DNA of 64,000 nucleotides, from the IMG/VR virus record IMGVR_UViG_3300043399_000272, positions 62,001-126,000 of that record; one strand, 5' to 3'. The translations under genes were made by a program, and so were the position numbers. The DNA comes from a virus. Shown in pieces: positions 1 through 64,000 of this stretch. Numbering within the stretch: position 1 is the stretch's first letter; each line of letters starts with the position of its first letter. Below the pieces are notes generated by a model. The model ran no database searches. It was given only the letters and a program-made list of their open reading frames with translations, and was not told where the DNA came from.

Positions 1-456
1 GGTCCAATCACACGTGAACAGTTTGAAAAAGAAGATCACATTTACTGGGAACGTAGATTTGCGAACCAAGCGTTTGACGAAATGGTATCTCACAAGACTG
101 GTATCAGCATCGGTAACATTCACAGTATGCGCCGTGGCACTGCACCTACATTAGTGTCTGATGATGTTAATAGAATTAAAAACGGATATCCTGACCTAGG
201 CAAAGCTCTGTTGGGTGATCCATCTGAGTTACTACTAGGACTACAGGAAAAAGTAATGCAAGGTATTGAAGAAGTTACTGGAACTAGTCTTGCTCTAGGC
301 AATGAATCTATCACACAACGATTAGATAATATGCATTCAGATCAAGTAAAACCTTCATTTGGTTCTGATGGTCAGCAATCAACTATGTCACCTAAAACTG
401 TTCAGCAGTCTATTCCATCACCCAAAAAATTGTTTAACTCTGAATACAAAAAATAA
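1..456 (+). CDS. 3' part of an unknown gene
   Basis: The frame is open from base 1 to the stop at 454-456, so 151 codons are present and the true start lies left of the window; the first internal ATG is at 82. I do not recognise the product. Residues around TGISIGNIHSMRRG followed by a YPDL segment recall the end of an XRE-type helix-turn-helix, but the N-terminal helices are missing, so this is only a weak resemblance. The last 50 residues are polar and rich in Ser, Gln and Pro and look disordered. A 2-oxoglutarate oxygenase gene follows 14 bases later on the same strand, so the two are probably co-transcribed. Confidence 0.6.
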   Translation, partial: GPITREQFEKEDHIYWERRFANQAFDEMVSHKTGISIGNIHSMRRGTAPTLVSDDVNRIKNGYPDLGKALLGDPSELLLGLQEKVMQGIEEVTGTSLALGNESITQRLDNMHSDQVKPSFGSDGQQSTMSPKTVQQSIPSPKKLFNSEYKK

Positions 457-470
457 TTTGAAAGACTTTG

Positions 471-1130
471 ATGAAAGATAACTTACTATCCAATATTTTA
501 ATTAAGCCCAATGTCATTTCTAAAGAGGGTCTTGCCTTTATCACAGATTATGTTAGACAACAAAACAAAATTGATCTGTCTGTGTTTGATCCTGAAGAAA
601 CTAACAAGTCAGGGAAGACTTCGTTCACGGTTGACAAAAAAGTACGTGATACACAAATGATAGATATTTCTGGCATCATGGATACTATCGTAGACTTATA
701 TAGAGACATTGTTTTTAATATCATCAATCCAGCATATGATTTTGAGATTAGGGATTCTGAAGCTCCGCAGTTATTATCTTATTCAGTAGGCGGACATTAC
801 TTGCCGCACGTAGACGGTCAATCATTATGGAAAGCTCCTGACGGAGAAGTATTATGGAGGAAATCAACAGATCGTGACTTGAGTACTGTTCTTTTTCTAA
901 ACGATGATTTTGAAGGGGGTGATTTTGTATTCCCAGAACTTAGAGTCAGAATTCGTCCTGAGCCTGGTATGCTAGTATGCTTCCCTTCAACTTTTAGTTA
1001 TTTACATGGTGTAGAACCAGTAACTAAAGGACATCGTTTATCTATGGTAAATTGGATGACTGTCAAGGGTTTCACGACACTAGATGAAGAAACTAAGATT
1101 ATTAACGATAAATATAATATCAAAGGATAA
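471..1130 (+). CDS. 2-oxoglutarate/Fe(II) oxygenase, prolyl 4-hydroxylase-like
   Basis: The 219-residue product has the full active site of the 2OG-Fe(II) dioxygenase fold. His113 and Asp115 (in PHVDG) with distal His179 form the iron triad, and Arg189, ten residues further on, should bind the 2-oxoglutarate carboxylate. The core strands are visible as LSTVLFLND and FEGGDFVFPE. Such enzymes hydroxylate proteins, nucleotides or small molecules; the substrate here cannot be read from the sequence. A TTG at 468 is also in frame, but the ATG at 471 is the more likely start. No strong ribosome-binding site is visible. The gene leads a group of three closely packed genes, the third of which is another oxygenase-like protein. 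Confidence 0.85.
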   Translation: MKDNLLSNILIKPNVISKEGLAFITDYVRQQNKIDLSVFDPEETNKSGKTSFTVDKKVRDTQMIDISGIMDTIVDLYRDIVFNIINPAYDFEIRDSEAPQLLSYSVGGHYLPHVDGQSLWKAPDGEVLWRKSTDRDLSTVLFLNDDFEGGDFVFPELRVRIRPEPGMLVCFPSTFSYLHGVEPVTKGHRLSMVNWMTVKGFTTLDEETKIINDKYNIKG

Positions 1131-1135
1131 TAATT

Positions 1136-1501
1136 ATGCAATATTTAAAACACTACTACGTTGACAGCAGCAATCCATCAATATATTTAACTGAGAGCAA
1201 CATAGCACCGAACGGAAAAACACATCCGTTGATAGATGGGTTAGATGTAAAGATTTGGATCAATGAGCCACAATCAACAGTAGATTACTGTTTATCTGTA
1301 TGTCCAGATACTACTACTGTTACAGTAGTAACAGGCATTGAAGTATTAACATTTGATCAATGGGCAGATCAAGCAGAATCTCACTTCAATGAAGTCAAAG
1401 GTGATAGTTCCATAGTAATGAATAAGTCTAGTTTAGAAACAGTCATGCAGGCTTACTATGATTTAGCTGTTGAAAACGCTCCAGATATACCGCAACCATA
1501 A
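1136..1501 (+). CDS. Unknown 121-residue protein between two oxygenase-like genes
   Basis: I do not recognise this protein. It is soluble and acidic, with no signal peptide or membrane segment, and ends in a Pro-rich tail. It starts six bases after the stop of the upstream dioxygenase, and the next gene follows after five bases, so the three are very likely one transcript. The spacing suggests a function linked to the neighbouring oxygenases, for example as substrate or partner, but nothing in the sequence shows this directly. Two Cys residues sit close together (YCLSVCPD), which is not a convincing metal site. Confidence 0.65.
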   Translation: MQYLKHYYVDSSNPSIYLTESNIAPNGKTHPLIDGLDVKIWINEPQSTVDYCLSVCPDTTTVTVVTGIEVLTFDQWADQAESHFNEVKGDSSIVMNKSSLETVMQAYYDLAVENAPDIPQP

Positions 1502-1506
1502 AAAAT

Positions 1507-2124
1507 ATGAAGTTCAAGTATGCAGTTGTAGATGATTTCTACAATAATCCATATGATATAAGAAAATACGCACTGTCATTAGATTACCCCGAACCTTTTG
1601 AGGGATATACATATCCGGGAAGGAACTCTACGAAAAGTGTATATGACCAATCACTGCATAACGAGATAGAAAAAATTTGCGGTAGTAAACTTAGATATCC
1701 TAAATCTGATACGGAGGCGGGATATTTTAGACTTTCAACAGAAAACGACACGTTTGAACAATATATTCACGTTGATCCTGGTTGGGATATTGCTGGGGTA
1801 TTGTATTTAAATCCACCAAATCAGTGCGAAATTGAAGGTGGTACTAGTTTTTGGATGCACAAAAAATTAGGAATTGAGCATTGTCCTAGAAACCCTGAAG
1901 AAGCCGCACTATTAGGTTATGATACGTATCATAGTATTCGTGAAAACTTAATTTACGGGGACGGATTAGATGACACTAAATGGTTAAAGTACTTAATGGT
2001 TCCCATGAAGTTCAATCGTTTAGTGTTGTTCGATTCTCTTTTATGGCATAGTCACAATGCAAACTTTGGTGATAAAAAAGAAAACGCACGTTTAGTGCAG
2101 TTGTTCTTCTTAAAATACGCATAA
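1507..2124 (+). CDS. DUF6445-like protein, probable 2OG-oxygenase fold
   Basis: The 205-residue product has the layout of the DUF6445 family, which is related to 2-oxoglutarate oxygenases. His88 and Asp90 (IHVDP) and His183 (in WHSHN) can form an iron site, and Arg195 could bind the co-substrate. Gly-Gly-Thr-Ser-Phe at the centre matches the usual strand between them. Members are common in marine and freshwater phages, usually without a known substrate. It sits five bases after the unknown 121-residue gene. Its stop codon overlaps the putative late promoter that should drive the kelch-like tail gene. The enzyme class is inferred from the spacing of the metal ligands. Confidence 0.7.
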   Translation: MKFKYAVVDDFYNNPYDIRKYALSLDYPEPFEGYTYPGRNSTKSVYDQSLHNEIEKICGSKLRYPKSDTEAGYFRLSTENDTFEQYIHVDPGWDIAGVLYLNPPNQCEIEGGTSFWMHKKLGIEHCPRNPEEAALLGYDTYHSIRENLIYGDGLDDTKWLKYLMVPMKFNRLVLFDSLLWHSHNANFGDKKENARLVQLFFLKYA

Positions 2125-2127
2125 ATA
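2120..2127 (+). promoter_or_regulatory. Putative T4-type late promoter (CATAAATA)
   Basis: CATAAATA differs from the T4 late consensus TATAAATA only in the first base. It lies about 50 bases upstream of the ATG of the kelch-like tail gene and overlaps the preceding stop codon. The phage encodes a gp55-type sigma factor that would read such sites. Confidence 0.45.
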
Positions 2128-2175
2128 CTATATTCATTAGTCGTTCTTAGTGCGGCTACCTCAGGATATAGATAT

Positions 2176-3121
2176 ATGAGTCAAATAACAGATGTTTTCA
2201 CATTAAATGAAGTATATGAATTAATGTTAGATGGGGTATGGCCTACTACGTATTATCAAGTAGTATGGTGATAGGGGTACTTTTGGTGGCGGTGATACAG
2301 GGTCAAAAACAAACGGTATTGACTACATAACAATTTCTACAACTGGTAATGCTACTAGTTTTGGTACTTTGACTAGTTCTAGAGATGGTGTTCGTGCGTG
2401 TTCTAATGGAACACGAGGTGTGTTTGCAGGAGGCTGGATTACATCAGCTCAAAACACAATAGATTATATAACTATTGCTACAACAGGTAATGCTACTAAT
2501 TTTGGCACTCTAGTTACAGCTAGGCAATCGGTCGGTGCCTGCTCTAACGGAATTAGGGGTGTATTTGGGGGCGGTTCTACAGCTACTAAAACTAGTGCAA
2601 TAGATTATATAACAATTGCTACAACTGGTAATGCTACTAGTTTTGGTACTTTAACAGTTGCTAGAACTAGTTTAGCTTCTTGTGCTAATAGTACCCGTGG
2701 TATATTTGCTGGTGGAGACCTTCAAGGAGCCTATAGTGATGTTATCGATTATATAACTATTGACACTACGGGTAATGCTACTAACTTTGGTACTTTAACT
2801 GTAAGTAGAGGTTGGATTAACGGCTGCTCGGATACAACACGAGGTGTATTTGCGGGTGGTTACGCTGGAAGTTTTAGTAATGTTATTGACTATATAACAA
2901 TTGCTACAACTGGTAATGCTACGTATTTCGGCGATTTAAGTTCTACTAATCATGATCTTGGTGCATGCTCAAATGGTACTAGGGGAGTATTTGCTGGCGG
3001 TAGTAATGGAACTAGATTTAATAAAATAGAATATATCGTTATACAGACATTAGGCAATGCTGTAAATTTTGGCACATTAACAGTAGCCAAATCAAATTTT
3101 GGTGCGTGTTCAGGAACCTAA
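2176..3121 (+). CDS. Kelch-like repeat tail protein, apparently frameshifted near its N-terminus
   Basis: The repeats run in one frame from about 2264 to the stop at 3119-3121. There are six copies of about 47 residues with RGVFAGG, IDYITIATT, GNATNFGTL and ACSNG motifs, a predicted beta-propeller-like or solenoid fold found in phage tail adhesins. That frame has no good start: a TAG lies at 2261 and the first internal ATG is at 2369, inside the second repeat. An ATG at 2176 starts another frame, encoding MSQITDVFTLNEVYELM and ending at a TGA at 2269. Skipping one base near 2263 joins the two as YYQV-YGDRGTFGGG, which reads like one family N-terminus. This may be a real single-base mutation, a sequence error or recoding. 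The gene stands alone, between a late promoter and a terminator. A second, unrelated-sequence kelch-type protein lies at 15709-17481. Confidence 0.6.
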
Positions 3122-3140
3122 AAATAATTTTTCATCTTAA

Positions 3141-3178
3141 TAAAGGATTGATATATAAAAGTATCAATCCTTTATTTT
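3141..3178 (+). terminator. Rho-independent terminator after the kelch-like gene
   Basis: A perfect 13-bp inverted repeat pairs 3141-3153 with 3162-3174 around an 8-base loop and runs into the T-rich stretch ATTTTAT. It lies 20 bases after the tail gene stop and directly before the glycosyltransferase ATG at 3183, so it separates the two transcripts. Confidence 0.8.
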
Positions 3179-3182
3179 ATCC

Positions 3183-3827
3183 ATGAAAAAAATTTTAATA
3201 GCCACGCCCTGCCTAGATCAAAAAGTTGACGCATACTTTGTACACAGCTTATGTGAATCCATCAAGTTAGGTTTAAAACACGACCTAGATATTAAATGTG
3301 TGTTTCTAGCTAATGAGAGTATTCTACCGATGGCTAGGAATGAACTTTTTGCATTAGCTTACAATGAAAAATATGACACAGTTGTGTTCATTGACGATGA
3401 CGAATATTGGAATCCACAGGTTCTTATAGACATAATTCAATCTGATAAGGATGTAATTTCAGTACCTGTCGTTAATAAATCTGACAACAAACCAACTACA
3501 TTTAACGTTTGGATAGATCCTCAAATTGTAATAGATACTGACGGATACGTAAAAATTAACAAATGTGGCACAGGATTTTTAAAACTTTCTCAAAAAGTAC
3601 TTAATGATCTTTGGGATTCTAATACAGAGTTAGTGTTTAGAAACAAGAAGTTAAAAAACATTTGCGAGTATACATACGTCAACGGCGACTTTGTTGGTGA
3701 AGACATTACGTTATCCAACAAAATTAAAGAACTAGGTTATGACATTTGGCTTAACCCAAATCATACAGTATCCCACATTGGTAATAAAATGTATGTCGGT
3801 GACTTTAAACAGCAACATAAACTATGA
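3183..3827 (+). CDS. Glycosyltransferase, GT-A fold
   Basis: The 214-residue protein begins KKILIATPCLD and has an aspartate cluster at residues 71-73 (FIDDDEYW), the DxD-type site that binds metal and nucleotide sugar in GT-A enzymes. Near the end it has GEDITLSNKIKELGYDIW followed by a conserved His-Ile-Gly, the usual acceptor-side motif of small phage GT2-like enzymes. The donor and acceptor sugars are unknown. The stop overlaps the start of the next gene by four bases (ATGA), so translation is likely coupled. The gene opens a four-gene block of sugar- and sulfate-transferring enzymes. Confidence 0.8.
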   Translation: MKKILIATPCLDQKVDAYFVHSLCESIKLGLKHDLDIKCVFLANESILPMARNELFALAYNEKYDTVVFIDDDEYWNPQVLIDIIQSDKDVISVPVVNKSDNKPTTFNVWIDPQIVIDTDGYVKINKCGTGFLKLSQKVLNDLWDSNTELVFRNKKLKNICEYTYVNGDFVGEDITLSNKIKELGYDIWLNPNHTVSHIGNKMYVGDFKQQHKL

Positions 3828-5107
3828 TCGACATAATCATTCCAACATTATGGATGTCCAGTGACTTTGAAAAGTCGTTAGAAATGTATGTTGAGCAAGC
3901 ACTAGTTAACAAAGTCATTATCATAGACAATGCTATTAATAACAGACCTGACTTCAACGTATTGAAGAATCCTAAAATAGAGTTGATATCATATGGAAGA
4001 AACATCTACGTAAATCCTGCATGGAATGAAGGTGTTTTAAGAGCTACATCAAAAATCATTGGAATAATAAATGATGATATCAAAGTAGACAGTACTGTTT
4101 TTCAGTTAATCACAGATTTCAATTTGTCTCAGGGTGATATCATAGGTGTGAATCTTAGAGGATATCAAAACAATTACAAAATCGATGATTACATCGATAC
4201 CAAAGAAGAAATAGTAAAACTAAACTACAACGAGAATCAACCAATCGGCGGTCAAGCATGGGCGTTTGGTATTTGTATGTTTATGTTGCGTGAATCTTAT
4301 ACCCCTATACCTTCACTATATCAAGTATGGTACGGTGATGATTACTTAGCTCAACGTGCAAAAACTGTATATGCATTGAACTCTAACAAGATAAAAGGTA
4401 AGATTTCTGAAACGCTTACTAAGTTCAATGATCCAAATAGTGATGTGTCAAAAAGAATTGAATTAGACTCAAAAAACCTAATCAAATTCAATCATTTTAA
4501 GAACAGTAATAATTGGGACATTCCCCATAATATGATTAAGATGTATGCCCAACAGCGTAATCAAACACATAACTCTATATTTGAGATGGAATACCAAAAC
4601 GCAAGAAATACACCAAGTGACATTAATGAAAACGTTCACGAACTATATGAACTGGCTAAAGAATGTAAAACAGTAGTAGAAATGGGCGTTAGAACAGGTG
4701 TCAGTACAAGAGCATTCTTGAATACTGATGTTTCATTGATTTCATATGATATAGTTTTGAATTCAAACGTGCAAAGACTGTTTAATGAAGCTAAAAGAGT
4801 GGGCAAACAGGTTCAATACATAAAAGCCAATGTATTAGAGATTGAAATAGGTAACGTTGATTTGTTGTTTATTGACACATTGCACACTTACGATCAATTA
4901 AAACAAGAATTAAAACTACACGGGAACAAAGCCAATAAATATATTGCATTTCACGATACCCACACGTTTGGATTGCGGGATGAAGTCGGTAACGACAACA
5001 AAGGGCTTCTATCAGCTATTATAGAATTTTTGATGGAAAATTCTCATTGGACTTTCTACAAATACAAAACAAATAACAATGGATTAACTATCCTTAAAAG
5101 GACATAA
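3824..5107 (+). CDS. Glycosyltransferase fused to a class I methyltransferase
   Basis: The 427-residue protein has two parts. Residues 1 to about 250 look like a GT2-type glycosyltransferase, with the N-terminus IDIIIPTLWMS, a NDDI acidic motif and the downstream WYGDDYL. From about residue 275 a Rossmann-type domain follows, with a glycine-rich loop EMGVRTGVST near 286 and IDTLHTYDQLKQEL near 350, as in the Methyltransf_24 group of SAM-dependent enzymes. His-Asp-Thr-His (FHDTH) follows and may bind metal, as in related O-methyltransferases. Such a fusion could add a sugar and cap it with a methyl group; this is inference. It overlaps the previous gene by four bases, and the next gene starts after three. 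Confidence 0.75.
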   Translation: MIDIIIPTLWMSSDFEKSLEMYVEQALVNKVIIIDNAINNRPDFNVLKNPKIELISYGRNIYVNPAWNEGVLRATSKIIGIINDDIKVDSTVFQLITDFNLSQGDIIGVNLRGYQNNYKIDDYIDTKEEIVKLNYNENQPIGGQAWAFGICMFMLRESYTPIPSLYQVWYGDDYLAQRAKTVYALNSNKIKGKISETLTKFNDPNSDVSKRIELDSKNLIKFNHFKNSNNWDIPHNMIKMYAQQRNQTHNSIFEMEYQNARNTPSDINENVHELYELAKECKTVVEMGVRTGVSTRAFLNTDVSLISYDIVLNSNVQRLFNEAKRVGKQVQYIKANVLEIEIGNVDLLFIDTLHTYDQLKQELKLHGNKANKYIAFHDTHTFGLRDEVGNDNKGLLSAIIEFLMENSHWTFYKYKTNNNGLTILKRT

Positions 5108-5110
5108 TAA

Positions 5111-6010
5111 ATGAAATATAGTATTTTTCATCTACAAGGTGGAATTGGGAAACACATCGCAGCAACGGCTGTTGCCAAAGTTATTAAAAACAATCACCCT
5201 GATCGAAAACTCATAGTTGTATGTGCATATCCTGATATTTTTAACAACTTAGATTTTGTAGATAGAGTGTACCAGTTAGGTAATACCAGTTATTTTTACC
5301 AAAACTACGTACAAGACAAAGATTCTTTACTATTTCATCACGAGCCATATTACACTACAGACCATATTCACAAGAAACTACCGTTGATCCAAAACTGGTG
5401 TAAGATGTACGGTCTTACTTATAACGGTGAGAAACCTGTAATCAAGTTTAACAAACTTCAATATGATCTTTCTAAAAGATATTGGGTCAAAGGTAGTAAA
5501 CCTATCATGGTTATTCACACTAATGGTGGCATGATGACTACTGATGCGAAACCTTATGCATGGACTCGTGACATGCCGGAATCAATTGCACAAGAATTAG
5601 TTAATCACTACAAAGCAGATTACATGATCTATCAAGTTACAAAAATTAACTCACCTAAATTAAAAGGTGCTAATCATGTTTTTGCTACACAACAACAAGC
5701 ATTATCGTTGATGGAATTCTTCAGTTTAATGCTACACAGTGAAAAAAGAATTCTAATAGATTCTTCGCTTCAACACGCTGCTGCTGCATTAAATAAACCT
5801 TCAACTGTATTATGGAATGGCACAAGTCCAACTGTTTTTGGTTATGACTTACATGACAACATAACTACAAAGATTCCATACAACTTTAAACTTCCAGGAA
5901 GTTACTTGTTTGACTTTGATTTTAATGGTAATGAAATTGAATATCCATTTACTGAAGATCAAAATCTTTTTGATATAAACGAAATCATTGCGTCGGTAGA
6001 CAAACAATAA
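5111..6010 (+). CDS. GT9-like (heptosyltransferase-like) glycosyltransferase
   Basis: The 299-residue product has the GT-B layout of the ADP-heptose transferase family. The N-terminal GGIGKHIAATAVA motif is followed by an alternating alpha/beta domain with KLIVVCAYPDIF. In the C-terminal half a second Rossmann-type domain contains MVIHTNGG and the late motif LIDSSLQHAAAAL with PSTVLWNGTSP, where GT9 enzymes bind the nucleotide sugar. Family members normally extend lipopolysaccharide core, but phage copies may act on virion proteins or other glycans. It lies three bases after the fused glycosyltransferase and ten before the sulfotransferase, so all act in one pathway if co-expressed. Confidence 0.7.
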   Translation: MKYSIFHLQGGIGKHIAATAVAKVIKNNHPDRKLIVVCAYPDIFNNLDFVDRVYQLGNTSYFYQNYVQDKDSLLFHHEPYYTTDHIHKKLPLIQNWCKMYGLTYNGEKPVIKFNKLQYDLSKRYWVKGSKPIMVIHTNGGMMTTDAKPYAWTRDMPESIAQELVNHYKADYMIYQVTKINSPKLKGANHVFATQQQALSLMEFFSLMLHSEKRILIDSSLQHAAAALNKPSTVLWNGTSPTVFGYDLHDNITTKIPYNFKLPGSYLFDFDFNGNEIEYPFTEDQNLFDINEIIASVDKQ

Positions 6011-6020
6011 GGAACAAATT

Positions 6021-6941
6021 ATGACTAAGAAAAAATATTATTTTATGGCTGGACTACCTAGAAGCGGTAGTACTATGCTATCAGCTATTTTAAATCAAAA
6101 CCCTAGATTTTATTCAGGACCTAGTTCTCCTGTAATACCTACAATGCTAGCGATAGAGAATTCTTTAAGCAATGATGAATTGTTCTTGGCTTATCCTAAA
6201 ATAGACTTTGGGAAGAATCTGATAGCTTCTGTTATGGATCATTACTACGCAGATGTAGATAAGCCAATTGTATTTGAGAAGAACCGTAGCTGGGTTAATA
6301 GAATGGAGTATATCAAAGGTTATTTTGGAATTGAACACCCTAAAGTATTGTACCCAGTACGAGATGTTTCTGAAATCTTAGCTTCATTTATATCTATGAT
6401 TAATAGAAACCCGCATATTATTAACGACCGCATCAACTTCATTGACCAGGCACTTGTTCAACAAGGCATACCAATCAATGATGTTACTCGCTGCCAAGCT
6501 ATTGCCGGTCCCGGTATCTTGGGTCAATCGTTTGATGGACTAAAGAAGGCGTTAGCTGAAGGATATAGAGCAAATATTCATTTCATTGAGTACAAAGACT
6601 TAGTTAATAATCCACGTGAAACAATGAAGAAAGTGTATGAATTCTTAGGTGAACCGGAATATCATCACGATTTTAAGAATCTAAAGAACTTGCACAGAGA
6701 AGACGATGTAAAAATCTATGGTTTTATTGACATGCACGAAGTCAGACCCGAAGTCAAATCAACAGCACTTTATCCAGAAGATGTATTACCTGCTAGTGTA
6801 TTAGACAGTGTACGTGGTGCAGAATTCTGGCGTGAAATAGATGATGTACCACTTAGTGATAGCACTGATACTGAAATTAAGCCACAACAGAGCTTTTTTG
6901 GACAAGTAATCAATGATGATAGTGATACTAAGCTAATCTAA
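6021..6941 (+). CDS. PAPS-dependent sulfotransferase
   Basis: The 306-residue protein carries the 5'-phosphosulfate-binding loop near the N-terminus (GLPRSGSTML, residues 11-20) and the 3'-phosphate site YPVRDVSEILAS around residue 115, the two signatures of the sulfotransferase family. It should move sulfate from PAPS to a hydroxyl group, most simply on a sugar built by the three preceding glycosyltransferases. AAGGAACAA precedes the ATG as a ribosome-binding site. A strong terminator follows the stop. An APS-kinase domain that could make the donor PAPS is encoded in the next operon. Confidence 0.85.
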   Translation: MTKKKYYFMAGLPRSGSTMLSAILNQNPRFYSGPSSPVIPTMLAIENSLSNDELFLAYPKIDFGKNLIASVMDHYYADVDKPIVFEKNRSWVNRMEYIKGYFGIEHPKVLYPVRDVSEILASFISMINRNPHIINDRINFIDQALVQQGIPINDVTRCQAIAGPGILGQSFDGLKKALAEGYRANIHFIEYKDLVNNPRETMKKVYEFLGEPEYHHDFKNLKNLHREDDVKIYGFIDMHEVRPEVKSTALYPEDVLPASVLDSVRGAEFWREIDDVPLSDSTDTEIKPQQSFFGQVINDDSDTKLI

Positions 6942-6943
6942 AC

Positions 6944-6976
6944 ATAAAGGTCTCTAAACGAGGCCTTTATTTTTTC
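6944..6976 (+). terminator. Rho-independent terminator of the glycosyl/sulfotransferase operon
   Basis: An 11-bp stem, with one G-T pair, joins 6944-6954 to 6960-6970 around the loop TAAAC. It is followed directly by a run of six T. It begins a few bases after the sulfotransferase stop. Confidence 0.85.
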
Positions 6977-7041
6977 CTACCTTTTTTTGTACATTCTTTG
7001 TTTAGGCATAAATTATAATATACATTTTATAAAGGTAAACC

Positions 7042-7266
7042 ATGGAACATCCAATTTTCAACATTCAACTTACACTTGATCAAGTAAACCTAATTCTAGC
7101 TACTGTAGGTAAATTACCATACGAGTCAATTGCCCCATTGATGAATTCTATTCAAGTTCAAGCTAGTACACAAATGCAGCAGTATAATGCTGCCACCGCA
7201 CAACAAGCAGAAGCAGAATCACAAGCATCACAAGCATCAGAAGATACAGGCAATATTATTCAATAA
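7042..7266 (+). CDS. Small conserved phage protein of unknown function
   Basis: The 74-residue protein starts with a compact part containing LTLDQVNLILATVGKLPYE, followed by a Gln/Ala-rich tail of low complexity. Similar short proteins with an LTxxxVNxILxxLGxLPY core are familiar from T4-like marine phages, but no function is known to me. GTAAACC precedes the ATG, with TAAAGG about ten bases upstream as a likely ribosome-binding site. It opens the operon that contains the APS-kinase fusion. The stretch CATAAATTATAATA at 7008-7021 is the likely promoter region but matches no class cleanly. Confidence 0.65.
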   Translation: MEHPIFNIQLTLDQVNLILATVGKLPYESIAPLMNSIQVQASTQMQQYNAATAQQAEAESQASQASEDTGNIIQ

Positions 7267-7275
7267 GGAATAAAG

Positions 7276-8070
7276 ATGGTACAGCGTATACTAGTTATGG
7301 GTTTACCTGGTGCAGGCAAAACTTACCTGTCTCAACACATCTTAGAGCATTTACAGATCAACGGTAAAAAAGTAGGTTGGTTAAATGCGGATGATGTTCG
7401 CAAGAAGTATAACGACTGGGATTTCAGCAAGGAAGGACGTATCCGTCAAAGTTTACGCATGCGTGAACTTGCTGATTCTATGGTTGATATGGACTTTGTA
7501 ATCTGTGATTTTGTTGCACCATTGATTGAAATGCGTAACAACTTTAAAGCAGATTGGACTATTTGGGTCGACACCATAGATAAAGGTCGTTTTGAAGATA
7601 CAAACAAAGTTTTTATACCACCTGAAGTCTATGATTTCAGAATCACTGAACAAAAATCAGAATGGTGGGGTGAATTTATTGCTGCACATATGATTGATAA
7701 TCGTAGACGCCCTACTTTTGACTGGAAAAAAGAAACAGTTCAAATGTTAGGTCGTTGGCAACCATGGCACGAAGGGCATCGTGCATTGTTTGATCGTGCA
7801 ATTGCTAAAACTGGGCAAGTTGTGATTCAAATTCGTGACTGTCAAGGTTGGCAAGGTTCTAATCCTTTTGCGATTGAACAAGTCAAACACTATATCAAGC
7901 GTGATTTAGATCCTCTATATCAAGGTCAATATGAAATTCAAGTTGTTCCTAACATCGTAAACATTACATATGGGCGTGATGTTGGTTACAAGATTGAACA
8001 AGAAGTTTTTGATGATGCCATTCATTCTATTAGCGCAACGAAGATTCGTAAATCATTGGGCCTAAAGTGA
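7276..8070 (+). CDS. APS kinase-like domain fused to an HxGH nucleotidyltransferase
   Basis: Residues 1 to about 130 form a P-loop kinase: GLPGAGKT at 9-16, then NADDVRKKYNDWDFS, the pattern APS kinase (CysC) uses to bind its substrate. From about 155 to 264 follows a nucleotidyltransferase domain with GRWQPWHEGH (His165 and His168 of the HxGH motif) and a C-terminal ISATKIRKS motif that binds ATP in NadM/CoaD-type enzymes. An APS kinase would convert APS to PAPS, the donor for the sulfotransferase upstream. The second domain could be an NMN-type adenylyltransferase or might activate sulfate; the sequence does not decide. The kinase is shorter than bacterial CysC (about 200 residues). The stop overlaps the next start as GTGA. 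Confidence 0.7.
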   Translation: MVQRILVMGLPGAGKTYLSQHILEHLQINGKKVGWLNADDVRKKYNDWDFSKEGRIRQSLRMRELADSMVDMDFVICDFVAPLIEMRNNFKADWTIWVDTIDKGRFEDTNKVFIPPEVYDFRITEQKSEWWGEFIAAHMIDNRRRPTFDWKKETVQMLGRWQPWHEGHRALFDRAIAKTGQVVIQIRDCQGWQGSNPFAIEQVKHYIKRDLDPLYQGQYEIQVVPNIVNITYGRDVGYKIEQEVFDDAIHSISATKIRKSLGLK

Positions 8071-8291
8071 ATAAGTATCATGTTCGTTTCAATACTAAAC
8101 ACAACGGTAGTGATTTAGTTTGGAGAATTTTTGAAAATGGTGTAGAACATTTAGCAACAGATGTTCGCATCATTGGAGAAACTTACACCGAATGCACACA
8201 CGAACACGGTGAAACCAAATGGAACATAGCCTGCAATGGGCGTATAATTTGGGTTGACAAAGTTGCCGTTATAGTAACTGGGAAAGATTGA
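8067..8291 (+). CDS. Small unknown protein coupled to the APS-kinase fusion
   Basis: The 74-residue protein starts with GTG at 8067, overlapping the stop of the upstream gene as GTGA, and ends in a TGATG junction with the next gene. This arrangement implies translational coupling on both sides. It contains several His and Cys residues (ECTHEHGET, NIACNG) and is beta-rich in appearance, with no membrane segment. I do not recognise the family. Its place between the APS-kinase fusion and the DUF2061 protein suggests a role in the same process. Confidence 0.65.
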   Translation: MNKYHVRFNTKHNGSDLVWRIFENGVEHLATDVRIIGETYTECTHEHGETKWNIACNGRIIWVDKVAVIVTGKD

Positions 8292-8497
8292 TGAAAGAAA
8301 CATCGCTACGTAGCTTAGCGAAAACTATTAGTTGGCGCTTGACTGGTTCTAGCGCCACTTTTCTTATTAGTTACCTTATATCACACAATCTTAGTGTAGC
8401 AGGTACTATTGCAATAGTACAGTTGACCGCTAATACGATTCTATACTACATTCATGAAAGAGTATGGAATCGTATTAAGTGGGGTTCCTATAGATAG
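8291..8497 (+). CDS. DUF2061 small membrane protein
   Basis: The 68-residue protein matches the DUF2061 pattern: ETSLRSLAKTISWRLTGSSAT at the start, two hydrophobic helices (ATFLISYLI and TIAIVQLTANTILYYI), and the ending HERVWNRIKWG. It should sit in the inner membrane. From memory, bacterial DUF2061 genes often lie next to sulfate-activation genes such as cysC and cysN, which fits the APS-kinase domain two genes upstream; the biochemical role is not established. The ATG at 8291 shares a base with the previous stop; a TTG one codon earlier is possible. The gene ends two bases before the converging nrdB end, with no terminator in between. Confidence 0.8.
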   Translation: MKETSLRSLAKTISWRLTGSSATFLISYLISHNLSVAGTIAIVQLTANTILYYIHERVWNRIKWGSYR

Positions 8498-8499
8498 TA

Positions 8500-9600
8500 T
8501 TACAAGCTGGGTAACGCCTCATAATCGATTGCATCACTCATAACACCAATAACATAGTTAGTAGATTCATTCTCTTGTAACGCAGTTTGCTTTTTACTAG
8601 TATCAGAATGTTTGTTAAACCAAGGAATAGGTGTTGTCTTTGGGTGAGGTTCTGTGTACTTAATACCGATTTCTTTCAATGCACTAACCGCAGTGTAATC
8701 AACAAAATCTTTAAGAACAGTCGCATTTAGACCAATAACTGGTCCTTTTTGAAACAAGTAATCTGCCCATTCTTTTTCTTCACGAATTACATCTAAGTAA
8801 ATTTTATAAACTTCGTCTTTAGTTTCTTCTGCAATTTTAGCAAAACGTGAGTCTTCTTTAACAACTTGGTTAATTAAGAAAGCAGTCCAACCTTTGTGTA
8901 ATAGTTCGTCTTGTAGAATCAAACTGATGATGTTGCCATTACCAATAAAGATTTTGTTTTCTACCATTGCTAGACTTGTCGCAAAAGAAACCATAAATCT
9001 AAATGCTTCTAATGCATAACTAGCGTGTAGTGCTAGATAGATTGCTTTAATGTGTTCATCTTCAGTAACAGTTTCACCTAGTTCTTTGCGACAGTTAATT
9101 TGGTGTAGTGCTTCATAGTAATTACCGACGCTAGAAGCCATACTAACAATTTCTTGTGTATCATGAATAGTGTTGAATACTTCTTTAGGAACATTGTAGA
9201 TGTTACGAATAATATGGCTGTAACTACGACTATGAATGTTTGTTTCAAAGAATGTCCAGTTATAAACTAGTGCTTCTAGTTCAGGTAAACTGATTACAGG
9301 TGTAAAAATCTGACTAGGACCTCTTCCCTGTAAACTATCTAGTGCAGTCTGACGCAATAAATTACTCGTAAAAATATGACGAACAGTTTCACTAGCATCT
9401 TTGAAATCACTAGCATCTTTAGTTAAACTGATTTCTTCCGGGACCCAAAAGAATCCACGTGCAGTTTGTTCAAAATCTGCAATCTTTTTATATTTTACTT
9501 CTTCGAATCGTTGAATAGTTACCGGGCCTTCTGGGTCTAGAAACATTTTGCGACTAAGATAATCTGTTTTTGTGTTTAAGTTATATTGTGCTTGGCTCAT
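8500..9600 (-). CDS. nrdB: Ribonucleotide reductase class I small subunit (NrdB)
   Basis: The 366-residue protein carries the di-iron/tyrosyl-radical subunit motifs. These are Asp88 in ALDSLQGR, Glu119 and His123 in FFETNIHSRSY with the radical Tyr127, a Glu in ALEAFRF, and Glu/His in QDELLH. It partners NrdA to reduce ribonucleotides to deoxyribonucleotides for phage DNA synthesis. One oddity is that the first Glu and His are four residues apart, against three in E. coli NrdB (ETIH). It is the last gene of the operon that starts with nrdA five genes earlier, and its ATG overlaps the stop of the secreted Cys-rich protein by four bases. It is unusual that nrdA and nrdB are separated by unrelated metabolic genes. 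Confidence 0.95.
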   Translation of the reverse strand: MSQAQYNLNTKTDYLSRKMFLDPEGPVTIQRFEEVKYKKIADFEQTARGFFWVPEEISLTKDASDFKDASETVRHIFTSNLLRQTALDSLQGRGPSQIFTPVISLPELEALVYNWTFFETNIHSRSYSHIIRNIYNVPKEVFNTIHDTQEIVSMASSVGNYYEALHQINCRKELGETVTEDEHIKAIYLALHASYALEAFRFMVSFATSLAMVENKIFIGNGNIISLILQDELLHKGWTAFLINQVVKEDSRFAKIAEETKDEVYKIYLDVIREEKEWADYLFQKGPVIGLNATVLKDFVDYTAVSALKEIGIKYTEPHPKTTPIPWFNKHSDTSKKQTALQENESTNYVIGVMSDAIDYEALPSL

Positions 9601-10184
9601 TTTTTCTTTACATTTAAAATTATATCAGCGAATGGATCAGGTGCAGCTACTGGGTGCTTAGCACATGCTTTGGGATCTCCTTGACCTGCTTCTGTTAAGA
9701 ATTCAATTCCTTTAGCAATCTGTCCAATTGGGCAGCTACAGTCTGCAACAGTAGTACCGTTAATGGGATCTTTTTTGTATCTACACATCATACCCCAGCA
9801 ATTAGCAGACCCTTGTGCTACGTCTCCTGAGCAAGATTGAACTTTCGCTCTTGTAGCACTCTTTGGAGTTTGTACAAAGTTATTTGCTTCTTGTGGATAA
9901 TGAATGCGAGGAGCAAATAGACTCCATACTTGCGTAGTAGGATCATCTACATTACATGACCCTTTCATTACACCAGCACTTAAATCTGCAATACTAGGAC
10001 CCTCTAGTACTGGACATTTACAAACAACTTCTGGGTATGAAACACCGTTATTAGTTGTAATAGTTTTTCCAGTCTTAGTACAAGTGCTAGCCGCACACAA
10101 TGCATACTTACCATTACAAATAGTAAGATCACCGGCAAATACGGACGTTGCAAAGAATAGAAATAATAGAATAATTTTTTTCAT
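9597..10184 (-). CDS. Secreted cysteine-rich protein with internal duplication, function unknown
   Basis: The 195-residue protein starts with a clear Sec signal peptide: KK, a hydrophobic stretch, then SVFA before the mature Gly-Asp. The mature part has 12 cysteines. They fall into two similar halves, each with the pattern Cys, Cys-x3-Cys and then Cys-x-Cys-Pro (ALCAASTC...CKCP and ANCWGMMC...CSCP), so an ancient duplication is likely. It should be exported to the periplasm and held by disulfides. I do not recognise a family. It lies between the isocitrate lyase and nrdB genes, overlapping the nrdB start. A periplasmic protein in a nucleotide/Fe-S operon is odd; it could act in lysis timing, superinfection exclusion or metal handling, but nothing in the sequence decides. 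Confidence 0.75.
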   Translation of the reverse strand: MKKIILLFLFFATSVFAGDLTICNGKYALCAASTCTKTGKTITTNNGVSYPEVVCKCPVLEGPSIADLSAGVMKGSCNVDDPTTQVWSLFAPRIHYPQEANNFVQTPKSATRAKVQSCSGDVAQGSANCWGMMCRYKKDPINGTTVADCSCPIGQIAKGIEFLTEAGQGDPKACAKHPVAAPDPFADIILNVKKK

Positions 10185-10194
10185 AATTTTTCAC

Positions 10195-11400
10195 TTAAAA
10201 TTGATCTTCTTCAGTTGAATGTTTATTAGCAACTGTAGACTTTGCTCCAACTGCTTCACTAATTAGGTCGAAATATCCAACACCTACTTCACGTTGATGT
10301 TTGACTGTGGTAAAGCCACGGTCTTGTGCAGCAAACTCTCGTTGTTGCATTTCACTGTAACCTGCCATGCCTCTTGCCTTGTAAGCCTCTGCTAGTTCGA
10401 ATGTAGCTAAGTTTACACTATGAAAGCCTGCAAGTGTAATGAATTGGAACTTATAACCCAATTCTCCTAGTTCTCTTTGGAATGTTTCACATTCGTCTTC
10501 ACTCAAAAACTTACGCCAATTAAAACTAGGACTGCAATTATAGGCAAGCATTTGGTCAGGATACTGTGCATGGATGGCGTCAGCGAACTTTCTAGCTTGT
10601 GCGATATCAGGCGTTGAAGTTTCGAACCATAAGAGATCAGCGTAAGGGGCATAAGCAAGACCTCTGCTAATACAAGCATCAATACCGTTTTTAAATTTGT
10701 AAAAACCTTCTTCAGTTCTTTCATTGATTACAAAGTCCTTGTCTAATGGGTCGTGGTCACTAGTAATAAGTGTAGCTGCTTCGGCATCTGTTCGTGCCAT
10801 AATAACAGTATCAACACCTGCAACATCTGCTGCTAGTCGTGCAGCATTCAATGTACGAATCATTTGGCTTGTGGGTACTAGAACTTTACCACCCAAGTGA
10901 CCACATTTCTTTTCACTAGCTAATTGGTCTTCAAAGTGTACACCAGCGGCGCCTGCTTCAATCATTGCTGCCATTAGCTCATATGCATTCAATGCACCAC
11001 CGAACCCAGCTTCTGCATCTGCAACGATAGGCAAGAAATAGTCTGTTTCAACTTTGCCTTCGCTGTGTTCAATTTGGTCTGCACGACGGAAAGCGTTGTT
11101 AATACCTTTAACAACACGAGGTACAGAATCAACAGGATAGAGTGATTGATCCGGGTATGTTTGATTTGAGGTATTGTTTGCACCGGCAACTTGCCATCCT
11201 GACAAGTAAATTGCTTTTAAGCCAGCTTTAGCATGTTGTACTGCCATTTGTCCATTATATGCACCTAGTGTATTGATGTATGGTTCTGTTGCTAGCAATT
11301 CACGTAGTTTTGTCGCTCCGCGTTTCGCTAGTGTGTGTTCAATCTGTACGCTACCTTGTAGCTTTTTAACTGTGTCTTGTGTGTAGTTTCTCTTTTTCAT
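10195..11400 (-). CDS. aceA: Isocitrate lyase
   Basis: The 401-residue protein is a near full-length isocitrate lyase, which splits isocitrate into glyoxylate and succinate in the glyoxylate shunt. It contains the catalytic loop KKCGHLGGK with Cys166, the magnesium/substrate segment [19 protein letters not shown] near the start, and [10 protein letters not shown] and NCSPSFNW in the second half. E. coli AceA has 434 residues; the phage form lacks part of the N-terminal extension. No malate synthase is in the window, so glyoxylate would be handled by the host. The gene lies nine bases after iscA and ten before the secreted Cys-rich gene in the nrdA-nrdB operon. Phage-encoded isocitrate lyase is uncommon. 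All active-site segments I can recognise are intact, so it is probably functional. Confidence 0.93.
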
Positions 11401-11409
11401 TTAGTTTCC

Positions 11410-11733
11410 TTATACTCTAAAACTTTCTCCGCACCCGCATCTATCACGTTCATTCGGGTTCTTAAATTCAAATCCTTCATTCAATCCATTACGTACATAA
11501 TCAATTACGGTGCCATACAAATAAGGTCGATATTTTGGATCCATAAATACTTTGACTCCGTTGCTCTCGTGATGTTCTATGCAATGCGGGTTTTCGTTAT
11601 CTAAAAATTCAAGCACGTAAGCTAGACCACTGCAACCAGTAGTTTTAACACCTATTAGAACACCCAATCCTTTTCCGCGCTTACTGATTTGTTGTTTGAT
11701 TTTTTTAGCAGCAATATCAGTGACTGTTATCAT
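11410..11733 (-). CDS. iscA: A-type Fe-S carrier, IscA-like
   Basis: The 107-residue protein has the three conserved cysteines of A-type carriers: Cys34 in TGCSGL and Cys99/Cys101 in RCGCGESF. These proteins bind Fe-S clusters or iron and pass them to target enzymes. The GCSGLAYVLEF and CGCGESF wording is typical of the IscA branch, while the gene two positions upstream is of the ErpA branch. Its first 17 bases overlap the end of iscU, so the two are translationally coupled. Confidence 0.9.
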   Translation of the reverse strand: MITVTDIAAKKIKQQISKRGKGLGVLIGVKTTGCSGLAYVLEFLDNENPHCIEHHESNGVKVFMDPKYRPYLYGTVIDYVRNGLNEGFEFKNPNERDRCGCGESFRV

Positions 11734-12103
11734 GCTTCTTCCTGTAATCTTCTACTGCGGCTTTAATAGCGTCTTCGGCTAAGATTGAACAATGAATTTT
11801 AACAGGGGGCAATGCAAGTTCTTCTGCGATTTGACTATTCTTTAATGCTGCTGCTTCGTCCAACGTTTTGCCTTTGACCCACTCAGTAACAAGACTACTG
11901 GATGCGATGGCAGAGCCACAGCCGTATGTTTTAAACTTTGCATCAGTAATAATACCATCTTCTACTTTTATCTGTAGTTTCATCACATCACCGCAAGCTG
12001 GGGCACCGACCATACCAGTACCTACATCAACGTCATCTTTTGAAAACGATCCTACATTTCTAGGATTTTCATAATGATCTATAACTGCTTCGCTATATGC
12101 CAT
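11717..12103 (-). CDS. iscU: Fe-S cluster scaffold protein IscU
   Basis: The 128-residue protein is the ISC scaffold on which new [2Fe-2S] clusters form. The ligands are present: Cys37 with Asp39 (PACGDVM), Cys62 (YGCGSA) and His104-Cys105. The LPPVK motif at 98-102, which the chaperone HscA grasps to release the cluster, is intact. The whole sequence is strikingly close to E. coli IscU from MAYSE to SILAEDAIKAA, with one residue deleted near position 48, suggesting acquisition from a beta- or gammaproteobacterium. No cysteine desulfurase (IscS), HscA/HscB or ferredoxin gene is nearby, so the host must supply them. The start lies 13 bases after the erpA stop. Confidence 0.95.
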   Translation of the reverse strand: MAYSEAVIDHYENPRNVGSFSKDDVDVGTGMVGAPACGDVMKLQIKVEDGIITDAKFKTYGCGSAIASSSLVTEWVKGKTLDEAAALKNSQIAEELALPPVKIHCSILAEDAIKAAVEDYRKKHDNSH

Positions 12104-12116
12104 ATCCGTCTCCTAT

Positions 12117-12443
12117 TTAAATTGAAAAGCTACTACCACATCCACATGTAGTTTCTGCATTAGGGTTACTGATACTGAAACTACTGCCCATTAAATCTTC
12201 TTTGTAGTCAATTACTGCACCTGTCAAATATTGCATACTCATTGCATCAACTACAACTTTATATTTCTCGTCAACTGGAAATTCAAAATCATCTTCGTTT
12301 TGTTCAGGGTCAAACGTAAAACCGTACTGAAAACCTGAACACCCGCCACCTTGAACGAATGTCCTAAGTTTTAAATTTGCATCATTTTCTTCATTAAGAA
12401 GGTCAACGATTTTGAACTTTGCTGATTCTGTTATGGTAATCAT
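12117..12443 (-). CDS. erpA: A-type Fe-S carrier, ErpA-like
   Basis: The 108-residue protein has [15 protein letters not shown] with Cys35 and CGCGSSFSI with Cys100/Cys102, the wording of the ErpA branch of A-type carriers. ErpA delivers clusters to essential enzymes, including IspG/IspH in E. coli. The stop of nrdA overlaps the start by four bases, so erpA is the second gene of the operon. Together with iscU and iscA it gives the phage a scaffold and two carriers. Confidence 0.9.
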
Positions 12444-14755
12444 AATTTACATGCTTCACAATCTTCTTCTATCAGTTCGATGTTGTTAGGTAAATCTAAA
12501 ACTGCCTCGTCTTTTTGTTTACTTCCTTGTTTATTAATCAATGAGTAATAGAATGTCTTAATACCCCACATCTGAGATTGCATTAGATTCTTAGCAATCA
12601 ATGTTGTCGGTACTTTACGACCTTCAAAATGTGCAGGATTATAGAAAGTATTTGTTGAAATAGATTGGTCAACATATGCTTGCAATACAGCGGCTGTTTT
12701 TAGATACGCATCGCAATCTTTCTGTTCCCACATTAACTGATATTTATTCTTTAACTTATGGTATTCAGGTACAACTTGAGTAAACGATCCTGCTTTACTT
12801 TCTTTGACAGTAATCAAACTCATTGGCATTTCGATACCGTTAGTTGAGTTAATAACAACGCTAGAACTTTCAACAGGTGCAATAGCCATTTGAGTAGCGT
12901 TTCGTACTCCATAAGCTCTCATTTGGGCACGAAGGCCTTCCCAATTTAACTCTGGCGTAAAGTCTGCTAATTCATTGACACCTGGTGCTCTGCGCTCCCA
13001 AGGGAAGATACCTTGACCATAATATGTCTTATCGCTATCAACACATCTACCTCTTTCCTGTGCTAACTCAACACTAGCTTCAGTCAAGTAGAATGCTTGA
13101 TGTTCCATAAAAGATTTTACTTCCTTCAGTGCTTCTTCTGTACCATACTTTAGTCCACGTTTGGCATGCCAGTAAGCTAAGTTAGTAACACCGATACCCA
13201 ATGGGCGGATCTCGTCATTGCTTAATTTACTTTGTATACTCAAGAAATCTTGGTAATCAAGTATATTGTTAAGGCTACGGTGCAAAATACGGCAAGCACG
13301 GCGCATGTCTTCTGGATTACGGAAGGCGCCCCAGTTGATTGATCCGAGTGTGCAAAGAGCGATACGACCAGAATCATCATCCAGACGTTTAAAGGGTTTA
13401 GTAGGAAGAAGTATTTCACAGCAAAGATTACTCTGGTAAATTGTATGATAATCAGGATCAAAAGGACCTTGATTCATTACGTTATCGATAAAAACTAGAT
13501 AGATACGTCCAGTGTCTGTACGCTCTTTAAGGATACCGCCCTTGAAGACTTCCTCAGCACTCATTACTTTCTTTCGAAGGCTCTTATTTTTTTCATACTT
13601 GACATATAATTCTTCAAATAATTCGGTGCTCGAATAGAAAGCCTCATAGAGGTCGGGTACCTCGTTAGGGTCGAAAAATGTGATATTTTCCTTGTTCTTA
13701 AATCTACGCCAAAAGAATGCTGATAGTACCACCCCGTAATCCATGTGTCGTACTCGTGTTTCTTCTGTTCCTTGATTGTTTTTGAGAACAATAAGGTCAT
13801 CAAATTGGTGATGCCATATGGGATAGAAAACTGTAGCACTAGCATTACGAATGCCTCCTTGTGAACAACTACGCAAATCACCGAACCACTTCTTTAAAAA
13901 AGGTATCATCCCAGTGTGCATGATTTCCCCTCCACGAATGGGAGAACCTAATGAACGTAGACGACCAATCTCTAAACCGATGCCAGCACGTTTACTAGCA
14001 TACTTTGCCATCATTTCGCCACTAGCAAAAATGGAGTCTAAATCATCATCACTGCGAATGAGTACACAACTTGAAAACTGCTTGGTAGGAGTACCAAGAC
14101 CAGCTAATACAGGTGTTGCTAATGTAAATAGCCCATCACTAGCAGCATTGTAATATTCTTTGATATAGCGCATTCTTGCGCTGTTAGGTTCTTCTTTATG
14201 AAAAACAGTAGCCGCAGCAATCATGTAACGAACTTGCGGCGTTTCATATGTTTGTTTAGTAGAACGATTGCGAACTAGGTATTTTTCAATCAATTGTTCG
14301 ATTGCAGCATACGAATACTGTTCATCTTTTGAATGGTCTAGCATGTCATCCATCTTGTCCCATTCTTCTTCTGTATACCACTCTAATAGTTCAGGTGTGT
14401 ATAAACCTGTAGCAATATTAGTTTTAACTATTTCGTACAGTCTGGGAGGTGTATAGTCGCCATAGACATCCTTACGTAGCATACTTACACGTTGTTTACC
14501 AGCAACGTATTGGTAGTTTGTGTGACCGATTTCTGGATTTGACTCTACATCGATTAAATCTACGATAGCACGTAGAGTAATTTCATCGATTTCTTTAGTA
14601 GTGATTCCATCATAAAAATGTAACTGCGATTTAATCTCAATCATACTTGAGCTAACATCTGCGATCCCTTTACAAACTTTTGCTACTTGCGCTTGCCATT
14701 TTTCTAGGTTAAGTGGTTCTTTTTTTCCAGAACGCTTAGTTACGTTTATAATCAT
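12440..14755 (-). CDS. nrdA: Ribonucleotide reductase class I large subunit (NrdA)
   Basis: The 771-residue protein is a complete class I alpha subunit. An N-terminal ATP-cone-like region begins [16 protein letters not shown]. The active site has Cys230 (FSSCVLI) and Cys468 (ALCTLGS) as the redox pair, and Asn443, Cys445 and Glu447 in NLCCEI. Two tyrosines of the radical path occur in FYYSL. The C-terminal shuttle pair is Cys766/Cys769 (DCEACKL). E. coli NrdA has 761 residues. It is the first gene of the operon that ends with nrdB; erpA starts inside its stop codon. The 282 bases upstream hold a terminator and an operator-like palindrome but no clear promoter. Confidence 0.97.
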
Positions 14756-14873
14756 GTGTTGCCTGTTGTGTTTTTATATTAAATTGTACTGCTTTAAAAA
14801 ATGTTTTAGATTATTACTTATCACGGATCGGACTAGTAATTCAATATATATTTTACGCTGTAGGTATGACTAA

Positions 14874-14890
14874 TAGTATATCATATACTA
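14874..14890. promoter_or_regulatory. Operator-like palindrome upstream of nrdA
   Basis: Perfect 8-bp arms (TAGTATAT and ATATACTA) flank a single central C, about 120 bases before the nrdA start. The symmetry suits a dimeric DNA-binding protein. Similar AT-rich palindromes can arise by chance in such DNA, so function is a guess. Confidence 0.3.
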
Positions 14891-14969
14891 CTCTAGGTAA
14901 CAATAGTAGTTAGAACTGTTTGGATAATCAGACATTGACTAGCTATTAGTTTGGGTAGTCAAATGTAGG

Positions 14970-14995
14970 AAAGGTTACAAAATTTTGTAACCTTT
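14970..14995 (-). terminator. Terminator-like hairpin between the fibre cluster and nrdA
   Basis: A self-complementary 26-base stretch (AAAGGTTACA arms around AAATTT) lies 42 bases after the S74 fibre gene on the minus strand. T runs on both sides allow termination in either direction; the plus-strand side is the more T-rich. Its place suggests it ends the fibre transcript. Confidence 0.6.
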
Positions 14996-15037
14996 TTATG
15001 GTATAATATGAATAGTTCATATTATACTTATCAACAA

Positions 15038-15682
15038 TCAATCAATGTGTTTAGAAATGTCTTGTTTGATTTTGTCAATTTCCAAATACAAATCTTTGAT
15101 AGCTTCGACTAAAAATGCTGTGATGGCTGCGTAGTTAACGGTTTTCTTTTCGCCATCAGTAACTGCATTTGGCATTACTTTTTCAACTTCTTGAGCAATA
15201 ACACCGTAACTACTACCGGAACCATCTGTCCAATCGAAACTATATCCCGATATTTGTTCTAAGATTTGTCTTACTTTTTCTAACTTGACTAAGTTTGTTT
15301 TAAAGTTTCCGTCAGACAATGAGTTAAAGTCAGTAGCTGCTAGGGCGCCTGTACTTGGATTAAAATACAGTTTAGAACTTGATACGTTTGCTGAGGAAAT
15401 TGTACCTGAAGTTGCAGTAGTTAACGTTGGGTAATAGTTAGCATTAGTAGAGGTGTCATCTGTGATTGAAGTACCAGCTGACACGGTTGACCAACTCAGA
15501 ACCCCTGATCCGTTCGTAGTTAGAACTTGCCCGTTACTTCCTCCGGTGATAGTTACGTTACTGGCAGAACCAAAAATTACATTACCTGTGTTTGCAACTA
15601 CGTTACTTGTAACAGTAACTTTATTAAATGTGAAGTCGCTTGTTTCATCGACTATGTATGGTTTAATTTTTACTAATGCCAT
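15038..15682 (-). CDS. Fibre tip protein with C-terminal S74 intramolecular chaperone
   Basis: The first 70 residues resemble the other fibre genes of the cluster (NVTITGGSNGQVL and GSGVLSWS). From about residue 115 the protein has the Peptidase_S74 chaperone layout: LSDGNFKTNLVKLE with a candidate Ser for self-cleavage, then GVIAQEVEKVMP and VNYAAITAFLVEAIKDL ending in a coiled coil. Such domains trimerise fibres or spikes and then cut themselves off. At 214 residues it is short, so it may be the distal tip of a longer fibre. It is the last gene of the seven-gene cluster. AAAGG is present about 7 bases before the ATG. Confidence 0.8.
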   Translation of the reverse strand: MALVKIKPYIVDETSDFTFNKVTVTSNVVANTGNVIFGSASNVTITGGSNGQVLTTNGSGVLSWSTVSAGTSITDDTSTNANYYPTLTTATSGTISSANVSSSKLYFNPSTGALAATDFNSLSDGNFKTNLVKLEKVRQILEQISGYSFDWTDGSGSSYGVIAQEVEKVMPNAVTDGEKKTVNYAAITAFLVEAIKDLYLEIDKIKQDISKHID

Positions 15683-15702
15683 ATTTTTTACCTTTTATTA
15701 TG

Positions 15703-15710
15703 TATTTATT
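15703..15710 (-). promoter_or_regulatory. Possible late promoter (AATAAATA) before the S74 fibre gene
   Basis: AATAAATA is two changes away from a perfect late element in its first positions and lies about 20 bases upstream of the ATG, overlapping the end of the preceding gene. It is weaker than the GATAAATA sites elsewhere in the window. Confidence 0.3.
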
Positions 15711-17481
15711 ATCCTGGATATCCACCCGCTGCTGCACGGAATCCTTTATCTGCGGTAGACCCTCTTACCGCCATTGTAGTAGTATCTGATGAGTATGTAA
15801 TACGATCTATAACTGTACCAGCAGATGGCCCCCAAACAACCCCTCCCATGAACCACCCGTAATCGATACTACCGGTTGCTCCTATGTATCGTCTACCGCG
15901 AGATATTGGACCACGTGTTGCAGCAGTTCCTGTGTCAGATGCGAAAGTAATTCTATCAACATAAGTCCATACTGTCGGGTATTGACCAAGTCCACCAGCA
16001 AACCATCCATAGTTACTATTTCCAGCAGCACCTATACCGTATCTAGCTGATGATAATGGGCCCCTAGCACTGGCAGTAGTATTATCATTAGCATAGTCAA
16101 CACGGCTGACTCTTGATAACTTGTTCGGGTTAGCACCGCCGCCCCACCATCCGAAGTCACTGTTTCCAGTTGCGGCAACAAAGTATGTAGAGGCTGCTAG
16201 AGGACCTCTAGTCTCACTTGTGTTTAAATCACTAGCATAGGTTATCCTAGTTACAACTGAAACACCAGTAGAAGTTCCGCCGCCGCCACCAAAGTAACCA
16301 TAATTTTGATTACCAGTTGCATATCCTTGATATCTTCCGAACGATAACGGGCCTCGATCTGTAGCGGCAGCATTGTCATTAGAGTAATCTAATCTACATA
16401 TTAATGTCGTATTACTACCGTTTCCAAACCAACCATAACTGCTATTACCGGTAGCCGACATGTATTGGGTGTTGATTGTAGATCCACGTAATGTTGTTGC
16501 AACGTTGTCATTGCTATAATCAATGCGGTCTGATTGAGAAGTAGATGGGCTACTAGTACCTGATGCAAACCAACCATAATTAGCATCAACTGGCAAGGCA
16601 GCTACTGCCCAATTCAATGTTATATTTGCTGTTTTGCTAGTGTTAGTTGCGGTAGCAGTAATTAAACTAGAACTATTACCTGCAGTAGTAAATGTACCAA
16701 ATATATTAGCGGTACCTACACTTAACCCTGCCGGTAGTACATTTGCACTGTATGTTACTGGACTTCCTATTGCACTACTAGCACTTAGTGATACCGAAAA
16801 TACATCATTTACAACATTGCTATAACTTGCACCATTAGCAGGTGTACTCCAAGTAACTACGTCTGGGTTAACTGTAACGCTAAACGATCTACGTGTATCT
16901 TGTAGTTCTGTATCAATTGCATCTACCCCAAATGTGTATGTAGTAGAACTTGATACTGATCCCGCTGTACCTGTAATTGCACCCGTAGAAGAATTTAATG
17001 AACCACCTGACACTAATGTCCCTGTACCAACACTATATGTAATAGTACTATCACTTGTTGCAGACAGAGTATAATTCAATGTTTGTGTTTCGTATAACGT
17101 ACCTAAGCTGCCTGCAGCAGTATTCCAAGTAGGAGTACCACTATATTGCATTCCAGGAATATATATACCAGTACCACCGTCAGAATTAATTACATACAAA
17201 TTATATGATCCGGAAGCTTTTGCAGGACTTATGAACGTGATTGTATTAGAATCTACTACTGAGACAACTCCTATAGTAGAACCGTCAACAGTAACTATTG
17301 CACCAGTTTGAAATCCAGAACCATTAATTGTAATAGTTTGGCCTCCTGCAGTTGACGCTGCGGTATCATCACCTGGATAAGTAATCGAGTTAATTTTTGG
17401 TGATGCAATAGCATCTAACGTAGGTGCTAGAACTTCAGTAAGTGCTTGATTTTGTAATGTAGAGTATGATTGTGTAGTCAT
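15709..17481 (-). CDS. Adhesin-like tail protein: IPT/TIG, Ig-like and kelch-like repeats
   Basis: The 590-residue protein has three regions. Residues about 25-115 look like an IPT/TIG domain (GGQTITINGSGFQTGAIVTV). Residues about 115-295 hold two putative Ig-like domains with PAGLSV-type strands. Residues about 300-590 are six kelch-like repeats with YGWFxGG, a DRIxYxxD segment, RGPLS and AATGNS. It resembles in plan, not in sequence, the kelch-like gene at 2176-3121. Such surface proteins usually bind host glycans or proteins. The ATG at 17481 shares a base with the previous stop (TAATG), so translation is coupled; an in-frame ATG at 17502 would add seven residues inside the upstream gene and is less likely. 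Confidence 0.75.
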   Translation of the reverse strand: MTTQSYSTLQNQALTEVLAPTLDAIASPKINSITYPGDDTAASTAGGQTITINGSGFQTGAIVTVDGSTIGVVSVVDSNTITFISPAKASGSYNLYVINSDGGTGIYIPGMQYSGTPTWNTAAGSLGTLYETQTLNYTLSATSDSTITYSVGTGTLVSGGSLNSSTGAITGTAGSVSSSTTYTFGVDAIDTELQDTRRSFSVTVNPDVVTWSTPANGASYSNVVNDVFSVSLSASSAIGSPVTYSANVLPAGLSVGTANIFGTFTTAGNSSSLITATATNTSKTANITLNWAVAALPVDANYGWFASGTSSPSTSQSDRIDYSNDNVATTLRGSTINTQYMSATGNSSYGWFGNGSNTTLICRLDYSNDNAAATDRGPLSFGRYQGYATGNQNYGYFGGGGGTSTGVSVVTRITYASDLNTSETRGPLAASTYFVAATGNSDFGWWGGGANPNKLSRVSRVDYANDNTTASARGPLSSARYGIGAAGNSNYGWFAGGLGQYPTVWTYVDRITFASDTGTAATRGPISRGRRYIGATGSIDYGWFMGGVVWGPSAGTVIDRITYSSDTTTMAVRGSTADKGFRAAAGGYPG

Positions 17482-19301
17482 TATAGTCCAATTGCCTTCC
17501 ATCCATACGTTACGTTACTGTATATCAACTCTACTGTAGCATTGTCATAATCTACTAGCAAATCTGAAGCAGCTCCTTGAATATTATGCCCATTTCGTAA
17601 TACAGTAATATTATTAGCTGCCGCAGTTCCTGCAAGATCACTTACTTTAACAGTGTCACCTAATGTAGCAACACTAGGTAATGTCACAGAAAGTGCGCCT
17701 GCTGATGTATCAACAAAATATCCATTAAACACTGTCATAGTGACGTTTGAATTAGTCAAGTTCCATGTCAATCCTGTAGGGGGATTAATATTACCAACTG
17801 ATGCAAAACTAGTAACTTCAATAGGTGCTTGATTTGGTGGTGCAGAAGAAAATGTTAATGTATTGCCAGATAATGAATATGTAGTCTTAGGTTGTAATGT
17901 TCCAGCTACACCAACGATTGTATAATTTTCAGAACTAGGTGTTACTGATAAAGTAAAGTTAACGGTAGTACCGTCACCGGTAAATGAATCGACTGCAAGT
18001 TGTGTTGGACCACCGCCTCCTTGTGCCCATGATAAGTTACCTGCACCGTCAGTACTTAATACATAATTAGCTGTTCCACCTGGGATATGTAAGTTAGCTA
18101 TATTGCCTAAACTAACGTTGCTTGCACCAGTAAAGTCTATAGTTCCAGTTGCGGTTAAACCAGTTCCACTAACCACAACAACGTTGGCATTTCCTGCAGC
18201 CTGGAATGTGATGTTACCGTTTTCGATAACATTCATTATGCTATTACCGTTAGTAACGTTTGACACACTAGTAATAATACCAGTTAGTTGGCTACCATTA
18301 CCTTTGAAGTAATCAGCACGAATGTTACCGTAACTAGTAAAAGTTACAACTTCAGAATTAATTGATACTACATCACCGAAACCAAATTCAGCATTACTTA
18401 CATCCCAACCCATAAAAGCCACACGAGCTTGTGTGTCATAATAGTTAAGTGCAGTACCTACATCTTTACCTGAGTTACTTGTAGGAGCAGCAGCGTTTGG
18501 TCCTGTTTGTAATTGAATAATCGGGTCTTCAACTGATAAATCTGAAACATTTACGTAAACCAAATTACCATCTACTGTTAAGTCTCCGCCGACAACTAAG
18601 TTTCCTGAAACACCTAAACTTGTTAAAGTACCAACACTAGTAATATTAGGTTGTGCTGCTGTAGTGACTGTCCCTGCTGTACCGGCAGATGTTGCATTAG
18701 CTACAGTTCCAGTTACATTAGAACCGTTGATCCCAGTCAATGCTTGACCGTTACCGATGATATTTCCTACTTGCACATTACCAGTTGTGGTAATTGTATT
18801 AGATCCAAAACTTGCTAAGAAGGTTGCTACGTTACTGTTATTATATGTTACAGGGGCAGATGCAAATGCACCATTGCCATATAATATGTTACTTGCATTA
18901 CCATCTAAGTTAACAGTAGCAATATTTCCTATTCCACTTACATTTCCAACTGCTACTGAGTTGGCAGTTGTTGCGTATGCTACTGCACCTGTTACGTTAC
19001 CGCCGGGTATACTAGTTAAACCTGCTCCTGAACCATTGAATGTGTTAGCTGTTACGTTACCAGTAACTGACAAAGCGTTAGTAGTATTGTTGAACGTTAA
19101 TGCATTACTACCATCAAGTGACCCATTGTTACTATAATAAATTGCAGTATTAGCGACATTAGGTATAGTTGGGAAAACCGTTACATTTCCGTCAGATTGT
19201 TTTACTACTAGGTCATCGTTAGTATTTAAAAATATAGTACCTTTACCACTACCTGGGGTGGGTACTGCATTTGCGTTTTCCTGTTTTAAAATTAATGACA
19301 T
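17481..19301 (-). CDS. Repeat-rich tail fibre protein
   Basis: The 606-residue protein is rich in Gly, Asn, Thr and Val, with no cysteine in the repeats, as in beta-structured fibres. It contains one copy of QPNITSVGTLTSLGVSGN and one GTANYVLSTDGAGNLSW unit, both shared with the neighbouring fibre genes. Its N-terminus (SLILKQENANAVPTPGSGKG) differs from the anchor motif of the other four large fibre genes, so it may attach elsewhere. Residues about 225-320 (VNVSDLSVEDPIIQLQTG) resemble segments in the paralogues at 19982 and 25615, probably a folded domain. Unlike the others, its C-terminal 130 residues are largely unique. Confidence 0.75.
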   Translation of the reverse strand: MSLILKQENANAVPTPGSGKGTIFLNTNDDLVVKQSDGNVTVFPTIPNVANTAIYYSNNGSLDGSNALTFNNTTNALSVTGNVTANTFNGSGAGLTSIPGGNVTGAVAYATTANSVAVGNVSGIGNIATVNLDGNASNILYGNGAFASAPVTYNNSNVATFLASFGSNTITTTGNVQVGNIIGNGQALTGINGSNVTGTVANATSAGTAGTVTTAAQPNITSVGTLTSLGVSGNLVVGGDLTVDGNLVYVNVSDLSVEDPIIQLQTGPNAAAPTSNSGKDVGTALNYYDTQARVAFMGWDVSNAEFGFGDVVSINSEVVTFTSYGNIRADYFKGNGSQLTGIITSVSNVTNGNSIMNVIENGNITFQAAGNANVVVVSGTGLTATGTIDFTGASNVSLGNIANLHIPGGTANYVLSTDGAGNLSWAQGGGGPTQLAVDSFTGDGTTVNFTLSVTPSSENYTIVGVAGTLQPKTTYSLSGNTLTFSSAPPNQAPIEVTSFASVGNINPPTGLTWNLTNSNVTMTVFNGYFVDTSAGALSVTLPSVATLGDTVKVSDLAGTAAANNITVLRNGHNIQGAASDLLVDYDNATVELIYSNVTYGWKAIGL

Positions 19302-19313
19302 TATTTTTCCTCG

Positions 19314-19928
19314 TTATACTTCTACTAAGATACCTTCAATTTCTAATGTTCCGTCTCCTATATCGATAGGTAAACTGAAAAGACCTTGTCTGTTTGCAGG
19401 AATCAAGTAATGCTCTGACGTATTTATTTGAAACGGCATGTACGCAGCAGTGATTATAGTAGATGATCCTTGTTCGACCCAAGATAAGTTTCCGGCTCCG
19501 TCTGTTGCTAAAACATAACCGTCAATACCACCAGATATGTGTAAATTTTCAACAGCACCTAAATTAGCACTAGATGTAGCTACAAAATTATTTGCGGTAA
19601 GAGTAGTTGTAGTTTTGTCGAAGGTTAGCCCAGCATTTCCGGCAAAAGATCCGCCGTCATTGAATTGAACTTGAGTGTTTGATCCACCAGGTGATCCTGA
19701 ACCGCCTGACTGCGGAACCCAAGACAATGAACCTGATCCGTTAGTGCTAAGTACGTAGTTAGCAGAACCACCGGTTATAGTAACATTTGATACTGAACCA
19801 AGATTTGCAGAACCTGTGACTTGTATATTACCCGAATATGTATTGGCCGTAATACTACTATTACTAGCATTCAATATAATATTACCGGTCGTTAAGCCGT
19901 TCTTAACGTTAAAATATTTTTGTGTCAC
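19314..19928 (-). CDS. Short tail fibre paralogue
   Basis: The 204-residue protein starts TQKYFNVKNGLTTGN, the anchor-like N-terminal motif shared with the genes at 19982, 22993, 25615 and 27808. It has two GGxxxYVLxTxGxGxLSW units and no QPNITSVGTL copy. The C-terminal 60 residues (YMPFQINTSEHYLIPANRQG) are unrelated to the paralogues and may be the receptor-facing part. It looks like a shortened version of the larger fibres, perhaps made by recombination between repeats. Confidence 0.7.
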   Translation of the reverse strand: MTQKYFNVKNGLTTGNIILNASNSSITANTYSGNIQVTGSANLGSVSNVTITGGSANYVLSTNGSGSLSWVPQSGGSGSPGGSNTQVQFNDGGSFAGNAGLTFDKTTTTLTANNFVATSSANLGAVENLHISGGIDGYVLATDGAGNLSWVEQGSSTIITAAYMPFQINTSEHYLIPANRQGLFSLPIDIGDGTLEIEGILVEV

Positions 19929-19981
19929 AGTTCCATATTCCCTGTTGTAAGCAAATTGTAATGTAGAAACCTATATTGCTA

Positions 19982-22981
19982 TTAGATAGCAATGTAAGTA
20001 GCTACTAGTTTAACCTTTGTGTTAGCTCCTGATGCAGTTGCATACAATGCAACGTTTCCTGATACTCCGCTAACATTACTAGAAATTTCAATAATATCAG
20101 CAGTATTATTACTACAGATACTACCGTAAATTGTTACGTATGAATTAACTCCGTCATGTATTAGCAATGTTTCAACAGATTGGTATCCGTCATCACCTTC
20201 AGCACTGATAACATATTTAGCAGTTCTAAAACTAGCGGGAGCAAATTGGTCGATAACAGTGTTAGTTGTTACAGCTACGTTAGCTCTTCCTGAAGTAAAC
20301 GCAGTATTTGCTGCGGAATAGTTAGCCGCTAAATTACCAGAAACATTTAGACTTGTTAGTGTACCTACACTAGTAATATTTGGTTGTGCAGCAGTTGTTA
20401 CTGTACCTGCAGTAGTTGCCGTATTAGCAGTGCCCCATAGATTACCGATGAAGTAATTAGCTGTTGCAGCATTGCCCAAATCAGCATTAGATGCAGTAAT
20501 ATTACCAGTTACTCCTAAGTAGCCAGTTACGTTTGATCCAGTAGCAGTAACAACCATTGTTGTATTACCACCCGCAACAAGATTTACGTTACCATTAGAT
20601 ACTGGGATACTTACATTACTTGTGCCGTTAGATATAGAACTAGAGCTGAGTGTCGCCCACGATAACGTTCCGGTACCATCTGTTTGTAGATATTGACCTG
20701 AAGTACCACCAGTAATACGAACATTACCGACTGGTCCTAAACTTACGTTGCTTGCACCTGTTAGATTTACAGTACCGGTGCTTGTTAAACCAGTTAATGT
20801 ACCAACTGATGTAATATTAGGTTGTGCTGCTGTAGTTACTGTACCCGCAGTAGTTGCTGTGTTAGCAGTACCCCAGAAGTTACCGATGAAGTAATTTGCA
20901 GTTGCTGCATTACCTAAGTTTGCATTATTTGTTACAATATTACCGTTTAGTGTGACAATGTTAGTAGTATCATCAAACGTAAAGTCAGAACTTGCACCAG
21001 CATTACCAGAATTGTTAAACAGTATAGATGTATTTGTACCGGGTACAACAATGTTACCACTGATGTTACCTTGTACGTTACCGATGAAGTACGGTGCAGT
21101 AATGTTACCAGTAGATGTTAATGTACCGTTTGCTCCGCCTACTGTGATAGTGACGTTAGCAGTTGAATTACCGACAACCAATGAAGATAGAGTACCAACA
21201 CTAGTAATATTTGGTTGTGCTGCTGTTGTTAATGTACCAGTTAATAAACTTGCACCGATAGTACCTGAGTTAGCATATACATTACCTGCTGTTACGTTAG
21301 CAGTAACAGATAAACTCGATAGAGTACCAACACTAGTAATATTTGGTTGTGCCGCTGTTGTTAATGTACCAGTTAATAAACTTGCACCGATAGTACCTGA
21401 GTTAGCATAGATATTTGCAGCAGTCACGTTGCCCGTAAATACACCAATATTTGCGCCAATATTACCTACGTTTGCATTACCTGTAATATTTAATGTACCT
21501 GTACCAGTGATGCTTCCTGATTTGAACGGAGCATATGTAGCGTTAGCCCAGTCAATTACCGTAGTTGGCTCTGTAGCAACGCCGTCAAATAGTTTCCAAA
21601 CACCATCTGTGTGGTCACGAACAATACCAGTATGCTCATATGTACCATCGTTATAGCTTGCAACGATACCTAAATCTACGATATTTGCAGTATTATTAGC
21701 ACCAATATAAATTAATGGGTCACCGACTACTAAGTCAGTAACGTTTTGATAATTCAAGTTTCCAGTAACTGTTAAATTGCCTGTAATACCGACATTACCT
21801 GTAAAAGATGCGCCGCCAGCAGCAACAGTCATGCCATTAGAAATATATGCTGAACCATTAGATGATAAATTACCTACTGTTGCATTACCAGTAACACCTA
21901 AACTTGCTAGATCTCCGACACTAGTAATATTAGGTTGTGCTGCTGTTGTTAACGTACCTGTTACGAAATTCGCACTTACTAAATTAGCACCACTCAACTG
22001 AGAGCCTGAGCCACTCATTGTGATGTCACCGTCTGCTACTAAAGTCAAACTTGATAGTGTACCAACACTAGTAATATTTGGTTGTGCCGCTGTTGTTAAT
22101 GTACCAGTTAATAAACTTGCACCAATTGTACCACTATTAGCGTAAACATTACCTGATGTTACGTTACCAGTAACTGATAGTGATGATAATGTACCAACAC
22201 TAGTAATATTTGGTTGAGCCGCAGTTGTTAATGTACCAGTTACAAAGTTTGCGCTTACTAAATTTCCGCCTGATAAAGTTCCTGCACCTTCCATTGTAAC
22301 GTTCTTAACGCCCAATGTATCAGTTGTTTTATCGTATGTAAAGTTTGCATCAGCACCAAATGAACCACCGTCATTAAACTGAACTTGTGTGTTTGAACCT
22401 GCAGTACCTAAACTATTAGGAGAAGCCCAACTTAGAGTACCGGATCCATTTGTACTTAGGACATATCCTGATGTACCACCTGTAATGTGTACATTGCCTA
22501 CAGCACCTAATGCAACATTGCTTGTGCCAGTGAAGTCTACTATTCCAGTGCTGGTTAATCCAGTTAAAGTACCTAAACTAGTAATATTTGGTTGAGCAGC
22601 AGTGACAACATTTCCTGCATATGCAGCATAGTTTGCATTAGCAGTAGTGCCCGTAATATTAGCACCGTTAATACTAGATAATAATGAACCATTACCGCTG
22701 AAGAAATTCGCTGTTACTAAGTTACCTAAGTTAGCGTTTCCTGCAGTTAAATTACCTGTTACGTCTACACTAGATAGTGTACCGACACTGGTAATATTGG
22801 GTTGTGAAGAAGTTGTTAATGTACCAGTAACAAAGTTTGCGGTTGCTAAATTACCTAAGTTAGCAACTCCGCCGGCTTTAACACTAATATTACCTACATT
22901 AGCAATGTTGCCTGAGGCCGCATCTAAAGTAATATTTCCTGTTACAATACCTTGCTTAACGTTAAAATATTTTGTTGTCAT
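19982..22981 (-). CDS. Large tail fibre protein with nine QPNITSVGTL-type repeats
   Basis: The 999-residue protein begins TTKYFNVKQGIVTGN, like its paralogues. It contains nine copies of an AAQPNITSVGTL-type unit spaced irregularly, with GGTSGYVLSTNGSGTLSW-type units between them. A non-repeat domain near residues 410-470 (DLVVGDPLIYIGANN, GIVRDHTDGVWKLF) recurs in two paralogues. The last 110 residues (NTVIDQFAPASFRTAKYVISAEGDDGYQ) resemble the end of the next gene upstream. A beta-solenoid or triple-beta fibre is likely. DNA of neighbouring repeats is almost identical, which would favour unequal recombination. Confidence 0.8.
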   Translation of the reverse strand: MTTKYFNVKQGIVTGNITLDAASGNIANVGNISVKAGGVANLGNLATANFVTGTLTTSSQPNITSVGTLSSVDVTGNLTAGNANLGNLVTANFFSGNGSLLSSINGANITGTTANANYAAYAGNVVTAAQPNITSLGTLTGLTSTGIVDFTGTSNVALGAVGNVHITGGTSGYVLSTNGSGTLSWASPNSLGTAGSNTQVQFNDGGSFGADANFTYDKTTDTLGVKNVTMEGAGTLSGGNLVSANFVTGTLTTAAQPNITSVGTLSSLSVTGNVTSGNVYANSGTIGASLLTGTLTTAAQPNITSVGTLSSLTLVADGDITMSGSGSQLSGANLVSANFVTGTLTTAAQPNITSVGDLASLGVTGNATVGNLSSNGSAYISNGMTVAAGGASFTGNVGITGNLTVTGNLNYQNVTDLVVGDPLIYIGANNTANIVDLGIVASYNDGTYEHTGIVRDHTDGVWKLFDGVATEPTTVIDWANATYAPFKSGSITGTGTLNITGNANVGNIGANIGVFTGNVTAANIYANSGTIGASLLTGTLTTAAQPNITSVGTLSSLSVTANVTAGNVYANSGTIGASLLTGTLTTAAQPNITSVGTLSSLVVGNSTANVTITVGGANGTLTSTGNITAPYFIGNVQGNISGNIVVPGTNTSILFNNSGNAGASSDFTFDDTTNIVTLNGNIVTNNANLGNAATANYFIGNFWGTANTATTAGTVTTAAQPNITSVGTLTGLTSTGTVNLTGASNVSLGPVGNVRITGGTSGQYLQTDGTGTLSWATLSSSSISNGTSNVSIPVSNGNVNLVAGGNTTMVVTATGSNVTGYLGVTGNITASNADLGNAATANYFIGNLWGTANTATTAGTVTTAAQPNITSVGTLTSLNVSGNLAANYSAANTAFTSGRANVAVTTNTVIDQFAPASFRTAKYVISAEGDDGYQSVETLLIHDGVNSYVTIYGSICSNNTADIIEISSNVSGVSGNVALYATASGANTKVKLVATYIAI
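21186..21409 (-). repeat. Near-identical 92-base direct repeats inside the large fibre gene
   Basis: Bases 21186-21277 and 21318-21409 are the same 92-base sequence with one visible difference, 132 bases apart (44 codons, so in frame). A third, more diverged copy starts near 22049. They encode repeated fibre units ending in QPNITSVGTL. Confidence 0.85.
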
Positions 22982-22992
22982 TTTTTATTTCC

Positions 22993-25590
22993 TTATCCTG
23001 TCACATATGTACCAAGTAAATTGATTGTTGTATTCGTTGATGTGGTTGTTGCCAACAATCTTACATTCCCAGAAGTAATATCAGTACTCAAATACACTAT
23101 ATCAGATCCTATAGTTGATAAACTACCATATACAGTAACGTAGCTAGCTGATCCATCGTGTATCAACAAGACTTCAATTGCTTGATAACCGTCATCACTG
23201 TTTGCCCTTATAGTGTATTTAGCTGATCTGTACTTATTTATCGGGAATGAGTCTATTACGGTGCTAGTAGTTACTACCACCGGTGTTCTATTGCTATAAA
23301 AGTCATTAACTTTTAAGTTAGTTATTGTCGCAGTCCCTGAACTAGTTAAGTTGCCAACCGTTGTATTCCCTCGTAAAGTAATATCACCTGTAGTACTTCC
23401 TACAGTCACGTTAGCTGACAATCCGATGTTTACGTTTCCTATAACTGATGTAAAAATACCAGCATCAGTTCCGGTAACTGCAATTAAACCTGAACCCAAA
23501 TTCAAACTGCCTGTAGTTACATTAGCTCCGGTACTAGTAACTACCAATATATTTGCGTTTCCACCAGCACTCAAATTCACATTACCGTTAGCTACTGGAA
23601 TAGATACGTTACTTGTACCGTTTGCTACAGCACTTGTATTAATTGTTTCCCAAGATAAATTACCTGATCCATCTGTTTGTAAATATTGGCCTGCTGCGCC
23701 GCCTGAGATGTGTACATTACCAACTGCGCCTAATGTTACATTAGATGCTGTAGACAAGTTTAATGTACCTGTGCTAGTAATATTAGTTACGCTTAGTACG
23801 TTTGTCGTATCATTAAATGTAAATGCAGCAGAACCTACATAATATGATCCATTGCTGTATGGTATTTGTGAGCTGGTTATAGCAGGTATTACACCATAAA
23901 CAGTTACTTCAATAATAGATCCACTTAGCGGGGCAGTACTAAAGGTAATTTGGTTACTAGATACTGAGTATGTATTAGAAAACTGAGTAATACCATTTAT
24001 GTTTACTGAAACAGCGTCAAGCCCCGAAGGTGTTGTAGTTAATGTAAATGTTGTCTGAGAGCCGTTACCAGTTAATGTATTCTTTACAATATTAACAAAT
24101 CCGCCTGAAGTTCCACCTGCGGGACCCCAAGATAAGTTGCCTGTACCATCGGTAATCAACGCATACCCAGAAGAGCCTCCTGTAATGTGAACGTTACCGA
24201 CAGGACCTAATGCAACATTACTACTACTAGTAAAGTTAACTACTCCGGTACTAGTAACTCCAGAGAGTGTACCAACACTTGTAATGTTAGGTTGTGCGTT
24301 TGTGTATACAGTACCAGCTACCAATGCATTTGATACTTGTCCAGTTACATTGGCTCCATTTAAGCCAGTTAATGCTTGACCATTACCAATGATATTACCA
24401 ACAGTTACATTACCAGTCGTAGTTATTGTGTTTGATCCAAATGATGCTAATAACGAAGTAACATTACTGTTGCTATAATCCGTAACGTCTGCTGCCCAAC
24501 TTAAATTACCTGCACCATCTGTTTTAAGTACATAACCTGCAGAACCACCAGTAATACGAACATTACCGATTGGTCCTAAACTTACGTTGCTTGCATTAGT
24601 TAAGTTAACAGTACCGGTACTAGTAAGACTTGATAAAGTGCCTACACTAGTAATATTAGGTTGAGATGCAGTAGTTAAAGTACCGCTTACAAAATTAGCA
24701 GAAGCTAAGTTACCTAAATTAGCATTTCCAGAAGTAATGTTTCCACTTACATTTAGGTTTGATAATGTACCAACTGATGTGATATTTGGTTGCGCTGCTG
24801 TATAGACAGTCCCGGCTACTAATGCATTTGATACTTGCCCAGTAACGTTAGAACCATTTAGTCCAGTTAATGATTGACCATTACCAATGATATTACCCGC
24901 AGTAATATTACCAGTAGTTGTTATGGTATTAGATCCAAAAGATGCTAGAAGTGAAGTGACGTTAGCGTTACTATAGTCAGTAGTATCTGCTGACCAACTA
25001 AGATTACCTAATCCATCTGTTTTAAGAACTTGTCCTGCGCTGCCACCAGTAATACGAACATTACCGACAGGACCTAAACTTACATTGCTTGCGCCAGTTA
25101 AATTGATTACCCCGGTGCTTGTTAAACCAGTAAGTGTGCCAACTGATGTGATATTTGGTTGCGCTGCTGTATAGACAGTACCTGCAATCAATGCGTTAGC
25201 TACTTGACCGGCTACGTTAGCACCGGTTATGTAGGTAATGCCAGCACCGTTAGCAGTTACGTTGTCAACTGTTAATGTTTTAGAACTATCATTGTATGTT
25301 AAATTTGCACTAGCAGCAAATGATCCACTACCATTATATTGAATCTGTGTATTAGATCCTGCTGGTGAGGCTGTGTCAGTAGCCCAACTTAAATTACCTG
25401 CACCATCAGTTTTTAATACTTGGCCCGATGAGCCACCGGTAATTTTAACATTAGCATTACTACCTAGTTGGCTAGTACCAGTAACAGATAGGTTATTAGC
25501 ATTAACGTTGGCAACATTGTCGATGACTTCAAAAACTACATCGCCACCGACAGAGAACCCAGCCACTGCGTTAAATTTTTTAATTGCCAT
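22993..25590 (-). CDS. Large tail fibre protein, paralogue of its neighbours
   Basis: The 865-residue protein begins AIKKFNAVAGFSVGGD, the shared N-terminal motif. It contains four QPNITSVGTL-type repeats and several NVRITGGSAGQVLKTDGxGNLSW units, of which three are nearly identical in DNA. A middle domain (LTGNGSQTTFTLTTTPSGLDAVSVN, about residues 500-570) resembles one in the 17481 gene (FTGDGTTVNFTLSVTPSSENYTIVG). The C-terminal 100 residues (STVIDSFPINKYRSAKYTIRANSDDGYQAIEVLLIHDG) match the ends of the 19982 gene and, more weakly, the 25615 gene, so these are modular proteins made of exchangeable parts. Confidence 0.8.
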   Translation of the reverse strand: MAIKKFNAVAGFSVGGDVVFEVIDNVANVNANNLSVTGTSQLGSNANVKITGGSSGQVLKTDGAGNLSWATDTASPAGSNTQIQYNGSGSFAASANLTYNDSSKTLTVDNVTANGAGITYITGANVAGQVANALIAGTVYTAAQPNITSVGTLTGLTSTGVINLTGASNVSLGPVGNVRITGGSAGQVLKTDGLGNLSWSADTTDYSNANVTSLLASFGSNTITTTGNITAGNIIGNGQSLTGLNGSNVTGQVSNALVAGTVYTAAQPNITSVGTLSNLNVSGNITSGNANLGNLASANFVSGTLTTASQPNITSVGTLSSLTSTGTVNLTNASNVSLGPIGNVRITGGSAGYVLKTDGAGNLSWAADVTDYSNSNVTSLLASFGSNTITTTGNVTVGNIIGNGQALTGLNGANVTGQVSNALVAGTVYTNAQPNITSVGTLSGVTSTGVVNFTSSSNVALGPVGNVHITGGSSGYALITDGTGNLSWGPAGGTSGGFVNIVKNTLTGNGSQTTFTLTTTPSGLDAVSVNINGITQFSNTYSVSSNQITFSTAPLSGSIIEVTVYGVIPAITSSQIPYSNGSYYVGSAAFTFNDTTNVLSVTNITSTGTLNLSTASNVTLGAVGNVHISGGAAGQYLQTDGSGNLSWETINTSAVANGTSNVSIPVANGNVNLSAGGNANILVVTSTGANVTTGSLNLGSGLIAVTGTDAGIFTSVIGNVNIGLSANVTVGSTTGDITLRGNTTVGNLTSSGTATITNLKVNDFYSNRTPVVVTTSTVIDSFPINKYRSAKYTIRANSDDGYQAIEVLLIHDGSASYVTVYGSLSTIGSDIVYLSTDITSGNVRLLATTTSTNTTINLLGTYVTG

Positions 25591-25614
25591 AATATATCCT
25601 GTGTTACGGTCTTA

Positions 25615-27795
25615 TTATATTGTTCTATATTGTGTGGTCCAAACAGTTGACGCACTTGTTGCAGGGGTGACTCCTAGTAAAATTTGATTTAATGATATAT
25701 TCACTGCTAATGTTCCAGTTGCTCCACCTAATAATACAGTGCCAGAAACAGAGTAATCTACATTACCAGATCCGTCGTGTACGCAATATACTGTTGCTAC
25801 ACTATATTTTCCGCCAGTTTGATTTTCACCTTTGACATCGAATATAACACCTCTAACACCGGTAGTAGAAACTGCTGCAATAGTTTGATTAGCACCAATA
25901 CTTGAAGTTGTGATAGTTTCGCTGCGTACAGTTGAATTTCCAATCAACAAATTAGCAACAGTAGTGTTGCCTGCTGTTAGTGTATTAGAAATATTTGCGC
26001 TGCCAGTGATTATGACTTGTGGGTTAGCACTTACACCATCTACATTAAGTATATTTGCAACACCATTGCTGCTGACAGTAACGTTTCCGTTTTGATAAAC
26101 AGATATATTGCTATTTCCATTAGCAAGACTACTTGTACTTACTGTAGTCCAAGTTAATGTTCCTGAACCATTTGTTTGTAATACTTGTCCAGCACTACCG
26201 TCGGTTACTGGATAAGACAATCCACTTGCAATCAGAGAATTTAAGTTAGCGGTATTGTTAACTCTTAAATTACCACCAATTGTCAAATTACTCAAAGTAC
26301 CGACTGAGGTAATATTAGGCTGACTTGCTTGTAAAACTGTGCCGTTTAAGTTACCTAAGAATGCTTCACCTCTTATGTTACCGTATGCACTGGCAGTAAC
26401 TACTTCATTAGTGATTGAGCCAACTTGAGAAATTGCCTGGAATTCGTTAGAACCGGTTTTCCAAATGAACGCTTCGTTAATCGGTCCGCTTCCGTTAGCA
26501 TAGTAGTTATGAAGAATCATACCACGGTCTTTACCGTCATATGCTGTTGCATTTGCTCCGTTACCAGAACCACCCATACTAATTAAAGGGTCAGAAATAT
26601 CTAAGTTAGTTACGTTAATATATGTTGTATTTCCACTAACTGTTAGATTTCCTGCAATAGTTGCGTTACCTTGAAACGCTGCATCACCGCGTGAAGTAAA
26701 TGTACCAGTTGATAAATTATTAGCTATATTAGCAGCATCCATCAAAATTACATTAGCACTAGATTTAATGTAAGCTGTTCCAAGGTTAATGTTAGAAACG
26801 TATAAATCTTTCCACTGATTGCTTGAGCTACCTAAATCAAAGTTATTGTTAATACTAGGAATCATTGAGGAAATAACTCTAGCAGTGACATTCAAGTTTG
26901 CGGCGTTAACATTACCACTTACGTTAGCATTTCCAGTAACGTTTAAGCTAGATAATGTACCGATACTAGTAATATTAGGTTGAGCACCAGTAGTTAATGT
27001 ACCACTTACAAAGTTAGCAGATGCTAAGTTACCTAAATTAGCATTTCCAGAAGTAATATTTCCTAAAACGCTTAGTGAACCCAATGTGCCAACTTGTGTT
27101 ATGTTGGGTTGCAATGCAGTAGTTAACGTACCTGAAACATAATTAGCACTTACTACGTTGGCCCCAGAGATACTACCTGCACCGTCTACTACCAAGTTAG
27201 TAAGTGTGCCTACGCTGGTGATGTTAGGTTGCGCTGCTGTTGTTAACGTACCGCTTACAAAATTAGCAGAAGCTAAGTTACCTAAATTAGCATTTCCAGT
27301 AGTAAGGTTACCAACTAGTGCAAGTGAGTTAGCTGAGGCGTTGAACGTTAACCCAGAAGAAACAGTTAATATACCGTTGTTATTGTATGTAACGCCGTTA
27401 GCAGTACCTGATAGTACAGTATTGGCATATATGTTTCCATAGATATTACCATCAATGCGGTTAGCAGTAACATTAGCAGCACTTAATGTGTCTGATATAT
27501 TTGCATTTCCAGTTACTGTTAATAAATTTGTAGATGGGGTGAATTGGAAATTAGCACTAGCACCAAAAGAGCCATCATTATTATATTGAACATAATTATT
27601 TGAACCTGCGGGTAATTGAAAGTCCCACGGCGATCCATTAGCATAAAGTAAGTTATTGGTTAATACGTTACCTGCAGCTACGTTACCAGTAAATGTTGCA
27701 TTTGCGGTAGTAATATCACCGTTAGCCAATATAATCGTGGTTGGGTTTTCTCCTACTGAAAAGCCACCGACTGAGTTAAAGGTTCTAATTGCCAT
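25615..27795 (-). CDS. Large tail fibre protein, paralogue of its neighbours
   Basis: The 726-residue protein begins AIRTFNSVGGFSVGEN and shares the anchor-like motif with the adjacent genes. It has four QPNIT repeats (one with TQVGTL, one with TSIGTL). A segment near 330-440 (SSNQWKDLYVSNINLGTA, then TYINVTNLDISDPLISMGGSGNG) is shared in part with the 17481 and 19982 genes. The end (GGKYSVATVYCVHDGSGNVDYSV) is related to the common C-terminal domain. It is preceded by a short spacer after the 27808 gene, in one operon with the other fibres. Confidence 0.8.
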   Translation of the reverse strand: MAIRTFNSVGGFSVGENPTTIILANGDITTANATFTGNVAAGNVLTNNLLYANGSPWDFQLPAGSNNYVQYNNDGSFGASANFQFTPSTNLLTVTGNANISDTLSAANVTANRIDGNIYGNIYANTVLSGTANGVTYNNNGILTVSSGLTFNASANSLALVGNLTTGNANLGNLASANFVSGTLTTAAQPNITSVGTLTNLVVDGAGSISGANVVSANYVSGTLTTALQPNITQVGTLGSLSVLGNITSGNANLGNLASANFVSGTLTTGAQPNITSIGTLSSLNVTGNANVSGNVNAANLNVTARVISSMIPSINNNFDLGSSSNQWKDLYVSNINLGTAYIKSSANVILMDAANIANNLSTGTFTSRGDAAFQGNATIAGNLTVSGNTTYINVTNLDISDPLISMGGSGNGANATAYDGKDRGMILHNYYANGSGPINEAFIWKTGSNEFQAISQVGSITNEVVTASAYGNIRGEAFLGNLNGTVLQASQPNITSVGTLSNLTIGGNLRVNNTANLNSLIASGLSYPVTDGSAGQVLQTNGSGTLTWTTVSTSSLANGNSNISVYQNGNVTVSSNGVANILNVDGVSANPQVIITGSANISNTLTAGNTTVANLLIGNSTVRSETITTSSIGANQTIAAVSTTGVRGVIFDVKGENQTGGKYSVATVYCVHDGSGNVDYSVSGTVLLGGATGTLAVNISLNQILLGVTPATSASTVWTTQYRTI

Positions 27796-27807
27796 TTTTT
27801 ATTTTCC

Positions 27808-28497
27808 TTATTCTTTGTAAGTTGTTATACTCATTTTATATTCAGTTAGATTACTAGTGAGTGGTGTTACTGTTAACTGTAAATTACCTGAATTGTACGA
27901 GAAAGTAAAATCTGCTACACCAGGACTTGAATTGGGTACATCAATGGTACCGTACTCACTGTAGTCAACTTGGTTGTCTAAAATTCCTGCAAACAGCTTA
28001 CTAATCTGTCTATAATTTAATGTGTTATCCGTCGCAATGATCGTAACATCAACTGAAGATATTCCTTCTATAGGAGTAGCATATAATACTTGATTTGATG
28101 CTGTGCTTGCTGTAGTTGCAAATATCACATTAGTACTAGAAAATTCAGATGTGCCTGATCCCAATGCATACGTATTTGCAATAACTTTGTCGGTTACTTG
28201 CAACACACCGGAATTAAAATCAAACTTTAATTTTTCACTAGCATCAGCAAGTCCATTATTGTTAAACAATACCCAAGTATTTTGTCCAGGTACTACAATA
28301 TTTGCTTCAACGTTTCCTTGAAAGGTACCTAAAAACAATTCAGCAGATATAGTACCAGAAGATACTGTATTTCCAGTAATACTTACATTACCTAGTTCTG
28401 CATAACTTGTATAAATGTTGCCGTTGTTATCCGCAAATGGGCGCGGAGGTATACCTATTGTGTACCCGCTTTTACTGTTAAATGGATCTGCAGCCAT
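27808..28497 (-). CDS. First fibre-cluster protein, short paralogue
   Basis: The 229-residue protein begins AADPFNSKSGYTIGIPPRPF and keeps the F-N-x3-G-x3-G core of the N-terminal motif. It has no QPNITSVGTL unit. The C-terminal half (SSVDVTIIATDNTLNYRQISKLFAGILDN) is a distinct domain that recalls virion proteins linking capsid genes and fibres in other T4-like phages, but I cannot name it. It follows the capsid terminator and has its own late promoter 29 bases upstream, so it probably starts the fibre transcript. Confidence 0.65.
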   Translation of the reverse strand: MAADPFNSKSGYTIGIPPRPFADNNGNIYTSYAELGNVSITGNTVSSGTISAELFLGTFQGNVEANIVVPGQNTWVLFNNNGLADASEKLKFDFNSGVLQVTDKVIANTYALGSGTSEFSSTNVIFATTASTASNQVLYATPIEGISSVDVTIIATDNTLNYRQISKLFAGILDNQVDYSEYGTIDVPNSSPGVADFTFSYNSGNLQLTVTPLTSNLTEYKMSITTYKE

Positions 28498-28525
28498 GAA
28501 TGGTTCCGAATATCATCTTATTACT

Positions 28526-28533
28526 TATTTATC
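28526..28533 (-). promoter_or_regulatory. Late promoter (GATAAATA) for the fibre cluster
   Basis: GATAAATA reads toward the first fibre gene, whose ATG is 29 bases downstream. It differs from TATAAATA only in the first base, and lies just after the capsid gene terminator, where a new late transcript is expected. Confidence 0.55.
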
Positions 28534-28561
28534 ATTTTTTCATAATCTTACTCATAGCCAA

Positions 28562-28586
28562 CAAAAAAGCACACCGAAGTGTGCTT
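28562..28586 (-). terminator. Terminator after the major capsid gene
   Basis: On the minus strand, 8-bp arms (AAGCACAC and GTGTGCTT) enclose a TTCG tetraloop and run directly into a T tract. It is a textbook rho-independent terminator 30 bases after the capsid gene stop. Confidence 0.9.
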
Positions 28587-28617
28587 AATTGTCTTCCCAT
28601 CCCGAAGAAAGATTTGA

Positions 28618-29814
28618 TTATTGGAATGTCAAGTTACTTACAGCGATAGCGCCTAAGTAGTCAGCAGCATTACCGAAGCTGGATGCTGTGTTTGTCAACT
28701 CTACGTAACCATAACGTGTCATGAATGATACGACTGGTTCGAATGTTGTAGGATCTAGAACAACACCAGAACTCATCAATGGGATGTATGGGCAATAGAA
28801 TGCCGCTGCATCAGTCTCAGATGAACCCTTGTAGCCGACTAGAACGTTAGCTGTGTCAGAAGCATATGTGTTAACGAACACACGCATTGCACCGTTCAAT
28901 GTACCAACGAACTTAGTGTTAGTTGGAGCTTCGAATGTACCTTCTGTAGTACGTGCGAATGCAGATGTTGTAGCAGACTGTAGAACAGTCAATGCTGCTG
29001 GAGATACAACTGCCCAGTTACCAGCACCACGGCGTGTGCGTTGTGCGATCAAGTTAGCTGTACGGTTGATTAGAACTGCTAGAGCAGCGTGTTCGTCACC
29101 AACGAATGTAGCTGTACCAGAAACGGTAGCTTGGTTGTATGTGAACTCAGTTGTAGCTAATGTGTTTAGAGACAATAGAATTTCTTGGTCGATTTCAGCA
29201 GTAATTTCTTGTGCTAGAGCGGCCATGATTTCTGCTTCAACGTCAATACCATGCTGGCTTTGTGCGTCTTGAGCAGCTTCGAATGTCCAACGTGCTTGCA
29301 ACTTACGGCTCTTAGCTTCAACAGCTTGACGTAGAATCTGTACAGAAATCTGCTTACCGCCATTACCTTCTAAAGATGCTGTAGGTGCTGCAGTATATGC
29401 GCTAGCTGAAGTAGCAGCGTTAGGTACTGTAGAATAAGCCTGAGCAATCTTGAATGGTGATAGAGCTTCTTCACCTGCTGTTACGCTAGTTTGTGCTGCG
29501 CTGTTGTCTGTTAAAGACTGAGCATAACGTACACGTAGAGTATGGATCTGACCAACTGGGCCAGTCATTGGCTGAACACCAACTAACTCGTTAGCGATAA
29601 CTGTCGGCATTACACGACGGATAACTGGAAGAATAACGCGGTTTAGAGTAGCGATATTACCAGCTGTAGTTGTTCCGGCTGAACTTTCAGACAACAACTG
29701 CTTTTTGGTGTTTTCTAAAATAACACCCATTGTTGAGCGGCGAGTACCTTTAAGACCTTCAAGTAGGGCTTCTTTGGTCTCGTCCCAACGGCTTTCTAAT
29801 AGAACTTGTGACAT
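28618..29814 (-). CDS. gp23: Major capsid protein, gp23-like
   Basis: The 398-residue protein begins SQVLLESRWDETKEALLEGL, a helical N-terminus like the T4 gp23 prosegment. It continues TMGVILENTKKQLL, TLNRVILPVIRRVMPTVIANELVGVQPM and TGPVGQIHTLRVRY, all typical of T4-like gp23. The C-terminus YCPYIPLMSSGVVLDPTTFEP and FMTRYGYVEL completes the fold. T4 gp23 has 521 residues, so this is a compact form. The gp21 protease probably removes the first 50-60 residues, but no clear T4-like cleavage motif is obvious. AGGAG lies 10 bases before the ATG. It is the last gene of the capsid block and is followed by a strong terminator. Confidence 0.95.
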   Translation of the reverse strand: MSQVLLESRWDETKEALLEGLKGTRRSTMGVILENTKKQLLSESSAGTTTAGNIATLNRVILPVIRRVMPTVIANELVGVQPMTGPVGQIHTLRVRYAQSLTDNSAAQTSVTAGEEALSPFKIAQAYSTVPNAATSASAYTAAPTASLEGNGGKQISVQILRQAVEAKSRKLQARWTFEAAQDAQSQHGIDVEAEIMAALAQEITAEIDQEILLSLNTLATTEFTYNQATVSGTATFVGDEHAALAVLINRTANLIAQRTRRGAGNWAVVSPAALTVLQSATTSAFARTTEGTFEAPTNTKFVGTLNGAMRVFVNTYASDTANVLVGYKGSSETDAAAFYCPYIPLMSSGVVLDPTTFEPVVSFMTRYGYVELTNTASSFGNAADYLGAIAVSNLTFQ

Positions 29815-29846
29815 GTTTATTTTCTCCTAAAATTATGTCTTTATTT

Positions 29847-30956
29847 TTAAAGCCCTGCCAAACGCTTAAAGTCGATTAGGTTATCACCTTCTCCTACTTC
29901 AACATTTTGTTTCACGGCAGTTTTATCCCCAGTTACTGCTTTAACACTTTCTGAAATTACAGTCTTGCTCTTTGGAGCTTCCTTCTTTTCAGTAATATTA
30001 TTCAATACTGCTGGTAGATACTTGTCGAAAGCGGCCTGTAGACGAGGGGTTTGGACGCTTTCTAGTAAGTCTCTCATCACTGTTGCTTTTTCTGCATTTA
30101 ATGTAGATAACAACTCACCCATGACCTTTGTACGTTCATTGGATTCTTTGATGATGCGAACTTCACGTTCTTTGCTTTCAATCAACATCTTAGCGTTGTT
30201 GATTGTTTTAATGGATTCAGATAATTGCTTATCTTTCTCGGCTAATTGTTGCATTAGCTTACGTGCTTCTGCCTTATCATTTAAGTAAGTACCAGAATAT
30301 TCACTTGCGAAAGATTCAAAGATACGGCGACCAAAATCGTTTTCACGAGCAATCTTGATATCTTCTTTCAATTGTCCGATTTCACCCTTTAGATGTTTAG
30401 CTACAGATTCGTTCAATCTCTTAGCACTTTCAGCAACAAAACGTGCCTTTAGTGTTTCAAGTTGTTTACGACCTTCAGCAACTAACTTAACCTTAGCTTC
30501 AACTACAGCCTGTTTGTCTTGTGCAAATTCTTTGATTTCACGAGCAAGAGCAGAAACAACGAATTGTTCTAGCTTTTGTTGGCTTTCTTGTTGTAGCTTG
30601 CGCTCTGAGCGTAGCTCTTTAATTTCTTCACTTAGTTTTTCAACCATGAATTGATTAAATTTAGCTGCACTTTCTTGCAACTTTGCTTTAGCTTTTACGC
30701 GGTCTTCGTTCATTGCTTGACGCTCTTGATTGAATTCTTCAATCTCAGCAGCAAGGCTTTCTGTAACCATTTTATCTAGGGCTTCAACCATTATGTCTTT
30801 GTCATGTTCATAACGTTGTGCGAATTCTTCTCTTAATTCTGCACGAACTTGTTCTCTAGCTTCATTTAACTTGATTTCCCATGCTTCGTTTAAAGCAGTG
30901 GATGTTTCTTCGTTAATAAGTCCAGATTCAAGTAATGGCTTGATTGCGTCTAGCAT
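29847..30956 (-). CDS. gp22: Prohead core scaffold protein, gp22-like
   Basis: The 369-residue protein is almost entirely helical and highly charged, with long coiled coils of Glu, Lys, Arg and Gln from about residue 25 to 290. It starts with LLESGLINEETSTALNEAWEIKL, the start seen in T4-like gp22 scaffolds. The end (LLESVQTPRLQAAFDKYLPAVLNN, then KRLAGL) matches family habit. The scaffold fills the prohead and is digested by gp21 before DNA packaging. T4 gp22 has 269 residues. The position between gp21 and gp23 is exactly as in T4. Confidence 0.88.
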   Translation of the reverse strand: MLDAIKPLLESGLINEETSTALNEAWEIKLNEAREQVRAELREEFAQRYEHDKDIMVEALDKMVTESLAAEIEEFNQERQAMNEDRVKAKAKLQESAAKFNQFMVEKLSEEIKELRSERKLQQESQQKLEQFVVSALAREIKEFAQDKQAVVEAKVKLVAEGRKQLETLKARFVAESAKRLNESVAKHLKGEIGQLKEDIKIARENDFGRRIFESFASEYSGTYLNDKAEARKLMQQLAEKDKQLSESIKTINNAKMLIESKEREVRIIKESNERTKVMGELLSTLNAEKATVMRDLLESVQTPRLQAAFDKYLPAVLNNITEKKEAPKSKTVISESVKAVTGDKTAVKQNVEVGEGDNLIDFKRLAGL

Positions 30957-30966
30957 ATCGGTTCCC

Positions 30967-31602
30967 TTATTTTAACTTGAGGTCCTTGATGAGGCGCATT
31001 ACTTCCTCTTTCAAGTATCTCTGTACTTTCATGTCGTTTTGTGCATCTTTTGCAATGTCCAAAGTTCTATGACCATGACGCATATTCATCATCCCTTCAT
31101 AGATTGCTTTAGGATATGCATTAGGCGCACTAGGCTGTGCGACAATATCCACAGTGACTATTTCAAAGTCACTAACCTTTCCTGATGCATCGTCAACGTT
31201 GCCGCTGCCTCTGCTAGAAACTCCTAACTTCACACCACTCTCTAACATAGTAGAAACTAGTTGACCCATCGGTGTTGGAAGTATTTTTAATTTACCAAAA
31301 CCATTTGCACCATCCATCCACATGTTAGTAATCATATGTGATACACGATCCAAATTAATTTTTAAATCATCTGGGTGATCTACTTCACCTAATACAGATA
31401 AACCGTCTGATATTTGCTCATTCAAAGTCTGTACAGCATTTTCAATTTCAGATACAGGATACACACGCTCGTTAGCGTTGCGTACCCCGCCCTGAATGAA
31501 GATCCCTTTCATATAAAGAGACTTCTTGCTACCTTCACCTTCACTTTCAACAACCATTCCTGCGCGGTCGAAAGTAAGATTTTCTTTGAGATACAAAGCC
31601 AT
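30967..31602 (-). CDS. gp21: Prohead protease, gp21-like
   Basis: The 211-residue protein is a herpesvirus-protease-like serine peptidase. His76 in GEVDHPDD and the serine pair 129-130 in GVSSRGSG form the expected His/Ser core; KGIFIQGGVRNANERVYP near the N-terminus is typical of the family. It should cut the core proteins, scaffold and capsid protein during prohead maturation and then itself. It lies 10 bases after gp22 in gene order and 14 after the acidic core protein. T4 gp21 has 212 residues, so the length fits. Confidence 0.92.
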   Translation of the reverse strand: MALYLKENLTFDRAGMVVESEGEGSKKSLYMKGIFIQGGVRNANERVYPVSEIENAVQTLNEQISDGLSVLGEVDHPDDLKINLDRVSHMITNMWMDGANGFGKLKILPTPMGQLVSTMLESGVKLGVSSRGSGNVDDASGKVSDFEIVTVDIVAQPSAPNAYPKAIYEGMMNMRHGHRTLDIAKDAQNDMKVQRYLKEEVMRLIKDLKLK

Positions 31603-31616
31603 TATCTCAGGTTTCC

Positions 31617-32441
31617 TTATTTAACAATCTTCTTAGCAGACTTTTTAGATTCTGCTACTGGGCTTTTGCTATCAGCGCCATCATCACCATGCTTTGGCTT
31701 TGGTGCTGCTTCGCCCTTTTCGCTAAACTTTGATCCAGGTGCATTCTTGTAGTTACCAGGAATGTCTTTTGGTGTTGGGTTCAATAAACCACCTTGTGTG
31801 CCACCTTTAGTAGCGTCACCGCCTTGACTAAAGTTGATTGGCTTAGCGCCGTTACCAGAAACTTTATTGTTTGCACCTAACGTAGGGCTCTTGGTATTCT
31901 GACCATCGTCACCCATCTTTGCTGTAGGTACTTTCTGTAGTTGAACAGATTCTTCTAGAGTCTCTTCACCTTCTTCTTCGTCATCTTCTTCTGAAGATTC
32001 CATCATTTCTTCGTCTTCGCCGCCAAAGTCTTCGTCGCCTTCTTCATCAGAAGCGCCGCCTTCGTCAGCCATCAATTCTTCAAATTCGGCCATTAATTGA
32101 TCTAGTTTATCTTCTAGATCAACAACACGGTCTTCTAATTCTTCTTCACCTTCTTCGCCGCCCATTTCGTCAGCGTCTAATTCAACTTCTCCGTCGATTT
32201 CTTCGCCGTCGTCTGCAACGTCAATGTCAGCTAATTCTTCTTCTTCGGTCATGCCTTCTTCTTCAGCAGAAATCTCATCTAAAAGACCTTCTACTGGACT
32301 GTCGGTCATTTCCTCGTCCATCATTGATTCATAAATTTCACGGCTTTTTTCAACCACGATATCGTGGAATAAAGCACGTGCTTGTTCCTCGCTCTCATTG
32401 ATAATTAGGTCAATGAGTTGTTCAAACTTTTTGTTATCCAT
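31617..32441 (-). CDS. Acidic prohead core protein, gp68-position
   Basis: The 274-residue protein begins DNKKFEQLIDLIINESEEQARALFHDIVVEKSREIYE, a short helical head common to T4-like prohead core proteins, and continues with about 130 residues dominated by Glu and Asp. The last 90 residues switch to Lys, Gly, Pro and Asn (two KSP-type motifs and a final KKSAKKIVK). It lies where T4 has gene 68, between 67 and 21. The acidic middle suits a core filler digested on maturation. An AGGAG ribosome-binding site lies 8 bases upstream of the ATG. Confidence 0.65.
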   Translation of the reverse strand: MDNKKFEQLIDLIINESEEQARALFHDIVVEKSREIYESMMDEEMTDSPVEGLLDEISAEEEGMTEEEELADIDVADDGEEIDGEVELDADEMGGEEGEEELEDRVVDLEDKLDQLMAEFEELMADEGGASDEEGDEDFGGEDEEMMESSEEDDEEEGEETLEESVQLQKVPTAKMGDDGQNTKSPTLGANNKVSGNGAKPINFSQGGDATKGGTQGGLLNPTPKDIPGNYKNAPGSKFSEKGEAAPKPKHGDDGADSKSPVAESKKSAKKIVK

Positions 32442-32512
32442 TATTGTGTTCTCCTGAAATAGAAATGGCTTGTGTAGAAATATTTAGTGAGTAGCTGTGA
32501 AAAGTACTCAAT

Positions 32513-32533
32513 AAGTGCATATTTTTTGCACTT
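32513..32533 (-). other. Hairpin between the gp67- and gp68-position genes
   Basis: Seven-bp arms (AAGTGCA and TGCACTT) enclose a 7-base loop about 15 bases after the gp67-position gene. There is no T run on the minus-strand side, so it is a weak terminator or an attenuator or mRNA stabiliser. The remaining 60 bases to the next gene hold its ribosome-binding site. Confidence 0.4.
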
Positions 32534-32548
32534 TTAGCAATGATATGC

Positions 32549-32773
32549 TTATAAAGCTGGAGTTTCTTGTGAAACTGGTTCGTATTGCTTGCGAACCTTC
32601 TTTAAATTTTTACTGTACTCATAGTTACGAACATCCAGCATTTTTCTTAACTTTCGTATTTGACGTAAAGTTAATTTTGTTTTTCTGGTCTCAGTCCACT
32701 TGTAGCGGCTGTTATCATCAGCAGGATCCTGGTATCCTTTGACTGGTTGATCGTACATTTCGTAGAGCTTCAT
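32549..32773 (-). CDS. Small basic protein at the gp67 position
   Basis: The 74-residue protein is basic and helical in its middle (KLTLRQIRKLRKMLDVRNYE). The start KLYEMYD is common to small proteins between gene 20 and gene 21 in marine T4-like phages. T4 has gene 67 (80 residues, prohead core) here, so a core or assembly role is likely by position; T4 gp67 is acidic, so direct homology is uncertain. The ATG is only five bases after a GATAAATA late promoter and has no ribosome-binding site. Confidence 0.6.
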   Translation of the reverse strand: MKLYEMYDQPVKGYQDPADDNSRYKWTETRKTKLTLRQIRKLRKMLDVRNYEYSKNLKKVRKQYEPVSQETPAL

Positions 32774-32778
32774 ATTTT

Positions 32779-32786
32779 TATTTATC
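32779..32786 (-). promoter_or_regulatory. Late promoter (GATAAATA) five bases before a start codon
   Basis: GATAAATA is separated from the ATG of the gp67-position gene by only five bases, and sits in the gap after the portal stop. If used like a T4 late promoter, transcription would begin at or very near the start codon. Confidence 0.5.
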
Positions 32787-32787
32787 T

Positions 32788-34563
32788 TTAAACTGGTGCC
32801 GCGCCGCCTGGCGCTGGGGCGCCTGCTGCAGGTAATGCTTCAGGTCCTGCAACTGCTGGTCCTATTTCAGGTGGCATTTGTTCAGCAGCTTGATTTTCGT
32901 CCGGTAAGTTTTCTGCTGTCTCTGCATCCTGATCGATATCACCTGGACTTATACCGATACTACGTAAGTCATTACCTTTAGATTCGGATTTTTCAGGCTC
33001 TTCTCTTTCTTCAAACCAAAGTTTACTGTTTTCTTCGATTTCTTCTTCTGTTAAGCCCAAGAAACGTTGCATAGCAAAACGCTTACTTATATACGGGAAT
33101 GCTTCCATAGTTTGGAATACCGTAACTCTAGCAGTATCCAATTCACTTTGACGATATGCTGCAAAGTTTTGTGGGCTATTGAACTTAATGTCAAACAAGC
33201 TACTATCGATATTCAAGCCTCTCCAACGCATGAATAACTTGAATTCATCATTCAACTTTTGACTTACATAATTCTGCAATCTCATGCAGTATTGGTTAAA
33301 TCTAAATTCCTGAATCATAGCAGTACCAACTCGTCCATCGCTCAATGGTGTTGGGTTATCTTCTGGTCCTGTAGGTAAGTAACTACTTGGTACACGCAAT
33401 CCCCTTGCTAATCTGTTGTTGAAGTACCGTAAGTCATCAATCTCGCCTAAGTTTTGTCCGCCCTGTAATGTAGTAACGTCACTACCTCGACCATCAGCAG
33501 TGACAGGGAAAAAATAATCCTCGTTGATACTTAATGGGTTATAAGTAGCGTCCAATACTGACTGTCCGCCTTGTACACTTGGAATTCTGCGTTGGTGAAT
33601 TTCGTTTTTAATTCTATCCACAAACGCCATTGCCATGTGACTTGGCATATTACCTACATCAATTTTGAATATTCTACGCTCTGGTGCACGGCTAATACGA
33701 TAAATCAAAATTGCATCTTCTAACAATTCTTTTTGTTTGTAGACTTTGAAGATGTTTTCCAAAATACTTTGACCGAAGGGCCAATATCTGTCAAGACCTT
33801 CGGTTAGACTAAGATGCACGATATGTTTAGCGTCTATCGCAGATTCATTCAAACCCAAACTAAAACGTGATCCTGTAGTACCGTAAGGTTCATTAGGAAC
33901 AGTATATGAATATGGTGCTGAATAACCCGCTGTAGGCGGTTGTGCTTGAAAATCTGTAGTTGTTTTTTCTGCTATGCTTAAGTTTTGTAAGTTAGGGTTA
34001 ATGTCTTTAACAACATATTGTTCAGGTTTCTTACCTTCACTTTCATTAACAATAACTTTACTTACTTTAGTCATATCTACCCAGTATAACTTAAAGTTCT
34101 CTGGGTCTCGTATGAATACTTGATCACCGTACTTTATAGAATTTCTAAAAATCTTAAAAATTCTAGTCTCGAATTCATTTAGTTTGCACCATTGCTGTAA
34201 TTGCTTTTTAACAATCTCAACTTCGTGTGGAGTTGGTTCCTCATGGAATGTAATTTCAAAAGGAGTATTGTTGTGTTCGTTCTTTTGTGTGCTGAATTCT
34301 GCAATAATATCTAAACATGCATTGATTTCAGCATCCACATCCATCATTTCATATTGATTGTAACGTTCAATACGGTTTGGGTGTCCTGTATAGACTTCTG
34401 GTAATCTACTTTGATAATTTTTATATCCAAAATCGGTGTTATTCCAACCGCCTGTGGGGCCATTGTTCATACCCGGGCCATTCCATGCGCCAGTGTTTTG
34501 GTTGAATCCAGATATAGGACTCATCTGACCTGTTAAGTTGGAGAAACGCTTTTTATAAGACAT
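32788..34563 (-). CDS. gp20: Portal vertex protein, gp20-like
   Basis: The 591-residue protein has the T4 gp20 core: RLPEVYTGHPNRIERYNQYEMMDVDAEINACLDIIAEFST, then HIVHLSLTEGLDRYWPFGQSILE and YRISRAPERRIFKIDVGNMP, and VPSSYLPTGPEDNPTPLSDGR. It forms the twelve-part ring through which DNA enters and leaves and to which the tail joins. T4 gp20 has 524 residues; the extra length is mainly a Pro/Ala/Glu-rich C-terminus. The ATG at 34563 is preferred over a TTG 15 bases upstream that lies inside a GATAAATA promoter. It opens the capsid gene order 20-67-68-21-22-23. Confidence 0.95.
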   Translation of the reverse strand: MSYKKRFSNLTGQMSPISGFNQNTGAWNGPGMNNGPTGGWNNTDFGYKNYQSRLPEVYTGHPNRIERYNQYEMMDVDAEINACLDIIAEFSTQKNEHNNTPFEITFHEEPTPHEVEIVKKQLQQWCKLNEFETRIFKIFRNSIKYGDQVFIRDPENFKLYWVDMTKVSKVIVNESEGKKPEQYVVKDINPNLQNLSIAEKTTTDFQAQPPTAGYSAPYSYTVPNEPYGTTGSRFSLGLNESAIDAKHIVHLSLTEGLDRYWPFGQSILENIFKVYKQKELLEDAILIYRISRAPERRIFKIDVGNMPSHMAMAFVDRIKNEIHQRRIPSVQGGQSVLDATYNPLSINEDYFFPVTADGRGSDVTTLQGGQNLGEIDDLRYFNNRLARGLRVPSSYLPTGPEDNPTPLSDGRVGTAMIQEFRFNQYCMRLQNYVSQKLNDEFKLFMRWRGLNIDSSLFDIKFNSPQNFAAYRQSELDTARVTVFQTMEAFPYISKRFAMQRFLGLTEEEIEENSKLWFEEREEPEKSESKGNDLRSIGISPGDIDQDAETAENLPDENQAAEQMPPEIGPAVAGPEALPAAGAPAPGGAAPV

Positions 34564-34568
34564 AGTGA

Positions 34569-34576
34569 TATTTATC
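34569..34576 (-). promoter_or_regulatory. Late promoter (GATAAATA) five bases before the portal gene
   Basis: The element has the same spacing to the ATG (five bases) as the one at 32779-32786. It lies in the 33-base gap after the tape-measure-like gene. Confidence 0.5.
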
Positions 34577-34596
34577 AATCATTGGCGAGTTGTTAG

Positions 34597-37380
34597 TTAA
34601 TTTGTACGCAGTGCAACAAGCATTTCTTCTTGCAGCAACCTAGACTTATACAACTCATTTAGCATCAATCGGCTGTTATCGTCGGTCATAGAGATTAAGT
34701 CAGCTAGTAATTTACCAGCATTTGGTTGCGAACTTAACGGGTTTATAGATGAAATGGGCTGTTTAGAAACTTCATTTCTATAGTTAGTTAAGCTGTTTGC
34801 TGCATCTGATAACAATGCTTGATATGACGCAGCACTTGTAGCTACTTCGTTTTTATGAAGCATTACAGGGTATCCTGAATTAGGACCACTGAATACTCCA
34901 CCGTATCTTGCTTCTTCAAAATGCACAGGGTCTCTAGGTACTGTTTGCTTCAAGCCCTGTGCGTTAAACGCCGTTACTAATTTTGGATCAGTATAGTTTT
35001 GGACATCGATTGCTTTGCCCATTTCATGCTTACTGGAACCAGGAGGAGCTACAGGCATTCCTGTTTTGCCTCTAGCTAAGTAGTCAGCATAAAGTTGTCT
35101 TTGTTTTTCACTATCCCTAAAAGAACTGTTAACTTGTACTTTCTTACCAGTTAATGCGAAATAATCAGTAGCAGCAGAAACAACTTTCTCCTTAAAAGCA
35201 GGATTTAAGTTATCAAAATTAGTTCTTGATCCTGAAGCTCCACCAAAGGATAAAATCTTATCTACTTGTCCAGGTGCTGCGGGCGCAGCTGGGGCTTCAA
35301 CTGAAGGGACTGAAGGTCTTTTACCTCCTACTGCTTTACTGAATTCATCTACTGCCTTTTTAAATGTGTCAGTTGCCCCTTTGTGAATATTAGTCGAAAT
35401 GTTAAATGCTTTAACAACACCATCCATTAACATTGCGGCACCTTGCTGCTTTCGACCAGCATCGATCATATTTTCAGTGTCTTTGTCTCCGCGTTGTGCC
35501 ATTTCAGCTAGTCTACGAGCGACTGCTTGTTGTAGGTCTAAACCTTCAACTAAATTTGAATTTAATTTTTGTTGGGTGTCTAACAATCCTGCAAACTTAC
35601 CTGGTATAATACCCTGAACAGCTTCTGAACCACCAAATCTAACAGTAGGTGCTACTCTTAATAACGCCTCCCTCAAATCAACTGCTATGCTTCCTAATAA
35701 TTGATTAGCTTTTTGACCACTTTCTAATCCTTGTATAAGTCTAGGCATTGACTGCAATACTGCTGCGGCTTCTGCTGATGCTGGACCTCCAGCACCGTAT
35801 TGTGCAATACCTTTAGCTAATTGAGACTGACCCATAGCTTGCATACTAACCGCAGCTTCATAGTATTGTCTTAATCTTTCTAATTCAGCTTGCGGTGCTC
35901 CTCTAGCTTCTGCTTCTAAAATAGATGCTCTTAGCTCGTCTACAGCCATTATAGCTTCACGTGCTTCTTCTTGTTCTTTTCTAGTAGCACCAGTTAATTC
36001 TTGAAGTAGAACCAACTCTTTGATATATGCTTCTGACCCTTTAATTAACTGACTTTCAGTTTTGAGCCTTGACATCCCAAGTCTAGTTTCTTGGGCCATG
36101 TATTTTAAGGTAAGTTCTCGTTGCTCGTTTGCAACAATACCCAATGCTTCTAATTCTTTTCCGGCGCCGCTTTTGAATAGTTCTCCAGCAACTCGAATAT
36201 ACTGTCTAGCTCCTTCGCTAGTTGTAGCCCCAAAATACTTTAAATCTTTTGCACTTTGGGCTAGAATTCTATTGAATTCTTCAATCTCAGCTACAGTCAT
36301 CCCCAATGTCTGCATCTGTTCAAAAACATCAGACATGCCACCGGATAACAAAATACCCGAACGGGATAGATCGTTGAATGACTTAAATAATTTGTCTGAC
36401 TGTATAGCAGCTACTTCGTTTGCTTCACCTGCTTTCTTTATAGCAGTACCACCGATTGCAAGTGCGGCCCCAAATCCCCTTAGTACCCAACGTAATGCGC
36501 CCATTCCAGGTATTAACATCATTGCAATACCTATTGCTTGGGTTGCTGTTCCCAATTCATCAGTAAACTCTTTGACTGCTCTAGCAGAAACAGCGGCACC
36601 CCTAGCACCGTTGTATACTTCTTTAGTCATCTTAGCAGTTGCATTGTATAATCCTGTACCAACAGCAGTTAGTAGAATCCAACCTGCGCTAAGTGTTGCG
36701 CTCTTTCCAATTAAATCAAAGACTTTATTGTTTAAATCTGCTAGGAATGAACCACCTGTTTTATATTTGTCAGTAAGTTCTTTGAGTACGTTCCCGCTTT
36801 CTTCTTTCATTCGGTCACGTAAATCTTCTTTTTTATCTTCAACTGCTTTGCGCTTGTTTTCTTTCTCGATAAGTTTTAAATTTTCTTTTTGCTCTTTTGA
36901 TAAGATATTAACAATGTTTCCATAAGTGTCAATTTTCTTACCTAAGGATTGAAGTCTTATTTCATATTCACTCTGCTTAAAAGTACCACCAGCTTCGCCG
37001 GTTCCGGCTACTTTTACTTTTGTTAACTTGCTTAATGTTTTACCTAACTCGTTGAATTGAGTTATCAATCCCTGAGTTGCTTTTGACAGACTCTTAAAGT
37101 CTTTACCTAATGACTTGCTAGAATCAGATACGGCTCCAAACCCTCGGGTTGCATTATCGCTAGTTTTCTTAGCAGCAGAAGTAGTGGTATTGAGTTCAGT
37201 TGTTTTCTTTAACAACTTATCCAATTCTTTGTTCAACTTAGCTACAGTTGACTTTGTAGTATCAGTAGTAGTATTGAATTTACCAAACCCAGAATCCAAT
37301 CCAGTGGTAGAGTCTGTTAATTCTCGGATACTCTCCGACAATCTTCTAATTTCTTCTGGGTCTATATTATTGTCAGCCAT
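34597..37380 (-). CDS. Tape-measure-like protein with an M15 (VanY-type) peptidase domain
   Basis: The 927-residue protein starts with about 220 residues of charged coiled coil, then hydrophobic helices (AGWILLTAVGTGLYNA near 235 and IGIAMMLIPGMGALRWVL near 290), as in tape-measure proteins that span the tail and enter the membrane. Residues about 715-830 are a D-alanyl-D-alanine carboxypeptidase/endopeptidase domain of family M15, with zinc ligands His785 and Asp792 (SSKHEMGKAID) and His820 (DPVHFE). Such a domain would cut peptidoglycan cross-bridges as DNA is injected. T4 gp29 (590 residues) has no such domain. It lies back to back with gp26-like hub genes, which fits a tail-hub role; the name tape measure is inferred. 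Confidence 0.65.
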   Translation of the reverse strand: MADNNIDPEEIRRLSESIRELTDSTTGLDSGFGKFNTTTDTTKSTVAKLNKELDKLLKKTTELNTTTSAAKKTSDNATRGFGAVSDSSKSLGKDFKSLSKATQGLITQFNELGKTLSKLTKVKVAGTGEAGGTFKQSEYEIRLQSLGKKIDTYGNIVNILSKEQKENLKLIEKENKRKAVEDKKEDLRDRMKEESGNVLKELTDKYKTGGSFLADLNNKVFDLIGKSATLSAGWILLTAVGTGLYNATAKMTKEVYNGARGAAVSARAVKEFTDELGTATQAIGIAMMLIPGMGALRWVLRGFGAALAIGGTAIKKAGEANEVAAIQSDKLFKSFNDLSRSGILLSGGMSDVFEQMQTLGMTVAEIEEFNRILAQSAKDLKYFGATTSEGARQYIRVAGELFKSGAGKELEALGIVANEQRELTLKYMAQETRLGMSRLKTESQLIKGSEAYIKELVLLQELTGATRKEQEEAREAIMAVDELRASILEAEARGAPQAELERLRQYYEAAVSMQAMGQSQLAKGIAQYGAGGPASAEAAAVLQSMPRLIQGLESGQKANQLLGSIAVDLREALLRVAPTVRFGGSEAVQGIIPGKFAGLLDTQQKLNSNLVEGLDLQQAVARRLAEMAQRGDKDTENMIDAGRKQQGAAMLMDGVVKAFNISTNIHKGATDTFKKAVDEFSKAVGGKRPSVPSVEAPAAPAAPGQVDKILSFGGASGSRTNFDNLNPAFKEKVVSAATDYFALTGKKVQVNSSFRDSEKQRQLYADYLARGKTGMPVAPPGSSKHEMGKAIDVQNYTDPKLVTAFNAQGLKQTVPRDPVHFEEARYGGVFSGPNSGYPVMLHKNEVATSAASYQALLSDAANSLTNYRNEVSKQPISSINPLSSQPNAGKLLADLISMTDDNSRLMLNELYKSRLLQEEMLVALRTN

Positions 37381-37406
37381 TTTTTAGTGATTAAATAATT
37401 CTAATG

Positions 37407-37414
37407 TATTTATG
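37407..37414 (-). promoter_or_regulatory. Late promoter (CATAAATA) for the tape-measure-like gene
   Basis: CATAAATA on the minus strand lies 26 bases before the ATG at 37380. It overlaps the start codon of the divergent gp26-like gene, so the two transcripts begin within about 30 bases of each other. Confidence 0.45.
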
Positions 37415-38464
37415 ACCGAAAAAACTGTGTCTACACCAGCCTTCAGAAAACCTGCATTATACTTTAAACTTCCCAGCAACGGTAAATTTTACCCAGAAAA
37501 TAGTTTAAAGTTGCCACCTAACAACGAGTTACCGGTGTATCCCACTACGGGTTTAGATGAAATCACTATAAAAACAGTAGACGCATTGTTTAACGGTTCG
37601 GCAATAGTTGAAGTTATCAGAAGCTGTGTACCCGATATTCCTGATCCTTGGGAAATACCCGTAGTAGATTTAGACCCACTATTGGTTGCAATCAAGTTAG
37701 CATCATTCGGAAACGGCATGGACATTGATTCAACTTGTCCTGAATGCAACGAATCTAGTAAGTACGGGTTAAATTTAACTAACATATTGAATAACTTAAA
37801 ATTAGGTGATTACGACTCTGAATTAGAAGTTGACGGTATCTACGTTAAGTTTCGTCCATTAAAGTACAAAGATTACAACAGATTCAATATCCAAGAGTTT
37901 GAGTTTCAAAAGATTATCAATTCAATTGATATGATAAAAGATGAAAAACTAAAAGAAAAGAAGAATATAGATGCCATCATGGCTTCGCTTGAGATGCACA
38001 TAGAACGCATAACTGCAAGTATAGAATACATTAAAACTTCGGATAACTTAGTTAACAACGCAGACTTTATAAGAGAGTTCCTAGAAAACTGTAATGTTGA
38101 TTATTACCGAAAAATCAGAGAGCGTTATACAACTCTTAAAGAGTCTACACAAACCAAACCACTGGTTATAAAATGCACTCACTGTTCACATGAGTATGAG
38201 CAACTACTAATGCTAAACTATTGCGAATATTTTCGGGTTAGACTATTGTATATGCAACCGGAAGAAATTCAAGAATGGTTAACTAGTATGGAAAAGGATG
38301 CATTAGAAATTAAGAATAGTGCATTGAAAATGTCCTGGTATATGCGTGGAGGTATATCATTCAATGAAATACTGCATTTGTCAGACAGAGAACGAGAAAC
38401 GATTAACGAAATCATTAAAGAAAACTTAGAGACAACTAAAAAGACGCAGTTACCATTCTTCTAA
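37412..38464 (+). CDS. Baseplate hub protein, gp26-like, with C-terminal extension
   Basis: The 350-residue protein starts with FRKPALYFKLPSNGKFYP, a pattern of the T4 gp26-type hub proteins. Two CxxC pairs, CPECN (near 109) and CTHCSHEY (near 255), can form a zinc ribbon. It is clearly related to the next gene over about 270 residues (shared PVYPTTGLDEI-, VRSCxPDI- and REFLENCxxD motifs). About 80 residues follow that the paralogue lacks; they end SWYMRGGISFNEILHLSDRE and may correspond to a short hub-assembly protein of the gp51 type, a tentative match. The gene lies divergent from the tape-measure-like gene. Confidence 0.65.
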   Translation: MTEKTVSTPAFRKPALYFKLPSNGKFYPENSLKLPPNNELPVYPTTGLDEITIKTVDALFNGSAIVEVIRSCVPDIPDPWEIPVVDLDPLLVAIKLASFGNGMDIDSTCPECNESSKYGLNLTNILNNLKLGDYDSELEVDGIYVKFRPLKYKDYNRFNIQEFEFQKIINSIDMIKDEKLKEKKNIDAIMASLEMHIERITASIEYIKTSDNLVNNADFIREFLENCNVDYYRKIRERYTTLKESTQTKPLVIKCTHCSHEYEQLLMLNYCEYFRVRLLYMQPEEIQEWLTSMEKDALEIKNSALKMSWYMRGGISFNEILHLSDRERETINEIIKENLETTKKTQLPFF

Positions 38465-38488
38465 AAAGTACAACTCGTTTTTTTGGTC

Positions 38489-38496
38489 TATAAATA
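38489..38496 (+). promoter_or_regulatory. Late promoter, perfect TATAAATA
   Basis: TATAAATA matches the T4 late consensus exactly and lies 20 bases before the ATG of the second gp26-like gene. A GGAG ribosome-binding site lies between them. Confidence 0.65.
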
Positions 38497-38515
38497 CACG
38501 AATATTGGAGATATC

Positions 38516-39334
38516 ATGTCAAACAACCCATTGAAAAATTATTTTCGCAAGCCTGCATTAACAATAAAACTACCTAGCGGTGGTCAAGGTTACAAAGAAG
38601 GTGCATTACAATTGCCTGAATCAGGTGAGTTGTCTATATACCCAATGACGGCAATGGATGAGATCAATGTAAAGACTCCTGAAAATCTAACGAACGGAAA
38701 TGCAGTTGTTGGTTTAGTTCGTAGTTGTATCCCTGATATCAAAGACCCTTGGGAAATTTTAAGTACTGATTTAGATACCCTATTATTGGGTATTAGAATT
38801 GCTACTACTGGTAAGATGCTAAAAGTCGAAACCGAATGCCCAAACTGTAGCGCAGAAAACAAACATGATATTAACGTATATGATATGCTTGCAGCTATTG
38901 GTAATAGCGGCTACGACCAATTGTTATCTTTGAATGGATTGTCAATCAAGTTCAAACCACTGAACTATAGACAAATCATGAAGGCAAATGAATCCCAAAC
39001 ACAGATTCAACGAAAGATTGATTCAATTGATGAACAAACATCAGAAGAAGCAAAACTTAAAATTTCAGCAGAAGTTATTAAAGAACTGAACAACATGTCA
39101 TTTGTATTAGTCGGGGAAGCAGTTGAATATATAAAGACCCCTGACAATGTAGTGTTTGAAAAGGAATTTATTCGTGAATTCCTAGAAAATTGCGACAAAG
39201 ATACATTCGATAAAATCAAGCAAACAAATTTGGATTTACGTGCTGCCACCGATATTAAACCAGTGAATCTCACTTGCACATCATGTAATCATGAATATGA
39301 GTTCTCTTTGGATATCAATGTGAACTCAATCTAA
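38516..39334 (+). CDS. Second baseplate hub protein, gp26-like
   Basis: The 272-residue protein is a paralogue of the preceding gene. Shared points are YFRKPALTIKLPSGG at the start, IYPMTAMDEINVKTPE, the CxxC pairs CPNCSAENK and CTSCNHEYEF, and REFLENCDKD. T4 gp26 has 208 residues and lies in the hub below the tail tube. The ATG at 38516 has a GGAG ribosome-binding site 6 bases upstream and a perfect late promoter, so an upstream TTG at 38483 is not the start. Tandem copies may form a heteromer or fill two hub positions. Confidence 0.7.
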   Translation: MSNNPLKNYFRKPALTIKLPSGGQGYKEGALQLPESGELSIYPMTAMDEINVKTPENLTNGNAVVGLVRSCIPDIKDPWEILSTDLDTLLLGIRIATTGKMLKVETECPNCSAENKHDINVYDMLAAIGNSGYDQLLSLNGLSIKFKPLNYRQIMKANESQTQIQRKIDSIDEQTSEEAKLKISAEVIKELNNMSFVLVGEAVEYIKTPDNVVFEKEFIREFLENCDKDTFDKIKQTNLDLRAATDIKPVNLTCTSCNHEYEFSLDINVNSI

Positions 39335-39886
39335 GTCCATAGTTACTCATTTATCCTAAACTACACTATCTTACTTTTATCTTTAGTAGATGACCTTCGG
39401 TCATCTTACCTTCACAATGTTCACTTCGTTCACATTGCTTGGTATACTGATTTATTCTAATTAATTCTTTTTGATTCTAATACTAATCTTTATTAGGGGG
39501 ATATATACTGCCGCTTTGAAGCCATGGTAGTGCTATTTTAGCACTACCAATGGATAAACTATGCCATGCCCGTCATCCTTTGCCGTCTGTTCCCCAGCTA
39601 GACGCCCTGTACTGACTCTAGCTGCGATCGGTTGCCCTGTAAATTGTTATGGGACTGTAGTGAGCCTATTGTACTTAGAAACATTCATACAACGACTCGG
39701 CAACGCATGTTACATATCCGCAAGACAGAATTAGATATGTACTCATTGAGGGTTCCCTAATAGATTGCCCTCTCGATCTCCCAAGCAGTATCACTACTAC
39801 TTGCATACTCCAGATCCATCAGCTATCTTTCAAGCATCTTCAAGGAGGTCCTACAAACTAGGACGACTAATTTTTATGTTAATAAA
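39335..39886. ncRNA. Hairpin-rich non-coding gap, possible structured RNA
   Basis: This 552-base gap lies between two converging genes and has no useful open frame. The right part (about 39490-39870) is visibly richer in GC than its surroundings. I can pair several local helices: 39388-39395 with 39399-39406; 39522-39535 with 39539-39553 (one bulge); 39595-39602 with 39617-39624; 39711-39718 with 39734-39741; and 39848-39853 with 39859-39864, followed by a T-rich stretch. A longer-range GTTGCC/GGCAAC pair joins 39631-39636 to 39699-39704. It does not resemble a tRNA, tmRNA or RNase P RNA to my eye. The orientation is unknown; the end hairpin with T run favours plus. It could instead simply be two facing terminators plus relict DNA. 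Confidence 0.35.
39522..39553. other. Strong hairpin in the 39.5-kb gap
   Basis: Arms of 14 bp with one bulged A enclose the loop TTT; the inner ten pairs (GGTAGTGCTA with TAGCACTACC) are perfect. No T run follows on either side, so it is not a typical terminator. It may be the first helix of the proposed RNA. Confidence 0.6.
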
Positions 39887-40438
39887 TTAAGTTTGTGATT
39901 TTAAATTTGACGTGGTGTCTGTTGTTGAACCTGAATATAATTTTACTAAGTCTTTGTTATGTTTGAAAAAGCTGTCAAACTCTGTGATCAACCAATCACC
40001 GTATGTTTTACTAGAATAAAAAGTATAACTGTCTATTCTCCAAGTTAGTTTTGGTTGAACTGCAACGAATTGTCCGATACGATTAAACTTCATAAAAAGA
40101 ATGTTTAAATCACCTTCGTCCTCAACGTCTAAAAGTTGATCCAGCCACGAATCAAGTTGTTTGCAGCTTCCGGTAAGCAGTAAGTGAAACGGGAAGTCTT
40201 TATAGAATTTGCATTCTGCATTCATTTTACTGAAGGAGTGCCCCGGAACAATGTCGCCCTTAAAAGAACGAATTTGTCCCTCATGAAGCACTTCTTTACG
40301 GACTTGATTCTTGCCACCTACATATGCGCCGGATCCAGGTGCACGAATGAATGATTCATTGTACAACTCTGATAAAAATTTAGCGACTGTGCGCTCGTAT
40401 CCTGATCCTTTTGCTTTTTGCGGTGATGGCATATTCAT
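39887..40438 (-). CDS. PD-(D/E)XK nuclease-like protein
   Basis: The 183-residue protein has the arrangement of a small PD-(D/E)XK nuclease: Glu15 in KGSGYERTVAKFL, Asp62 in KGDIVP, and Glu75/Lys77 in ECK. Archaeal-type Holliday-junction resolvases have the same order of motifs at similar spacing, so a resolvase role in phage recombination is plausible. The C-terminal 30 residues look disordered. It follows the nucleotidase gene in the operon gp55-gp47-gp46. ATG at 40438 is taken as start; a second Met two residues later is possible. Confidence 0.65.
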   Translation of the reverse strand: MNMPSPQKAKGSGYERTVAKFLSELYNESFIRAPGSGAYVGGKNQVRKEVLHEGQIRSFKGDIVPGHSFSKMNAECKFYKDFPFHLLLTGSCKQLDSWLDQLLDVEDEGDLNILFMKFNRIGQFVAVQPKLTWRIDSYTFYSSKTYGDWLITEFDSFFKHNKDLVKLYSGSTTDTTSNLKSQT

Positions 40439-40459
40439 ACTTATGTCCGTGTAAACAAA

Positions 40460-40936
40460 TTACAAATTTTTTAGTCTAAAAATGGTATTTTCATACAAAT
40501 CGTGCAATATTCCAATACCGCCGACTCTATTCCACTCATCAATATTCTGTATTCTATCATCAATGAGTATGTCTCCTTGTTTACAATGAAACTGTTTATC
40601 TTTACTAAAAGGACCGAAATGTACAGGAACATCAGGGAAATACGTTTGTCCCCACATGACCTTGTCATAAAATGCCCAATGAAGTTTGTTTGATTTTGGA
40701 ACTGCTGTTAAAAAGTAAAGTTCCATGTTTCTATCTTTAGCAAATGTTCTGCAAAAATTTACCAAATCATCCGCATACGGTGTTTTCTTTAAATCTCTGT
40801 ATAGTCTAGGGTTTCGTGCAATTTGATTCCATAAATTATCGGGATACTCAACTTCCGAACCAAACCCATGCACACGAAATGCATATTCATTGAAGTCTGC
40901 TACGACTCCATCCATATCTAGGTATATCGTATTCAT
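40460..40936 (-). CDS. HAD-family 5'(3')-deoxyribonucleotidase-like protein
   Basis: The 158-residue protein begins with the HAD motif I YLDMDGVVADF (Asp7 and Asp9), has LTAVPKS (motif II) in the middle, and GDILIDDRIQNIDEW (motif IV) near the end. It resembles the 5'(3')-deoxyribonucleotidase group, which removes phosphate from deoxynucleotides. In a phage it could tune nucleotide pools or salvage host DNA products. Its start overlaps the gp46 stop by four bases. Confidence 0.8.
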   Translation of the reverse strand: MNTIYLDMDGVVADFNEYAFRVHGFGSEVEYPDNLWNQIARNPRLYRDLKKTPYADDLVNFCRTFAKDRNMELYFLTAVPKSNKLHWAFYDKVMWGQTYFPDVPVHFGPFSKDKQFHCKQGDILIDDRIQNIDEWNRVGGIGILHDLYENTIFRLKNL

Positions 40937-43005
40937 TCTACTTCTACTGATGTATTATATGACGTAAATCCGCCTTCTTTAATAACTTTCAAAACGTTAG
41001 GTACACGTCCTGCAAGTTCCTCGCGGTGAGACACAAGCCAAATAGATTTGTGTCGCCGGCGACTCATATCTTTTAGAATCGCTAGACTATTCTCTACACC
41101 CATAGTGTCAAGACCACTATCGATTAATTCGTCAATGAATAATGTATTGACTGGAGCATACAAGTTCTCCCATACATCACGGAAAGCAAAACTCAAACCA
41201 AGAATCAGTCTGTTGCGTTCACCACGACTTAAGTTATCAAAGTCAAGTTCACGACCCAACTCAGTTATTTCAACTGAGAGATCGTTTTTAAAGATAACAC
41301 TGTGGGGAAGTCCGATTTTATCTAAGTAGTGAGTTAGTCGTGCGTTTAGATAACTCAAGTTTTGATCGATGATCTTTTTACGAACAAAACTGTCCTTGCT
41401 AGTCAATAAGTCAAGCAAGAACTTTTGGTGTTCCATTGCTTTTGTAATTTCGTTTATCTTGTCAAACTTTACCTCTTGAAGTGCTTGGGCCTCCATGTCT
41501 TGAATTTGGTCTTGATACGGATCCATTTCCGCCGCCTTTGCCTCAATCTGTGATAATAGAGATGATACCTTTGTTCTATGTTCAACGGCTTGTGACTCTG
41601 TATCATAATGAGTAGATGGACATGGGCCAAGAGTGACGCTAGGCGTATCAAAAAGTTGTTCACTAAAGGGGTTATTCTCGCTGGATTTTTCGTCAATCTG
41701 CTTTTTGATGTTATCAATTTCCGTTGACTGACGAACTGCCTCAGCCTCTGTCTTATAATGTGTTGAAGGTTTTTCATTTACAATTATTGGGTTAGCAACT
41801 AACTCATCCAGCTGGAACTTTAAATCATCTAAATGACTTTTGCTAGCATTCCACAAATCAATCTTGTTATTCAAAACCGTAGTATGCTGGTCATCATGGA
41901 AGTCTTGCCCACACGCATAACACTTGTGTTCTTGTAATGTTTTAACTTCTTGCTCTAGCTTTTTGTGGTTTTTATCTTCTTTTACAAATTCTTTACGCAG
42001 ACTTTCAACTTTACCTTCATACGCAGCTTTTAACTGAACCTGTTGATTGTATGTAATCAAGTCTTTATGGGACTGTAGCTCTACTGCAAAATCAATATGA
42101 CTCAACACATCCATTTTGTCTTGGAGTAACTTAATGTCTTTGTCGTGCTTTTGTTGCCAAGCAATTTGCCGCGCAACTAACGCATCATGGGCTTCTTGCT
42201 GACGCTTCTTCTCATTCCAAATTACTAATTCTTTGTGCGCTAGTAATTCATTGTCAATGTCAATTTTACTTAATTCATCATACGTGGACACAAGTGAAGC
42301 GAGGTCTTCGTCATGTTTTTTTTGCCAAAGCATTTGTCTACGTTTAATAGCATCAATTTGTTCTTTGACACGCTTGTTAGCTTCTTCAACTGCTTTAATT
42401 CTAAATTCTTCTTGTTGAATATCATCTTTACTTTGCCGAATCAAATCTTTAACAACTTCTGCTTTCTCAGATAGTAACGTAATACCCAGTAGCTGTTCAA
42501 TGATTTCTCGTTGTTCATTGTTTTTCAAAGCAAGGAATGGTTCGGAATATGTATTCAACACAACAATGTGTTTAAACATTTCCGGAGTCATATTCAACAC
42601 ACGCTCAATTGCAACTTGTGTTTCTTTGTTTTCACCTTGTTGATCTTCAGTTGCCTTTTGCTGGACATCGTTAACATAAAATTTAAGGATGTTGGGTTTA
42701 CGACCACGCTCAATCTTGTAATCAGTACCATTGACTGTAAACTCAAGCGTAACCATCATACCTTTTCCATTAGTACGATTAACTAAGTTATCTTTGCGAA
42801 TTGAGTTGATGGGTTGACCAAACAATGCATATGACAAGCCCTGAATCAGCGTGGTTTTGCCGGTACCATTACGAGCACCGTCACCGCCTAAGTCTAAGTT
42901 CTCACCTAGAATTAGCGTGATATCCTTCTTGTCAAAGTCAACTGCTTGAGTTACGTTACCGATACTTAAAAAATTCCGAAGAGTGATATTTTTAATTGTT
43001 ATCAT
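40933..43005 (-). CDS. gp46: Recombination nuclease subunit gp46 (SbcC/Rad50-like)
   Basis: The 690-residue protein is an SMC-type ATPase. The Walker A motif is ARNGTGKTT near residue 45; two long coiled coils flank a zinc hook CYACG near 360; the ABC signature is NLSRGERNRL near 600, followed by Walker B TLFIDELIDSGLD. With gp47 it resects DNA ends for recombination-dependent replication and degrades host DNA. T4 gp46 has 560 residues; the extra length is in the coiled coils. It overlaps the gp47 stop by four bases. Confidence 0.95.
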   Translation of the reverse strand: MITIKNITLRNFLSIGNVTQAVDFDKKDITLILGENLDLGGDGARNGTGKTTLIQGLSYALFGQPINSIRKDNLVNRTNGKGMMVTLEFTVNGTDYKIERGRKPNILKFYVNDVQQKATEDQQGENKETQVAIERVLNMTPEMFKHIVVLNTYSEPFLALKNNEQREIIEQLLGITLLSEKAEVVKDLIRQSKDDIQQEEFRIKAVEEANKRVKEQIDAIKRRQMLWQKKHDEDLASLVSTYDELSKIDIDNELLAHKELVIWNEKKRQQEAHDALVARQIAWQQKHDKDIKLLQDKMDVLSHIDFAVELQSHKDLITYNQQVQLKAAYEGKVESLRKEFVKEDKNHKKLEQEVKTLQEHKCYACGQDFHDDQHTTVLNNKIDLWNASKSHLDDLKFQLDELVANPIIVNEKPSTHYKTEAEAVRQSTEIDNIKKQIDEKSSENNPFSEQLFDTPSVTLGPCPSTHYDTESQAVEHRTKVSSLLSQIEAKAAEMDPYQDQIQDMEAQALQEVKFDKINEITKAMEHQKFLLDLLTSKDSFVRKKIIDQNLSYLNARLTHYLDKIGLPHSVIFKNDLSVEITELGRELDFDNLSRGERNRLILGLSFAFRDVWENLYAPVNTLFIDELIDSGLDTMGVENSLAILKDMSRRRHKSIWLVSHREELAGRVPNVLKVIKEGGFTSYNTSVEVE

Positions 43006-44018
43006 AGATTGTTATAGATGTCCAAAAGAATTTTCTTGTCGAAGTTTTTGCTTTCGATTGCGTTGATTTGGTCAATTACGATTTGATCAACCGACTCAAA
43101 CTTGAGTCCATCTGCGTTTTGTCCTTGCTCAATGCCCTCACCTTTGATAGGAATAAGAGTCATTTCACGTAATTTGTATTCTGGGATAAAAGTTTCTCTC
43201 AAAAAGTTAGCCTCTTCATAGCTAATTTCAATGTCTAAATGAACACGTACATGACTGTCAATTAATAGATGACCTTCAGGGTTTTCTAAAATTTCTGACA
43301 ATTTGTATACACGATAAATCGGTTGTCTTGGCCAAGATTTGAAAACAGGTTCTTGACCCCATTCTAAAATCATCATACCACGAGCATCGTCACCGGCATC
43401 TGCATAGTTATGAGGGAAAGCATTACCAACATACCATACGTTACCTTTAGCCTGACGTTTGTGAAAATGTCCGCTGAATACTTTATCAAATCCAGTCATG
43501 TGTGTAACGTTTAGTTCACCGTGATCTGGCATTTCTACCATGGCATTCATGAAAAAGTTGGGTAGTTCAAAATGACCAAACAAGTACTTACCCGACATTT
43601 TTTGAAGTTTTTTATAGTCTTCACCTACTAACCACGGCGCAATAACGACTTGTCCTTCATTGAAGAAATCATTAATAATTTTAACGTTGGTGAGATGTTT
43701 CGCCCATTCAACGCTATGAATGTCGCGGCGGTCACGATAGTACAAATCGTGATTGCCAGGGATAAAGTAGACAGTATCGAATGCAGCATTTAATTTCTCC
43801 AGTGCTTGTAGACCAAATTGAAGTGTTTGTATATTGATACTTGATCGGTGATGATTCCAATCACCCAAAAAGAAACAAGTTTCACAACCTTCTTTCTTTG
43901 CGGTTGTGATAAACCAATCTACAAAATTAGCACAATCTTGGTTATGTTGTATGCTGTTGCTTTTAAGGCCAAAGTGAATGTCAGTCATCACTGCTGCCTT
44001 TTTAAATAAATTACTCAT
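43002..44018 (-). CDS. gp47: Recombination nuclease subunit gp47 (SbcD/Mre11-like)
   Basis: The 338-residue protein carries the calcineurin-type phosphoesterase motifs: DIHFG near residue 13, GDWNHHR, PGNHDLYY and GHFHKRQ. These bind two metal ions for nuclease action. It works as a complex with gp46, whose ATG overlaps its stop. The gene lies 50 bases after gp55. T4 gp47 has 339 residues, so the length agrees closely. Confidence 0.95.
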   Translation of the reverse strand: MSNLFKKAAVMTDIHFGLKSNSIQHNQDCANFVDWFITTAKKEGCETCFFLGDWNHHRSSINIQTLQFGLQALEKLNAAFDTVYFIPGNHDLYYRDRRDIHSVEWAKHLTNVKIINDFFNEGQVVIAPWLVGEDYKKLQKMSGKYLFGHFELPNFFMNAMVEMPDHGELNVTHMTGFDKVFSGHFHKRQAKGNVWYVGNAFPHNYADAGDDARGMMILEWGQEPVFKSWPRQPIYRVYKLSEILENPEGHLLIDSHVRVHLDIEISYEEANFLRETFIPEYKLREMTLIPIKGEGIEQGQNADGLKFESVDQIVIDQINAIESKNFDKKILLDIYNNL

Positions 44019-44068
44019 CTATGTAGTATATGAAAATATTAGTGGGTGACGCAATGCTGTTGGTTAAA

Positions 44069-44968
44069 TTATTCTTCGTAAGATCCTGAACTGATACCTT
44101 GTCTGGACCAACTAGGATTCAACCCGTTCAATTCTAAAATGTCATCACGTATGTTTTGGTTACGTTTCTCAGTGTTTAAAACACGACAGAAACTATTAGT
44201 AATCGCAGCCGTATAATAAGCAAATGGGTTGGCTGACTTGGCTTCGTTGAATCGTAAACCAACATATGTTAATTGTAGAATAGCTGAGTTACGCATTTCA
44301 TCGTTGTAGGTGTAGCCTCGCCAATTGTACTTCATTGCATATTTTTCACACATCATAATATACATTTTGGCTAATTTGTTCGTGATTTGACCATGATCTT
44401 TGCTGAACTCCCCGTCAATCAGATCACCTTTCCAATGACTCTTGCCCACACAAATTAAAGATCCATTATTATCTATTTTGTAATGTTGGAAAGGGGGGAA
44501 ATTAACTTTGACATGAACCATATCATCAATTTCTTTCGCAGTAGTTGGGTCTTCCAAGTCTTCAAAAATTTCGTCAATGTCGTCTTCAAATTCAAATATA
44601 TCTTTGGCAGTTTTCTTTTTATCTACTTTTCTAGGTTGTTTGGGTGCTACTGGAACATGCTCCCAAGTCATAACTCTAAAAACAAGATCGGTTATTGGAA
44701 TAGACAATGGCTCAATCGAACCCTTGGACAAACCCTGCTCAGCTTCTAACCTAGCTGCTTGGTTTTCTCTGGCTTCCTGTAAAATTTCTGGTTTAAGAAT
44801 GTATTCAAACGATTTTTCTAATGATTCTTCTGGCATGTCTACGATGAAATCGTATCTATGATCTTCAGGGGTTCTATATTTACAATATGTGTTTTTACTA
44901 GAATGTATCTCTTTAAGAATATCTTTGTTATTTAAATAATTGACTGGTTTTTTAGAAGGTAGGCTCAT
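44069..44968 (-). CDS. gp55: Late-transcription sigma factor, gp55-like
   Basis: The C-terminal third resembles T4 gp55: MCEKYAMKYNWRGYTYNDEMRN, then NPFAYYTAAITNSFCRVLNTEKR. This corresponds to the reduced sigma region 2 that opens the TATAAATA promoters. At 299 residues it is much longer than T4 gp55 (185); the N-terminal 190 residues contain an acidic stretch (DIFEFEDDIDEIFEDLED) and may contact another factor. It leads the operon gp55-gp47-gp46, the order known from T4. A sigma-70-type promoter is visible upstream. Confidence 0.88.
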   Translation of the reverse strand: MSLPSKKPVNYLNNKDILKEIHSSKNTYCKYRTPEDHRYDFIVDMPEESLEKSFEYILKPEILQEARENQAARLEAEQGLSKGSIEPLSIPITDLVFRVMTWEHVPVAPKQPRKVDKKKTAKDIFEFEDDIDEIFEDLEDPTTAKEIDDMVHVKVNFPPFQHYKIDNNGSLICVGKSHWKGDLIDGEFSKDHGQITNKLAKMYIMMCEKYAMKYNWRGYTYNDEMRNSAILQLTYVGLRFNEAKSANPFAYYTAAITNSFCRVLNTEKRNQNIRDDILELNGLNPSWSRQGISSGSYEE

Positions 44969-44993
44969 AATTTTCCGTAGTTATGTTGTGATT

Positions 44994-45023
44994 ATTGTAA
45001 TACTTTTATGTGCAGAATTGCAA
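44994..45023 (-). promoter_or_regulatory. Sigma-70-like promoter for gp55
   Basis: On the minus strand TTGCAA (45018-45023) and TACAAT (44994-44999) are 18 bases apart, close to the bacterial consensus. They lie about 25 bases upstream of the gp55 ATG. A host-type promoter suits a gene needed before late transcription. Confidence 0.45.
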
Positions 45024-45055
45024 GTATTGTGGTAAAAAACGGGTGTTTTTGATAC

Positions 45056-45063
45056 GATAAATA
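45056..45063 (+). promoter_or_regulatory. Late promoter (GATAAATA) for the baseplate operon
   Basis: GATAAATA lies 20 bases before the ATG of the first baseplate gene, with TAAAGG as ribosome-binding site between. It is divergent from the gp55 promoter. Confidence 0.6.
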
Positions 45064-45083
45064 TATTTAGTAAAGGTACATTT

Positions 45084-46133
45084 ATGGCAGAACCATTAAC
45101 AAATCCACCAGAAGTAACTAATGACCCGGAGTATGGGAACCTAGACCAAGCCATAGAAGAACAACAAGAGTTAAATGCTATAGCTGAAACTAGAAAGACA
45201 CCACGAGAAATTGACAACGAAATTGAAGCAGTCACCGCATTTGACGAAGAATCGAGGTTAGCAGCAGAAGCTGCTTTTAACGAAACAGATGGTCCCACAA
45301 TAAGTGACGGCATAACGTCTGTGAATCAAGTAAGATCCCGAGGTGGTGAATCACAAGCTAGCAATACTAGAGCCCAAGAAGACTGGAGACTAAGACTGAA
45401 ACTGGCAAAAAATGCAAATTATTTTTATGCTAATGCTACGAGTACCGACTTACTATGGCCACTAAGAAACACCGACGGTGTTGTGTTTCCCTATACGCCT
45501 AGTATATCTTTGAACTACCGATCTAATTATGAAGTTAGTGATCTAGTCCATACAAACTATAAACAATATTTCTATAAAAATAGTTCAGTTGAAGAAATTT
45601 CTATAACTGCTGACTTTACCGCACAAGACACCGCCGAAGCCAATTATTTGCTTGCGGTAATCCACTTCTTCAAAACAGTTACTAAAATGTTTTATGGGAA
45701 AGACACTAACCCACTCAATGGCACTCCTCCCCCACTTTGTTATTTGCTAGGATATGGTCAGTTTCAATTCAGTGACCACCCTGTTTTAATATCAGGGTTT
45801 CAATACACATTACCCAATGATGTTGATTATATACGAGCCGGAAGTGTTGCTACAATTCAGGGTACTAACTTATCACCATTCAAGCAAAAGCCTTCATTTC
45901 TATCTACATTGGCACCTAGTTTAAATAGGTTATTTGGTAGCAACTTATCTAAGGGAGGTGGACCAACTACACCCGCCTTCAATCCATTGAGTAATCCTGC
46001 AGCAACATATGTACCCACAAAGATTCAGTTGATTATAAATGCTATACCGATAGTAACTAGAGGTGATATTGCAGATAACTTTAGTCTGTCTGAATATGCT
46101 AAAGGTAATTTAGTTAAGAAAGGTTATTGGTAA
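45084..46133 (+). CDS. Baseplate tail-tube cap/initiator, gp48/gp54-like
   Basis: The 349-residue protein has a disordered acidic N-terminus of about 100 residues. Then follows FPYTPSISLNYRSNYEVSDLVHTNYKQYFYKN and ADFTAQDTAEANYLLAVIHFFKTVTKMFYG, a pattern found in the tail-tube-like proteins at the top of T4-like baseplates. T4 has two such proteins, gp48 (364 residues, cap) and gp54 (320, initiator); I cannot decide between them. Only one copy is seen in the window. The stop overlaps the gp53 start as TAATG. Confidence 0.65.
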   Translation: MAEPLTNPPEVTNDPEYGNLDQAIEEQQELNAIAETRKTPREIDNEIEAVTAFDEESRLAAEAAFNETDGPTISDGITSVNQVRSRGGESQASNTRAQEDWRLRLKLAKNANYFYANATSTDLLWPLRNTDGVVFPYTPSISLNYRSNYEVSDLVHTNYKQYFYKNSSVEEISITADFTAQDTAEANYLLAVIHFFKTVTKMFYGKDTNPLNGTPPPLCYLLGYGQFQFSDHPVLISGFQYTLPNDVDYIRAGSVATIQGTNLSPFKQKPSFLSTLAPSLNRLFGSNLSKGGGPTTPAFNPLSNPAATYVPTKIQLIINAIPIVTRGDIADNFSLSEYAKGNLVKKGYW

Positions 46134-46432
46134 TGGAATACCCTGCAACTAGTCCGTATTATTTTACAGAAACTTTTAGAAATCAATTTCTGGATATAAT
46201 GATAAATCGTCCTATCACAATGAATCCATTAGATGAATTATGGGTCATAACTAGCACATATAATTTAAGACCTGATCTGCTGGCCTATGACTTATATGAT
46301 GATAGTAAATTATGGTGGGTTTTCGCACAGAGAAATCCAAATACATTAGTCGATCCTTTGTTCGACTTTGTGACCGGGAAACAAATTTATATTCCGCAGA
46401 TACAAACATTGCGTACTGATTTAGGATTCTAA
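46133..46432 (+). CDS. gp53: Baseplate wedge protein, gp53-like
   Basis: The 99-residue protein matches the short gp53 core: YYFTETFRNQFLDIMINRPI, PLDELWVITSTYNLRPDLLAYDLYDD and LWWVFAQRNP, with the ending FVTGKQIYIP that resembles a LysM-like turn. T4 gp53 has 196 residues, so this is a reduced form seen in many marine T4-like phages. The ATG at 46133 overlaps the previous stop. Confidence 0.85.
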   Translation: MEYPATSPYYFTETFRNQFLDIMINRPITMNPLDELWVITSTYNLRPDLLAYDLYDDSKLWWVFAQRNPNTLVDPLFDFVTGKQIYIPQIQTLRTDLGF

Positions 46433-46433
46433 T

Positions 46434-48704
46434 ATGGCACAGGCTGATAATAAAGTTTCCGACGACTCAGGTATAGACAAAAGAAATCAATCTGCATCCA
46501 ATGATTTAGGAGAAGTAGTAGTTACGGCTTCACGTATTAAACCCCCACGACAGATTGATAGTGAGGCTGCTAATAGGAGATCATTTAACCCACTTAGAAA
46601 TTATAGTAGCGTTACGTACATCGTTAGTTTATATGCATTGCCACCAAAAGCTCTTGCTGACTTTAACAGAATGGGTAAGTGGGATACTTCTAAAATGGAA
46701 TTATTGATACAAACTGGCGGTATAAATCCTGAAAAAGGTCAAGTCAGAAACAGATTTTTTAATTATGATTTTACGATTGATGATTTAGAGATACACACTC
46801 TAATCAACACAAAAGAAACACAATACGCCTCTAATGCCATCGACTTTAAATTTAAAGTGTATGAACCATATTCTATGACTTTTGTTACACGTTTAGCTGA
46901 AGTTCAGAAACAACTTAGTGCAGAATTAGGATTGCAAATTGAACAACCAACCAAGGCGCTAGCGGCACCGTTGTTACTAGTTGTGAAATTTTACGGGTAT
47001 GATAAAGATGGTAACATAGTTAACACATCCGGAACTACATCGGCTCCACTTGCTACTAATTCTGGCAACGGTGCATTTGAAAGAGCGTTCCCAATTTTTA
47101 TAAACAAACTAACATTTAAACTAGAAAACAGAACTACAGTATACGATATCAATGCTAAAAGTGTTAATATGCAAACAGCGTTTGGTTTAAAGCGCGGTAT
47201 TATAGACGGTGATACTGATATAAACGCCGAGACGGTTGAAGATGCAGTTAAACAATTACTTGAAACTTTTAATAAAAAACAACAAGAACTTAGTTCAGGC
47301 CCAAACAGAAAACAAGAAATACCCGACGAATACAGTTATAAAATTTTGAGTCCATTGATTGCTGAAGCATTTGTTACGGATCAAGGAGAAGTTAAATCAA
47401 GAACTGGTATGCTACCTGTAAAAAGTTCCGTAGACTCAAATGTTAAAAACAGTGCTAAATCATATCCTGTTAATCGTGCTAAACGAAACATACACTTTGC
47501 CTCCGGTACACCTATATTAAAAGCGTTAGATGCGATTATTGCACAAAGTACTTTTATTGGGGATAGTTTAGTTGTGATTGACGAAGAAGCAGATCCTGCA
47601 CAAGAAGGTGACAAAACTGCGTATACCAATCCTAATCCAAAACAACTATACTGGTATAACATCACACCTCAAGTTATTATGAAGGAACAACATGATAACA
47701 TCAGAAATGATTACGCATACAAAGTTGAGTACATTATCCAACCATATAGAATCCCATATGTAAAAACAGTCAGTGCAAATAATTTCACAAGTTATCCAGG
47801 ACCACACAAAGAATATAATTATTTCTACACAGGAGAAAACACTGAAATTATAAACTATGAGCAACAGTATAATTTGTTATATTATTTGGCTGCAAGTAGT
47901 ACAACTGATGCTCCTATAAAAAATAATGATCCTGCAGTTAGCTCTGCTGCTAAACCAGTAACCGGTGCATCTCCGTTAGCTAAAGAATCTAATAAGAATG
48001 AAGTTGTAGGTAATATTATGACCTTCTTGTACAGCCCAGGAGATCAGATAAAAGCACAAATAAGAATTTTAGGTGACCCTGATTATTTGATGCCATCTAT
48101 TGCTACGCCCTCTATTATCACTGAAGCTGACAGATTTTACGGACCCGATTTCACAATCAATCCTAATTCAGGGCAAGTTTTTATAGAGATCGAATTTAAT
48201 CAAGTGGAAGATTACGGGTCTATTCCTGATGGTAGATTAGGTAGAGAAAAAATTAATGATGGATTATTGAATCCAAACGGTGATATACAGTTTTGGGATT
48301 ATCCCAGAGATGTTAAATCACTGGCTCAAAATAAAGTAATTTATATTGTTACTCAAGTAATTAGTAAATTTAGTAGGGGCACTTTCACACAGGATTTAAA
48401 AACTATTTTACCTAGTTTCCCGTCACTCAATTCTAGTCCCAATAAAGTTGATACCCAACGAGAAGTGACTGCGAGTGCCACCGCTAGACCTATAACCAGT
48501 GCAGAATTTCAAAGAACTGATAAAGATACTAGACCTGTACCATTACCCGGCAAATTATTAAGTGGTAAACCTAATTTAGCTCCGGCATCTCCCGATGACC
48601 CTGGGCAGAGAAGGCTAGTGGATATAGTAAATAACGAGGGAAGACCTGTATTGTTTAACCCAAATGATGTGGACCCGAGAACGTTGTTACCGAGAAGAAG
48701 ATAA
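46434..48704 (+). CDS. Large baseplate hub/virion structural protein
   Basis: The 756-residue protein begins after a short disordered stretch with FNPLRNYSSVTYIVSLYALPPKALADF, a start seen in large structural proteins next to gene 5 in marine T4-like phages. From about residue 300 to 500 there is a segment with HFASGTPILKALDAIIAQSTFIGD that recalls hub proteins of the gp27 type, which join tail tube and spike. Its position between gp53 and gp5 supports a hub role. The C-terminal 130 residues are Pro- and Ser-rich. It starts two bases after the gp53 stop. Confidence 0.5.
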   Translation: MAQADNKVSDDSGIDKRNQSASNDLGEVVVTASRIKPPRQIDSEAANRRSFNPLRNYSSVTYIVSLYALPPKALADFNRMGKWDTSKMELLIQTGGINPEKGQVRNRFFNYDFTIDDLEIHTLINTKETQYASNAIDFKFKVYEPYSMTFVTRLAEVQKQLSAELGLQIEQPTKALAAPLLLVVKFYGYDKDGNIVNTSGTTSAPLATNSGNGAFERAFPIFINKLTFKLENRTTVYDINAKSVNMQTAFGLKRGIIDGDTDINAETVEDAVKQLLETFNKKQQELSSGPNRKQEIPDEYSYKILSPLIAEAFVTDQGEVKSRTGMLPVKSSVDSNVKNSAKSYPVNRAKRNIHFASGTPILKALDAIIAQSTFIGDSLVVIDEEADPAQEGDKTAYTNPNPKQLYWYNITPQVIMKEQHDNIRNDYAYKVEYIIQPYRIPYVKTVSANNFTSYPGPHKEYNYFYTGENTEIINYEQQYNLLYYLAASSTTDAPIKNNDPAVSSAAKPVTGASPLAKESNKNEVVGNIMTFLYSPGDQIKAQIRILGDPDYLMPSIATPSIITEADRFYGPDFTINPNSGQVFIEIEFNQVEDYGSIPDGRLGREKINDGLLNPNGDIQFWDYPRDVKSLAQNKVIYIVTQVISKFSRGTFTQDLKTILPSFPSLNSSPNKVDTQREVTASATARPITSAEFQRTDKDTRPVPLPGKLLSGKPNLAPASPDDPGQRRLVDIVNNEGRPVLFNPNDVDPRTLLPRRR

Positions 48705-48718
48705 ACTGAGTAGATACA

Positions 48719-51661
48719 ATGAGTGAAGACTATATTAATCAAAGTGGAAAAGTAAAAACTTATGCAGATGACCGCGGTGGTTCGACTCTGTATTCCAATC
48801 CTATAATAGGCATAGTTAAAAACAATATTGACTTATTGAAGTCAGGTAAGATTCAAGTTTATCTAAAACGTCAAAACTTACCCAATCAAGACAATCCGTC
48901 GTATTGGACTACTGTTAGCTACATGAGCCCTTTCTTTGGATATACCCCAAATACAGGTAGTCCTAATGCGCCAGGTGATTACGTAGGCAACCCGAACAGT
49001 TATGGCTTTTGGGCCACCCCGCCTGATATTGGAACTGAAGTTGTATGTATTTTTATTAACGGTGACCCTAACTTTGGTTATTATATCGGGTGCATTCCGC
49101 AACCTGCATTAACTCATATGGTTCCTGCTACTGCTCCCGGAAGTAAAAATGTCATACCCAATGAAGGCGAATCAGTGGGTTACGGTGGCGCCAGTGTATT
49201 ACCAGTAACTGAGTTTAATAACGCAAATGCAGAACAAGACAACAGTCCGGTAGTAACACAATCGCCTAGACCAATACACAGTTACCAAGCAGCTATATTA
49301 AATGCGCAGGGCTTAATTCGTGACACTGATCGAGGAGTAATCAGTAGTTCTAGCATGAGAGAAAGTCCAAGTAGAGTTTTTGGTATGAGCACTCCAGGAA
49401 GACCCATTTATGAAGGTGGTTATTCTGACGAAACTATTTCTAATGCTGTTTCCGCAGAAGGTCAAGCACAAAATTATAAAGTAATAGGTAGACGAGGCGG
49501 CCATAGTATTGTTTTAGATGATGGTGATTTAGAAGGAAGAGATCAGTTAACAAGGATAAGAACAGCGGGCGGTCATATGATAATGATGAACGATTATGCA
49601 CAAACGTTGTTCATCATTCATGCTAACGGTTCTAGCTATATTGAATTAGGTAAAGAGGGTACGATTGACATGTACTCAACTAACTCAGTTAATATTCGCA
49701 CACAAGGTGACTTGAACCTACATGCAGACAACAATATCAATATCAACGCAGCAAAAGATTTAAACATATCTGGAAAGAACGTTCATATTGAAAGTTTAGA
49801 AGAAACAACACAATATGTGGGTAAAGATTTTAAACAAAACACTCAAGGTAATCATGGAGTTAAAGTTGACGGCAAAATGTCATTTGCTAGCGCAGGCGAT
49901 AGCATGATTAAGAGTGGTGGTTCAAACTATTTAAAAGGTGGCCCGAACATTTATCTCAATACAGGGGAAAGCTCACTGCAACCCGAAAAAGTAAAACAGC
50001 TTCCGATAGTAGCTCATACCGACACACTACGAGATCAAGAAAAGGGATATATACCCGCACCTGGTAAATTACCAAGTATTGTGACGAGAGCTCCTGCACA
50101 TATGCCATGGTTAAATGCAAATCAGGGTGTAGATGTTAAAACTAATTTAAGTGCAGATGCAAATTTACCCGCAGCTCCATCTAGAAATCTACAACAGACA
50201 AATAATTCTGTTAGTACAACTAACATCACACCTACAACCCCTGCACTAACAGCAACTGTACCACAAAGTGTTAACTCTGATAGTGAGAGTGGAACAAGTG
50301 CGTTAGTTTCTCAAGCTGCTGTAGCTGCATCTGTGGGACCGGCTGCTACAGCAGTCGCTTCAGGAGCAGGCATTGTGTCAGTAAATGGCATTAATACTGC
50401 ATCTATAGGTTCTTTGGGTTTGAATCCAGCCCAACTAGAAAAAGCAGGCATAATCAAAGCAGGAAGTTCTGTTGCAGTAAATGCGTTGATTCAACAAGGT
50501 AAACCGTTATCAGCAGCTTTACCAAACAATGTGTTTACTGGTAAGGATGGCATCAGAACATTAAGTCAATTTGTTGGTAGTTCAGATGCACAAGCAAAAA
50601 CTATGGAATCGTTGTTAGACCAGGGAAAAACTGACTTAGTTAATGCTAACTTAATTTCCGGAAAAGAAAGTTTAACACAAACAGGCGGAGTTATTTTAGC
50701 CTCTGCAATGAAAGGTACTGCAGCAGTAGCAGAGTTTATGAAACAAACATCATCTGGTGCAGTTAATGTTCCAAATGTGACGACAGCCGCAGCTAATTTA
50801 AACAATACAATAAGCGGGTCGATAGAATCGTTAGTCAAGTCCGGTAACTTTGCAGCAAATCTATCTGATAAAGCAACCGGAACTTTAGGTGGTGTTGATG
50901 TAGGTGATAGCCTTAAAGGCGCCGCTGCAGGAGCATTTGCGAAAATTAAAGACACTTATAAAAACCTCAAAGCAAATGTACCTCAAATACTTTCAGGTCC
51001 TGCTACTTCGTCTGATGTTGCACAAGAATCTGATTCTAGGCTTCCGATACCCGGCGGTGAAGGTGCAGTTTCTAATATAGTAAAAGCAGGCGGGGAAAGC
51101 ATTTCAGGTGCGTTGGGTTCTAAGACTCTTTCTGACAGTATTAAGAATATTGCTTCAGGCATCAGCGCAGGACTCAATGGAATAAAATCTAAACTAACAG
51201 CAATTACGCCATCATTAACTAGTAAAGGAGATCTTACTAGTTCAGTAACTTCGGGGCTACCTAAGAATATTTCTTCTGATTTACAGGGTGCAATTGCTTC
51301 TTTAGGCTCAGGTGGAAATATTAAAGCACCTACTGTTGCGTTAGATACAAATGATATCGGTGGCCTAATAGAGCAAAGTAAAAATCTATTAGGAAATCCA
51401 AAGATTCCACCGTTGAACTTCGGTAAATCAAGTGTAGTGAGTGCAAACAGTGCTACCGCACAAGAATATGATACTTTAAGTAGACAATTGGCTGAGTTAG
51501 ACGATGCTAAATTTGATGAAAGAAGAAAATATCTAGATGCAATTCGAGAATTTGGCAAAGACGCTGGAGAAACACTGACAGCAAAGGCCACTTACGAAAA
51601 TACGCTAAAAGAAATAGAAATTTTACGTGAGAAGTTGGCTACATTAGCAACAAGTAGCTAA
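48719..51661 (+). CDS. gp5: Baseplate central spike, gp5-like, without lysozyme domain
   Basis: The 980-residue protein has an OB-fold at the N-terminus (IIGIVKNNIDLLKSGKIQVYL to GYYIGCIPQP, residues about 25-140). The spike region follows at about 255-370, with GRRGGHSIVLDDGD, TAGGHMIMMNDY and a run of SVNIRTQGDLNLHADNNIN type beta-helix repeats as in gp5 and VgrG. T4 gp5 (575 residues) has a lysozyme domain between these two parts; here only a spacer is present. After the spike come about 550 residues of low-complexity Ala/Ser/Gly sequence and a final coiled coil, with no family I recognise. Confidence 0.8.
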   Translation: MSEDYINQSGKVKTYADDRGGSTLYSNPIIGIVKNNIDLLKSGKIQVYLKRQNLPNQDNPSYWTTVSYMSPFFGYTPNTGSPNAPGDYVGNPNSYGFWATPPDIGTEVVCIFINGDPNFGYYIGCIPQPALTHMVPATAPGSKNVIPNEGESVGYGGASVLPVTEFNNANAEQDNSPVVTQSPRPIHSYQAAILNAQGLIRDTDRGVISSSSMRESPSRVFGMSTPGRPIYEGGYSDETISNAVSAEGQAQNYKVIGRRGGHSIVLDDGDLEGRDQLTRIRTAGGHMIMMNDYAQTLFIIHANGSSYIELGKEGTIDMYSTNSVNIRTQGDLNLHADNNININAAKDLNISGKNVHIESLEETTQYVGKDFKQNTQGNHGVKVDGKMSFASAGDSMIKSGGSNYLKGGPNIYLNTGESSLQPEKVKQLPIVAHTDTLRDQEKGYIPAPGKLPSIVTRAPAHMPWLNANQGVDVKTNLSADANLPAAPSRNLQQTNNSVSTTNITPTTPALTATVPQSVNSDSESGTSALVSQAAVAASVGPAATAVASGAGIVSVNGINTASIGSLGLNPAQLEKAGIIKAGSSVAVNALIQQGKPLSAALPNNVFTGKDGIRTLSQFVGSSDAQAKTMESLLDQGKTDLVNANLISGKESLTQTGGVILASAMKGTAAVAEFMKQTSSGAVNVPNVTTAAANLNNTISGSIESLVKSGNFAANLSDKATGTLGGVDVGDSLKGAAAGAFAKIKDTYKNLKANVPQILSGPATSSDVAQESDSRLPIPGGEGAVSNIVKAGGESISGALGSKTLSDSIKNIASGISAGLNGIKSKLTAITPSLTSKGDLTSSVTSGLPKNISSDLQGAIASLGSGGNIKAPTVALDTNDIGGLIEQSKNLLGNPKIPPLNFGKSSVVSANSATAQEYDTLSRQLAELDDAKFDERRKYLDAIREFGKDAGETLTAKATYENTLKEIEILREKLATLATSS

Positions 51662-51679
51662 ATATTATTAGGTGAACTT

Positions 51680-52129
51680 ATGGCAAAATATATTGGTTTT
51701 AGTACACAAGGGTTAGATGAAGTACGTAGGACTCAGACTACCTCGGGTGTTGATGGCGGAGCAGGTTCTATCACAAATCCTGTAAATCCTACGAGAAAGT
51801 TCAGATTACTAGACCAAGAACTAGTTATACGTGACCTTCTAAATGCATTGAACACCCCACAAGGGCAGTTACCTGGAAAACCTGAATATGGTACTAACAT
51901 TTGGAACTTTATATTCGAACCAAACGTTTTTGACGTTCAAACACAATTAGAAGAAGAACTCAAAAGAGTAATAAGTTTAGATCCTAGATTGATATTAAAC
52001 TATGTCACTTGTTACCCTACAGAAAATGGAATTCTAATCGAATTAGAAATTGCTGTGTCATTGTTCAACGATCCTATACAACTTTCAATACTGTTTGATA
52101 AGACAACTTCAACCGCACTCTCATCTTAA
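51680..52129 (+). CDS. gp25: Baseplate wedge protein, gp25-like
   Basis: The 149-residue protein has the gp25 fold motif: DLLNALNTPQGQLPGKPEYGTNIWNFIFEP, followed by VQTQLEEELKRVISLDPRL. The core EPR-like segment (here EPN) contacts gp6 and the sheath initiator in contractile systems. T4 gp25 has 132 residues. The gene lies between gp5 and gp6, as in many T4-like and simpler myoviruses. Confidence 0.9.
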   Translation: MAKYIGFSTQGLDEVRRTQTTSGVDGGAGSITNPVNPTRKFRLLDQELVIRDLLNALNTPQGQLPGKPEYGTNIWNFIFEPNVFDVQTQLEEELKRVISLDPRLILNYVTCYPTENGILIELEIAVSLFNDPIQLSILFDKTTSTALSS

Positions 52130-52148
52130 AAACACGGTTTTTTCTTGT

Positions 52149-52156
52149 GATAAATA
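52149..52156 (+). promoter_or_regulatory. Late promoter (GATAAATA) for gp6
   Basis: GATAAATA lies 20 bases before the ATG of the gp6-like gene, with a GAGAG ribosome-binding site between. It is one base from the consensus. Confidence 0.55.
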
Positions 52157-52176
52157 CATTATTGAGAGATAATAGT

Positions 52177-55100
52177 ATGGCCACAAGTTCAAGACAAACA
52201 AATATTTTTGGTGTAAACGATTGGAAAACAATCTACAAAAACTATAGTCAAGCTGACTTTCAGAGTTATGATTTTGAAACTATCAGAAAAACTTTTGTAG
52301 ATTACCTTCGAACCTACTATCCAGAAACGTTTAACGATTATATCGAGTCTAGCGAATATGTAGCACTCTTAGACGTAATTGCCTATATGGGGCAAGCGTT
52401 AGCGTTCCGCGGAGACTTAAACACCCGTGAAAATTTCATCGATACTGCTGAGCGTAGAGATTCTGTTATCAAGTTAGCTAATTTAGTTGGTTATACCCCT
52501 AAAAGAAATATTGCAGGCCAAGGATATTTGAAAGTATCTAGCATCTCTACAACTGAACAAATTAGAGACATTAACAATCTCAATTTAAGTAATCTTACTA
52601 TTCTCTGGAATGATCCTGCAAATCCAAATTGGCAACAGCAATTCAACACCATTATTAATGCAGCATTAATCGACTCTCAAAAATTCGGTAGTCCCGGCAA
52701 CACTAAGACAGTATTAGGTGTAAAGACTGACGAATATAGCATTGCTTTACCTGCAGGAGCTTCTCCTACAGTTCCATTTACTGCGACTGTTGACAATATT
52801 CCCATGTCATTTGAGGGAGTCAGTGTAACTACGGTTGACAGCGAAGATGTTCGTGAAGTAAGTCCAGGTATCGCTACTACGTTTAATTTATTATATAGAA
52901 ATGATAAGTTGGGGTTTGGAAGTCCAAATACAGGATTTTTTATGTACTTTAAACAAGGTACATTACAAACTTTTGATTTCTTACTAGAAGAACAAATATC
53001 AAATCAATCGGTCGCTATCAATATTGAAGGTATCAACAACACAGATACTTGGTTATATCAAACTAATAGCACAACCGGTGAGTTTATTGAATGGATAAAA
53101 GTTGACAGTGTTTATGCTAGCTCTAACTTACAAAGACTAACATCAAACAAAAAATTATTCAGCGTCAATTCAAGATCCAACGATCAAGTAAGTTATATTT
53201 TTGGTGACGGTGTTTTTAGTGAAATTCCTGTAGGAAGCTTCACATCGTATGTACGCTCTAGTAACGGGCTATCATATGTAATTGACCCTAGTGAATTCCA
53301 AAATCTAATAGTTAATCTAAACTATGTTAGCAGAAGAGGCAGAGTAGAAACATTAACTATGGCATTAACACTAGAATTACCTGTTTCAACAGCACAGGCA
53401 CGAGAAAGTTTAGCTGATATTAAACTTCGTGCTCCGCAAAGATATTACACACAAAACAGAATGGTCAACGGTGAAGACTATAATAACTTCCCGTTTACTT
53501 TGTATAGTTCTATTATAAAATCTAAAGCAATAAATCGCACTAGTATAGGAGTAAGTCGCAATTATGATTTACTTGATCCCAGCGGAAAGTATTCTAGTAC
53601 AAATGATTTTGCAGACGATGGTGCCTTATACCAAGAGTTGAATGATGGTTTCACGTTTTTTGTAGCAAATACGACAAATGATATTATTAACTTTTTAAGT
53701 GAATATCTACCAAACGTGTTGGGCGACAACCGCTCATATCAATACTATACTCAATTTTATTCTAGAAAATTAATAAATGACGCAAGCGGCGACGGCACAA
53801 TCACGTGGAATCAATCTACGAATGACGGTGGACAAAGTACTGGTTATTTTTATAACACATCAAACATTCCAGTAAACATTGGTATTTATGGTTCTAATAA
53901 CTTGAGATATGTAACAGTTGGTTCTATGATTTCGTTTACAGCGCCACCTGGGTATTACTTTGATCCAGTTGATAATCGTCTTATTGCAGGCTTACCTACA
54001 TCTAGTGATGTAACATCAATATGGACAACTGTGTCTGAAGTTATAGGCGATGGGTCTAATTCAGGTGAGGGCAATTTAAGTAACGACTCTGGTCCTGTTA
54101 TTTTAAACAATACTATACCTGACGGTGCAATTCTAACCGTAGTGATTCCTAGTTTTAGTAATACTCTAAGCAACGCATTAGTACAAGAATGCACAACTAA
54201 AATAAGACTAAATCAAAATTTCTCTTTGGTCTACAATAATTCTTTACTGATTAATCAAGAACGTTGGTCAACCAGTTCGTATTCTGATCTACAATATTTT
54301 GTAAAATTTCAAAGTGTAGGCATAGGCAGGTACTTAGTATCTTGGAGAAAGCTAACATATTACTTTGGTAGTGTAAGTGACGTTAGATTCTCATTTGATA
54401 GAGACAAAATCATTTATGATCCAGCATCCGGTAAGTTGATGCAAGATTATATTTCTGTATTGAAATCAAACTCACAACCTTCTAGTAATAGTCCATTGCC
54501 TAAAGACTTTAGGCTAAGTGTAGTTGGGCAGCTATTAGAATCTGATGGATATGTTGATGACTATTCTGTTGAGGTAAGTAATGGATACATAACCGATGTA
54601 GGAACTTTCAAAGATCCTGATTTCTTTTTAAATTTAGTTGGTTATGTAAACAATACTCGAAACACCAAATATTTTACTTTCTTTAGAAAATTAACAGACG
54701 CTAATTTATTGACTCGTTTCGAAATTGTTCCTACGAATGACATTGTGTATGGATACGGGACTCAAGCAGATATTGCGTTAGTAAAATACGAATATAGAGT
54801 AGGTCAGGTATTTTATGCAGTGCTTGAAAATAATTTCTATAGATCAGTTAATGATGCTACATCTGCAAATATAGTAAATTTAGAATTGTTAAATAACTAT
54901 GTAGCTAGAACAGGTAGACAAGGGTTCTATTTCCAGTACAAACATATTTCAAGCGAAACAACTCGTATTGATCCTGGAACTACAAACATTATTGATTTAT
55001 ATATTTTGACATCTGCATATTATACTCAATATACTAACTGGTTACGTGACGCAACCGGTACAGTTGCGGAACCTGCAAAACCAACTATTAATGAATTAAC

Positions 55101-55542
55101 GCAAACATATTATAAAGTCAATGAGTATAAAATGTTGAGCGATAGTTTAGTTGTCAATAGCGCAAAGTTCAAACCGTTATTTGGTGATAAAGCGCCACCT
55201 GAGCTACAAGCAACGATTAAGGTAATCAAATCAAGTACTACCACTGCTAGCGACAATGAAATACGTAGCGCAGTGTTAACAGAAATTAACAATTACTTTA
55301 GTATAGATAATTGGGATTTTGGTGACACGTTCTATTTTAGTGAATTAGCAGCATATCTTCACAATCAAATCGGAGATTTGATTAGCTCTGCTGTTTTAGT
55401 ACCCAACGATCCTCAACTATCTTTCGGTGATTTATACGAAATACATTCTACCCCTTATGAAATTTTTGCAAGTGCAGCACAAGGGTCAGACATTGTAGTA
55501 ATCGCAGCATTGACTCCCGCAGAGTTACAACCAAACAGTTAA
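52177..55542 (+). CDS. gp6: Baseplate wedge protein, gp6-like
   Basis: The 1121-residue protein has the N-terminus of gp6 (FETIRKTFVDYLRTYYPETFNDY, then LLDVIAYMGQALAFRGDLNTRENFI and LANLVGYTPKRN). The middle part RAPQRYYTQNRMVNGEDYNNFP is the baseplate J-like segment. The C-terminus SSAVLVPNDPQLSFGDLYEI agrees with gp6 ends. T4 gp6 has 660 residues; about 400 extra residues lie between the J-like core and the end. The ATG at 52177 is preferred over a start 30 bases upstream because a late promoter lies between them. Confidence 0.88.
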   Translation: MATSSRQTNIFGVNDWKTIYKNYSQADFQSYDFETIRKTFVDYLRTYYPETFNDYIESSEYVALLDVIAYMGQALAFRGDLNTRENFIDTAERRDSVIKLANLVGYTPKRNIAGQGYLKVSSISTTEQIRDINNLNLSNLTILWNDPANPNWQQQFNTIINAALIDSQKFGSPGNTKTVLGVKTDEYSIALPAGASPTVPFTATVDNIPMSFEGVSVTTVDSEDVREVSPGIATTFNLLYRNDKLGFGSPNTGFFMYFKQGTLQTFDFLLEEQISNQSVAINIEGINNTDTWLYQTNSTTGEFIEWIKVDSVYASSNLQRLTSNKKLFSVNSRSNDQVSYIFGDGVFSEIPVGSFTSYVRSSNGLSYVIDPSEFQNLIVNLNYVSRRGRVETLTMALTLELPVSTAQARESLADIKLRAPQRYYTQNRMVNGEDYNNFPFTLYSSIIKSKAINRTSIGVSRNYDLLDPSGKYSSTNDFADDGALYQELNDGFTFFVANTTNDIINFLSEYLPNVLGDNRSYQYYTQFYSRKLINDASGDGTITWNQSTNDGGQSTGYFYNTSNIPVNIGIYGSNNLRYVTVGSMISFTAPPGYYFDPVDNRLIAGLPTSSDVTSIWTTVSEVIGDGSNSGEGNLSNDSGPVILNNTIPDGAILTVVIPSFSNTLSNALVQECTTKIRLNQNFSLVYNNSLLINQERWSTSSYSDLQYFVKFQSVGIGRYLVSWRKLTYYFGSVSDVRFSFDRDKIIYDPASGKLMQDYISVLKSNSQPSSNSPLPKDFRLSVVGQLLESDGYVDDYSVEVSNGYITDVGTFKDPDFFLNLVGYVNNTRNTKYFTFFRKLTDANLLTRFEIVPTNDIVYGYGTQADIALVKYEYRVGQVFYAVLENNFYRSVNDATSANIVNLELLNNYVARTGRQGFYFQYKHISSETTRIDPGTTNIIDLYILTSAYYTQYTNWLRDATGTVAEPAKPTINELTQTYYKVNEYKMLSDSLVVNSAKFKPLFGDKAPPELQATIKVIKSSTTTASDNEIRSAVLTEINNYFSIDNWDFGDTFYFSELAAYLHNQIGDLISSAVLVPNDPQLSFGDLYEIHSTPYEIFASAAQGSDIVVIAALTPAELQPNS

Positions 55543-55558
55543 ATTATAGGCATAACAA

Positions 55559-58500
55559 ATGGTAACAAGAGTTCGAACAATTGATTTTCTTCCAGAAGTT
55601 TTTAAGACAAAATCAAACAGTCAATTTTTAAAGGGGTCGCTAGATCAACTAGTTCAGCAGCCTGACTTTAAAAGAATTCAAGGATACATAGGCAGTAAAT
55701 TCGGTTATGGAATTAATGCACGTGACAAATATCTAGTTGAACCTACGAAAGTGCGTTCAGATTATCAACTAGAACCTGCAGTAATATTTAAAAAGACCAA
55801 TACAAATACTGCTGTAGATTTACTAACTTATCCTGGATTGACAGATACTCTAACATTGCAGGGTTCAAATGTAACAAATGATTCAGAATTGTTTAATAAT
55901 GAATTTTATTCTTGGGATAGTTTTGTAAATCTAGATACATTGGTTAACTACGCACAGTATTATTGGTTACCAAACGGACCTGATGCAGTTCAAGTTACTA
56001 ATACTAGTTTCTTTGATAGATTAAGTCTTATAGTGACGCAAGGTTCTGCGGGATATGTAATTACTAGTCCTACGACAGTAATTGAAGGTGTCAACCCTAC
56101 TCTTACTTTAATTAGAGGTGGCACATATACATTTGCAGTTAATCAAACTGATGATTTTTGGATTCAATCAGAACCCGGCACGTCTGGCAAAAACATAACA
56201 CGATCTAATTTTAGTACAAGAGAAGTTTTAGGAGTTGAAAACAATGGCATCTCTGAAGGAACAATTACTTTTACAGTTCCAATGTCAACAGCTCAAGATA
56301 CTTGGTTGTTCCCTAATTCAATTGATATCGACTTAGCAACTACTTTAAAATGGGAAGAATTACAGGGCCTTCCTATAACCAGTAATACAAAAATCGACGG
56401 GTTAGCAGTTCAATCACTAATCGGTAAAACTGTTATATTTTACGGCACAACACCTGGTACATTAGGTGCATATAATGATTTCTACGGTGATAGTTATGAT
56501 GATGACGATTACTCAGAAACAACTTACACCGATATTACAAAACATTATTATACTATCACTGCTGCAGGTAACGTTGATTCACCTGTACTGAACCTAACAG
56601 AAACAGGTTTAATACCAGACAACACTTCTTTAAATATATTGTATGGCACAGAATACAGTGGTAGACAGTTTGTAAAAAACTCATATGCAGAAATAGTTTT
56701 AATACCTTACTTAACTGCACCATTAGATGTATTGTGGTATCAAAGTAGTAATAATCCTAACCTAGTAGGTAGAATTGAATTAGTTGATCCTATAACATTG
56801 CCTATTATTAATATCTTAGACATTTTAGGTAAAAAAACATACGTTAGCCCTAATAATGTAACATTTACTAATGGGCTAAAAGTCACATTTGTCGGTAACA
56901 TTGTTCCCGTAGAATATGCAACAGGTAGCTATTATGTTGAGGGAGTGGGATCTGCTATTGAGTTAATACCTACTGAATTCTTCGATAATCCTCCTATTAC
57001 AGAAGCTACAACACCGGACTACATCACTATTGCACGAAATAGTTTTGATAAAAATGAATGGTCACGTAGCAATCGTTGGTTCCATATCGATGTATTGAAT
57101 GCAACAATTGCATATAATGTTACTAGTCCTATTGCTTTAGAGGCTTTGGGTAATGTAAACAATCGTGCCAAGAGACCTATAATTGAATTTTATCCAAATT
57201 TAAAACTTTACAATTCTGGAACACTAAATCGTGAAAACGTGAAGTACATTAATTTTACTGTAACTGATGCATTTACGCAAGTAGCAGGAACTACAAGTTT
57301 TTATCCTGACGGTAGCACTGCACTAGTCAGTGGAGACACTATTATTTTTGCAGGTGACAATTCTGTTGATGTAAGAAATAAAATTTATGTAGCGCAAGTA
57401 TCAACAGTATCACCATCTACTCCTCCAGTGATCACCTTGAGTGAGTCACCTAACGGACAAGTTCAATTCGATCAACAAGTAACTGTTACGTCTGGTACAA
57501 CATACAAACAAAAATCATTTTATTTTGATGGGTTGAATTGGAAGCAAAGTCAAACAAAAGAAAGAAAAAATCAACCGCCTTTGTTTGATGTTTTCGACAA
57601 AAACAATAACAGTTTTGGAGATACTGAGTATTATCCTAGTACAACATTCAATGGATGTACACTGTTTGAGTATGCAACGGGATCAGGTGCAGATGATGCC
57701 GTTTTGGGATTCCCTATTAAGTACACATCAGGCAATCAGTTTGGTGACATTGTTTTCAATGCGTCACTCAATACACAAACTTTTGAATATTTAGATAACT
57801 TTACTGATACTACTTTAAATGTTGGTTCTGGTTTTGTTTTCAAATATGAAACTAGAGATAAGTTCACACGCAACATCGGATGGCAAACAACAGTTGATGA
57901 AAGTTTTCAATATCAAGTTTTCAACAAAGTTTCTACAGAGATTTCTAACTCACGATTTATTTGTGATGTTAAAGTAAATGATCCACAATCTACTGCTTGG
58001 CCAACTATTGTAGTTTATGCAAATAATTCTAGATTAGATTCATCTAAGTATACCGTTTCTACATCTACTAATAGTACAACTATAACTCTCGTGGATGACA
58101 TTGTTCTTGGATCACCTGTTGATATTTTAATTTATAGTGATCAAGTAAGCTCTGAGGGTTATTACCAAGTACCGTTTAACCTAGATCGCAACCCATTCAA
58201 TGGTGAAATCGAACAAATTCCTTTAGGTGACATTCGTGGTCATTACAAGAGTATTTTAAACAATGCTCCTGGTGTAACTGGTATAGCGTTTGGAGCCAAC
58301 AATTATAGAGATTTAGGTAATCTAATTCCTTATGGTACAAAAATAATTCAAAATAGTGCAAGCATCGTAAGTTCTGGTATGTTCTTACGAAACATATACA
58401 ATTTCTTTGATAGCTTGGCTTATAATTCTGTTCAATATACACAGTTTAAAACATTATTAGTAGACTTAGTTGTCACCAATGATTATACAAGTATGGATAG

Positions 58501-61500
58501 TACAGAGTTTGTACTAGACGACATTTTAGAAAAAGTAGCTAGTGTCAAATCAGATACAAATCCGTTTTTCTGGAGTGACATGATTCCTAATAAGGATTCA
58601 TTCTCTACAAAAAGTTACGTATTCAAATCATCAATTGATAATAGTAGATTTACACTTTCTCGTGTATATGATTTTACATCAGCAAACTACTACGGAGTGT
58701 TAGTTTACTTAACCCGCCGCGTGAATGGCCTCATGCAGCAGACACAGTTATTGAAGGATATAGATTATACTATTTCATCTACTGAAAATATTCTTACAGT
58801 CACAAAAGATTTACAATCCGGTGATTTAATTACGATTAAAGAATATGATCAAACGTATGGAAGCTATGTTCCAAATACCCCAACTAAATTAGGTTTATAT
58901 CCCAAGTATATTCCTGAAGTGATCTATGATGATTCTTATAGATATCCTACATACTTCATTCAAGGACACGATGGCTCCTTTAATAAATTATACGGTACTT
59001 ATGAAAATGGAGTACTAAATGATTTACGTGATCGTGTTTTGTTAGAGTTTGAGAAACGAGTATTCAACAACTTGAAAACTAGTAATGCGATTCCTTTAAC
59101 TTATGACGAAATCGTTCCTGGTCAATTTAGAAACGTTGGGTACACATTAGAGGAATACAACACAATGTATTCTAGTATGTTCTTAAATTGGGCTGGCGCT
59201 AACCGTATCGATTATCAAGAACATGACTATCAATCTACTAATCCATATACATTTAACTACAGGGGAGCTTCCTACAAATTCAACTCCAAAAAAATAGCTC
59301 AAGGTAGCTGGAGAGGAATATACTTGTGGCTATATGACACTATATATCCAGACACAAAACCATGGGAAATGTTAGGGTTCACTATTAAACCAGAATGGTG
59401 GGATACAAGATATGGTGTTGCTCCTTATACTAGTGGTAACACGTTCATGTGGCAAGACATTGAGAATGGATACGTTTGGAACAACGGTAACCCTTATATT
59501 AACACTCAAAGAACAAGACCGGGTTTATTGTCGATATTGCCAGTAGATAGTAACGGAGATTTAAAGTCACCGTTCGATTTTCTAATAGGAAGTTATGATG
59601 CTGATAACTTCGGTAATCCATGGATTTTGGGCGATGACGGTCCAGCCGAATACAGTTATTTAAAGAGTAGTACATGGCCATTTGATTTGATGCGCCTTGC
59701 TGCTTTAACTAATCCAGCTAAGTTTTTTGCTTTGGGAATCGATGTAGACAAATACAAATATGACAGTGAGTTCGGACAATATTTGTTTAATGGTCGATAC
59801 AGAGATTACTTGTCACTAACATCTATCTACGGTAACGGTGTCGCTGCACATAGTTACATGAATTGGTTCATTGATTACGTAAATCAGTATGAAGTAAATG
59901 GCACTGACTATGTTACTAATTTAATTGGAAACTTAGATGTTAGATTAACATATCGTCTAGCTGGATTTAGTGATAAAGATTTATTAGATTTCTTTGTTGA
60001 GAAGGGAAGTACATTAAGTAGCAATAATTCTCTATTGATTCCAGAAGATAATTACTCGATACTATTGTATGATAACCAGCCTACCGATACTATCATTTAT
60101 AGTTCTATAATAGTTCAAAAAACAACTAATGGCTATCGTGTATACGGCAACAGCCAAACAAAAACTTACTTCAAATCCTTTATTCCAAGCAGTAACGGGA
60201 TGACAACTGAGTTTACAGTAAACAATAATACAATTTATGTACCTAAGAATTACGTTGATAAAAGTGTTATTATTCCTTATGGTCACGAATTCAGTAATGT
60301 TACTGAGTTAGCTACTTTTATTAGAGGGTATGGTTTATACTTAGCGTCACAAGGACTTAAATTCACTGATATTGAAAACGGTATAGAATTATCATGGGAT
60401 CAAATGATCTATGAAACGTATTATTGGACATTAACAGGATGGGAAGTAGGAAGTACAATAAATGTCAACCCATCAGCTAGAAATATTATTATTGACAAAG
60501 AAAGTCACGTTGTTCAACCATTAACGATTGCAAAAGACAATTTTGTACTAAATCAAAACTTGTTACCAATCAACTTAAATGATCTTTATGTTTATCGTGA
60601 CGGTACTTACTTCAACGTTAAATCGTTGAATCAAGGTGATAGTCTATCATTTATCACTGCAAACACTAGTACCATTGAACACGTTGTCGTATTTGACAAT
60701 GAAACTATTTTCAATGACGTAATTTATAACCTTACCACCGGTCTAAGACAACAGCGTATGTATGTTAAAGGATCTAAAACCGCTGAATGGAATGGTACAG
60801 TTAATGCTGCAGGTTTTATCATTAACCAAGATAACATCCAAGAATGGCAACAAAATACAAAATACACTAAAGGTACTATTGTTAAATTCAAGAATGATTA
60901 CTATATCGCTAACGAAGTGGTAATTATCCCTAGTCCTACTTTTGATTATACTAAGTGGTTAAAAACTTCTTACGACATGATTCAAAAGGGCTTATTGCCT
61001 AATCCAAGTACACGTGCATATGAAAGCACATTGTACTATGACACAACTAACCCCAATTTAGAATCAGATGCTGATTTATTAGCATTTTCTTTGATTGGTT
61101 TTAGACCTAGACAATATTTTGCTCAAGCTAACCTAGACGATGCAACACAGGTAAACTTGTACAAGAATATGATTGAGGTTAAAGGAACTGTTAGCGGAGT
61201 AACGCAGCTTGAAGGAATTAATCTACAAGAAAATACATTAAATTATGATGTACACGAAAACTGGGCTATTAAAGTTACTGAGTTTGGCGGTATATTGAAT
61301 CAAAACTTCATAGAAATCACACTTGATGAAACTGCATTAACTGGCAACCCTAGTATTGCTTCTATAGTTGATAGAAATACAGTAGAAGGAACACAACAAG
61401 CTATACCATTATATAATATCAAAAATTATGGCAGACCAGTAACATCAGTAGATATCCTTCCTACTATCCCACAAGGACGTAATACTAGATTACCCTCAGC

Positions 61501-64000
61501 AGGTTATGTGAACCTAAACGATATTACTCAATATGGATACAATGTAAGTAATTTACCAGATGCATTAATTAACGAAGTATATAGAAATGATTACTTGTAT
61601 GTTGCCGACAAAGGCAGTACCTGGCAAGTCTATACTCCGGTATCAACTAACGCACAAGTAATCAGTGTAGTTAATAATTTGAATGGCACTGTTACTGTTG
61701 AGTTTGATAAAAACCATAACTTATACAAAAATCAAGTTATGGGTATACTAGGATTCGATAGTCGAATTGATGGATATCATACTGTTATAGATGTAATTGG
61801 TTTACAGTCATTGACTGTTTCATTGACACTTGATCCGGGCGTTACTGTTATAAACGGTGCAGGTATAAGTTTCTTGTTACAAAGTCAGAGAGTTGTTACA
61901 GCTAGAGATATTCCTAGTCTACCGCTTTTAAATTCAGAGTATTCTACAAATAAAGTATGGGTAGATAGTAACGTTGACGGTAATTGGACAGTTTATGAAA
62001 AAACTAACAATTACGCAAATGTGCCATTTGCTAAATCAGGAGGAATGATAACAGAAACATTTGGAACAAGTGTTGCGTATATTCCTGACTTTGGATATCT
62101 AGTAGGTGATAGTGCTGCTGGAAAAGTTTATGTGTTTGTACAGGCTGATAACGGAAGTTTCTTCTTAAAAGATACTATGTCATATCCTGGTACTACATTT
62201 GGCACAGTAATTGCATACAGTGAACAATTGGTTGTAATTACTGCACCGGGTCCAGCCCTAGGGATCAGTCAAATTTATATTTACAGAATACCAACTACCA
62301 ACAGTATCAATGGTTTGACACTACAACAAGTAATTACATTTGGTGGCACTATAGGTAAGAGTGTAACTATCTCACAAGATAGTAACTTATTGTATTTAGG
62401 AAGTGAAGATAACAACCTAGTTGTAATATTCCAATTAGATCGTGTTCCAACTCACACTGGTTCAGGACTTAGTTTAGCGGCGGCTACTCAGGTCAGAAGC
62501 AAACAGTTTATATGTTCCGGTAATGTAGGTAACTTAATAACTGAAGGACAGCGTGTAAGTTTCTCAACAGCTTATACTAATTTAGGAGTAACAACTTATT
62601 ACCCTATAACTGAATTCATGAATGAATTTAAAGTCTTGGGTAACCAAACAGGATTATTATCCTATGGTGATCAAGTGACGTTTAATACATCTGGAACCGG
62701 TAGCACAATTGCATACACAATTGGTTCTTTCTATGTTGATGAAGGTCTAACATTAAATATCACCGGCGCTGCAGGCAATGGCACCTTTGCTGCGGTATCT
62801 TATGCAGCACAAGCAGTTGCACCTTTCCAAATAGGAGAGAAAATTATAATCTCCGGTATGACACCGGCAGCGTACAATGGAACTCATACCGTAGTAGCTT
62901 GTACTACAACTCAAGTCACCTTTGCATCAACTGCGACTGGACCAATGACAGTTGCAGGCACGGTGTCAGCACCTACAATAACTGTATTCAGTACTATAGA
63001 AAACTTTGCTACAGGAACTAATATTAATGTAGGTAACCCAATTTACAAGATTACTTTTAGCCAAGATGATGTGCATACTGTTGTAACGAGCACCTATAAT
63101 TCGTCTACAAATAAAACTACTTTCTTGTTGCAAGATGAAATTAGTTATTCTACTCCATCTGGATCTAATATCTTTATAGTGTCAGATGCATTTAGTATTG
63201 GTGGTATACTATCATCAGTATTAGCCGCAGAAGACGACAAGTATGGTTTTAGCCTAACTACCAATTACGATGGTAGTAAATTGTTTGTTGGAGCACCGTA
63301 CACTGATTTTAGCGAAAGTCTAACAGATACAGGTGTCGTGTTCGCATATGACAGATTGATCATAAATGTAGAAGTACAGTATGATCAAAAAGAAGGTCAA
63401 CCATTCGTTATTCGTCCTCCATTCACACCTACAGACCAAACTAGAGTACTGTTAAACGGTGTATTGTTACAGAGTAATCAATATATTGTTATATTTGGTG
63501 TAATATTTATTGATGATATTGGAATGGTTGCAGGAGATATCTTAACAGTTAACAGCATTAATTTTGTGCTAACATCACAATTGTTCAGCCAAGACAATTT
63601 AAGTGATTTGCGTCAAGGTGAGTTGTTCGGGTACAGTCTTTCTTCTAACAAGTATGGTAGTGAGTTATTAGTGGGTGTACCGTTCGATGTGTCGAATAAT
63701 ACACAAAAAGAGGGTTCTGTAATACGTTTTACAAATGCAGGAAAGCGTTTTGGAAGAATACAAGGTGTAATAGAATGCAACCTATATGAACCGACTTACT
63801 TATTACTAAACGGTCAGATTGTTAATGCATTCTCTGAAACACCATTGCTAGCTACTATAAGTACAGGTGCAACAACATGTACTATTAGTGCATTAGCAGC
63901 CTCATACTTACCTAACTCAGGTGTTATCTCGTTTACGAATACGTTAACTGGTAGCATACAGTCAATTGCTTATACTAGTGTAAACGCTACAACAGGTGTA
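55559..64000 (+). CDS. Giant virion structural protein, open at the right edge
   Basis: The frame starting MVTRVRTIDFLPEVF at 55559 stays open wherever I checked it through to base 64000, so at least 2814 codons are present and the stop lies beyond the window. It begins 16 bases after gp6. The N-terminal half has aromatic-rich structural segments such as HDGSFNKLYGTYE, LLEFEKRVFNN and WGMDLMRLAAL-type motifs (read here as WPFDLMRLAALTNP). Beyond about residue 2150 come repeats like FGTSVAYIPDFGYLVGDS, DKYGFSLTTNYDGSKLFVGAP and FGYSLSSNKYGSELLVGVP, which resemble FG-GAP beta-propeller blades. Giant proteins at this place in marine T4-like phages are virion structural (VrlC-like); a baseplate or receptor-binding role is inferred. 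Confidence 0.75.
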   Translation, partial: MVTRVRTIDFLPEVFKTKSNSQFLKGSLDQLVQQPDFKRIQGYIGSKFGYGINARDKYLVEPTKVRSDYQLEPAVIFKKTNTNTAVDLLTYPGLTDTLTLQGSNVTNDSELFNNEFYSWDSFVNLDTLVNYAQYYWLPNGPDAVQVTNTSFFDRLSLIVTQGSAGYVITSPTTVIEGVNPTLTLIRGGTYTFAVNQTDDFWIQSEPGTSGKNITRSNFSTREVLGVENNGISEGTITFTVPMSTAQDTWLFPNSIDIDLATTLKWEELQGLPITSNTKIDGLAVQSLIGKTVIFYGTTPGTLGAYNDFYGDSYDDDDYSETTYTDITKHYYTITAAGNVDSPVLNLTETGLIPDNTSLNILYGTEYSGRQFVKNSYAEIVLIPYLTAPLDVLWYQSSNNPNLVGRIELVDPITLPIINILDILGKKTYVSPNNVTFTNGLKVTFVGNIVPVEYATGSYYVEGVGSAIELIPTEFFDNPPITEATTPDYITIARNSFDKNEWSRSNRWFHIDVLNATIAYNVTSPIALEALGNVNNRAKRPIIEFYPNLKLYNSGTLNRENVKYINFTVTDAFTQVAGTTSFYPDGSTALVSGDTIIFAGDNSVDVRNKIYVAQVSTVSPSTPPVITLSESPNGQVQFDQQVTVTSGTTYKQKSFYFDGLNWKQSQTKERKNQPPLFDVFDKNNNSFGDTEYYPSTTFNGCTLFEYATGSGADDAVLGFPIKYTSGNQFGDIVFNASLNTQTFEYLDNFTDTTLNVGSGFVFKYETRDKFTRNIGWQTTVDESFQYQVFNKVSTEISNSRFICDVKVNDPQSTAWPTIVVYANNSRLDSSKYTVSTSTNSTTITLVDDIVLGSPVDILIYSDQVSSEGYYQVPFNLDRNPFNGEIEQIPLGDIRGHYKSILNNAPGVTGIAFGANNYRDLGNLIPYGTKIIQNSASIVSSGMFLRNIYNFFDSLAYNSVQYTQFKTLLVDLVVTNDYTSMDSTEFVLDDILEKVASVKSDTNPFFWSDMIPNKDSFSTKSYVFKSSIDNSRFTLSRVYDFTSANYYGVLVYLTRRVNGLMQQTQLLKDIDYTISSTENILTVTKDLQSGDLITIKEYDQTYGSYVPNTPTKLGLYPKYIPEVIYDDSYRYPTYFIQGHDGSFNKLYGTYENGVLNDLRDRVLLEFEKRVFNNLKTSNAIPLTYDEIVPGQFRNVGYTLEEYNTMYSSMFLNWAGANRIDYQEHDYQSTNPYTFNYRGASYKFNSKKIAQGSWRGIYLWLYDTIYPDTKPWEMLGFTIKPEWWDTRYGVAPYTSGNTFMWQDIENGYVWNNGNPYINTQRTRPGLLSILPVDSNGDLKSPFDFLIGSYDADNFGNPWILGDDGPAEYSYLKSSTWPFDLMRLAALTNPAKFFALGIDVDKYKYDSEFGQYLFNGRYRDYLSLTSIYGNGVAAHSYMNWFIDYVNQYEVNGTDYVTNLIGNLDVRLTYRLAGFSDKDLLDFFVEKGSTLSSNNSLLIPEDNYSILLYDNQPTDTIIYSSIIVQKTTNGYRVYGNSQTKTYFKSFIPSSNGMTTEFTVNNNTIYVPKNYVDKSVIIPYGHEFSNVTELATFIRGYGLYLASQGLKFTDIENGIELSWDQMIYETYYWTLTGWEVGSTINVNPSARNIIIDKESHVVQPLTIAKDNFVLNQNLLPINLNDLYVYRDGTYFNVKSLNQGDSLSFITANTSTIEHVVVFDNETIFNDVIYNLTTGLRQQRMYVKGSKTAEWNGTVNAAGFIINQDNIQEWQQNTKYTKGTIVKFKNDYYIANEVVIIPSPTFDYTKWLKTSYDMIQKGLLPNPSTRAYESTLYYDTTNPNLESDADLLAFSLIGFRPRQYFAQANLDDATQVNLYKNMIEVKGTVSGVTQLEGINLQENTLNYDVHENWAIKVTEFGGILNQNFIEITLDETALTGNPSIASIVDRNTVEGTQQAIPLYNIKNYGRPVTSVDILPTIPQGRNTRLPSAGYVNLNDITQYGYNVSNLPDALINEVYRNDYLYVADKGSTWQVYTPVSTNAQVISVVNNLNGTVTVEFDKNHNLYKNQVMGILGFDSRIDGYHTVIDVIGLQSLTVSLTLDPGVTVINGAGISFLLQSQRVVTARDIPSLPLLNSEYSTNKVWVDSNVDGNWTVYEKTNNYANVPFAKSGGMITETFGTSVAYIPDFGYLVGDSAAGKVYVFVQADNGSFFLKDTMSYPGTTFGTVIAYSEQLVVITAPGPALGISQIYIYRIPTTNSINGLTLQQVITFGGTIGKSVTISQDSNLLYLGSEDNNLVVIFQLDRVPTHTGSGLSLAAATQVRSKQFICSGNVGNLITEGQRVSFSTAYTNLGVTTYYPITEFMNEFKVLGNQTGLLSYGDQVTFNTSGTGSTIAYTIGSFYVDEGLTLNITGAAGNGTFAAVSYAAQAVAPFQIGEKIIISGMTPAAYNGTHTVVACTTTQVTFASTATGPMTVAGTVSAPTITVFSTIENFATGTNINVGNPIYKITFSQDDVHTVVTSTYNSSTNKTTFLLQDEISYSTPSGSNIFIVSDAFSIGGILSSVLAAEDDKYGFSLTTNYDGSKLFVGAPYTDFSESLTDTGVVFAYDRLIINVEVQYDQKEGQPFVIRPPFTPTDQTRVLLNGVLLQSNQYIVIFGVIFIDDIGMVAGDILTVNSINFVLTSQLFSQDNLSDLRQGELFGYSLSSNKYGSELLVGVPFDVSNNTQKEGSVIRFTNAGKRFGRIQGVIECNLYEPTYLLLNGQIVNAFSETPLLATISTGATTCTISALAASYLPNSGVISFTNTLTGSIQSIAYTSVNATTGV

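Follow-up and report, generated by a model that had tools for sequence, protein, structure and literature searches.

A conserved, pseudoknotted RNA predicted between the resolvase and baseplate genes of jumbo phages

Results

The stretch of viral DNA analysed here (the window; 64,000 nucleotides, positions 62,001 to 126,000 of IMG/VR record IMGVR_UViG_3300043399_000272) holds a gap of exactly 552 nt (39335-39886), bounded by the stop codons of a baseplate gene and a resolvase gene (Table 1), within which the longest open reading frame (ORF) spans 57 aa. No other gap on a simple ORF map of the window is as large (those next in size measure 429, 334, 282, 244 and 120 nt; median 14 nt), and the 552 frame-free bases that an earlier note on this DNA had singled out are indeed an outlier. 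Four other gaps, of 244-429 nt and likewise lacking a long ORF, lie at window positions 8071-8499, 6942-7275, 14756-15037 and 2125-2368. Within the 552-nt gap, the GC content rises from 31% on the left (39335-39500) to 45% on the right (39501-39871), against a window mean of 37%, which agrees with the GC-richer right part described earlier. The gap folds more stably than its dinucleotide shuffles on both strands (z -3.6 plus, -4.5 minus). The resolvase gene is situated directly upstream of the RNA described below, on the same (minus) strand, and the baseplate gene is one of two tandem T4-type hub paralogues (37412-38464 and 38483-39334, both plus; each PF12322 and PHROG 150). Nearby, 34597-37380 (minus) encodes a protein of 927 aa that has a VanY-type peptidase domain (PF02557) close to the C terminus and is plausibly a cell-wall enzyme associated with the tail. 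The phages that host the RNA are myoviruses and encode T4-type baseplate proteins, SbcCD-like recombination proteins and the PF24608 resolvase; ARAGORN found no tRNA and no tmRNA in the window.

Table 1. Genes, RNA elements and hairpins at the locus (window positions).
Feature	Position	Strand	Evidence or remarks
T4-type baseplate hub gene, convergent with the RNA	38483-39334	+	PF12322, E 1.1e-18; PHROG 150
Two short hairpins, UUCG/GAA-type loops	39388-39406 and 39416-39436		Also seen in the inspected relatives, downstream of the RNA
Conserved structured RNA, about 369 nt	39503-39871	-	Profile match, covariation, G-U/A-C count; 5' end near 39871, 3' end near 39503
P9 hairpin UGGUAGUGC/GCACUACCA, then conserved motif AUGGCUUC	39518-39549 (P9 39549-39525)	-	99.5% of cells paired
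Pseudoknot 1	39583-39728	-	P6a loop CUGUCU 39728-39723 with AGACGG 39588-39583
Pseudoknot 2	39591-39654	-	UCCC 39654-39651 with GGGA 39594-39591
P8 hairpin	39595-39624	-	Double changes in 11/11 pairs; 89% of cells paired
P4	39626-39778	-	39778-39774 with 39630-39626; 98.7% of cells paired, 3 doubly changed pairs
P7	39631-39704	-	GUUGC 39704-39700 with GCAAC 39635-39631; 100% of cells paired, 2 covarying pairs
P7a, carried by P7	within 39631-39704	-	Weaker, 70% of cells paired
P6/P6a hairpin arm	39707-39746	-	Double changes in 10/11 pairs; 98.8% of cells paired
P5/P5a hairpin arm of the junction	39748-39772	-	100% of cells paired; double changes in 6/8 pairs
P3, variable hairpin	39782-39803	-	Covarying but gappy; outer part 79% of cells paired
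P2 enclosing P2a	39808-39847	-	CUCC 39847-39844 with GGAG 39811-39808; nearly invariant in the near clade
P1, 5' hairpin GUCCUA/UAGGAC	39848-39864	-	5/6 pairs changed on both sides; 93% of cells paired
PD-(D/E)XK resolvase gene	39887-40438	-	PF24608, E 9.7e-23; PHROG 244 RusA-like Holliday junction resolvase, E 3.3e-18

Relatives of the neighbouring resolvase were found at 80 IMG/VR loci. In a nucleotide search with the minus strand of the gap, nearly all of these loci gave a match immediately behind the resolvase gene (identity about 67-77%), and a profile built from these matches detected a copy in 80 of 80; the same profile matches the whole core of the window RNA. Motif scans that were independent of the resolvase added contigs of up to 525 kb, with the RNA in the same place. 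The 221 fetched IMG/VR loci that carry the RNA never have two copies, and it is present once in four records of 352-525 kb. Wherever the sequence suffices, the resolvase gene lies upstream on the strand of the RNA, which in the near clade begins about 10-40 nt past the resolvase stop codon, and the convergent baseplate gene follows in 189/189 loci with both neighbours visible at normal distance. A larger spacing between RNA and baseplate gene was seen in three cases, for example 1,274 nt in L045. The set comprises 126 distinct full-length sequences, with a mean identity of 74% and a lowest value of about 56% among sampled pairs. One locus, L247, has a gap of 432 nt in the same place that gave no match to the RNA model. 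A nucleotide search of 50,697 sequenced phages returned no match, nor did a search of GTDB genomes for the exact 3' motif, which diverged copies could escape.

Covariation was scored with the APC-corrected G statistic on the 126 distinct full-length sequences, and the null came from alignments simulated on the tree, in which each branch received as many changes as had been observed. Twenty-six column pairs scored above the entire phylogenetic null. Two of these are register artefacts and one is an identity-type pair; the others are of the Watson-Crick or wobble kind, and helices P1-P9 as well as two pseudoknots were drawn from the significant pairs. Pair statistics were then taken from an alignment of 46 members with mutual identity below 86%. 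Here, 93.9% of the cells of the 87-pair model are standard pairs, a percentage that is favoured by construction, the structure having been derived from the same sequences. This derivation does not account for the double changes or for the slid controls: changes on both sides were found in 62 of the 87 pairs, and the model contains 596 double-change cells, as opposed to 175 +/- 13 in shuffled alignments and 69-116 when the partners were slid by 1-3 columns.

Read on the resolvase strand, the helices contain 427 G-U cells and 53 A-C cells. A plus-strand RNA would give the reverse, so the RNA lies on the minus strand and the opposite orientation, which the earlier description had implied, is ruled out. 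The lengths of the RNA are evenly distributed over the three remainders modulo 3, which indicates that it is non-coding. The locus thereby combines what is expected of a structured noncoding RNA, namely covariation above the phylogenetic null and a strand-specific excess of G-U. On this comparative evidence, it is almost certain that 39503-39871 encodes a real structured RNA on the minus strand. Homologous gaps carry massive compensatory change, which supports the earlier suggestion of a new phage RNA in the gap; the suggestion holds for this segment and not for the left third of the gap, which is outside the conserved core. A covariance model of the core finds the window RNA with an E-value of 1.6e-33, the window sequence itself being among the sources of the model.

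In the comparative model, P4 closes a four-way junction formed by P4, P5, P6 and P7. A possible long-range helix noticed earlier (39631-39636 with 39699-39704) proves to be real and corresponds to the covariation-supported P7, while the hairpin that had been described as terminal, before a T-rich stretch, is real as well (P1) and marks the 5' end of the RNA instead, since the RNA is on the minus strand. The loop of P6a carries the 5' strand of pseudoknot 1, in which 5/6 pairs show double changes, 97.8% of cells are paired and two column pairs are significant; the respective values for pseudoknot 2 are 4/4 pairs, 95.9% and one column pair. The two pseudoknots lock P8 back onto P6a and P7a, giving a compact fold whose pseudoknotted core holds many invariant unpaired bases. 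P9 shows little covariation because it is nearly invariant. Near the 3' end, columns 295 and 352 of the 126-sequence alignment covary as identical bases (G:G 88, U:U 33, C:C 3), perhaps as a non-canonical tertiary pair or through a shared partner.

For remote relatives, two covariance models, R1 for the core and R2 for the 5' domain, were searched in phages whose resolvase is about 50% identical. R2 matches L243/L284, L285, L286, L287 and L331 with E-values of 1e-8 to 0.007 and, more weakly, L303, L304, L307, L309 and L361. Independently, R1 matches L287 (8e-34), L333 and L331, correctly ordered downstream of the R2 matches. The CUCC/GGAG pairing of P2 is replaced in remote relatives by CCCA/UGGG and CACC/GGUG, that is, with compensation. 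The regions of pseudoknot 1 can pair over 15 bp in L331 and L303, a length reached by 0/500 shuffles; shorter candidates in L284, L285, L319 and L333, which 13-32% of shuffles matched, are suggestive only, and the same blunt shuffle test did not detect pseudoknot 1 in L008, L286 and L336. In the remote relative L309, too, a hairpin precedes the motif AUGGCUUC. Most phages of the wider set have a gap of at least 400 nt at this place, and the length of the P1/P2 linker shifts their alignment. At L304, L307, L309 and L361, the 5' domain is found after the baseplate gene and upstream of the resolvase gene, on the strand of the latter; these are modest matches (E-values 0.007-0.03) at four closely related loci of one clade. 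The order suggests that the RNA is a gene of its own and not simply the 3' UTR of the resolvase mRNA.

The host phages of the window are remotely related to Pseudomonas phage PA5oct and Sinorhizobium phage Phosso, and neither the profile nor either RNA model found a copy in these two phages or in Salicola phage SCTP-2. Between their baseplate and resolvase genes, PA5oct (L113:3479-4991) and Phosso (L115:3990-5003) have 1.5 kb and 1.0 kb, respectively, without large genes, and some hairpins in the PA5oct gap reach a very high local stability (z down to -7.3); both gaps may encode unrecognised RNAs.

Several other signals were considered. The two hairpins at 39388-39436 probably terminate the convergent transcripts. 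A universal promoter motif did not emerge upstream of the RNA, and a promoter of its own, which the earlier note had taken to be necessary, is not forced on a minus-strand RNA, since read-through from the resolvase operon could also produce it. An AT-rich box before P1, TAAAAATT, resembles the T4 late promoter TATAAATA, but TATAAATA itself is present only once in the window and TAAAAATT is absent in remote clades. The 11-mer GACACCACGTC (39909-39919, minus) lies in frame in the variable tail of the resolvase and occurs in 105/113 distinct tails, twice in three of them, with the variants GACACCAAGTC, GACACAAAGTC and GACACAACGTC and almost no synonymous variation. It is unlikely to be a promoter element, its spacing to the RNA varying from 53 to 105 nt. 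The near-invariant CCUCCUUGA was considered as an anti-Shine-Dalgarno mimic, which was discarded as the main role of the RNA because its CUCC pairs with GGAG in P2 and this pairing is compensated in remote relatives. Likewise, a short peptide starting at AUGGCUUC was rejected, its frame being lost beyond about six codons in the sequences inspected.

A search of the whole window with Rfam 15 gave 0 matches, as the earlier reading, which recognised no RNA class, had anticipated, and relaxed Rfam searches of the gap, of seven near-clade loci and of eight remote loci gave only weak matches far below the gathering score. The GOLLD and ROOL covariance models did not match. Group I and group II introns, RNase P and other known ribozymes gave no Rfam match either, and the flanking genes are complete. 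The RNA also does not have the placement of a leader or riboswitch in the near clade, where the next gene is convergent at normally spaced loci. No description of the RNA was found in the open-access literature searched, which included few preprints.

Discussion

The reading that we favour, with a probability of roughly two in three, is that of a stand-alone, trans-acting structured RNA, similar to GOLLD and ROOL in its way of working without belonging to either. Its transcription would take place during infection, driven by a promoter of its own or by read-through out of the resolvase operon, and its fold would keep it stable; it may then have a structural or scaffolding role in trans, as an oligomer or in an RNA-protein complex, and so serve phage replication or host takeover. 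The parts of this proposal differ in strength. It is quite probable that the RNA acts as a separate entity rather than only as a 3' UTR, whereas an ornate-type structural role, proposed by analogy, is tentative and somewhat less likely than its opposite. A cis-regulatory leader is unlikely in the near clade, because no same-strand gene follows. The odds appear about even that the RNA represents an undescribed, widespread class of jumbo-phage RNA that performs a core trans-acting function in infection and is anchored between the recombination and baseplate modules. Such a class would span freshwater and, probably, marine jumbo phages, and the RNA would possibly be bound by, or titrate, junction-specific enzymes.

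The best of the competing explanations, although an unlikely one, is that the element is the 3' UTR of the resolvase mRNA, bound by the resolvase or a nuclease and acting on mRNA stability or in autoregulation in cis. This would account for how closely and constantly the element follows the stop codon of the resolvase gene in the near clade (about 10-40 nt), and the near-invariant, in-frame GACACCACGTC suggests that the resolvase mRNA contains more signals at the nucleotide level. The RNA core is also a four-way junction, like the DNA substrate of the resolvase, a likeness of limited weight; such junctions are widespread among RNAs, whatever their function. However, 370 nt and two pseudoknots far exceed the needs of a stability element, and the 5' domain upstream of the resolvase gene in L304, L307, L309 and L361, though a set of modest matches, speaks against a 3' UTR.

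A catalytic RNA, which would cleave itself or act on other RNAs with the pseudoknotted core as its active site, appears very unlikely. The compact core and its many invariant unpaired bases are what one would expect of it, yet such bases fit protein binding or tertiary contacts equally well, no ribozyme, intron or RNase P family matched, and the intact flanking genes provide no context for splicing. Still less probable is an element that acts as DNA, that is, as an origin, a recombination site or a bidirectional hairpin terminator. In its favour are the recombination genes next to it, the folding of both strands, which is better than that of shuffled sequences, and the need of convergent genes for terminators; but the probable terminators sit separately at 39388-39436, long-range pseudoknots are typical of RNA, and G-U cells eight times as numerous as A-C cells are not expected of single-stranded DNA hairpins. 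Eroded coding sequence, a match to which the earlier note had named as grounds against an RNA, has a negligible chance: the adjoining baseplate paralogue (37412-38464, plus) makes gene decay nearby conceivable, but lengths that are not multiples of three, the lack of a common frame and the strong compensatory pairing already rule it out.

The stand-alone RNA, if that is what it is, appears to be important to these viruses, as it has been kept through deep divergence in large phages, and a core job of theirs seems to be done by an RNA of no described family. Comparative support for its secondary structure and pseudoknots is very strong. The 126 distinct sequences, the covariation model and the compact length of about 370 nt make it readily accessible to structure determination, probing and genetics, and models R1 and R2 permit searching metatranscriptomes for it.

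To the best of our knowledge, phages have few known large structured RNAs, chiefly GOLLD and ROOL. GOLLD is a large, elaborate noncoding RNA of phages and prophages, first found in aquatic metagenomes, and its function is unknown (PMC12286853). The RNA described here is likewise large, structurally elaborate, noncoding and phage-borne, but GOLLD often exceeds 800 nt and is found near tRNA islands, whereas the present RNA has about 370 nt, a different structure and no tRNA in the window. ROOL, also of unknown function, is phage-borne and has multiple pseudoknots and no known partner (PMC12286853), in all of which it resembles the present RNA; it differs in its length of about 660 nt and its frequent location near tRNA islands. 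The OLE RNA, a bacterial RNA (Bacillota) of about 600 nt, works with proteins (PMC12054373). It shares with the present RNA a large, well-conserved and structured nature, and differs from it in being bacterial, in its length of about 600 nt and in having no match here.
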